Assembly (NCBI GenBank): GCA_034370385.1
Contig: JAXMKZ010000053.1
Span: forward strand, 1 to 32,026
DNA length: 32,026 bases
Direction: 5' to 3'
From: Coriobacteriia bacterium
GTDB lineage: Bacteria > Actinomycetota > Coriobacteriia > Anaerosomatales > PHET01
The position numbers were made by a program, and so were the translations under genes. Of this stretch, positions 1-32,026 are shown piece by piece (within the stretch, counting starts at the first letter, position 1; each line of letters starts with the position of its first letter). Below the pieces are notes generated by a model that was not told the origin of the DNA, did no database searches, and saw only the letters and a list, made by a program, of their open reading frames with translations.

Positions 1-32
1 GCCGACATCAGCACAGCGGTATCATCTTGCAT
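1..32 (-). CDS. 5' end of a gene running off the left edge
   Basis: Only the first ten codons are visible, starting at an ATG at 32 and reading MQDDTAVLMS. The start is supported by an AAAGGA ribosome site at 40-45, seven bases upstream, and by a promoter-like pair further upstream (72-100). Too little protein is visible to name a function. The gene is divergent from nothing in the window; the next gene to the right reads toward it on the same strand. Confidence 0.45.
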   Translation of the reverse strand, partial: MQDDTAVLMS

Positions 33-33
33 G

Positions 34-100
34 CGGGTTTCCTTTCTTCTCTGGGTCTTAGACACACCAAGAGTAGAAGGAAACCCGTTCTATTCCTCAA
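34..100 (-). promoter_or_regulatory. promoter with long inverted repeat before the left-edge gene
   Basis: On the minus strand a TTGAGG box (95-100) and a TCTACT box (72-77) are 17 bases apart. An 11-base inverted repeat is formed by CGGGTTTCCTT (34-44) and AAGGAAACCCG (77-87). One arm fills the promoter spacer and the other covers the ribosome site, as expected for a repressor operator. The GGTTTCC/GGAAACC core resembles the palindromes around the TetR gene near 25 kb, so the same or a related regulator could act here; that link is inference. Confidence 0.4.
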
Positions 101-150
101 GACGGTCCGGGGCTCCCGCCCCCCGAAACCTTACGCGCTCACCTTGATCG

Positions 151-372
151 TCAGCCGATGGACAGCTCGAGCCCGTACGCGAGCCCGAGGAGCCCGTGAA
201 ACGCTGCGAACGCGAGCAGGACCCATGCGCCCCGCTTGTGCACCTTGAGGTGAAGCGGTCCCTTGAACTTGATCTTGCGCATTCCTTGGAGAACCTGGAG
301 CCCCATCAGCACGAACAGCACCATCCCGCCGAACACGAGCGTTTCCGGCTTGACTATGAATCCGAAGATCAT
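151..372 (-). CDS. small two-helix membrane protein with paired histidines
   Basis: A 73-residue protein with two hydrophobic segments at about residues 12-30 and 48-66. The ATG at 372 is chosen because an AAAGGA box lies at 379-384, six bases away. A longer reading from a GTG at 462 (103 residues) has no ribosome site and would overlap the start of the divergent lipoprotein. H45 and H59 lie 14 residues apart in and beside the second helix, a spacing seen in small heme-b membrane proteins, so heme binding is possible but unproven. No named family is recognised. About 75 bases separate it from the divergent gene at 447, enough for two promoters. Confidence 0.6.
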   Translation of the reverse strand: MIFGFIVKPETLVFGGMVLFVLMGLQVLQGMRKIKFKGPLHLKVHKRGAWVLLAFAAFHGLLGLAYGLELSIG

Positions 373-446
373 CGCGGGTCCTTTCGCGAACCACAAGCCC
401 GACAGGAACGTCAATACAGGGTACAAGACGAGAGGAGGTGACGACC

Positions 447-1220
447 ATGAAGCGTTCCCCACGTGCAGTACGGCTCACGCTCGGCGCGGTGGTCCTCGGC
501 GCCATGGCTCTGGCTGCTGCCCTCGCAGCCTGCTCGGTGGCGCCGCCCGCCGAGCCACCCGGCATCGAGGGCGTCGTGACCGATGTCACCCAAGGCGAGG
601 GCGGTGCTCTCACGATCCTCGTCGAAGTCCCCGCGGACCTGGTCGGCTCTTCAGAGGCGTCCGAGTTCGTCTCAGACAAGGCGAGCGTCACCTTGGATGA
701 CGCGACCACGGTGCTCGACAGCTCGGGTGCGGCTACGAGCAGGGCAGCGCTCGAGAAGCCCAGCGCCATCGTGCGCGTGTGGTTCAAGGGTCCCGTCGCC
801 GAGAGCTATCCGGTGCAAGGCGTAGCCGAAGCCGTCCAGATTCTTGGAGAGTCCAGCGAGCAACCCGTCGATCAGAGTCCCCCACCAGCCGGTAGCGGGT
901 CCGAACTGCAGCTGACCGAATCGGACGCGGGCTCCTCGCGCACCATTGGGGTCGGCGACACGCTCAGCGTCACCCTCGCCGCCAATCCCACCACCGGCTA
1001 CACCTGGGCGCTCGACGGCGCACTGCCCACGACGCTCGAACAGGTCGGTGATCCGGCGTACACAGCCGAGTCTGACGCGCTGGGAGCGGGAGGTGCCGAG
1101 ACGTGGACGTTTCGCGCCGTCTCTGCAGGTGAGAGCGAGCTCAAGCTCAAGTACTGGCGCAGTTTCGAGCCGGACACCGCACCCGAACGGACCTTCGCCG
1201 TCTCGCTGCTCGTCCAGTAG
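447..1220 (+). CDS. lipoprotein with chagasin-type (I42) inhibitor domain
   Basis: A 257-residue secreted lipoprotein. A basic N-terminus and hydrophobic stretch end in a lipobox with cysteine 29 (LAAC). Residues about 40-133 form a small beta-rich domain beginning EGVVTDV that resembles the DUF3221 class. Residues about 150-257 match the chagasin/I42 family of cysteine-protease inhibitors: NPTTGY at 180-185, the GAGG..TWTF loop near 213-222, and the closing KYWRSFE segment. The start is the ATG at 447 rather than the GTG at 438, because GAGGAGGTG at 432-440 sits at good spacing and overlaps the GTG. It ends 13 bases from the convergent histidine kinase. The likely role is extracytoplasmic protease inhibition; the target is unknown. 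Confidence 0.85.
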   Translation: MKRSPRAVRLTLGAVVLGAMALAAALAACSVAPPAEPPGIEGVVTDVTQGEGGALTILVEVPADLVGSSEASEFVSDKASVTLDDATTVLDSSGAATSRAALEKPSAIVRVWFKGPVAESYPVQGVAEAVQILGESSEQPVDQSPPPAGSGSELQLTESDAGSSRTIGVGDTLSVTLAANPTTGYTWALDGALPTTLEQVGDPAYTAESDALGAGGAETWTFRAVSAGESELKLKYWRSFEPDTAPERTFAVSLLVQ

Positions 1221-1233
1221 CGCGGACCCGCGA

Positions 1234-2649
1234 CTAGGCCAGGGGAATCCGTATGGTGAATCGTGTGCCGCCGCCCGATCGTGGCTCGGCGAGGATTGCT
1301 CCCTTGTGGCGCTCGGCGATCTCCTTGGTGACCGCCAGGCCGATGCCGAGTCCCCCGGTCGAACGGGCGCGTGCATCGTCAGCACGCCAGAACCGGCTGA
1401 ACAGGTGCGACATGTCTTCTTCGCTGATGCCGATTCCGGTGTCTTCGACCTCGACGAGTGCGAAGCCAGCGTTCCGCTTCAATCGAACCGCGACCGAGCC
1501 GCCAGCCGGTGTGTAGCGTGCCGCGTTACTGAGCAGGTTGCTGAACGCCTGCCGCAGTCGATCGGCGTCGCCGACGACCGCGAACCCATGCGGCACCGAA
1601 GCGGACAGTTCCAGCTCCGAGGCCTCGAAGAGCGCTTCGTGCATTTCGACCGCAACGCTGAGCGGTTCGGCAAGATCGATGCGGCGCAGATCGAACGGCA
1701 GCGAACCGCGCTCGAGTCTGGTCAGCTCGAGGATCGCGTCGGCCAGACGACCGAGCCGCACCGTCTCGTCGCGGACGATGCCCAGCCGCTCCTCGTCGGC
1801 CGGCAAGACACCATCCTGCATCGCTTCCACGGTGGCCTGGATCGCCTGGAGCGGCGTGCGCAGCTCGTGCGCGACGTCGGCGGTCAGACGCTGCTCCAGC
1901 TCGCGGTCCGCCTCGATCGCGGCCGCCATCTCGTCGATTGTGCGGCCCAGCACCGCGATCTCATCCTCGCCGGTCATGTTCGTGCGCGCCGCGCGATCAC
2001 CCTGGCGCAGAGCGCGCGCGGTCGCGGTGATCCGCTCGATCGGCTGCACGAGTCGGCTCGCGTATCCCAGCCCCGCGATGGACGCAAGCGCGATGGCCAC
2101 CAGCGCGGCGATACCCAGCGCTCGCACGGACGCGTCGCGGAACTGCGCGTCGCGCTCGGTCAGCACCGCCCCGGGCCCGAACGCCCACACCCGCACGGAA
2201 CCGACCTGCTGGCCCTCCACGACGATGGGTGCGGTCACCACGGGTCCTTCGGGCTGAAGAACCGTCTGCTGCTGGTCCTGCCCGGTCTGTTCCTGTCCCA
2301 CGGAGGTCGTGTCGTCGTAGATCAGGTTGCCCGCGTCGTCGAGAATCTGCACGGCGATGCCTCGCATGGGCCCAAAACGCGGAATCGTGGACAGCGTCTG
2401 AATCGTCCATCCGCCATACAGCGGGTACGCCTCGACGGCGACCTGCGCCACACCGTCCGCAACCCGCTGCAGGTTGTCACGCAGGTACCGATCGAACTCG
2501 ACGTTCCACGAGGCCGAGATCAGCACCGCGGCCAGCAGCGCCGTCAAGGCGGCGACGGCGGCGAAGGCGATGGCGAGCCGTCGCGAGAACGTACCGTGAC
2601 CCCGCTGCACCGCAGGAGCGAGTGCGATCGAGGGCTCCTGCTCAGTCAT
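1234..2649 (-). CDS. membrane sensor histidine kinase
   Basis: A 471-residue kinase, the sensor half of a two-component pair with the response regulator just upstream. Helix 1 is near residues 24-46, an extracytoplasmic sensor region spans about 50-172, helix 2 lies near 177-197, and a HAMP linker follows (PIERI at 203-207). The phosphoacceptor is H261 in AHELRTP, the N box includes N375, and the ATP-lid glycine motifs are DTGIG (403-407) and GGLGIGL (432-438). All catalytic motifs are intact. The ATG at 2649 overlaps the response-regulator stop by 8 bases, showing translational coupling; longer in-frame readings lie inside that gene and are rejected. The signal sensed cannot be read from the sequence. 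Confidence 0.93.
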   Translation of the reverse strand: MTEQEPSIALAPAVQRGHGTFSRRLAIAFAAVAALTALLAAVLISASWNVEFDRYLRDNLQRVADGVAQVAVEAYPLYGGWTIQTLSTIPRFGPMRGIAVQILDDAGNLIYDDTTSVGQEQTGQDQQQTVLQPEGPVVTAPIVVEGQQVGSVRVWAFGPGAVLTERDAQFRDASVRALGIAALVAIALASIAGLGYASRLVQPIERITATARALRQGDRAARTNMTGEDEIAVLGRTIDEMAAAIEADRELEQRLTADVAHELRTPLQAIQATVEAMQDGVLPADEERLGIVRDETVRLGRLADAILELTRLERGSLPFDLRRIDLAEPLSVAVEMHEALFEASELELSASVPHGFAVVGDADRLRQAFSNLLSNAARYTPAGGSVAVRLKRNAGFALVEVEDTGIGISEEDMSHLFSRFWRADDARARSTGGLGIGLAVTKEIAERHKGAILAEPRSGGGTRFTIRIPLA

Positions 2650-3352
2650 CGTCGGACTTGGGTGCCTCGAAACGATATCCGACACCGTGGACCGTATAGA
2701 TGAACGTGGGCTCCTTCGGGTCATCGTCGAGCTTCGCACGCAGGTTCTTGACGTGCGAATCGATGGTGCGCTCGTAACCCTCGAAGTCATACCCGAGGAC
2801 CTTCTCCACCAGCTCCATACGCGAGTACACCCGACCCGGATAGCGCGACAGCGTCAAGAGCAGCTTGAACTCGCTGGCGGTCAGGTCGAGTTCGTTCTCG
2901 TCGAGGAAGGCCTTGTGACCGGCGACGTCGATCTCGAGCGAGCCGAACACCAGACGGTCGCGCTGCGGCTCCTCGGTGACCTTGGCGCGCCGCATCAGCG
3001 CACGCACGCGGGCCACCAGCTCGCGCGGCGAGAACGGCTTGACGAGGTAGTCATCCGCCCCGAGTTCCAGCCCGCGCACGCGATCTTCGAGTTCGCCCTT
3101 GGCCGTGAGCATGATGATGGGAACGTCCGAGGCATCACGGATCACGCGGCACACCTGCTCGCCGGACACTCTCGGCAGCATGAGGTCGAGGACGACCAGA
3201 TCGAAACGCTGCTTCGAGAACTGCTCGAGCGCGATCTGGCCGTCGGCCGCCGCGGTGACCCAGTAGCCTTCACGCTCGAGATACGCTGACACGGCTTCGC
3301 GAATCGTCTTCTCGTCTTCGACGAAGAGTATTCGACGGGGCTCGGTGACCAT
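2642..3352 (-). CDS. OmpR/PhoB-family response regulator
   Basis: A 236-residue DNA-binding response regulator. The receiver domain occupies about residues 6-120, with phosphoacceptor D56 in VVLDLMLP, acidic-pocket residues near VEDE and the conserved K105 in LVKPFSP. The winged-helix output domain (about 135-228) ends in the typical VHGVGYRFE signature. The ATG at 3352 follows AGGAGGT at 5-base spacing; longer readings extend into a non-coding leader. It is the first gene of a two-gene operon with the histidine kinase. The neighbouring mscL, transcribed the same way about 150 bases upstream, hints at an envelope-related job but does not prove it. Confidence 0.93.
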   Translation of the reverse strand: MVTEPRRILFVEDEKTIREAVSAYLEREGYWVTAAADGQIALEQFSKQRFDLVVLDLMLPRVSGEQVCRVIRDASDVPIIMLTAKGELEDRVRGLELGADDYLVKPFSPRELVARVRALMRRAKVTEEPQRDRLVFGSLEIDVAGHKAFLDENELDLTASEFKLLLTLSRYPGRVYSRMELVEKVLGYDFEGYERTIDSHVKNLRAKLDDDPKEPTFIYTVHGVGYRFEAPKSDDD

Positions 3353-3501
3353 TCCGACCTCCTGGACGCGCGTTTCGGCAGGTGAGTGTGCTCGACATGG
3401 AGTGTATGCCCCCGGCGCGGCGCGGCAGCACCCGTCCACCGAATCTACACCCTGCCCCCGCAGGAGGCGCACGGAACCCCGACCGATCTGCGGGCATCTC
3501 G

Positions 3502-3888
3502 TCAGACAGGCACCAGCTCTGACGTACACGCCGGGCACCGTGTGGCGTCGTTGGAGATCTCGGTCGTGCAGTACGGGCACGCGTGCGTCGTCGGGTCGGG
3601 TTCGCGGTTCAGACGTGCTATGAACTTGACCACGACGAAGAGCGCTACGGCCACCGCCAGAAAGTTGATGACTGCACCGACGACCGAGCCCCAAGCGAAC
3701 GTGACTCCCGCGATCGTCACCATCTGCTCGTTGAGGTTGATGCCTCCGAGCAAGACACCGATGAGCGGGTTGAGAATCCCCTCCACCACCGACGTGACGA
3801 TGGCGTTGAAAGCCACGCCCATGACCACGCCTACCGCGAGCACGATGGCATTGCCCTTCAGCGCGAAATCTCGGAACTCCTGAAACAT
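3502..3888 (-). CDS. mscL: large-conductance mechanosensitive channel with zinc-ribbon tail
   Basis: A 128-residue MscL, the channel that opens under membrane tension to release solutes during osmotic downshock. The N-terminal amphipathic helix FQEFRDFALKGN, the pore helix (about residues 14-45, VLAVGVVMGVAFNAIV) and the second helix (about 65-90) are all present and of normal length. After the second helix the protein continues with CPYC...CPAC, two CxxC pairs spaced like a rubredoxin-type zinc ribbon, in place of the usual charged C-terminal helix bundle. GAGGGGAGGGG precedes the ATG. The ribbon may organise the cytoplasmic end of the pentamer or bind a partner; that is inference. Confidence 0.93.
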   Translation of the reverse strand: MFQEFRDFALKGNAIVLAVGVVMGVAFNAIVTSVVEGILNPLIGVLLGGINLNEQMVTIAGVTFAWGSVVGAVINFLAVAVALFVVVKFIARLNREPDPTTHACPYCTTEISNDATRCPACTSELVPV

Positions 3889-3945
3889 CGCCCCTCCCCT
3901 CGATCGTCACCCGTTACGAATCGGTCGCGACCGTACCGCAGCCGG

Positions 3946-4389
3946 CTAGCGGTTGAATACCGCAAGCTGCGAAAGGGCCACGAACACGGCCACGATGGTC
4001 GCCCACAGCATTCCCGTGACAAGGCCACCGATGCCGATGGAGACCGCGGCCACAGCCCCGACCGTGCCCCCGCGATGGCCCCCCGAAGCGCGCCGCACCG
4101 CTTCGGCGGTCAGCGATCCCCACAGGATGCCGACGATGAAGGGGAACCAACCCGAGCCGAAGAACGCCACCACGAACGCGCCGCCGACCCCGACGACCAC
4201 GCCGGCGATGATGGCGAACGCGAGCTGTCTGGGCTTCACGTAGCGCAGCTGTCCCGGAGCGGCTTTGGCATGCTCGGGGCACTTGTAGCCGACCGGCGTC
4301 AGCACCATCTCCTTGGGGCAAATGGGCTTGCCGCACTCGGTGCATGACAGTTCGGTCTCGACATCCGGGTGATAGGAACAACGTGCCAT
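3946..4389 (-). CDS. zinc-finger membrane protein (B-box-like N-terminus)
   Basis: A 147-residue protein. The N-terminal segment carries CSYH, CTEC, ICPKEM and CPEH spaced as in the cysteine/histidine-rich B-box-like zinc fingers found in bacterial membrane proteins (C4, H7, then CxxC and CxxH pairs). Three to four hydrophobic helices rich in Gly and Val follow and fill the remainder. The ATG at 4389 has AAAGGAGTGA upstream; the in-frame GTG at 4401 falls inside that ribosome site, so it is not the start. The gene lies upstream of mscL on the same strand with a 57-base gap, so the two may be co-transcribed. Both pair a zinc module with a membrane module. Function unknown. Confidence 0.75.
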   Translation of the reverse strand: MARCSYHPDVETELSCTECGKPICPKEMVLTPVGYKCPEHAKAAPGQLRYVKPRQLAFAIIAGVVVGVGGAFVVAFFGSGWFPFIVGILWGSLTAEAVRRASGGHRGGTVGAVAAVSIGIGGLVTGMLWATIVAVFVALSQLAVFNR

Positions 4390-4450
4390 AGCGCTGCTCA
4401 CTCCTTTGCGGTGGGACCTTGTGCGGTGATGGTACCGCTACACTCGTGCC

Positions 4451-5512
4451 ATGGGGAATTCGGAGAACATCTCACCACGGCGTCAGCGCGTGCTCGCCTA
4501 CGACGCCCTGAGGGCATTCTCGATCCTCAGCGTCGTGGCGATTCACTGCTTCATGCCGCTGCGATCGGTGCTTCCCGATACCTCGCTGCAGCTGATAATC
4601 GACGACCTGCTCCACTATGCGGTCCCGGTCTTTGTCTTCATCTCAGGAGCACTCGTCTGGGGTCGCCCCCTGCGCACGACCTACATGCGGTTCCTCTTCG
4701 AGCGTCTTCGGTGGGTCGGGCTGCCGTACCTGGCCTGGGCTCTCGCCTACCTTGCGCTCCTTCTGCTCACCACAGACGCCCTGGGCTCAACACTGCTTCG
4801 TGCCCCCTGGCTACTGCTGACCGGACACGTCTGGTACCACCTGTACTTCATCCCGATGCTCCTCGGCTTCTACCTCATGACCCCGGTCGCCGTGCGCCTC
4901 ATCCATCGATGGCCGTCCGCGACGCTCGTGATGGTCTACGCCGTCAGAATCGAACTGTGGCCGACCGCCTCAGCGTGGCTGCGCGTGAACGCGCCTGAGC
5001 TGGCGTGGTCGTACGCGACCCATCTCGCGACCCACCTGCCCCACATGGTGCTCGGCGCCTGGTTCGCGCTCATGCTGCCAAAGATCCCGCAGCGCGTCAT
5101 CGGGGCATGGTTGGCGCCGCTGGGGCTGGGCACCGCGATCCTGCTCGCTCGGATCCTGGGAGTCGTGCCCCGCGCGCACAGTCCGGCGGCGTACGCGTTG
5201 GGCATGGCCGCCACCGTGTTGGGCATGGCGTTCGCCGCCTACTCACTTGAGCCGCGCTTTGACCGCTTCGAGCGCGTCGTGGTCGCGGGGGCCGCACTGT
5301 CGTTCGGCGTCTACTTCGTTCATCCGATGTGGCTGCTGGCGCTCGAGCGCGGAGTGAGCGCCGCAAGCGCCGAGTCGCTCTGGATGCGCTGGTGGGCCGT
5401 GCCCGTGGCGTGGGCGCTTGTCTCGGCGGCGAGCTATGCAACCGCGTGGCTTCTCGCCCGCAGTGGCCGAACCGCATGGCTCGTGGGGGTCAAGGCGGGT
5501 ACCGGCGGCTAG
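4451..5512 (+). CDS. acyltransferase family 3 membrane protein
   Basis: A 353-residue polytopic membrane protein of the acyltransferase-3 (OafA/YiaH-like) family, which moves acetyl or other acyl groups onto surface sugars or lipids. The opening YDALRAFSILSVVAIHCF carries the family's early arginine and histidine, followed by VFVFISGALVW and WYHLYFIPMLLGFYL, all typical. About ten hydrophobic helices are spread to the C-terminus. No ribosome site precedes the ATG. A TACACT box at 4439-4444 ends only six bases before it, so the transcript could be leaderless. It is divergent from the zinc-finger membrane gene. The acceptor substrate is unknown. Confidence 0.85.
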   Translation: MGNSENISPRRQRVLAYDALRAFSILSVVAIHCFMPLRSVLPDTSLQLIIDDLLHYAVPVFVFISGALVWGRPLRTTYMRFLFERLRWVGLPYLAWALAYLALLLLTTDALGSTLLRAPWLLLTGHVWYHLYFIPMLLGFYLMTPVAVRLIHRWPSATLVMVYAVRIELWPTASAWLRVNAPELAWSYATHLATHLPHMVLGAWFALMLPKIPQRVIGAWLAPLGLGTAILLARILGVVPRAHSPAAYALGMAATVLGMAFAAYSLEPRFDRFERVVVAGAALSFGVYFVHPMWLLALERGVSAASAESLWMRWWAVPVAWALVSAASYATAWLLARSGRTAWLVGVKAGTGG

Positions 5513-5566
5513 CGCGAGGCCTTCGGGGCGGGTACGATGCCGCAACCATAGATTAAGGGGTGCACC

Positions 5567-6145
5567 ATGCCGCACGACCACGTGACCGCACTGAGGCTTC
5601 TTGCTGAGGGCAACCGTCGCTTCTCTGAGGGCCAGGGTCGGGCCGGATGGACCGCCGAGCAGCGTGCGGCGTCGCTTGAGGGACAGCAGCCGTGGGCAGC
5701 GATCGTCGGATGCTCCGATTCACGCGTGCCGGTCGAGGCGGTTTTCGACGCCGGCCCCGGCGAGCTCTTTGTGGTGCGAACCGCAGGACACGTGCTCGCC
5801 CAAGCAAGCTTGGCGTCGCTCAGGTTCGCTGTCGAGAATCTGGGCGTCCGCACCGTCGTCGTGCTGGGCCACGAAGACTGCGGGGCCGTGAAGGCGACGC
5901 TCGCGGGCGGCGCGCCGGAGTGGCTCAGCCCCATCACGCGGCACATCCGCGTGGAAGGCCTCGACCCGGCGAAGGCGCCCGCTGATGCCGACGACCCGAT
6001 GCTGGCTGTCGCGGTCGATGAACACGTCCGCGACACCGTTGACGAGCTGGTCGCATTCTTCGCTGAAGCCGACCTCGGGTTCGACACGCCCCACGTCAGC
6101 GGCGGCGCCTACAAGCTCGCAAGCGGCGAGGTCCAGTGGCTGTAG
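5567..6145 (+). CDS. beta-class carbonic anhydrase
   Basis: A 192-residue enzyme interconverting CO2 and bicarbonate. The zinc ligands and catalytic dyad of the beta class are all visible: C49, D51 and R53 in the CSDSR motif, then H102 and C105 in GHEDCGAV. The segment ELFVVRTAGHV between them is also typical. AAGGGGTG lies just upstream of the ATG. It is a single gene, with the preceding acyltransferase ending 54 bases upstream and the lipoprotein after it convergent at 13 bases. A role in supplying bicarbonate to carboxylases is likely from the family. The C-terminal stretch (about 145-192) is normal for prokaryotic members. Confidence 0.93.
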   Translation: MPHDHVTALRLLAEGNRRFSEGQGRAGWTAEQRAASLEGQQPWAAIVGCSDSRVPVEAVFDAGPGELFVVRTAGHVLAQASLASLRFAVENLGVRTVVVLGHEDCGAVKATLAGGAPEWLSPITRHIRVEGLDPAKAPADADDPMLAVAVDEHVRDTVDELVAFFAEADLGFDTPHVSGGAYKLASGEVQWL

Positions 6146-6158
6146 GCGTTTCGCGCCC

Positions 6159-6872
6159 CTACTGAGGCGGCTCGGGCGCAACCACCTCGCCGGTCAGCGC
6201 GTCCATGCGTGACGAGACGTACTCCGCACTCGACGTGTAGAAGAGCGAGTAGCTCCAGTACGGCCCGGTCGCGTCGATCACGCTGTGATTGAGCGCGAGG
6301 CGCGGGTCCTTCGTCTTGGCGAGATCGTAGCGAGTCGCGAGATCGGCCTTGCCGCGGGTCACGGCATCGTCGCTGTCGATCACGTCGTACGGCATCGGCT
6401 TCGAGTATTCGCCGACGAACGACTTCACGCCCTCGCCGGTGACCTCCTTCTGTTCCGTCACCTTGCCCCACGCGTCGACGTCCATGAGCAAGACGACATC
6501 GGCGTCGGGCTTGTCGATAAAGGTGAGTCGCCACGTGCTGGGGACTCCGTCGTCGTTGACCATGTCGCCCACCGCGCTCGTGAGGTAGGCGCCTTCGCGC
6601 CACGCCTGAGCAGGAGGCAGCGCACGGCGCCAGATCTCGCGGAATGTGTAGGTTGCCGGTCCGCCTCCGCCTTCGGCGATCTCGCGTCCCGGTGGAATCT
6701 CCTCACCTGCGCCCGACGCCGCCTCGGTCGGAGCCGGTGGCGCGGTGGTCGGCTCGGACTCACCACCACCCGAAGCAGGATCGCCCCCCGAGGCGCACCC
6801 GAGCGGCGCCCACGCGACTGCGGTCAGCAAGAGAACAAGCACCACCCAACGCCACAACGGTTTCGCCGCCAT
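6159..6872 (-). CDS. lipoprotein of unknown function
   Basis: A 237-residue lipoprotein. A twenty-residue hydrophobic signal ends in LGC, followed by a low-complexity Gly/Ser/Pro/Thr/Glu-rich linker to about residue 70. The mature domain (about 72-237) begins TYTFREIWRR and ends YVSSRMDALTGEVV, a PepSY-like closing strand; no catalytic motif is visible. The ATG at 6872 has AAGGGGG upstream, and a TATATT box on the minus strand (6902-6907) is a plausible -10 element. A short hairpin (CGTCG/CGACG, 6888-6901) lies in the leader. It follows the parvulin gene by 112 bases on the same strand. An extracytoplasmic binding or folding role is possible but not shown. Confidence 0.75.
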   Translation of the reverse strand: MAAKPLWRWVVLVLLLTAVAWAPLGCASGGDPASGGGESEPTTAPPAPTEAASGAGEEIPPGREIAEGGGGPATYTFREIWRRALPPAQAWREGAYLTSAVGDMVNDDGVPSTWRLTFIDKPDADVVLLMDVDAWGKVTEQKEVTGEGVKSFVGEYSKPMPYDVIDSDDAVTRGKADLATRYDLAKTKDPRLALNHSVIDATGPYWSYSLFYTSSAEYVSSRMDALTGEVVAPEPPQ

Positions 6873-6984
6873 GACATCGCCCCCCTTCGTCGAGCACGAC
6901 GAATATACCCAGCGCGCAGGATTCGCGCGTTGCGGTGGGGCTGCGAACAGCGCCTGACTCAGGGGTGGGCCGAGCGGACGAGAA

Positions 6985-7266
6985 CTAGTCCTCGCGCTTG
7001 GTGACCTCGATGAGGTGGTAGCCGAACTGCGTCTGCACGGGACCATGAACGACTCCGACGGCGTCGTTGAAGCAGACGTCGTTGAACTCCTTGACCATCT
7101 GGCCGGGCATGAACTCGCCCAGGTCGCCACCGCGGGCTCCGGACGGGCACTTCGAGTTCTCGCGGGCGACATCGGCGAAGTCGGCTCCACCGGCGATCTT
7201 CTGCTTGAGGTCGTTGGCCTCCTCCTCGGTCACGACGAGGATGTGGCGGGCTTGTGCGCGGGGCAT
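6985..7266 (-). CDS. single-domain parvulin-type peptidyl-prolyl isomerase
   Basis: A 93-residue protein consisting of one PpiC/parvulin rotamase domain, which speeds cis-trans isomerisation of proline peptide bonds. The conserved opening ARHILV, the FADVARENSKCPS segment, GGDLGEFMPGQM and the closing TQFGYHLIEV are all in order. There is no signal peptide, so it is cytoplasmic. The start has a strong AAAGGAG site. A TACTAT box at 7307-7312 on the minus strand is a candidate -10. The size matches E. coli PpiC. It may be read through into the lipoprotein gene downstream. Confidence 0.92.
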   Translation of the reverse strand: MPRAQARHILVVTEEEANDLKQKIAGGADFADVARENSKCPSGARGGDLGEFMPGQMVKEFNDVCFNDAVGVVHGPVQTQFGYHLIEVTKRED

Positions 7267-7432
7267 AGGTGCTCCTTTCGAGCGGATGCAACTGATTCTC
7301 GCCGCTATAGTACGCGAACGCGATGACCTCGTGACAGCGGGAAAGTGCCCCGCGTGACTACCGATTGCAGCGTACCCCTGCTACCGTTGCGTGGGCACTG
7401 CTTCTTCGCACGAAACGTCGGAAGGGCACCAC

Positions 7433-7969
7433 ATGAGAACGGACGTCGTCTTCACGCTCACCGGGCCCGACCGCGTCGGTCTTGTCGAAGAGGTCACCGG
7501 CTCCATGCTCGGCTTGGGCGCAAACGTCGGCGGCAGCCGTATGGCGCGTCTGGGCGGCGCCTTCGCAATCCTCATGCAGGTGTCGTTGCCGGTCGAAGCG
7601 CTCGTCGACCTCGATGCGGCGTTCGCTCCGCTCACTGCTGCCGGCTATGCGATCACGACGAGCGCCGACACGGCGCAAGCCTCAGGGGAGGTGCCTGGCC
7701 ACGTCGGCACCTCCTACCGCATCGAGGTCTCGGGAGCGGACCACGAGGGGATCGTTCACGACATCGCCGCGGGCCTCGCGGCTGCAGGCATCAACATCGA
7801 GTCGATGGAGACCCGTATCGTGGCAGCGCCTATCAGCGGCGCACCACTGTTCGAGATGACCGCACTCGTGTCCGTGCCGACCGACGTCGATGGAACGGGC
7901 TGGATCGCCACGCTCACCGAGGCGGCGGCGCGCGCGAACGTCGACGTCGAGGTCTCGCCGGGCGCGTAG
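7433..7969 (+). CDS. double-ACT-domain protein, GcvR-like
   Basis: A 178-residue protein of two tandem ACT domains. The first begins VVFTLTGPDRVGLVEEVT (about residues 4-80). The second begins YRIEVSGADHEGIVHDIA (about 93-175) and includes NIESMETR. This layout is that of GcvR-type regulators and related amino-acid-sensing proteins, which usually bind amino acids and modulate a partner. The ATG at 7433 is chosen because GAAGGG lies seven bases upstream; the longer reading from 7391 lacks a site. No glycine-cleavage genes are nearby, so the regulated pathway is unknown. It ends 138 bases before the acyl-CoA ligase gene on the same strand. Confidence 0.85.
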   Translation: MRTDVVFTLTGPDRVGLVEEVTGSMLGLGANVGGSRMARLGGAFAILMQVSLPVEALVDLDAAFAPLTAAGYAITTSADTAQASGEVPGHVGTSYRIEVSGADHEGIVHDIAAGLAAAGINIESMETRIVAAPISGAPLFEMTALVSVPTDVDGTGWIATLTEAAARANVDVEVSPGA

Positions 7970-7988
7970 CTACCGCCTGCGCCCGTCT

Positions 7989-8013
7989 CGCCCGCACCGC
8001 TCGCAGGCGGGCG
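7989..8013 (+). terminator. GC hairpin after the ACT gene
   Basis: A perfect 7-bp stem (CGCCCGC at 7989-7995, GCGGGCG at 8007-8013) with an 11-base loop follows the ACT gene by about 20 bases. No T run follows, so it is at best a weak or factor-assisted terminator. Confidence 0.3.
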
Positions 8014-8107
8014 GACGCCGCTCACGGACGACCCCCTCGGCGAAGCGCGACTATCCGTGCATAGTCGGCTTCAACCATGCGCTATCGAGGGAACCGGGGA
8101 GCCTGTC

Positions 8108-10012
8108 ATGCAGTTGATCAGCCCTGTCGTGAACCGTTGGATCGAGGATGGCCTGGGCGCACCCGAGGCCTTCTGGGGTCGCGTCGCCGCCGATCTACCC
8201 TGGCTGCGCCCGTGGGACACCGTGTTCGAGCACGACTACCCGACCTTCCGCTGGTTCAGCGGTGGCCAGACGAACCTCGCGTACAGCGCACTCGATCACC
8301 ACATCGAGCGTGGACGCGGCGACCACGAGGCCCTCGTCTACTTCAACGAACGTGGCGACGTGAAGCGGTTCACCTACGCCGAACTACTCGCCTTGGTCGA
8401 ATCCATCGCCGCCGCGCTTCGGGGTATGGGTATCGAGAAGGGTGACCGCATCACCGTCTACATGCCGACGTGCCCGTGCGCGATAGCGCTGATGCTCGCC
8501 ACCGTGCGCATCGGTGCGATCCACTCGGTGGTCTTCGCCGGCTTTGGCGAGCATGCGCTCGCGGACCGCGTGGAGGCGAGTGGCTCCAAGCTCGTATTCA
8601 CCGCCGACATCACGTATCGGCGTGGCAAGGACGTACCGCTCAAGCCTATCGTCGACGAAGCGATGGACTCCGCAGGTCCAACCGTCGAGCACGTCATCGT
8701 CATGCGCCGAGGGGAAGCGGACGTGGCGATGACGCCAGGGCGCGACCTGTCCTGGGACGAGTTCCTCGGGCGAGGGACGGGGCACACCGGTGAGTACGTT
8801 CCGATGGAGGCGAACGAGCCGGCGTTCATCCTCGCCACCTCCGGTACCACCGCCAAACCGAAGCTCGCGGTCCACACCCACGGGGGCTACCAAGTCCACA
8901 TCACGGCCATGGCTCGCTGGGTCTATGGCCTGCGTGAAGACGACGTGTGGTGGTCGGGCTCTGACATCGGGTGGATCGTCGGGCACAGCTACATCGTGTA
9001 CGCGCCGCTCATCGTCGGCTGCACGACCGTCGCGTTCGAAGGAGCGCTCGACTGCCCGACGCCCGACGCCAACTGGCGCAAAGCGATCGAGGAGTTCGGC
9101 GTCACGGGGCTGTTCACGTCGCCCACGGCCGTCCGCCTGCTGATGCGCTACGGGGACAACCCCCTTGCCGACGTGGACTACTCGAACCTCGAGCGCGTGA
9201 TGTGCGCGGGCGAAGTCCTGAACGCGCCGGCGTGGGACTGGCTGCAGAACCGCGTACTGAGAAACCGTGTGCCGGTCATCGATCACATGTGGCAGACCGA
9301 GACGGGCGGCCCGGTGTTCGGCAACCCGTACGGAATCGACTTGTTACCCATCAAGCCCGGGTCTGCAGGCATAGCGCTGCCTGGTATCGAGGCCGAAGTC
9401 GTCGACCACGACGGCAACCCGGTGCAACCCGGTGAAAAGGGCATCATGGTGCTCAAACGGCCGTTCCCGGGGCTCATCGCCTCATTGTGGGGCGAGCCGG
9501 AGCGCTACGGCCAGGACTACTGGGAGAGGTTTCGCGGCGTCTACTACACCGGCGATGCGGCGATGATCGACGAGGACGGCTACGCCTGGTTCGCGGGCCG
9601 AGCCGACGAGATCATCAAGATCGCCGACCATCGCATCGGCACCGTCGAAGTGGAGAGCGCGTTTCTCATGCACCCGTCCGTCGCGGAATCAGGCGTCATC
9701 GGACGCCCCGACGACCTGCGCGGCGAAGTCATCTCGGCGTTCGTGGTGCTGAAGCACGGTCTCGAGCCGTCCGACGAACTGAAGCAAGAGCTCCTTGCGA
9801 CGGTCCGTCACGAACTGGGTCCGATAGCCGTGATCGGCGAGGTCAACTTCGTGAGCATGCTGCCCAAGACCAGGAGCGGCAAGATCATGCGCCGCGTGCT
9901 CAAGGCGGTCACCCTCGATGTCGAACCCGGCGACATCACGACCATCGAGGACGAGGGCTCGGTCGAAGACGCACGTCACGCATGGCACCAGATGAAGGCG
10001 GAACTGGGCTAG
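8108..10012 (+). CDS. acs: acetyl-CoA synthetase-like AMP-forming acyl-CoA ligase
   Basis: A 634-residue ligase that activates a short carboxylic acid, probably acetate, to its CoA ester using ATP. The N-terminal cap, the phosphate loop TSGTTAKPK (244-252), GWIVGHSYIVY, MWQTETGG (394-401) and the acetylatable lysine K592 in PKTRSGKIMRR are all present. The Trp before QTETGG, which closes the acyl pocket in acetate-specific enzymes, is kept, favouring acetate over longer acids. One oddity is Ala in the phosphate loop where most members have Gly. The ATG at 8108 follows GGGGAG at seven bases. Regulation by lysine acetylation is known for the family; no acetyltransferase gene is adjacent. Confidence 0.88.
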   Translation: MQLISPVVNRWIEDGLGAPEAFWGRVAADLPWLRPWDTVFEHDYPTFRWFSGGQTNLAYSALDHHIERGRGDHEALVYFNERGDVKRFTYAELLALVESIAAALRGMGIEKGDRITVYMPTCPCAIALMLATVRIGAIHSVVFAGFGEHALADRVEASGSKLVFTADITYRRGKDVPLKPIVDEAMDSAGPTVEHVIVMRRGEADVAMTPGRDLSWDEFLGRGTGHTGEYVPMEANEPAFILATSGTTAKPKLAVHTHGGYQVHITAMARWVYGLREDDVWWSGSDIGWIVGHSYIVYAPLIVGCTTVAFEGALDCPTPDANWRKAIEEFGVTGLFTSPTAVRLLMRYGDNPLADVDYSNLERVMCAGEVLNAPAWDWLQNRVLRNRVPVIDHMWQTETGGPVFGNPYGIDLLPIKPGSAGIALPGIEAEVVDHDGNPVQPGEKGIMVLKRPFPGLIASLWGEPERYGQDYWERFRGVYYTGDAAMIDEDGYAWFAGRADEIIKIADHRIGTVEVESAFLMHPSVAESGVIGRPDDLRGEVISAFVVLKHGLEPSDELKQELLATVRHELGPIAVIGEVNFVSMLPKTRSGKIMRRVLKAVTLDVEPGDITTIEDEGSVEDARHAWHQMKAELG

Positions 10013-10060
10013 CCCAGCGCTCTCAGCCGCCCGAAAGCGAGGCAGTCCCCGCGGAATGCA

Positions 10061-10086
10061 GAGGGGGCAGCGTGGGCCGCCCCCTC
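10061..10086 (+). terminator. strong hairpin after the acyl-CoA ligase
   Basis: A perfect 8-bp stem, GAGGGGGC then GCCCCCTC, with a ten-base loop lies 48 bases after the ligase stop and before the glycerol kinase promoter region. The bases that follow are only mildly T-rich, so it is a probable but imperfect intrinsic terminator. Confidence 0.5.
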
Positions 10087-10238
10087 GTTCATTCGATGCT
10101 GCAGAGTAACTGCGTGCTACGCGAGCGCCTTCGCCTTTTCAGGATGCGGCCCCCGGCCGCTCATGGGGTAAAGACCAACGACATGGTACCCGATATCCTG
10201 TCGCGGTATCGCTGTTTCCACCTCCGAAGGGGGCCCGC

Positions 10239-11747
10239 ATGCGGTTTGTGCTCGCGCTTGACCAAGGAACCACCAGTTCGCGTGCGATCGTCTTCGACGA
10301 GCTTGGCGAGAAACGATCGCAGGTCCAGATTCCCCTACCGCTCATCTTCCCCGCGGCCGGATGGGTCGAGCAAGACCCCGGCCTGATGTGGGAGAACCAA
10401 CTCAGCTGTGCCCGCCGGGCAATCGCCGAGGCCGGTCTCACCGCCGCTGACATGGCGGCGCTCGGCATCACGAACCAGCGCGAGACCACCATCGTGTGGG
10501 ACCGCGTGACCGGTAAGCCGCTACACAACGCCATCGTGTGGCAGGACCGCCGCACCACCGACGTGTGCGATGGCCTGCTCGCGGCAGGGCACGGTCCGGC
10601 CGTTAGGGCCAAGACCGGACTGCCGATCGACCCGTACTTCTCGGCCACGAAGATCGCGTGGATCCTCGACAACGTCGCCGGAGCGCGCGAACGCGCCGAG
10701 GCCGGCGAGCTCGCCTTCGGGACCGTCGATACGTGGTTCCTGTGGCAGCTCACCGCCGGTGCGGTGCACGCCACTGATGTCACGAACGCCTCCCGAACGC
10801 TGCTGTACAACCTCGACGCGAGCAAGTGGGACGCCGAGCTGCTCGCACTGTTCAACGTGCCGGCCCCCGTGCTCCCGAACGTGGTTGCATCAAGCGAGAT
10901 TGTCGGCCACACGGCTCCCGGTCTGTTCGACGCGGAGATTCCGATCGCTTCGCTCATCGGCGATCAGCAAGCCGCGCTCGTCGGCAACGGCTGCTTCGAA
11001 GCGGGAGACGCCAAGGCGACGTTCGGCACCGGGATCTTCGCTCTCATGCACACGGGCCGCTCGCGCGCGAGTTCTGAGACGCTCGCCACGACCGTAGCCG
11101 CGTCGTCGCCAGACGCCCTTGAGTTCGCGCTGGAGGGCTCGATCTTCATGGGCGGGGCGGTGGTGCAGTGGGTCGTCGAAGGGCTCAAGTTGGCGGACTC
11201 GCCGCAAGCGGCCCAAGCGCTCGCCGAGAGCGTGCCCGATAGCCACGGCGTCGTGTTCGTGCCGGCCCTCACGGGGCTCGGCGCACCCAATTGGGATCCG
11301 CTCGCACGGGGAGCGATCTTCGGACTGACTCGTGGCGCCACCGACGCACATGTTGCTCGGGCCGCCATGGAAGCGATTCCACTTCAACTTGCCGACCTGA
11401 TGGAAGCGATGATCAGCGAGTCCGGCCATCCGCTGCACTCGCTGCGAGCCGACGGCGGCGTCACCGTGAACACACTCGTCATGCAGACTCTGGCCGACGT
11501 ACTGGGAATCGAGGTCGCGTCCGCCCAGATGGCGGAGTCGACCGCCCTGGGGGCGGCGTACCTGGCTGGGCGTGCGGTGGGCGTGTGGAGTGGCCCGGAG
11601 GATCTGCCTATGCTGCGCGGTGTCGCGCGCATCTACGAGCCTGCGCGCGACCCTGACGCACTCGCACGGCTCGCCGACCTCAAGATCATGTGGGCGGAGG
11701 CTGTGAGGCGATCTCTGAAGTGGGAGCAGCCGTCGCGACCCCGATGA
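10239..11747 (+). CDS. glpK: glycerol kinase
   Basis: A 502-residue kinase converting glycerol to glycerol 3-phosphate with ATP, the entry step of glycerol use. It has the FGGY-family opening LALDQGTTSSRA (ATP phosphate loop), the glycerol-binding R81-E82 in NQRETT, Y133 in DPYFSATK and the catalytic base D242 in GDQQAAL, followed by ATFGTGIF and the C-terminal GGVTVN segment. Length and motifs are those of an intact enzyme. AAGGGGG precedes the ATG at good spacing. It stands alone: no glycerol facilitator or glycerol-3-phosphate dehydrogenase gene lies beside it in the window. The final residues (WEQPSRPR) are a short variable tail. Confidence 0.96.
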   Translation: MRFVLALDQGTTSSRAIVFDELGEKRSQVQIPLPLIFPAAGWVEQDPGLMWENQLSCARRAIAEAGLTAADMAALGITNQRETTIVWDRVTGKPLHNAIVWQDRRTTDVCDGLLAAGHGPAVRAKTGLPIDPYFSATKIAWILDNVAGARERAEAGELAFGTVDTWFLWQLTAGAVHATDVTNASRTLLYNLDASKWDAELLALFNVPAPVLPNVVASSEIVGHTAPGLFDAEIPIASLIGDQQAALVGNGCFEAGDAKATFGTGIFALMHTGRSRASSETLATTVAASSPDALEFALEGSIFMGGAVVQWVVEGLKLADSPQAAQALAESVPDSHGVVFVPALTGLGAPNWDPLARGAIFGLTRGATDAHVARAAMEAIPLQLADLMEAMISESGHPLHSLRADGGVTVNTLVMQTLADVLGIEVASAQMAESTALGAAYLAGRAVGVWSGPEDLPMLRGVARIYEPARDPDALARLADLKIMWAEAVRRSLKWEQPSRPR

Positions 11748-11811
11748 TCCCGCTCGCGTAGAGCATCCAGCGGTGTCCATGGCGGGACGCCAGTCGCACG
11801 TTCGGCCCGCT

Positions 11812-11817
11812 TATACT
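11812..11817 (+). promoter_or_regulatory. candidate -10 box for the YqhA-family gene
   Basis: TATACT lies about 50 bases before the start at 11868. No convincing -35 box sits 16-18 bases upstream, so the call rests on the -10 match and position only. Confidence 0.35.
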
Positions 11818-11867
11818 ACCGCTAGGATGCCGCCAGCAGGGCGGCCGTGGCACCAGCGAGGAGCGAG

Positions 11868-12383
11868 ATGTCCGAACCGAAGAAGATCGTCGACCCAAAT
11901 CCCGTGTCCGACAAGATGCTCGCCCGGATCGGTGGACTGACGCGCTTCATCGTCATCATCCCGGTCATCGGGCTGTTCGCCGGGGCCGTCGCACTGGTCA
12001 TAACCGGAGCGATCAAGACCGTGAACGTCATTCTGTCCGTGGTGGGGGTCGTCGGAGAAGTTCCCACCATGAAAGAGGAGCTCGTCGCGTTCATCGAGAT
12101 CGCTGACCTGTTCCTGCTCGCCGTGGTGCTCTACATCATCGCCTTGGGGCTGTTCGAGCTCTTCATCGAATCCGATCTGCGTCTCCCCGAATGGCTGCAG
12201 TTCAACGACCTCGACGACCTGAAGAACCGTCTCATCGGCGTCATCGTGGTGGTGTTGGCCGTTTCATTCCTCGGCACCGCCATCGAGCTGAAGGACCCTC
12301 AGGATCTTGCGTGGGTCGGCATCGGCACCGCAAGCATCATCGCCTCGCTCGCCTTCTTCCTGAAGAGCGGGCACAGCAAGTAG
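11868..12383 (+). CDS. YqhA/UPF0114-family membrane protein
   Basis: A 171-residue inner-membrane protein. Hydrophobic helices lie near residues 22-48, 76-98, 118-138 and 148-166. The stretch ALGLFELFIESDL between helices 2 and 3 and the VGIGTASIIASLAFFLK end match the YqhA (UPF0114) family. The function of this family is not established. The ATG at 11868 follows GAGGAG; an earlier in-frame start at 11847 has no site. A palindrome and a second short repeat follow the stop and may end transcription before the reductase gene. Confidence 0.8.
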   Translation: MSEPKKIVDPNPVSDKMLARIGGLTRFIVIIPVIGLFAGAVALVITGAIKTVNVILSVVGVVGEVPTMKEELVAFIEIADLFLLAVVLYIIALGLFELFIESDLRLPEWLQFNDLDDLKNRLIGVIVVVLAVSFLGTAIELKDPQDLAWVGIGTASIIASLAFFLKSGHSK

Positions 12384-12395
12384 AGAGCGGCAGAC

Positions 12396-12419
12396 GCCCT
12401 CGAGGGCCGCGGACCGCGG
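12396..12419 (+). terminator. two overlapping palindromes after the YqhA-family gene
   Basis: GCCCTCGAGGGC (12396-12407) is a perfect 12-base palindrome, followed directly by CCGCGG-A-CCGCGG (12407-12419). Together they could fold as an extended GC hairpin 13 bases after the stop. There is no T tract, so termination is only a possibility. Confidence 0.3.
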
Positions 12420-12515
12420 TAGCCGCGTGTACGGGATCTCGCGCACGGGGAACAGACTCACCGGAAGCTTGGTGGACTGCGACGAACGCGACACGACTCG
12501 GTGGAGGAGAACCAC

Positions 12516-13121
12516 ATGCGCATCGGGATCCTGGGCACCGGCCACGTGGGGATGTCGCTCGCGAACGGGTTCGCGCGCGTCGGACACGAGGTGACGCTGG
12601 GTAGTCGCGACCCGTCCGCCGAGACGGTCGTCGCATGGGCCGTCGAGGCACCCGGCAGACACGCGGGCACCTACCGCGAGGCAGCCGAGTTCGCCGAGGT
12701 CGTCATCACGGCACTCCCGGGCCGTCTTGCCGCCGAGACGATTCAGTCGATCGGTGTCGACGCCTTCGCAGGTCGGCTACTCATCGACACGAGCAATCCA
12801 GTGGCGTTCGGCCCGAAGGGCGCCGAGGCGGTGTATCCGGATGACGACTCAGCCGCCGAACACATTCAGCGGCTGTTGCCACAGACGCGCGTAGTCAAGG
12901 CGTTCAACCAGATCAGCGCCGAGCGCATGACGACGCCGGAGGTGGGGTCGGGGCCCGACAGGATGCGCATCTGCGGCAATGACGCGGAGGCGAAACGCAT
13001 CGTCACCGAGCTCGTGGCGCAGTTCGGCTGGCCGGTCAGGGATCTAGGCGCTTTGTCCGTTGCCCGCAAGCTCGAGCGGGGCGTCATCGACTGGTTCGTG
13101 CGCGAGGCGCAGGGCGGCTAG
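12516..13121 (+). CDS. F420-dependent-type NADP oxidoreductase
   Basis: A 201-residue single-domain Rossmann protein. The opening RIGILGTGHVGMSLANGF has the GxGxxG nucleotide loop at residues 7-12. GSRDP after the second strand supplies the serine and arginine that usually bind the 2'-phosphate of NADP. The middle carries DTSNPV and VVKAFNQI, typical of the family that includes NADPH:F420 oxidoreductase. Some family members do not use F420, so the cofactor is inferred. GGAGGAGA at 12502-12509 places the start at the ATG 12516. Its stop codon overlaps the stop of the convergent glycosyltransferase through a shared CTAG. Confidence 0.82.
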   Translation: MRIGILGTGHVGMSLANGFARVGHEVTLGSRDPSAETVVAWAVEAPGRHAGTYREAAEFAEVVITALPGRLAAETIQSIGVDAFAGRLLIDTSNPVAFGPKGAEAVYPDDDSAAEHIQRLLPQTRVVKAFNQISAERMTTPEVGSGPDRMRICGNDAEAKRIVTELVAQFGWPVRDLGALSVARKLERGVIDWFVREAQGG

Positions 13122-14113
13122 AGCGGCCCGCGCGCGCTGCCGAGGCGCCTTCGGATCCGCCACACGACCACAGGCCCCAGCCGACGTGTGTACTCGATAC
13201 GATCGCGCACGTAGCGGCGCAGTTCGGCGAGCTCCTGCGGTTCGAGCTCGCGCAGGAGGTTCTCGACCGACTCGATCGAGGTCGCCTCGCCCAGTTCGCG
13301 CAGGTGCTCGCTCGCGCTGCTCGGCAGTGCGGCGAGCTCGTCGCCGAACTCGCGCAACCGCTCGCGCGCGGCCTCAAGGCCGAGCGTCACGGGCTCTCGC
13401 TTCGCGGAGTCGAAGGCGGCGAACTCGTACTCGAAGGGAACCTCGCGCACCGGCACGCCGGCAAGCACGTGGACCTCGGCGTAGAGGTACTTGAAGGCAA
13501 GCCCCACGAGCCCCTCCTTCTCGATGCGCCGCATCGAAGTGGGCATGGGAGCGCCGTGCAGGATACGGAACTTGCCGTGCTGAGCGGCGCGCTGAGCGTA
13601 GTCGTGGTCCTCCGCAAGCACGACCGTCTCGTCGAAGCCGCCGATGCGCTCGTGGAGGTCGCGGCGCACAAGGATGCAGAAGCCCGGGGCGTGCGGCTGG
13701 ATGTGCTGCATGAGCAGCAGGTAGAGGTTAGCCGCGTCACAGGCGAAGTCGTCGCCGGCGTCGCGCTCGATCGGCTCGATCTGACCCGCGGCGATATCGA
13801 GGTGGCGCTGCTCGAACTCCGCGAGGGCGCACTCGATCCAGTCGGTGGGAGGCTCGGTGTCGGCGTCGAGGAAGAGGATGAGATCGGTCGAGGCGATCGC
13901 TGCGCCCGCATTGCGTCCCACGCCCGGCATGCCGCCATCGACCACGAGCGCACCCGCGGCTGCCGCGATCGCGCGCGTGTCATCGGTGGAATGAGCGTCA
14001 GCGACGACGATTGCGTCGGGCGGGGAGGTCTGGGCAGCGAGTAGCTCGAGAAGCCGAGGTATGCTCCCGGCCTCGTTGAGAGCGGGGATGATGACGGTGA
14101 GGGTGGGCGACAT
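13118..14113 (-). CDS. family 2 glycosyltransferase
   Basis: A 331-residue enzyme with a GT-A domain that transfers a sugar from a nucleotide donor. The opening TVIIPALNEAGSIPRLLE, the metal-binding DAD (D83-D85) in LFLDADTEPP and the catalytic-acid region VLAEDHDYAQRA are intact. A C-terminal extension of about 130 residues is mostly charged helix, followed by the basic sequence WRIRRRLGSARGPL. No clear membrane helix is visible. GGAG precedes the ATG. The N-terminal 55 residues have a near-copy in the truncated fragment at 25653-25841. It converges on the reductase gene with overlapping stops. The acceptor is unknown. Confidence 0.85.
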   Translation of the reverse strand: MSPTLTVIIPALNEAGSIPRLLELLAAQTSPPDAIVVADAHSTDDTRAIAAAAGALVVDGGMPGVGRNAGAAIASTDLILFLDADTEPPTDWIECALAEFEQRHLDIAAGQIEPIERDAGDDFACDAANLYLLLMQHIQPHAPGFCILVRRDLHERIGGFDETVVLAEDHDYAQRAAQHGKFRILHGAPMPTSMRRIEKEGLVGLAFKYLYAEVHVLAGVPVREVPFEYEFAAFDSAKREPVTLGLEAARERLREFGDELAALPSSASEHLRELGEATSIESVENLLRELEPQELAELRRYVRDRIEYTRRLGPVVVWRIRRRLGSARGPL

Positions 14114-14330
14114 GGGGCAACTCCAGTTCGTTGCGGGCGAGACGAAGTCAGTACGCCGGTAGTGGCCACGGGTGCCGTAGCGCGGTGCGCGAAGAGTATG
14201 CGGTCATGCCCTGAATCTCCATGCTCGCTCTCATGAAGTACGGCATGAGGTGCTCCGTTCAACCCGGTTTCGCCCACAATGGTATCCGCCCTCTACCGCA
14301 CGGTGAATCGTCAGCGCACCGCACCTACTC

Positions 14331-16478
14331 CTATGACGGGGAATCGTCTTCTCTGGCGCTCACAATGGGCTCGACCACGAGCCCGCCGTCCGCCCACCCC
14401 ACCGCCACCGCATCGACACCGCTGTCCTCGGGCAGATAGCGCACGAGCGCGTGCGCCAGCATGCGGTCCATCTCGCGGCGCAGCTCCAACGGCGAGCCGG
14501 TGCTCTCCGTAAGGCTCTCGAGCCATTCGAGAACCGATGCACGCCATTTGACTGTGAGCCCTTTGCGCTCGAATCGCGTGGCGAGCGAGGTCATCAGGTC
14601 GCGTTCGAACCAGCGCCGGAACGCCTCGCCCCCCTCAGGGAGGTCAGATGCGACGATGTCGCAGACCGAGACCAGCTCACGCCCAAGAGCGCGTCCCGCA
14701 AGATCGCGTGGCGTCATTGAGTCATCAGGCGCACCCTCCGACTCCGCAGTGAGCACGACAACGCAGTCGCTGAGATGGATGCGCCGTCCACTTCCGTCCG
14801 TGAAGTAGCCGTCGTGCAACGCGGTGTTGAGGATGGCGCGAACCGAGGGATGAGCGTGGTGGACGTCGAGCAGCTTCACAACGCTCCAGGGCGTCTGCAG
14901 CAGATCGTGGAGAGGCACGTGCTCCTTGTACCCAACGTAGCTCGGCGGCGACCCCAGCAGCATGGTCACGGTGCTGGGGTCGTTGAACCGCGAGAAGTCG
15001 ATCTCCACGATGCGGTCCTCAGAGCCGTAGAGGCAGCGCGCGATGGTCGAGCAGATGGTGTTGACCCCCGAACGTGCCTCATCGATCAGCAGGAGAACGG
15101 CGTTGGGTGAGGCCGGGTCGACGTCGAAACCGCGCATGCGCACCTGAAGGCACTCGGCTATCGTCTCGATGTGTGGGATGCCGAGAACCCCTTGGCGCTG
15201 TAGCTCCTCACGCAGGTGCTCGACCCGCTCGGGCACCGCGACCGGCATGCCCACCAGCCGCTCTGCGACGTCGCGAGCGATCTCTCGGGTCACCTCGCTT
15301 GAGCCCACCGCCAACGCGCGCGCCACCGACTGTTCCAGCAGGTCGATCGCCTTGTCAGGAAAGAACCGGCTGGGCAGGAAGTCATCGGCGAAGTCGTACA
15401 GCCAGCCTAGTGTCGCTTCATCAGTGCGAATGCCGCGGTCATGCTCGGCCTCGGCGGCACGGCCGCATAGCATCGTCATGACCGCCTCACGATTGGGCTC
15501 GTTGAGGCGGATGGGCTGGAAGCGTCGATTCAACGCACCGTCCTGCTCGACGAAACGTCGGTACTCCGAGTCGGTTGTGGCCGCCAGACAGGCTATCTCG
15601 CCGCGGGCAAGCGCTGGTTTGAGCAGCGTGGCCAGATCGGTACGACCTTCATCCCCGCCCATGCCCACCAGCGCGTGGAACTCATCTATGAACAGCACCA
15701 CATCGCCCGCCGAGGCCTCCTCGATCACGTTCTTGACGCGCTCCTGCAGGCCGTTTGACCCCTCGACCCCGATGAGCATCGAGCCGGGAGGCAGGGCTAT
15801 CACGCGGGTGTCGCGCAGAAGCTCGGGTACGTCGCCGCGTGCGATACGCAACGCAAGCCCCTCGGCAAGCGCGGTCTTGCCGACGCCGGGCGGACCCACG
15901 AGCACCGGGTTGCGTTTGGTCGAGCGCAGCAAGACCTCCATGACGGTCTGCAGTTCGGCCTCACGCCCTATGGCCTCGCGCAGCTTCCCCTCCCGAGCCG
16001 CCGCTGTAAGGTCCTGGCCGATCTGCTCGAGGGTGGGCCCCTGCTCAGCGGTAGCCGAGACCTGCCCTTGGGGTTGCGGCAAGCCTGCGAGAAGATCGGC
16101 ACGTTTGAGCGTGCTCGCCTTACCGGTGACGAAGTAGCCCCCCATGACCAACACGGCGCGCGCCAAGTCAGGCAGGTGCATGTCTTGTCGGCCCTCAAGC
16201 GCGGCGATCATCCTCGCGCCTTGCAGCACGTTCGTCTCCGGCGTCGGCACACCCGCTCGCTCGACTCGGAGCTCCTCCTCGGCGGTATCAGCGAGTTGGC
16301 GCGGGTTCAACGTAGGCGCGACCTCGTAGAGCGCACCGGCGGCCTGCCGGCCGAGCGCGTGGAGCCAGTGATTCATGCCGAGCTCGCCGCCGGTCACGCG
16401 TCCGGTGTTGCGCACTGCCTCGAGATAGCGAACCCCATGCGAATCGATGCGGAATAACGGCACCTGACTGTCGACCAC
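14331..16478 (-). CDS. ClpA/ClpB-like AAA+ protein with a degenerate second ATPase ring
   Basis: A 715-residue protein with the layout of class-1 Clp unfoldases. The N-terminal region (about 1-145) is a diverged Clp-N-like module. Ring D1 is complete: Walker A GPPGVGKT (195-202), Walker B FIDE (263-266) and arginine-finger NRRF (317-320). Ring D2 keeps the shape of the family, with GSPPSYVGYKE (509-519) and an AHPSVRAILNTALHDG helix. Its Walker A is replaced by IDEARSGVNT (465-474) and its Walker B by KLLDVHHAH, so it should not hydrolyse ATP. No ClpP-binding loop was identified. It starts at a GTG behind GGGGGAG and lies 129 bases downstream of the M48-like membrane gene, probably in one operon. 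Confidence 0.82.
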   Translation of the reverse strand: MVDSQVPLFRIDSHGVRYLEAVRNTGRVTGGELGMNHWLHALGRQAAGALYEVAPTLNPRQLADTAEEELRVERAGVPTPETNVLQGARMIAALEGRQDMHLPDLARAVLVMGGYFVTGKASTLKRADLLAGLPQPQGQVSATAEQGPTLEQIGQDLTAAAREGKLREAIGREAELQTVMEVLLRSTKRNPVLVGPPGVGKTALAEGLALRIARGDVPELLRDTRVIALPPGSMLIGVEGSNGLQERVKNVIEEASAGDVVLFIDEFHALVGMGGDEGRTDLATLLKPALARGEIACLAATTDSEYRRFVEQDGALNRRFQPIRLNEPNREAVMTMLCGRAAEAEHDRGIRTDEATLGWLYDFADDFLPSRFFPDKAIDLLEQSVARALAVGSSEVTREIARDVAERLVGMPVAVPERVEHLREELQRQGVLGIPHIETIAECLQVRMRGFDVDPASPNAVLLLIDEARSGVNTICSTIARCLYGSEDRIVEIDFSRFNDPSTVTMLLGSPPSYVGYKEHVPLHDLLQTPWSVVKLLDVHHAHPSVRAILNTALHDGYFTDGSGRRIHLSDCVVVLTAESEGAPDDSMTPRDLAGRALGRELVSVCDIVASDLPEGGEAFRRWFERDLMTSLATRFERKGLTVKWRASVLEWLESLTESTGSPLELRREMDRMLAHALVRYLPEDSGVDAVAVGWADGGLVVEPIVSAREDDSPS

Positions 16479-16607
16479 AGACTCCCCCCACCGACCAGTA
16501 TGAGATTCGGAGTCTCCATCCTGACACAGGCCCCTCTGCAGCCGCCAGTTCTCACGACCTGCTGGGAGTCACGTGTTCGCTCCGAGGCACCGCTGGCTCG
16601 TCGGCCC

Positions 16608-18923
16608 TCAGTACTCCTTGATGACGCCCGTCACCGTCACCGGCGAACCGTCATCCATCCAACGCGAAGCGTAGACGATGATCGTCGTGCCTCCCCCCGG
16701 AGCGGACTCCGCCGAGATATCGAGTGAATCGAGCGAGCCATCCCCTACGCCCGAGTGTCGCACCAAGGGCCATTTCGTCTGCCCCGGAGAGGTCGGTGGG
16801 TCGTCGAACCCCTCCCAACCGTTCACAAACTGCGAGTAGCCCTGGGACTTTAGAATCTCTTCAAACAGTGCCGTGTTGTAGTACTCCGAGACAGCGGACA
16901 CGGGCAGTGAGACACGAAAGACCGAGGTTGCGTAGCTGGGATACGGCGCTTCAACAGACACTGTCGTGGCGCCAGGCGGCAGCGGGACGGTCACCGCCGA
17001 GTGATCGACCCGAGGGTACGGGTCGTAGTTACGGTCTGCGGTCATCTGCCGGGCCTGCATGAGGAGTACGCTTGGATAGGCGAGCACGACGAGCAGGGGC
17101 ACGAAGAGCAGCAGGTTCCGTGCGCGCTTCCAGCGGCTGGCCGGTGCGGCCGGGCGGGTCTTCGGTACGATCTCTTCGTCGATTACTGCAGCCGACCACG
17201 GGACAGCGTCGCTCAGCGCCTCAACGCGCCTCGGCGCGGGGACAAGCGGCATCGACTGAGTCTCGTCCGAGAAGGCGAACAGGCTTTGGAAGCCCTGGGT
17301 GGGCCATTCGGCCGGAGCCGCCTGCGCACGCACGAGCGCGCGCAGGAGCGCCGCCGGATCTCCCGTCTGCTCGACAGCCGCCCGGTCAGGATCCCGTCGC
17401 GCGGTACGGTTGGCCAGATGCGCGATGACGGCGAGAAGCTCGTCTTCCGTGAAGTCGCCGAGCATGGCCTCGGTGAACACCATCTCGGTGCCACCGATAC
17501 CGGGGACCACTCCCGTACGCAGGCATGCGTCGACGGCACCCCAAGGCCGGGCATGGATCATGCACAGAATCTGAGGTGGCGACGTCACCCAGTACGGCGA
17601 GAGGGCGCGGTATCGTGCAAGCGCCGCATCGAGCTTCGGGAACTCGCCGTGCGCCACAGGCCGAAACGCGGGCACGTTATCCTCAGGCAGCGAATCGACA
17701 AGGCCTACGCCGTCGACCCCGGCCTGCTCTTCAAGCCGACGCTCGCGTACGCTCTGACCCTTCCAACCGAGGTACGAGGTGCCCAGTGGACTGCACCAGA
17801 ACAGGTGTCCGTACGCCTCGGCGTGCGCCACCTGCGTCCCGAAGCGGGTTGCGTACGCGAGGCCGGTGAAGGTCGCAGCGGGCTCTTTGCTCAGGAGCAG
17901 CCCCTCATTGTCGGCCAGCATCGCGGTGGCCTCCTGCGCGAAGGAAAGCGCCTTCACGGCCAACAACGCCACAGGCAGACAGAACAGGCATGCCAGCACG
18001 GTGACCCCCAGTACGGCGTCTGACTGAAGCCCGGGGGCCTTCTGACCGGTGACGTACGGCAGCAGTGCGTAGCCGGCTGTCGCGGCACTCGATACCAGAA
18101 ACACCATCATTGCTGGGCCGAACACCATCGCCATTCGCTCGCCGTAGGTTTGTCTGCCCGGACGTCCGACGAATCCCCTCGACCCGAGCGTGAGGTCGCG
18201 TGCGGCTACCCACCAGAACGGCACAGAGAACCGTGCGCTGGCCCGTAGCACCCATCCGCGCACCGACGGCCCTCGGGACAGCAGGTTGGCGAACGCGGCG
18301 CGCTGTTCCGCCGCTGACAGCTCGAGGAACCGCGTTGTGACGAGCACAACGAACGACGGGGTTGCCCGTGTCCCCACGATGGCTGCGTTCACCGACTCCG
18401 CCTCGAACACGAATGGTCTCGGCGGGAACGGTTCGCCCGCTGCGATGGCTATTTCGGCCAGAGCGCGGAAGGTTCTCGGATGGTCCGAGCTGTTGAGAGG
18501 CACCGCTACCAAGCGCTTTCGGAGGTCCGGGTCCCCCCGCATCACTGAGACCAAGAACGAGACCGCCACGATGATGAACGCGAAAGCCAGGAACGGTGCA
18601 AACGGGGTGGGGGTCCAACGTCTGGTCTCGGCGGAAGCGAGCTGCGGTTTCAGTTCCGCGATGCTGGGCCAACCCTTGGCAACTGGGTTGGACTCGTCGG
18701 GTAATTCCTTGACCCGAATCGTCCGCTCGAGCTCGTAGGTTTCCCTGGCTGCTGCCTTGGCTCGCGGGTACTCCACAGCGACCCACGGGATGACAGCGAA
18801 CAGCGCAGCGCAGAAGACCGCCCCCACCAGCAGTAGCGCGATCGCACCGGAGACCGCCGCAAGCGTACCGGCGCGTCCGCGATCCACTACGTCCCAAAGC
18901 GCCCGTCTGGTCCCAAGCGGCAT
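16608..18923 (-). CDS. large membrane protein with two inactive M48-like segments
   Basis: A 771-residue protein. Helices lie near residues 21-48, 108-127, 266-288, 305-328 and 609-628. Between them is a fold that reads like an M48 (HtpX/Ste24-like) protease: VFEAESVNAAIVGT, VVLVTTRFLELSAAEQ, then ANLLSRG (212-218) where AHELSHG should be, and later the counterpart of the third zinc ligand, EATAMLADNEG. A second M48-like stretch (about 465-510) reads VFTEAMLGDFTEDELLAVIAHLANR, again without HExxH. Both zinc sites are therefore lost. The C-terminal region (about 640-771) is an extracytoplasmic beta-rich domain. GGAG precedes the ATG. It is the likely first gene of the unit with the ClpA-like ATPase. 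Confidence 0.72.
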   Translation of the reverse strand: MPLGTRRALWDVVDRGRAGTLAAVSGAIALLLVGAVFCAALFAVIPWVAVEYPRAKAAARETYELERTIRVKELPDESNPVAKGWPSIAELKPQLASAETRRWTPTPFAPFLAFAFIIVAVSFLVSVMRGDPDLRKRLVAVPLNSSDHPRTFRALAEIAIAAGEPFPPRPFVFEAESVNAAIVGTRATPSFVVLVTTRFLELSAAEQRAAFANLLSRGPSVRGWVLRASARFSVPFWWVAARDLTLGSRGFVGRPGRQTYGERMAMVFGPAMMVFLVSSAATAGYALLPYVTGQKAPGLQSDAVLGVTVLACLFCLPVALLAVKALSFAQEATAMLADNEGLLLSKEPAATFTGLAYATRFGTQVAHAEAYGHLFWCSPLGTSYLGWKGQSVRERRLEEQAGVDGVGLVDSLPEDNVPAFRPVAHGEFPKLDAALARYRALSPYWVTSPPQILCMIHARPWGAVDACLRTGVVPGIGGTEMVFTEAMLGDFTEDELLAVIAHLANRTARRDPDRAAVEQTGDPAALLRALVRAQAAPAEWPTQGFQSLFAFSDETQSMPLVPAPRRVEALSDAVPWSAAVIDEEIVPKTRPAAPASRWKRARNLLLFVPLLVVLAYPSVLLMQARQMTADRNYDPYPRVDHSAVTVPLPPGATTVSVEAPYPSYATSVFRVSLPVSAVSEYYNTALFEEILKSQGYSQFVNGWEGFDDPPTSPGQTKWPLVRHSGVGDGSLDSLDISAESAPGGGTTIIVYASRWMDDGSPVTVTGVIKEY

Positions 18924-19102
18924 TGCGATCTCCAGCCCCCAAGCTAAGACCCGTTTCTCAGCCGTCCTCGCATCAGTTTAAGGGGAAAGATGCCCTGCTG
19001 CTCACTGGGCTCCGAATCCAGCACCTCGGTCAGACAGGAACCCGCCTCCCCTGGGCATGCGGCTCGCCAGGGCCGTTCGGGATGCTAGAACTGGCGGCCG
19101 AG

Positions 19103-20329
19103 TCACTCCACGCCGATGGCCTCGATGTGCTTGAGCGCTGGCGTGACAGCCCCCCACACGACCACGAGCACGGTCGCAACACCCATCCACGTGAACGTCG
19201 CCGTCTCCCCCATCGCCTTGATCGAGAAGCCAGCGGCAGCGTAGCCGAAGGGGAAGCCGACGTAGGCCAGGGTGAAGAGTGCCGAGAGGACCCGCCCGCG
19301 CATCTCGTCGGGCACCCGTTCCTGCAGCACGACGTTCACGATCGGATTGACCCCGGCTCCGAAGAACCCGGCGACGGCCATGACCGCGAGCTGGAGCGGG
19401 TATCCCGGCGCGAAGGCGTACGCGACCGGGACCATGGCAGTGGTCACGAGTCCGACCAGAAACACCGCGCGTCGCGAGATTCGGGCACCTTGGGTCCCGT
19501 AGACCAGCGCTCCCAGCACGCCCGCACCCGAGTACACCATGAACAGGACGCCGAGCGCCTCGGGCTGGTCCAACCCCTTGTAGACCACCGGAAGAACGAC
19601 GCCCACCACCGAGTACGCGATCGTGAACGCGATCGTGGAGAGCACCGCCGTGGACCTGATGGCCGGATTCTCAAGCATGCAGCGCCACCCATCGAGTGCC
19701 TCGGCGAGCCAGTGCGCTTCAGTCTGCCGCGCGGGTGGGGTGGGCATGCAGACGGCACCCACCAACAGCGCCGACAGCACGAACCCCGCAGCCATCACCC
19801 AAAACGACGCAGTCGCGCCGACAAGGCCGATCAGAACTCCGGCGACTCCCGGCCCGATCAACCACGCAAGTCCCCAGACCGCCTCGTGCAACCCGTTCAC
19901 CCGCTCCAGCGACAGGCGACCACGCTTGGCCACATCAGGAAGCATCGCCTCGCGCGCGGTCACGCCCACCGGATCGAAGATCGCACCAAGCACAGAGGCG
20001 AACATGACCAGCGGGTAGGTGAGCACTCCCAGCAGACCGAACAGCGGGATAAGCGCGGCGGACACGGCCGAGAAGACATCCGACCCGACGCTGGTGCGCT
20101 GTCGGCCCAGCCGGTCGATGATCACGCCGGAACCGAGCGAAGCCGCTATCTGAGGGAGCGCGGCAACCGCGACCACAAGCCCGGCCGCAGCAGGGTCGTT
20201 GGTGAGTTCGAGGGTCAGCCATGGCAGGGCGATGGCGGCGACACCGTTGCCGGTGCCGGAGATGAGCGTCGCGGCCTCGAGCGCCAGAAACGGCTTGAGG
20301 TCGCGGGGCTTCTCGGCGAGCTCGGTCAT
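19103..20329 (-). CDS. MFS transporter
   Basis: A 408-residue major-facilitator transporter with about twelve hydrophobic helices, of the EntS/MacAB-independent macrolide-efflux subtype by overall pattern. The loop after helix 2 contains IIDRLGRQR, the family's motif A, and the central cytoplasmic loop (about 180-220) is short. VPDEMRGRVLSALFTLAYVGFPFG in the second half is typical of this exporter branch. The ATG at 20329 follows AAGGA. It is the second gene after the HsmA-like protein, with a 66-base gap. Substrate unknown; no drug-resistance regulator is adjacent. Confidence 0.85.
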   Translation of the reverse strand: MTELAEKPRDLKPFLALEAATLISGTGNGVAAIALPWLTLELTNDPAAAGLVVAVAALPQIAASLGSGVIIDRLGRQRTSVGSDVFSAVSAALIPLFGLLGVLTYPLVMFASVLGAIFDPVGVTAREAMLPDVAKRGRLSLERVNGLHEAVWGLAWLIGPGVAGVLIGLVGATASFWVMAAGFVLSALLVGAVCMPTPPARQTEAHWLAEALDGWRCMLENPAIRSTAVLSTIAFTIAYSVVGVVLPVVYKGLDQPEALGVLFMVYSGAGVLGALVYGTQGARISRRAVFLVGLVTTAMVPVAYAFAPGYPLQLAVMAVAGFFGAGVNPIVNVVLQERVPDEMRGRVLSALFTLAYVGFPFGYAAAGFSIKAMGETATFTWMGVATVLVVVWGAVTPALKHIEAIGVE

Positions 20330-20395
20330 GGTTGTCCTTCTTGCGGCGCCTGCAGGGATGCGCAACCCCGGCACACGGGCTCGGTACGGCTAGCT

Positions 20396-20779
20396 CTACG
20401 CCATGACCTTGGGCAACGAGAGCGCGAATCCTGTCACGAGTGTGACCATCCACAACGCCCACACAGCCAGACTGAACTTGTGGAACTGCCGAGCGGCAAC
20501 CTCATCCTTGCGCACCAGCACGACGGTGGCCCACACGGAATGCACGAGCATGATCACAATCGCGCTCACGCCCAGAATCCCGTGGATGTCCATGTTGAAG
20601 CCGCCGGTGATCATGCTCATGAGCGTGGTCGCAGTCGTGTCGACGGCGAGGCCGAGCCAGAAGACGACGAGATGCCAGGGCTTGAGAACCCCGGCGCGCC
20701 GCTCGGCGAAGACGGCGACGGAGTAAAGCGTCGCAGCGAGCAGAATGCCGACTACTGCGCCGGTAAGGGTTGGTGACAT
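20396..20779 (-). CDS. HsmA/TIGR03987-like four-helix membrane protein
   Basis: A 127-residue protein with four hydrophobic helices (about 5-25, 34-57, 66-88, 101-122). Histidines H36, H66, H80 and H100 fall at or near helix ends, with H66 and H80 14 residues apart, the spacing of heme-binding pairs. The pattern matches the small TIGR03987/HsmA family, whose biochemical role is not established. AGAGGA precedes the ATG. A possible 35-codon reading frame (20752-20859) overlaps its start. It is probably co-transcribed with the MFS gene downstream. Confidence 0.65.
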   Translation of the reverse strand: MSPTLTGAVVGILLAATLYSVAVFAERRAGVLKPWHLVVFWLGLAVDTTATTLMSMITGGFNMDIHGILGVSAIVIMLVHSVWATVVLVRKDEVAARQFHKFSLAVWALWMVTLVTGFALSLPKVMA

Positions 20780-20880
20780 CGGTGCTGTCCTCTCAGCAGG
20801 GCGCGCTCGCGCGAAACGTCCTGCGTGCTGCAGAAAACGGTGGTCTCGTTGGTGCTCATGGGCGCTCTTGCCTGTGCAGA

Positions 20881-21315
20881 CTATACCGCTTGATCAGTGC
20901 TCCGGATCGGTGCGCCGACCCGCTCAGCGGTCCGCTTCGGCCGCGCCAGCGTGAACGCGAGCGAAGACCAGCCCACCGCCATCGCCACGATCAGCCCGGT
21001 TCGCACTATCGGAGGCCACCCGAGCTGCCAGATCGCGAGCCCCACCATCCACGGCAACAGCAGGAGCCACATCGCCGCCTGCATCAGATACGGTTGCGCC
21101 CGAGTCCACGCCCACGCCGCATCGAGGCCGCCGGGCAACGTCGCGAGGTACGCGAAGCACGCCCACCCGCCGATGAGAACGAACCACCAGAACGCGATGG
21201 CCGCCCAGCGAAGCCGCGGATGCGCCTCAAGGTTCGCGGGCGTTCCACTGACCGCGAGCGCCGTGAAGCCAACGATCACGATCAGCATGGCGAAGATGAG
21301 AAGCTCGTAGATCAC
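20881..21315 (-). CDS. four-helix membrane protein, paralogue of the protein at 24546-24857
   Basis: A 144-residue protein with helices near residues 3-21, 37-58, 77-97 and 104-124. Its start is a GTG that overlaps the stop of the upstream SRPBCC gene (GTGA), showing coupled translation. The central stretch AWAWTRAQPYLMQ...LLLLPWMVGLAIW closely resembles AWAWTRSLPLILQ...LLFLPWMIALWIW in the smaller protein at 24.7 kb, so the two are paralogues. No function is known to me for this family. It belongs to the operon read from the TetR-controlled divergent promoter at 22.0-22.1 kb. Confidence 0.7.
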   Translation of the reverse strand: MIYELLIFAMLIVIVGFTALAVSGTPANLEAHPRLRWAAIAFWWFVLIGGWACFAYLATLPGGLDAAWAWTRAQPYLMQAAMWLLLLPWMVGLAIWQLGWPPIVRTGLIVAMAVGWSSLAFTLARPKRTAERVGAPIRSTDQAV

Positions 21316-22016
21316 TGCGCCAGCGCCTCCGCCGTCCGCTTGATACCAACGAGCGTCTTATGGCTGAACAGCGCACCGCCGAAGTTCAGCGGGTTGTTCC
21401 ACATCCACCGCGCGAAGCCGGTTTCGGTGCCGTCGGCGCGCATCCTGAGCAGAAGCCGCGTTCCGCCGTCGGGGGTCGGTTTCATGACGAACGCCATCGT
21501 GTTCTCGGTCCACGTCTCGGGAAGCGACGCCTTGCCCAGCTGCGCCGGGTCGAGGCTGCCGGCCGCGAGCACGAACGAACGGCCGGGGTCCGCGTCGACC
21601 ACGGTGTAACTGACCATGTCATTGATGTTGATCTCGTCGCCCACTTTGACGTCTTGAAGCTCGGGCACGATGCGGGTCGAGTAGTGACCATCCACGAAGT
21701 CCGACGAGTTCGTCATATCGTAGAACCAGTCCCAACCGTACCACCCGGCGCGGTGCTGTCCCATCTGCTGGATCAGCGCGTAGACGGTCGCCGGCGGCGC
21801 GTCGATGGTGACGGCCTTGGTCGAGATCTCCCGCGTCGCCGGAAAGAGCTCGTCGCCGGGCAGCGTCGCGGAGGCTTCGTCGGCGGTGGCACCCCAGCGG
21901 TCGGTGAATCCCCGCGTCAAGGGTGGCACCAGCACGAAGCCGACAACCAGGATGACGACGAGTCCGGCGAGGAGGATGCCGATCCACTTTGCGATGCCGA
22001 GGATGACCGAGCCCAT
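21312..22016 (-). CDS. membrane-anchored SRPBCC-family protein
   Basis: A 234-residue protein with one N-terminal helix (about 8-31) followed by a soluble SRPBCC/START-like domain. The beginning TKAVTIDAPPATVYALIQQM, then WYGWDWFYDM and the closing LLLRMRADGTE...WMWNNPLNFGGALFSHKTL follow this fold, which cradles hydrophobic ligands such as lipids or polyketides. The ATG is at 22016, with TTGACC/TATACC promoter boxes about 60-90 bases upstream. It is first in an operon with the four-helix membrane protein (4-base overlap) and divergent from tetR. The ligand is unknown. Confidence 0.78.
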   Translation of the reverse strand: MGSVILGIAKWIGILLAGLVVILVVGFVLVPPLTRGFTDRWGATADEASATLPGDELFPATREISTKAVTIDAPPATVYALIQQMGQHRAGWYGWDWFYDMTNSSDFVDGHYSTRIVPELQDVKVGDEININDMVSYTVVDADPGRSFVLAAGSLDPAQLGKASLPETWTENTMAFVMKPTPDGGTRLLLRMRADGTETGFARWMWNNPLNFGGALFSHKTLVGIKRTAEALAQ

Positions 22017-22046
22017 GTTCTTGTCCCTTCGGTGCGATGCGTGCTA

Positions 22047-22103
22047 ACCTTACGTTGTACATTTTACGCTGTAAGGTATATCACCGTACATTGTAAGGGT
22101 CAA
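22047..22103. promoter_or_regulatory. divergent overlapping promoters with TetR operator
   Basis: Minus-strand promoter: TTGACC (22098-22103), 17-base spacer, TATACC (22075-22080), driving the SRPBCC operon. Plus-strand promoter: TTGTAC (22055-22060), 16-base spacer, TATATC (22077-22082), driving tetR. The two -10 boxes overlap. An inverted repeat ACCTTAC (22047-22053) / GTAAGGT (22071-22077) covers both, and a second related half (GTACATTGTAAGG, 22086-22098) overlaps the minus -35. One bound TetR could shut both promoters. Confidence 0.7.
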
Positions 22104-22131
22104 CCCCGTTCCGCTAGGAAGGTTTCCCCGA

Positions 22132-22704
22132 ATGACCGCCAAGCGTGCAGTACCGCTCACCAAGGCCGAGATCCTCTCGGCAGCCCTAGCGCTCATCGAC
22201 GCCGAGGGTATCGATGCGCTTACGATGCGCCGGCTCGCGCACGAACTCGGCGTCGAGGCGATGTCGCTCTACCACCACGTGCCGAACAAGGACGCGCTCC
22301 TCGACGGGGTCGTGGAGCTCGCGCTCGCCGCCCAGGCGCCAACTGCACCGCCGCCGAGCGGCGACTGGAAGGCCACCGTTATCGCCGCCGTCTGTGGCTT
22401 TCGTCGCGCGCTGATCACGCACCCAAACGTGCTCCCGCACATGATCACGCATCCGCCCTCGTCGCCGGAGGCCTCCGCGATGTACATCGACGGGCCGCTC
22501 GCCTACCTCGTCAACCACCGTGTCTCCGACAAGGACGCGGCCGAGTTGTTCGAGGCGTTCTTCGCGCTGTCGTTCGGACACGCGCTGCTCACGACCAACT
22601 ACTCGACGATCGAAGGCGACGGGGTGCCGACAGTCGAGTTCACCGAGGAGTCGTTCAAGCGCGCAGTGCGCACGCTCATGGACGGGTACACGCTCGGCGT
22701 GTGA
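22132..22704 (+). CDS. TetR-family repressor
   Basis: A 190-residue TetR/AcrR regulator. The DNA-binding helix-turn-helix is near residues 10-55, with ALTMRRLAHELGVEAMSLYHHVPNKDALL, the classical TetR recognition helix. The remainder is a TetR-C-like ligand domain, with PNVLPHMI and an aromatic/histidine-rich core. AGGAAGG precedes the ATG. The gene is divergent from the SRPBCC operon and the intervening 115 bases hold overlapping promoters with a palindrome, so it most likely represses both itself and that operon. The inducer is unknown, although the partner SRPBCC protein may bind a related hydrophobic molecule. Confidence 0.9.
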   Translation: MTAKRAVPLTKAEILSAALALIDAEGIDALTMRRLAHELGVEAMSLYHHVPNKDALLDGVVELALAAQAPTAPPPSGDWKATVIAAVCGFRRALITHPNVLPHMITHPPSSPEASAMYIDGPLAYLVNHRVSDKDAAELFEAFFALSFGHALLTTNYSTIEGDGVPTVEFTEESFKRAVRTLMDGYTLGV

Positions 22705-22793
22705 TCGCTCGCTCCGCCGCTCTTGGGGCCTGCGGACCCATAAGCACCGAGCTTGCCCGAGTCAATTCTCTCTCGGCCCGTTCTGGATGTTCG

Positions 22794-23054
22794 TTACATG
22801 CGCCGGTACACGTCGCGGCGATGGCCAACCTTCACGACCCACACCACCAAACGCCCATCCTCGACTGTGTAGACAATGCGATAGTCGCCCTGCCGCACCC
22901 GATAGTGCTCCCCGCCTGCAAGCTTTTCGCAACCCCGAGGTCTCGGGTCCTCGGCGAGACGGCCGATTCGTTCGACCACTTCGCGGCGGTCAGCAATCGG
23001 GATTCCCTCGATCTCTCGAGCAGCGGAGAGCTTGATCTCGACCGAGTTCGCCAT
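22794..23054 (-). CDS. RelE/ParE-family toxin
   Basis: An 86-residue basic toxin of the RelE/ParE superfamily; RelE-type members cut mRNA in the ribosome. The pattern VEIKLSAAREIEGIP, the PRPRGCEKLAGG-EHYRVRQGDYRIVY core and the C-terminal VVKVGHRRDVY are all classical, with arginines and the late His/Arg positions kept. It starts 5 bases after the antitoxin stop, the usual antitoxin-toxin order. It ends against the convergent tetR gene with an 89-base gap. Intact and probably active. Confidence 0.92.
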   Translation of the reverse strand: MANSVEIKLSAAREIEGIPIADRREVVERIGRLAEDPRPRGCEKLAGGEHYRVRQGDYRIVYTVEDGRLVVWVVKVGHRRDVYRRM

Positions 23055-23059
23055 GCGCC

Positions 23060-23290
23060 TTATAGCTTGCCTTCGCGCAGGAGGGTCTGGACAAAGTCGC
23101 CGTAGGGCACGGTTGCCTCGGCTGCCCGGTCCTCAAGCGCGGCAAGATCCTCGGCGTCCTCGAGTAGCGTCTCGCGAACGGCATCGTTGACCAGGTCGGA
23201 GATGCTGGTGTCGGTCTCGATCGCCTTGAGTCGCAGTGCCCGGTGGAGGTCCGGCTCAAGGTAGATAGTGGTGCGTCGGGTATCGGCCAT
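23060..23290 (-). CDS. ribbon-helix-helix antitoxin
   Basis: A 76-residue antitoxin. The N-terminal RRTTIYLEPDLHRALRLKA forms the ribbon-helix-helix DNA-binding strand and helix, and SISDLVNDAVRETL supplies the second helix. The acidic C-terminal half would neutralise the basic toxin. The ATG at 23290 follows AGGTGA; the upstream in-frame GTG lies inside that site. It should repress its own promoter, because two palindromes overlie the promoter at 23309-23354. Confidence 0.9.
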   Translation of the reverse strand: MADTRRTTIYLEPDLHRALRLKAIETDTSISDLVNDAVRETLLEDAEDLAALEDRAAEATVPYGDFVQTLLREGKL

Positions 23291-23308
23291 GCTTATCACC
23301 TCAGCAAG

Positions 23309-23354
23309 AGCATACGATTCAAGACGTTATAACGTCAAGACGTCTAAACGTCTT
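23309..23354 (-). promoter_or_regulatory. toxin-antitoxin promoter with two palindromic operators
   Basis: On the minus strand TTGACG (23333-23338) and TATGCT (23309-23314) are 18 bases apart. The perfect palindrome GACGTTATAACGTC (23323-23336) lies across the spacer. A second one, AAGACGT-CTAA-ACGTCTT (23337-23354), adjoins the -35 box. Four GACGT-type half-sites in a row suit cooperative binding by ribbon-helix-helix dimers, giving tight autorepression. Confidence 0.75.
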
Positions 23355-23473
23355 CGGCGAGCCCGGAGTGTATGTCTGTCAAGGTAGTGTGCGAGAAGAG
23401 GATGCTGCGCCAACCTCAGACAGGATTCGAATCGTTGAGCCGACCGGTCGCCGACTTCGCGAGCGCCCGGCGA

Positions 23474-24355
23474 CTACCGCAACAGCGCCTCGTCGTAGAA
23501 CTCCATGACCCGACGCTCGTACTCCTCGGGGTACCGACTCAGTGCACCGACGTGACCGACGCCAGGCGCGATCCACAGCTCCGCACGCGAACCGATCTGC
23601 TCGGCGAAATAGCGGTTGAACTCCGTCTCGAGCGGATTGCCGCCGGCGCCGATGAGCAGGTAGCGCGTCGCAGCCGCCTTTCGCATCTCTTCAAGCAGCG
23701 GAGCCGGCGGCCGCTGCCAAGCGAGCGCCTGCACGGTCGCGTACATGACGCGCGGGACGAAGCTTTCCACGAGTGACCGCTTGGAAGGTAGCGTCGTGAG
23801 CTCTGCGGTGGAGCGTCGCGTCGCGCCGTCGGCGACGATCGCCTCGAGCTGCGGCACCGCTGCGCTCGCACCAAGCACCGCCTCCCCGCCCATAGAGGAG
23901 CCGAAAGCACCGATTCTGCGCACTCCGGACTCGTCGGCCAGATAGCGCGCGGCGGCAGAGATGTCCTCGCTGCCCTGCCACGCAAGCCGGTTGGCGCGAC
24001 CGCCGCTCTCGCCGTGGCCGCTCATGTCGATGGCGAGCACCCCGTAGCCGCGTTCGGCGAACATCTCCGCCTGCCGACGGACGCCTTGGCGCGAGCCGCC
24101 CGCTCCGTGTGCGACCACGATGGCGGCGCCGTTTCGCGGGGGCGCGTACCAGGCGGCGATCTCCACGCCGTCGGCGCGCTCAAGAGTCACGGCCTCGAAA
24201 CCTGCCGGTGGCTCACCCACGGACGCGCGCGAGGGCCAGACGGCCGCGATGCCCATGGCCGCCGGCAGCCCGATGTAGATGGCCAGTACGAGGCCGAGGG
24301 CGGTCCAGCCGAGGATGGCCAGCCAGCGATGCGTGGTGCTCTTGGGCACTAGCAC
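23474..24355 (-). CDS. membrane-anchored alpha/beta hydrolase
   Basis: A 293-residue hydrolase with an N-terminal membrane helix (about 10-38) and a catalytic domain beginning near residue 54. The oxyanion segment VVAHGAGGSRQG, the nucleophile S154 in GSSMGG, and H268 in GVGHVGALS are in place, as in the YqkD/FrsA-like serine hydrolases and esterases. The start is taken at a GTG (24355) because GGGAGGTG sits five bases upstream. An ATG at 24370, five codons earlier, is possible but has a poor site. No neighbouring gene indicates the substrate; a lipid or ester at the membrane face is likely. Confidence 0.83.
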   Translation of the reverse strand: MLVPKSTTHRWLAILGWTALGLVLAIYIGLPAAMGIAAVWPSRASVGEPPAGFEAVTLERADGVEIAAWYAPPRNGAAIVVAHGAGGSRQGVRRQAEMFAERGYGVLAIDMSGHGESGGRANRLAWQGSEDISAAARYLADESGVRRIGAFGSSMGGEAVLGASAAVPQLEAIVADGATRRSTAELTTLPSKRSLVESFVPRVMYATVQALAWQRPPAPLLEEMRKAAATRYLLIGAGGNPLETEFNRYFAEQIGSRAELWIAPGVGHVGALSRYPEEYERRVMEFYDEALLR

Positions 24356-24545
24356 ACCCACCTCCCACATCGTTGCCCGCTGTGTCCGCGAGCTCCAGGC
24401 CGACCGAGCACCGCATGCGGGTCCCTTACTGCGGTCTTCAGGCGCGCCGCGACACAGCGTGTTTACGGCGACAATCATAATTGATGCCAAGGAGCAAGCG
24501 CCCGAGATGAGCGGATCTACACCTGAGTCATCTCGGTCATCGCCC

Positions 24546-24857
24546 TCACGCCTTCCAAGGGAACAGCAGCCATGTTGTCCACGCGAGAACGCCGACCACG
24601 AGCACCAAACGAACCGGCATCGCCCACGGCAGCGTCCAGATCCACAGCGCGATCATCCACGGCAGGAAGAGCAGCCAGATCAGCCCCTGCAAGATCAGCG
24701 GCAGCGAGCGTGTCCACGCCCAAGCCTCGTTGAGCCTACCGGGGTCCGTGACCAGCAGGTAGCCGAAGGCCCCCGTGACCACCAGCGAGAGCACGAACAT
24801 GGAGATCGACCACGCCGCTTCGCCCGCGGTCTGTCCTGCGATTGCGATTCCTTTCAT
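24546..24857 (-). CDS. three-helix membrane protein, paralogue of the protein at 20881-21315
   Basis: A 103-residue protein with helices near residues 15-35, 52-72 and 79-98. It shares AWAWTR, then L.LQG/QAA, WLL.LPWM and a following aromatic helix with the 144-residue protein near 21 kb. The ATG at 24857 is preceded by AGGAGGAACGACG, a strong site. A perfect GGAAACC/GGTTTCC palindrome lies 20 bases upstream, matching the operators of the TetR gene beside it, so the two genes probably form one repressor-target unit. Function unknown. Confidence 0.7.
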   Translation of the reverse strand: MKGIAIAGQTAGEAAWSISMFVLSLVVTGAFGYLLVTDPGRLNEAWAWTRSLPLILQGLIWLLFLPWMIALWIWTLPWAMPVRLVLVVGVLAWTTWLLFPWKA

Positions 24858-24877
24858 CGTCGTTCCTCCTTCTTCGT

Positions 24878-24896
24878 GGAAACCCTGTTGGTTTCC
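24878..24896 (-). promoter_or_regulatory. palindromic operator before the membrane gene
   Basis: GGAAACC (24878-24884) and GGTTTCC (24890-24896) form perfect 7-base arms around CTGTT, with a further AGTTTCC at 24897-24903. The core is the same as in the repeats upstream of the TetR gene at 25.5 kb. The position between tetR and the membrane gene, close to the ribosome site, fits repression. Confidence 0.6.
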
Positions 24897-24953
24897 AGTT
24901 TCCATCGGGCCGAACAAAGGGCGGCCGGGTCGGTCCCGAACGCCCCGTGGAAC

Positions 24954-25490
24954 CTACTGCAAGAACTGTAGGATGCGTGCGAGGAGCTCGGCATCGTGAT
25001 CGATCGCCGGGTCCTCGTTGACCATCACCAGATAGTCGAGAACCATCGCCGCTACCATGCGCTCGATGAAGGCCACGTCCCCCGCCGAGAACTCCTCGGC
25101 CTCGATACCCGCCGCGATGAGCTCGCGGAGCAGCTCGCCATTGGCCTGACGGAATGCATCGGCGGCGACCTCGTATTCGCGCATCCACTCGTCGCGACCG
25201 GTCTCGTTGATGTGTGCACGTGCCGACTGCAGAACGAATCCCACGACCGCCTCCACTCTCGCGGCGTAGGTGGGCAGCGTTGCCACCGCTGCTGCGAGCC
25301 GCATCTTCTCGCGCGCCGCCTGCCGGGCGACGATGTGCGCGTAGATGTCGCGCTTTCCGTCGAAGTGGACGTAGATTGTCTTCTTCGAGATGTGCATCTC
25401 ACGGGCGACGTCGTCGAGGGTGGCCTTGTCGTAGCCCACCCGGCCCACATGCTGCTCGAAGACCTCGGCGATCTGCTGCTTGGTGCTCAT
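24954..25490 (-). CDS. TetR/AcrR-family regulator
   Basis: A 178-residue regulator. The helix-turn-helix is at about residues 5-50, with ATLDDVAREMHISKKTIYVHFDGKRDIY, a canonical TetR recognition helix. The C-terminal domain is largely helical and ends AELLARILQFLQ. The ribosome site before the ATG is weak. It stands 97 bases upstream of the membrane gene it probably controls. Its own upstream region has two long inverted repeats of the same GGAAACT core. The ligand is unknown. Confidence 0.88.
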   Translation of the reverse strand: MSTKQQIAEVFEQHVGRVGYDKATLDDVAREMHISKKTIYVHFDGKRDIYAHIVARQAAREKMRLAAAVATLPTYAARVEAVVGFVLQSARAHINETGRDEWMREYEVAADAFRQANGELLRELIAAGIEAEEFSAGDVAFIERMVAAMVLDYLVMVNEDPAIDHDAELLARILQFLQ

Positions 25491-25536
25491 CGTTTCACGA
25501 CTCCCGGTGACTCAGTGCCGGCACTTACACCGGCGT

Positions 25537-25594
25537 GGAAACTCCCTATGCCATGCAGTTTCCTCCATGGAAACTGAGTTGTCAAGTAGTTTCC
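25537..25594 (-). promoter_or_regulatory. double GGAAACT/AGTTTCC operator and promoter of the TetR gene
   Basis: Two inverted repeats lie in tandem: GGAAACT (25537-25543) with AGTTTCC (25557-25563), and GGAAACT (25569-25575) with AGTTTCC (25588-25594). A consensus TTGACA (25580-25585 on the minus strand) sits inside the second repeat. A weak GAAACT, 17 bases downstream, may be the -10. Binding at either repeat would block this promoter, indicating autorepression. Confidence 0.65.
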
Positions 25595-25652
25595 TGCCGC
25601 GCTAGGCGAACGGCGGGAAGCCCTGGGGTCACTGCGCCCGCGAGTGCCTAGA

Positions 25653-25841
25653 TCAGCTGCACACCCTGGAACCCGGCGGTGCGCCGGCCGCCGCAGCGAT
25701 AGCGCGCGTGTCATCGGTGGAGTGCGCGTCGGCTACGACGACCGCGTCGGGCGGCGTCGTCTGGGCGGCAAGAAGCTCGAGAAGCCGCGGCAGACGCTCG
25801 GCCTCGTTGAGGGTGGGGATGACGGCGGTGAGGGTCGGCAC
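25653..25841 (-). pseudogene. truncated glycosyltransferase fragment
   Basis: A 62-codon frame whose first 54 residues match the start of the full-length glycosyltransferase at 13118-14113 at about 46 positions, including TPPDAVVVADAHSTDDTRAIAAAAGA. After that the match stops abruptly, the reading runs PPGSRVCS and ends. The metal-binding DAD and all later catalytic parts are absent, so it cannot be an active enzyme. It is most easily explained as the remaining 5' end of a paralogue cut by a deletion. It lies between the TetR operator and the HicAB genes. Confidence 0.75.
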
Positions 25842-25852
25842 GAGTGGACGTC

Positions 25853-26065
25853 TCAGGTCCGGCCGCCTACCCGTGCCTTGGGCTGAGGAATCGGTCTGCC
25901 CTCATCGCGAGCAGCCGCCAGCCACGCGTCACGGGCGATCTCGACTTGGGCCAGTGCCTGAGCGGGCGTCTTCCCGTATGCCGAGCAGTGCGCGAGCTGC
26001 GGGATTTCGGCGATGTAGCCACAGTCCTCGGCACTGTAGAAGATGGTGATCTCGTAGTCGCTCAT
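25853..26065 (-). CDS. hicB: HicB antitoxin
   Basis: A 70-residue antitoxin. The pattern YEITIFYSAEDCGYIAEIPQLAHCSAYGKTPAQALAQV is the partial RNase-H-like fold of HicB, which blocks the HicA active site. The C-terminal third lacks an obvious DNA-binding domain, so autoregulation may be weak or provided by the complex. The ATG shares one base with the HicA stop (TGATG), so translation is coupled, with toxin first and antitoxin second as in most hicAB pairs. Confidence 0.9.
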   Translation of the reverse strand: MSDYEITIFYSAEDCGYIAEIPQLAHCSAYGKTPAQALAQVEIARDAWLAAARDEGRPIPQPKARVGGRT

Positions 26066-26316
26066 CAGCGTACCTCCATCTTCAGACTATACCGCGCGAT
26101 CAGGCTCATGAACTGTCTCACCTGGTACGGCTTGGCCCGTCCGCCAACATCCTGCAGGTTCAGCAGTTCGGGAACGCCCGGGCGCGTGAAGATGTGATGA
26201 CTGCCCGAGACCCTGGCGAGCCTGAACCCGAAGGCGGTAGCCAAGCCACACAAATCGGCGAATCGGACGTCGAGAGACCCCGCCTCGATGGATCGCAGCG
26301 TCTTCCTCGGATTCAT
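26065..26316 (-). CDS. hicA: HicA-family mRNA interferase toxin
   Basis: An 83-residue toxin with the double-stranded-RNA-binding-like HicA fold. The catalytic histidine lies in GSHHIF (residues 38-43), followed by NLQDVGGRAKPYQVRQFMSLI, which resembles the HicA C-terminal helix. The ATG at 26316 is chosen over an upstream in-frame start because the upstream part is not HicA-like and a G-rich GGGGGGCGGG box precedes the ATG. It is slightly longer at the N-terminus than minimal HicA. It pairs with the HicB gene that overlaps its stop. Confidence 0.85.
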   Translation of the reverse strand: MNPRKTLRSIEAGSLDVRFADLCGLATAFGFRLARVSGSHHIFTRPGVPELLNLQDVGGRAKPYQVRQFMSLIARYSLKMEVR

Positions 26317-26331
26317 CGACCCGCCCCCCGA

Positions 26332-26345
26332 CGTGTACTGACACG
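26332..26345 (-). promoter_or_regulatory. short inverted repeat before hicA
   Basis: CGTGT-ACTG-ACACG lies 16 bases upstream of the hicA start. It could be an operator for the HicAB complex. Five-base arms are short enough to occur by chance. Confidence 0.3.
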
Positions 26346-26439
26346 CCAAGGCTAGGGGGCGGTGCTTACCGATTGCTTGCCAGATTCTTTCGTAACTGAG
26401 AGCGCGCGTTCATCCCGTACATCGAGGCAACGGCTCAAC

Positions 26440-27786
26440 CTAGAACTCCAACCCCTCCACCCGATCGAACAGCACGCCGGTCCGCGTCAGGAACTCGCGC
26501 GGATCGAAGCACTTCTCGACCGCCATGAGATCGAGCGGGAAGTCGTGCGAACCGCCTTCGAGGTAGTCGCGAAGCCCCGGACCCGGCACCGCATTCTGGA
26601 TGTCGTCCCACACCTTCATCGCCGCCGTCTGCACCACCACGTATGCGTCCTCGCGCAGCATGCCCGTGTCGACGAGCGCGAGCAGCACACGGCTCGAGTA
26701 GATGAGCCCGCGGGTCGATTCGAGGTTGACCATCATCCGCTGCGGATAGAGCACCATCCCGTCGAGGATCCACTCGAGCTTGCCGAGGATGTAGTCGAGC
26801 GCGATCGTCGAGTCGGCGAGCACGACGCGCTCAGCCGAGCTGTGGCTGATGTCGCGCTCGTGCCACAGAGCCACGTTGTCGAAGCCCACCTGAGCGTTCG
26901 CCTTGATGACGCGCGCCAGGCCGCACACGCGCTCGGCGGTGATGGGGTTGCGCTTGTGGGGCATCGCCGATGAGCCCTTCTGGCCCTTGGCGAACGGCTC
27001 CTCGGCCTCGAGGGTGTCGGATTTCTGGAGCGCGCGAACCTCGGTCGCGATCTCTTCAGCGGTCGCAGCAACGGTGGCGAGCACGGCGAGGAACTGCGCG
27101 TGACGATCGCGCGGGATGACCTGCGTCGACATGGGCTCGGGGGTGAGGCCGAGCTTCTCGCACACGTACTGCTCGACGAAGGGGTCGATGTTGGAGTAGC
27201 TGCCCACGGCGCCGCTGATCGCGCCGACGGCGACGTTGTCGCGGGTGCGCTCCAGGCGCTCGAGCGCGCGCTTCCAGGCGAACGCCCAGCGGCCGAACTT
27301 CATGCCCATGGTCATCGGCTCGGCGTGGATGCCGTGCGTGCGGCCGACGCACAGGGTGTCGCGCTCCTCAATCGCGCGGCGCTTGCAGACCTCGCCGAGG
27401 CGCTTGACGTCAGCGATGACGATGTCGATCGCCTGCACCATCTGATAGCACAGCGCGGTGTCACCCAGGTCCGACGAGGTCATGCCGTAGTGCACCCAGC
27501 GACTGGGCTTCGGCGCATCAGGCGCGAGCCCGGCGTCGATGTGCTCGGCCATGTTGGTGAGGAACGCGATGACGTCGTGGTTCGTGACGGCTTCGAGCTC
27601 GTCGATGCGAGCGACCTCGAAAGCGGCGGTCGATCTGATGTGCGCGGCCTCCTCGGGCGTGATGCCGGCCTCGCCCAACTGGGCTTGCGCTTCGCAGGCG
27701 AGCACCTCGATCTCCTGCCAGATCGCGAATTTGTTCTCGAGGTCCCAGATGCGGGCCATATCGGGGCGAGAGTAGCGAGGAATCAT
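26440..27786 (-). CDS. purB: adenylosuccinate lyase
   Basis: A 448-residue lyase that releases fumarate twice in purine synthesis: from SAICAR, and from adenylosuccinate to give AMP. The signature SSAMPHKRNP (272-281) with its catalytic serine, the TSSDLGDTA segment (103-111) and the GRTHGIHAEPM segment with H151 are intact. The ATG at 27786 (MIPRYSRPDM) matches the usual start of the family and follows GGAGG. The 40 further in-frame codons upstream are treated as leader. It is the one clear housekeeping gene amid accessory sequence. Confidence 0.95.
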   Translation of the reverse strand: MIPRYSRPDMARIWDLENKFAIWQEIEVLACEAQAQLGEAGITPEEAAHIRSTAAFEVARIDELEAVTNHDVIAFLTNMAEHIDAGLAPDAPKPSRWVHYGMTSSDLGDTALCYQMVQAIDIVIADVKRLGEVCKRRAIEERDTLCVGRTHGIHAEPMTMGMKFGRWAFAWKRALERLERTRDNVAVGAISGAVGSYSNIDPFVEQYVCEKLGLTPEPMSTQVIPRDRHAQFLAVLATVAATAEEIATEVRALQKSDTLEAEEPFAKGQKGSSAMPHKRNPITAERVCGLARVIKANAQVGFDNVALWHERDISHSSAERVVLADSTIALDYILGKLEWILDGMVLYPQRMMVNLESTRGLIYSSRVLLALVDTGMLREDAYVVVQTAAMKVWDDIQNAVPGPGLRDYLEGGSHDFPLDLMAVEKCFDPREFLTRTGVLFDRVEGLEF

Positions 27787-27948
27787 GAGGAAGGCCTCCG
27801 AGGAGAGCGTGGGCGGGGTGGCAAAGGCATTATCGCCGAGCGAGGCGCCGTTGTCGCGCTGGTCCATACACCGAGGGTAGCTCAATTGAGGACCTCGCGT
27901 AGTCATGCTCGAGCGGCCGTGACCTGCCTCTTTTCGAGCTATGGTCTT

Positions 27949-27977
27949 CTTATCGAAATCGGATTAAGCCGCAACAA
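27949..27977 (-). promoter_or_regulatory. candidate purB promoter
   Basis: On the minus strand TTGTTG (27972-27977) and GATAAG (27949-27954) are 17 bases apart. Transcription would begin near 27942, leaving a leader of about 155 bases before the purB ATG. I saw no convincing purine-riboswitch core in that leader. Confidence 0.4.
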
Positions 27978-28014
27978 ATGGCCCATCAAGACACCGGCGA
28001 GCACTGAGCTGACG

Positions 28015-28325
28015 TCACGATGGATGGCTTGAATCCGTTGGCCTCGGCTTCTGCGTCCCCTGCAGTGCCTCGGTCTGCAGCCGCCGTAGCTGGTCGACCA
28101 GTCCTTCGGGATCACCGGTACGGTTCGCAATTGCTAGTGCTTCATCAATCCACGGCATGGCCTCTGCGGCATCATAGGCCGAGTAGAGCCGGCCAAGGGC
28201 CGCCGAGTTGTAGAGCCAGATGTCGTCAGGAGTCGCCGCTCGGTTCTCTTCATAGATACGGCCACAACATAGGACTCGAATGCGAGGTCCGGATACGAGT
28301 CCTCGTACCACCTATCCGGACACAA
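28015..28325 (-). pseudogene. frameshifted TPR-like remnant
   Basis: Two minus-strand frames each carry protein-like sequence that joins across a frameshift near 28240-28260. The upstream frame reads WYEDSYPDLAFESYVVA. The downstream frame reads YEENRAATPDDIWLYNSAALGRLY and continues as helical repeats, AMPWIDEALAIANRTGDPEGLVDQL, to a stop at 28015. The repeats look like tetratricopeptide helices. No start or ribosome site fits either part. It is probably the 3' end of a decayed gene of unknown function. Confidence 0.5.
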
Positions 28326-28407
28326 TGTCCGGATTCTTGTCCGGATAGCGTCCCCTCCTCATGATGCGCCTTCCTATCCGGACACAGTGTCCGGATTCGT
28401 GTCCGGA
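28288..28407. repeat. TCCGGA palindrome array in two 37-bp copies
   Basis: The units 28311-28347 and 28373-28409 match at 34 of 37 positions with a 62-base period. Each contains a perfect inverted repeat TCCGGACA-N3-TGTCCGGA (28315-28333 and 28377-28395) followed by a third TGTCCGGA (28338-28345 and 28400-28407). A lone TCCGGA lies at 28288-28293. The period is not a multiple of three, so this is not a coding repeat. It may be an operator cluster, or act as a terminator for the deaminase gene that ends at 28431. Confidence 0.7.
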
Positions 28408-28430
28408 CAGCCGGATCGCGCTCAATGCAT

Positions 28431-29903
28431 TCACAGCGTGCGGTAGACCGTCGACGGCCCGGTTCCCTCAGTCCGAGCAAGCCCGAGCTCTACAAATGCA
28501 GCCAGATGTCTGCGTGCTGTCCGCACGCCAACGGACATGGCGGTCGCGTACTCCGAGGAAGTAGCGACTCCCGCGGCCGCAAACCATTTCCAGCCCACCG
28601 CCTGGGAGGAACTCATCGACTCCACAACATGCGCGGGCAAGACAGCAATGGCTGCATCCGCACTGCGGAAGAGTGTCAAGATCAGGTAGGGGTCATCCCA
28701 TTGATAGCGAGGCAGTGGCAATCCGTGCTTCTTGGCCTGTTGGGCAAGTGAATTCAGGCCAAGGCCGCGCTCCTCTGCGAGGCGCATCTTCGCGAACGTG
28801 TAGTGCAATCGCGGATTCCTGCTCAGCATCGGAGCATTGAATGCCTGCAGTTGGGCGATTGTGATAGGTGGAACCGGACGGCCAGGGCTGCGGACGACTA
28901 CCGTGTCAGCATCGACCGACAGCTGGCACTTCGCACCCTCGACATCGTAGTCACGATGCACCAGAGCGTTGACGACGGCTTCCCGAACCACCTCGAAAGG
29001 CAGCTCTTGGACTGTCTCGCGCTCCATGCGGTTCCGAGAGATCACATGCGGCAACTTGCCCTCCAGCCAGTCCTCGAGTGCCTCGGGAATCAGAACCAAC
29101 GGCCCTTCGAAGTCGCGAGTCTCGACCCTGCCATCGGGATACCGAATCGTTGCAAGAAGCCCCGCTTGTGGTATGGCGGCACGGGGGTGAGTTCCGAACA
29201 ACATCAAGCCAAAAGCGCTTGGTCTGAACACCCCCGCAGCATCCATCGTAAGCACGCCTTGCTGAGCCAAGCGTTCCTCGAACGCCCGTGTCCCGACCTT
29301 CGGCTGAATCTTCGCCCGGGCGCGGTAGAGGTTGAGAGCCGACGCATCTAGGTCAGAGAGCGCGCCCACCGTGGCCTGATCAAGCGTGGACAGGCTGGTT
29401 GGCTCATCCGCTTCGATGGCCGCCTGTTGAGCCCTCTCCAAGGCCTGATCGAAGAACGGCTGGTTGACGTTCGAGATCGCCTCTTGAAGGTCCCGGTCAA
29501 ACATGACTACTTCCACGCCGTGATCTTGCAGGTACTTGATCCCGCGACGATCAACCAAGGGATCTGGGTCCGCCACACCCACGTACACCTTCTTGATCCG
29601 TGCGAGCACAACGCGTTCTGCGCAGCTGAGTTTGCGCTCACCACGGGCCCCGGGGGCGCAGGGCTCGAGCGTCACGTACAGCACTGAGCCATCGAGTCGG
29701 TTGTCGCGGTTCTTGCGCTCCAGAAGCGTGAACTCCGCATGATCGCCGTCGCGTAGCTCCCCCCGACAAGCCTGGTCCATGCTGCCATTGGGTTTGACGA
29801 GCACGGCCCCCACAAAAGGACTCAGCTTGCCATCATCGCGAGGCTCTGCCATCGAGTCCTTCATCACACTGACTGCGAGCTCCATGTAGTCACGCGGCTC
29901 CAC
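28431..29903 (-). CDS. RibD-like deaminase fused to an ATPase-fold regulator and winged helix
   Basis: A 490-residue fusion. Residues about 1-140 are a zinc deaminase of the RibD/cytidine type, with HAE (H55-E57), PC (C82) and C94, and the typical VGVADPDPLV segment. A linker rich in helix follows to about 190. Residues 200-415 resemble the COG2865/HATPase_c_4 regulators: EAVREAVVNALVHRDY-like N box (305-319), then SPGRPVPPIT and RNPRLHYTFAKMRLAEERGLGLNSL. The end (about 440-490) is a winged helix. The GTG at 29903 follows GGGAG. It is downstream of the DUF488 gene. A nucleotide-directed defence or regulatory role is inferred. Confidence 0.7.
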   Translation of the reverse strand: MEPRDYMELAVSVMKDSMAEPRDDGKLSPFVGAVLVKPNGSMDQACRGELRDGDHAEFTLLERKNRDNRLDGSVLYVTLEPCAPGARGERKLSCAERVVLARIKKVYVGVADPDPLVDRRGIKYLQDHGVEVVMFDRDLQEAISNVNQPFFDQALERAQQAAIEADEPTSLSTLDQATVGALSDLDASALNLYRARAKIQPKVGTRAFEERLAQQGVLTMDAAGVFRPSAFGLMLFGTHPRAAIPQAGLLATIRYPDGRVETRDFEGPLVLIPEALEDWLEGKLPHVISRNRMERETVQELPFEVVREAVVNALVHRDYDVEGAKCQLSVDADTVVVRSPGRPVPPITIAQLQAFNAPMLSRNPRLHYTFAKMRLAEERGLGLNSLAQQAKKHGLPLPRYQWDDPYLILTLFRSADAAIAVLPAHVVESMSSSQAVGWKWFAAAGVATSSEYATAMSVGVRTARRHLAAFVELGLARTEGTGPSTVYRTL

Positions 29904-29920
29904 GTTCACTCCCGTCTTGG

Positions 29921-29995
29921 GGCATCCCCCGTTCTGGGTCGCGCCCCATGATGCCACGTCGATGCGAACGAAGCCTAACCGAGGTCGAACCTATC
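29921..29995 (-). repeat. duplicated leader, copy before the deaminase
   Basis: This stretch matches 30795-30868 at roughly four in five positions, including an unbroken core ATGATGCCACGTCGATG on the plus strand. It lies immediately upstream of the deaminase start and includes a G-rich block, GGGGGATGCC on the minus strand, which serves as ribosome site in the other copy. Confidence 0.75.
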
Positions 29996-30021
29996 TCACG
30001 TGGTCCCATAGGCACCGGTGG

Positions 30022-30066
30022 GGTGGTCAACTTCTCGGTGATCAGAAGGTCCCCAGGTGGTCAACT
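30022..30066. repeat. GGTGGTCAACT direct repeat, possible insertion-sequence end
   Basis: The 11-base word GGTGGTCAACT occurs at 30022-30032 and 30056-30066, with CTCGGTGATCAGAAGG between. Repeated TGGTCAA/GTGATCA words like these occur at the ends of some IS21-family elements. No transposase remains, so an IS relic is only a suggestion. The rest of 30067-30137 shows nothing recognisable. Confidence 0.35.
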
Positions 30067-30137
30067 AGAGTACCGAACACAACAAACGCCATAGACCGCC
30101 ATAAACCGCCCAAGACTGCCCCATATAGCACACGTGG

Positions 30138-30335
30138 TCACCCATCGGCCGACGGCAAGTACTGCGCACCGCGGCGATCGCCAACGAGAGTCAGCAGTCC
30201 GGTGTCTCCCATGGAAGCGAGAATACGCTTCGCCTGCTCGGGGCTCCGTCCGCACAGATCTGCGGTCAGAGCGCGAGGCACTTCTATGCACCCCTGCTGG
30301 GATTGGGATACGTCTTGACGGTGATCAGGACGCGC
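30138..30335 (-). pseudogene. in-frame winged-helix continuation after the DUF488 stop
   Basis: Directly after the TAA of the DUF488 gene the same frame stays open for 65 codons and ends at TGA (30138-30140). The final two thirds read like a winged-helix DNA-binding end: VPRALTADLCGRSPEQAKRI then LASMGDTGLLTLVGDRRGAQYL. No good start codon or ribosome site precedes it. It is either the tail of a longer DUF488 protein cut off by a recent stop mutation, or a segment reached only by readthrough. Confidence 0.6.
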
Positions 30336-30794
30336 TTACGGTCGACAGGCATGACTCAGATGCTCCACCGAGAGAGGTTGCGGCGCGGCTGCGATGAGCG
30401 ACTCCGCCACGAGACTGCGATGGCACGTCGCCGGGTCCGCTTCGAAGCATACGAGACATATGCACTGACTCTCAGCCAGCTCGAGCACCCGGGCGATGTC
30501 GCTCCCTCGCGCGGACAATTGCTCGCGAAAAATCGGCGCGAACTGCTCAAATGTGATCGCGCCGTCCTTGAGCGCATGCCTCAAATCGCGCGGATTGCCA
30601 AGCGCACGAATGTGCACGTAGTCGATACCCGAGGCGCCCAAACGAGCCGCAAGTGCTGTCTTGGAGAATCCCTTGCGCCTGCTGATGGGGACGTCCCGCA
30701 CGTCGACGACGACCTCGACACCAGCAGCGGACAGCGTCTCGACCCACTGGTCCAACGCCGCACCCTCGTATCCAATCGTGCAAACCGCGCTCAT
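30336..30794 (-). CDS. DUF488-family protein
   Basis: A 152-residue DUF488 protein. The family signs are CTIGYEGAALDQW at the start, DVRDVPISRRKGFSK (31-45), the long middle helix region, and CFEADPATCHRSLVAESL (117-133) near the end. The biochemical role of the family is not settled; members are frequent in mobile and defence regions. The ATG at 30794 directly follows a duplicated leader whose GGGGGATGCC block acts as ribosome site. It lies 87 bases downstream of the type ISP enzyme and is followed in frame, after its stop, by a winged-helix segment. Confidence 0.85.
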   Translation of the reverse strand: MSAVCTIGYEGAALDQWVETLSAAGVEVVVDVRDVPISRRKGFSKTALAARLGASGIDYVHIRALGNPRDLRHALKDGAITFEQFAPIFREQLSARGSDIARVLELAESQCICLVCFEADPATCHRSLVAESLIAAAPQPLSVEHLSHACRP

Positions 30795-30868
30795 GGCATC
30801 CCCCGTTTTCGGTCGCGTCCATGATGCCACGTCGATGTGGACGAAACCTAACCGAGGCCTAACCTACA
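30795..30868 (-). repeat. duplicated leader, copy before the DUF488 gene
   Basis: Second copy of the roughly 75-base leader also found at 29921-29995. The two copies are direct repeats flanking the DUF488 gene and its winged-helix continuation, so recombination between them would remove or duplicate that unit. This copy begins about 13 bases after the stop of the type ISP gene. Confidence 0.75.
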
Positions 30869-30881
30869 TCTCTCGGAGCGG

Positions 30882-32026
30882 CTATTCACTCCCCCACTCC
30901 CACACGTCGGCCTTCACGCGCTCGTAATTGGCGTCGAGCTCGGGCTGCATCAGGACGAGGGCAGCGATGCGGCTCACCACCTCGGTAACGTAGCGCGCCT
31001 CCTCGGGCTTGAGGTCGCGGCCGAGCAGCGCGCGCTCGCGGTAGCTCAGCCACTTCTTGATGACCTGGTAGCCGCCGATCGTGTAGCGCCACACGCTGGC
31101 CGGCACGCAGCGCCAGTACGCGATGTCGTTGAGGTACACGTCGAAACACGTCTCGCCGAGAAGCGCGATCGCCTGCTCGGCAGACATGCCGAGCGACAGG
31201 GCGTGCTCGGAGACGGCGACACGCTCGGCGACGCTGTACTCGCGCTCCGTGAGCTTTCCGGTGGAGGGCATGGTGATGCCGCCCTTGCCGGCGATGCCCC
31301 AGCGGGCAGTCATGGCAAGGTCGGTGGAGGGATCCAGTACTCTGCCTGCACCCGCGAGGGTGCCGAATCGCAACGGCGAGTTGAAGGGCGCGGAAACGTC
31401 GAGAAGGGCGTCAACAGTGGCCCCCGAGGCTGCCACTTGGTCGAAAACGACTGCGCTTGCTGTCGGCGCAACCCTCGACCAATCCTGAACCAGGGCGTGA
31501 GCGTTCTCTCGCGCGAATAGAGGCGAATGGGCGATGCCCAGGACGTAATGCATCACCGACTCAGCACGAGCTAGTCGTCCTATCGCAGTGAGCCATGATG
31601 CGGCTCGATCACTCACGTTCTCTGTAGATTGACCGCTTTCAATCAGGGTTCCCTTGCCGACGACGGAAGTGGGGAACACGTTCGCCCCTGACTCAACCAC
31701 GTGGAAGGCGAACGCGTTGTGGCCAATCATGGGCGGGCTGTAGGACTTCCTATATCGCTGGGAAGCCACAAGCCATGACTTCGACGCATCGAATTGCGCC
31801 TTGTACTCGTGGCGGGGACGGATTATCAACGTGGTCTCGTCCTCCCAGTACAACCATCGGATATCGAACGGCCGATAGGTGTACGGGCCACGTCCCGGCA
31901 AGTGGTGTATGAAGCCCTCTGCTCCGACCTCGGGCTTGTCACTCAGCCGGCCATGAGCGCGGGCACCACCTCCTGATCGAGTCCGTCGGTCACGACGAGT
32001 GTCGGCTGCATCGTCTTGTCGATTGA
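30882..32026 (-). CDS. type ISP restriction-modification enzyme, C-terminal part
   Basis: About 350 residues of C-terminal sequence resembling the target-recognition end of single-chain type ISP (LlaBIII-like) restriction-modification enzymes: TYRPFDIRWLYWEDET, WLVASQRYRKSYSPP, the FHVVESGANVFP stretch and, at the end, VWRYTIGGYQVIKKWLSYRE...RDLKPEEARYVTEVVSRIAAL. Full enzymes run to about 1,500 residues, with nuclease, helicase and methylase parts that would lie beyond the right edge. The frame stays open to the edge, but sequence upstream of about 31945 reads better in another frame (TLVVTDGLDQEVVPALMAG then TGA), so a frameshift near 31940 may inactivate the gene. No true start is visible. 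Confidence 0.75.
   Translation of the reverse strand, partial: NRQDDAADTRRDRRTRSGGGARAHGRLSDKPEVGAEGFIHHLPGRGPYTYRPFDIRWLYWEDETTLIIRPRHEYKAQFDASKSWLVASQRYRKSYSPPMIGHNAFAFHVVESGANVFPTSVVGKGTLIESGQSTENVSDRAASWLTAIGRLARAESVMHYVLGIAHSPLFARENAHALVQDWSRVAPTASAVVFDQVAASGATVDALLDVSAPFNSPLRFGTLAGAGRVLDPSTDLAMTARWGIAGKGGITMPSTGKLTEREYSVAERVAVSEHALSLGMSAEQAIALLGETCFDVYLNDIAYWRCVPASVWRYTIGGYQVIKKWLSYRERALLGRDLKPEEARYVTEVVSRIAALVLMQPELDANYERVKADVWEWGSE

Follow-up and report, generated by a model that had tools for sequence, protein, structure and literature searches.

The locus and its two genes

The window, by which we mean the whole stretch of 32,026 nucleotides that was analysed, carries two neighbouring genes that had been proposed to form a pair of degenerate partners: a two-ring Clp-type ATPase and, upstream of it, a membrane protein resembling M48 peptidases. 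Both open reading frames lie on the minus strand exactly where the original prediction had placed them. The features discussed below are as follows.

14331..16478, minus strand: open reading frame of a ClpC-like AAA+ ATPase with a dead second ring (D2), 715 aa, GTG start
16044..16478, minus strand: ATPase N-terminal region (aa 1-145), highly diverged, Clp_N-like
15309..16031, minus strand: first AAA+ domain (D1) with its lid (aa 150-390), catalytic residues intact
15873..15896, minus strand: D1 Walker A, GPPGVGKT (195-202), from alignment
15744..15770, minus strand: D1 pore loop, GVEGSNGLQ, canonical KYRG tyrosine absent, from alignment
15681..15701, minus strand: D1 Walker B, ending in D265-E266, from alignment
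15522..15527, minus strand: D1 arginine fingers, R318-R319, from alignment
14739..15149, minus strand: D2 pseudo-AAA+ domain (aa 444-580)
15057..15089, minus strand: degenerate D2 Walker A, LIDEARSGVNT (464-474), from alignment
14928..14954, minus strand: D2 pore loop, GSPPSYVGY (509-517), retained, from alignment
14856..14888, minus strand: degenerate D2 Walker B, WSVVKLLDVHH (531-541), from alignment
16608..18923, minus strand: HtpX-like membrane pseudoprotease, 771 aa, five predicted transmembrane (TM) helices
17694..18560, minus strand: first M48/HtpX-like domain (about aa 122-410), no zinc ligands
18273..18287, minus strand: NLLSR (213-217) in place of HExxH
17910..17924, minus strand: AMLAD (334-338), where A replaces the third zinc ligand, the E of the HtpX ExxAD motif, and AD is kept
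17391..17483, minus strand: second, short and weak M48-like stretch (481-511), HLANR in place of HExxH
16611..17057, minus strand: C-terminal tail (623-771), predicted extracytoplasmic from hydropathy only, after the last TM helix (604-622)

The ATPase has two Clp-type AAA+ domains, the first of which is catalytic by sequence. Its best score against the NCBIfam equivalog models for ClpA, ClpB, ClpV, ClpG and ClpK, 341 bits, falls short of cut-offs of at least 885 bits. An AlphaFold2 model of modest quality (three-sequence alignment, pLDDT 58) resembles ClpC and ClpB chains across both rings, over about 550-820 alignment columns. The best sequence and fold matches are to ClpC/ClpC1, the unfoldase of ClpCP (PDB 8a8u, 9if4), with which the protein shares the order N-D1-D2. 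Among the genes around it, none was recognised as ClpS.

A second ring without catalytic residues

Motifs of D2 were read from an alignment of the window ATPase with E. coli ClpA and ClpB and with ClpC-type homologues. D1 is complete, with Walker A GPPGVGKT, Walker B LFIDE, a sensor-1 TT and RRF arginine fingers, and the predicted full D1, with Walker A at 195-202 and D265-E266 closing Walker B, is borne out. D2 presents another picture: DEARSGVN replaces GPTGVGKT at Walker A, KLLD replaces LLDE at Walker B, E replaces N at sensor 1, SVCD replaces NRID at the arginine finger, and the GAR of sensor 2 is missing. The D2 pore loop, in contrast, is kept (LLGSPPSYVGYKE, with the YVGY motif), so that the alignment agrees with the original prediction on both the replaced Walker motifs and the surviving GSPPSYVGY at 509-517. 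Because all five catalytic elements of D2 are lost, we class the protein, from its sequence, as an Hsp100 relative and not as a canonical ClpA, ClpB or ClpC.

Two further elements of ClpC are missing. The junction between D1 and D2 has no coiled-coil M-domain (16 residues, against about 77 in ClpC1), a trait shared with ClpA, whose D2, unlike that of the window protein, retains its catalytic motifs in the alignment. The [LIV]GF loop by which D2 docks to ClpP is deleted in the window copy, despite the presence of a ClpP gene in the same genome. Since this docking loop is gone, a non-proteolytic role fits the window copy. The protein thus departs from ClpC in its dead D2, its diverged N-domain, its missing M-domain and its deleted docking loop.

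A small family in two phyla

The searches turned up four further members of the ATPase family. The order itself contributes two, a different actinobacterial class a third and the Acidobacteriota a fourth. Among 69 genomes of the order, matches continuous over D1 and D2 were obtained in G067 (449 bits, 43% identity) and G012 (376 bits, 41%), whereas ordinary Clp proteins matched over D1 only, at 226 bits or less. A further relative, G112 from another class, came from 396 genomes sampled across the phylum; it scored 249 bits and the next match 140. Phylum matches at 130-140 bits were set aside: at the six loci recovered there by a motif filter, Walker A of D2 is intact and the proteins are Clps of the ordinary kind. 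When the GTDB contig collection was scanned with the D2 alignment, two loci were returned, one in the Acidobacteriota metagenome-assembled genome CP070706 and the other in G067 (Coriobacteriia); a scan of the same collection with the single ATPase sequence gave no match. A phylum search centred on G112, in an overlapping sample, brought no new members, and none was found in the viral contigs searched. Plasmid matches, among those listed, were below 42% identity and of the ordinary Clp type where annotated.

The member count is a lower bound, since the phylum scans capped how many candidates were scored in each genome, and further members may therefore exist. At least two of the five known members come from metagenome-assembled genomes and one lacks an upstream flank; G012 is a draft of about 520 contigs in which a contig end cuts the ATPase gene. 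A trace of Clp_N, under the Pfam cut-off, is detectable only in the N-terminal region of the Acidobacteriota member. Judged by these sequences, the dead-D2 ATPases are a rare Hsp100 family of sporadic distribution, with ClpC/ClpB-type proteins as its relatives.

None of the five members retains the Walker A, Walker B, sensor 1 or arginine finger of D2, and the four in which sensor 2 can be read have lost that as well (the Acidobacteriota copy is masked at that site). Maximum-likelihood analysis of D1 groups the five together (support 100/99), and among them the window copy has the longest branch. A dead D2 common to all five, together with their grouping in a single clade, indicates that the loss is old and that the dead domain was retained: as read from these alignments, it is ancestral rather than the decay of one copy. 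Over 136 residues of the D2 core, the five members from two phyla can be aligned with no gap, which argues against a chance resemblance, and the cores of the relatives, 33-45% identical to that of the window copy, point to a domain that has been maintained. A loop of the [LV]GF or GFGF type persists at the ClpP-docking position in three relatives, a likeness to ClpC that the window copy has lost.

The two rings differ in what they conserve. Walker A, Walker B, sensor 1 and the arginine fingers of D1 are invariant across the family, which leaves D1 as the sole plausible motor. The tyrosine of the D1 pore loop is not conserved (G/Y/L/V/I at this position), being kept only in G067 and replaced in the other four members, whereas the D2 pore-loop residues count among the invariant positions of that domain, with Y514 present in five of five. 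The grip thus seems to have shifted from D1 to the catalytically dead ring. Our confidence is evenly divided on the reading that we prefer, in which D2 would be a pseudo-ATPase ring that keeps the fold and a substrate-contacting pore loop, and D1 the only motor. It is unlikely, in our estimation, that the family instead works as a non-threading switch or scaffold, with ATP binding by D1 driving assembly and D2 serving as an oligomerisation platform for chaperone-bound clients. Processive threading may indeed be weak, since most members lack the D1 pore tyrosine and D2 has no catalysis; but a pure platform would not need invariant pore-loop residues, and D1 is fully catalytic by sequence.

A zinc-less relative of HtpX in the membrane

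An alignment of the membrane protein with ten relatives from the order was compared with a profile of intact HtpX sequences, six from the same order and one from G112. The two profiles match end to end (hhalign probability 99.3, E 1.4e-20), and on these sequences the homology of the first-domain family to HtpX, an M48B membrane metalloprotease, is firm. The arrangement of TM helices and an AD..G...L..P....AL signature are likewise kept. The differences from HtpX are the missing HExxH and third zinc ligand, an additional degenerate M48-like stretch and the C-terminal tail. Across the family alignment, sequences of the NLxAR type replace HExxH and the third ligand is lost.

HExxH had been said to be lost twice. 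The first loss is well supported, because the domain family is so firmly homologous to HtpX. The second is moderately supported: the stretch scores 12.8-13.9 bits against the Pfam M48 model, under the cut-off of 20.3, yet a profile built from zinc-less relatives scores it above all 2000 shuffles. HtpX alone gives no signal there, and the support comes solely from that profile. Several members of the zinc-less family exceed the Pfam M48 cut-off, which the window protein itself does not reach.

Among 99 related genomes, 48 contain a match to the membrane gene. HExxH in a matching frame was seen at none of the nine loci examined by motif, nor among the aligned relatives. The window genome encodes three zinc-less M48-like proteins and has no M48 match above the Pfam cut-off. 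An intact HtpX above that cut-off was not found in the window genome (G000) or in G001, G002 and G048; other members of the order have one. The zinc-less family could compensate for the missing intact HtpX in such genomes. The proposal that catalysis was lost while selection kept the folds is upheld in both genes, with a dead D2 in five of five ATPases and zinc-less M48-like proteins throughout the order.

Hydropathy predicts the succession TM1-2, first domain, TM3-4, second domain, TM5, and by analogy with HtpX the M48-like domains would face the cytosol. Structure prediction of the membrane protein alone gave a pLDDT of 39.6.

Gene neighbourhoods

The original prediction went further and took the ATPase and the pseudo-M48 protein for a conserved pair, which would act as a dedicated membrane-bound, non-proteolytic unfoldase or scaffold complex expressed from one operon. 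In the window the two genes do share a strand, with a gap of 129 bp in which no terminator-like site was found, and the predicted topology would turn the M48-like domains towards the cytosol. The survey of relatives speaks against the pair: the three ATPase relatives whose flanks can be read are all without an M48-like gene beside them (G012 being at a contig end), and G067 and G012 carry the ATPase with no membrane-gene match at all. Nor was a Clp gene found near the closest relative of the membrane gene, in G031, or near the other copies closely read, of which two adjoin hisE instead (G000:C59 and G048:C87). The pairing is a single instance, that of the window, and we regard the dedicated complex as improbable; the zinc-less membrane protein belongs to a family of its own and is probably not the ATPase's standing partner. 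Of the proposed joint assembly, the non-proteolytic part survives and the co-evolved pair does not.

As a side observation, the zinc-less family is widespread in the order, and its hisE neighbourhood was met at both of the loci mentioned. The G031 gene (L053:9571-10897) appears to be frameshifted near its second TM helix.

Another neighbour recurs. A gene of the YbjN/TY-chaperone type adjoins the ATPase in all three relatives with readable flanks: two TY-Chap1/YbjN copies flank it in G067, one lies 3 bp downstream in G112, and one is divergent from the adjacent ATPase in the Acidobacteriota genome. In G067 and G112 these ATPase-adjacent genes are the only TY-Chap1 genes found genome-wide. The window has no TY-Chap/YbjN gene next to its ATPase, and TY-Chap1 does not rise above the cut-off anywhere in the window genome or in the draft of G012. 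A replacement partner is conceivable in the window lineage, since its genome is without TY-Chap1; the pseudo-M48 protein may be such a membrane-anchored chaperone substitute, on a single instance of adjacency.

The name TY-Chap1 comes from work on ADP-ribose-linked conflict systems, in which it denotes a peptide-binding chaperone (PMC9503650); the same family adjoins the ATPase in its relatives. In G067 the TY-Chap-flanked ATPase (L058:7103-10190) stands directly behind type III-B CRISPR genes (Cmr6, CARF-TM, NERD-helicase and Cas6). In G112 the ATPase-TY-Chap pair (L075:4915-13707) has a divergent TIR-domain gene on one side and a TrkA-N/RyR gene on the other, and an ordinary two-ring Clp gene is found about 6 kb upstream.

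It may be asked whether the ATPase and its chaperone belong to biological-conflict (defence) systems, as a module housed in defence islands. The settings in G067 and G112 and the definition of TY-Chap1 would suit such a role, and the patchy distribution of the ATPase over two phyla suggests horizontal transfer. The neighbours of the window and Acidobacteriota ATPases, however, are housekeeping-like, so that a defence role is a possibility only, and no PADLOC family covers the ATPase, which draws weak AAA matches there. We consider this role quite unlikely. Ordinary decay, with both genes as pseudogene-like remnants, is very improbable, for although the window copy sits on the longest branch of its family and the G031 relative of the membrane gene looks frameshifted, both genes have long intact frames, the D2 cores align gaplessly and share many invariant residues, and the D2 and zinc-site losses are common to relatives and not peculiar to this copy.

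Possible mechanism and known counterparts

Returning to the preferred reading, with D1 as the only motor and D2 as a passive grip, we may picture the following cycle. A peptide-binding partner would deliver the substrate; in the relatives this would be a TY-chaperone, and in the window it may be the pseudo-M48 membrane protein. ATP hydrolysis by D1 would then pull or lever the substrate, while the D2 ring, acting as a gripping collar, would grip or hold it. The product would be remodelled or released rather than degraded, in the window independently of ClpP. ATPase activity, hexamer formation and threading are here inferred properties of the dead-D2 protein. A fuller version, in which this Hsp100 family would be new to the literature and its rings would divide their labour the inverted way, is doubtful: the D1 motor, the dead-D2 grip and a T3SS-type (TY) peptide-binding chaperone would together make up a mobile module of conflict islands, into which a membrane pseudoprotease was swapped in the window lineage.

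Hsp100 proteins, M48-fold proteins and degenerate rings in other AAA+ proteins are known. Pex1/Pex6, type II AAA+ proteins of eukaryotes that stand outside the Clp branch, offer a parallel in which one ring powers the machine and the other is degenerate; their degenerate domains are in D1, and the dead-D2 ATPases reverse this arrangement. Two-ring Clp machines are usually held to need both rings catalytic for forceful threading, with D2 the stronger motor. A dead D2 kept across phyla with its gripping loop intact would thus be a natural separation-of-function mutant, suited to dissecting the contribution of each ring.

In the open-licence papers searched we found no direct precedent for dead-D2 ClpC or zinc-less HtpX families, and a report of a bacterial ClpC-like family combining a conserved dead D2 with TY-chaperone linkage was not found there either. 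A link between TY-Chap/YbjN and Clp was likewise not found in that literature, and PMC9503650 makes no mention of Clp. The linkage suggests a possible function for a chaperone family known mainly through its genomic context.

Elsewhere in the window, positions 438-1220 encode a predicted lipoprotein-like protein that contains a peptidase inhibitor domain of the chagasin type (I42).
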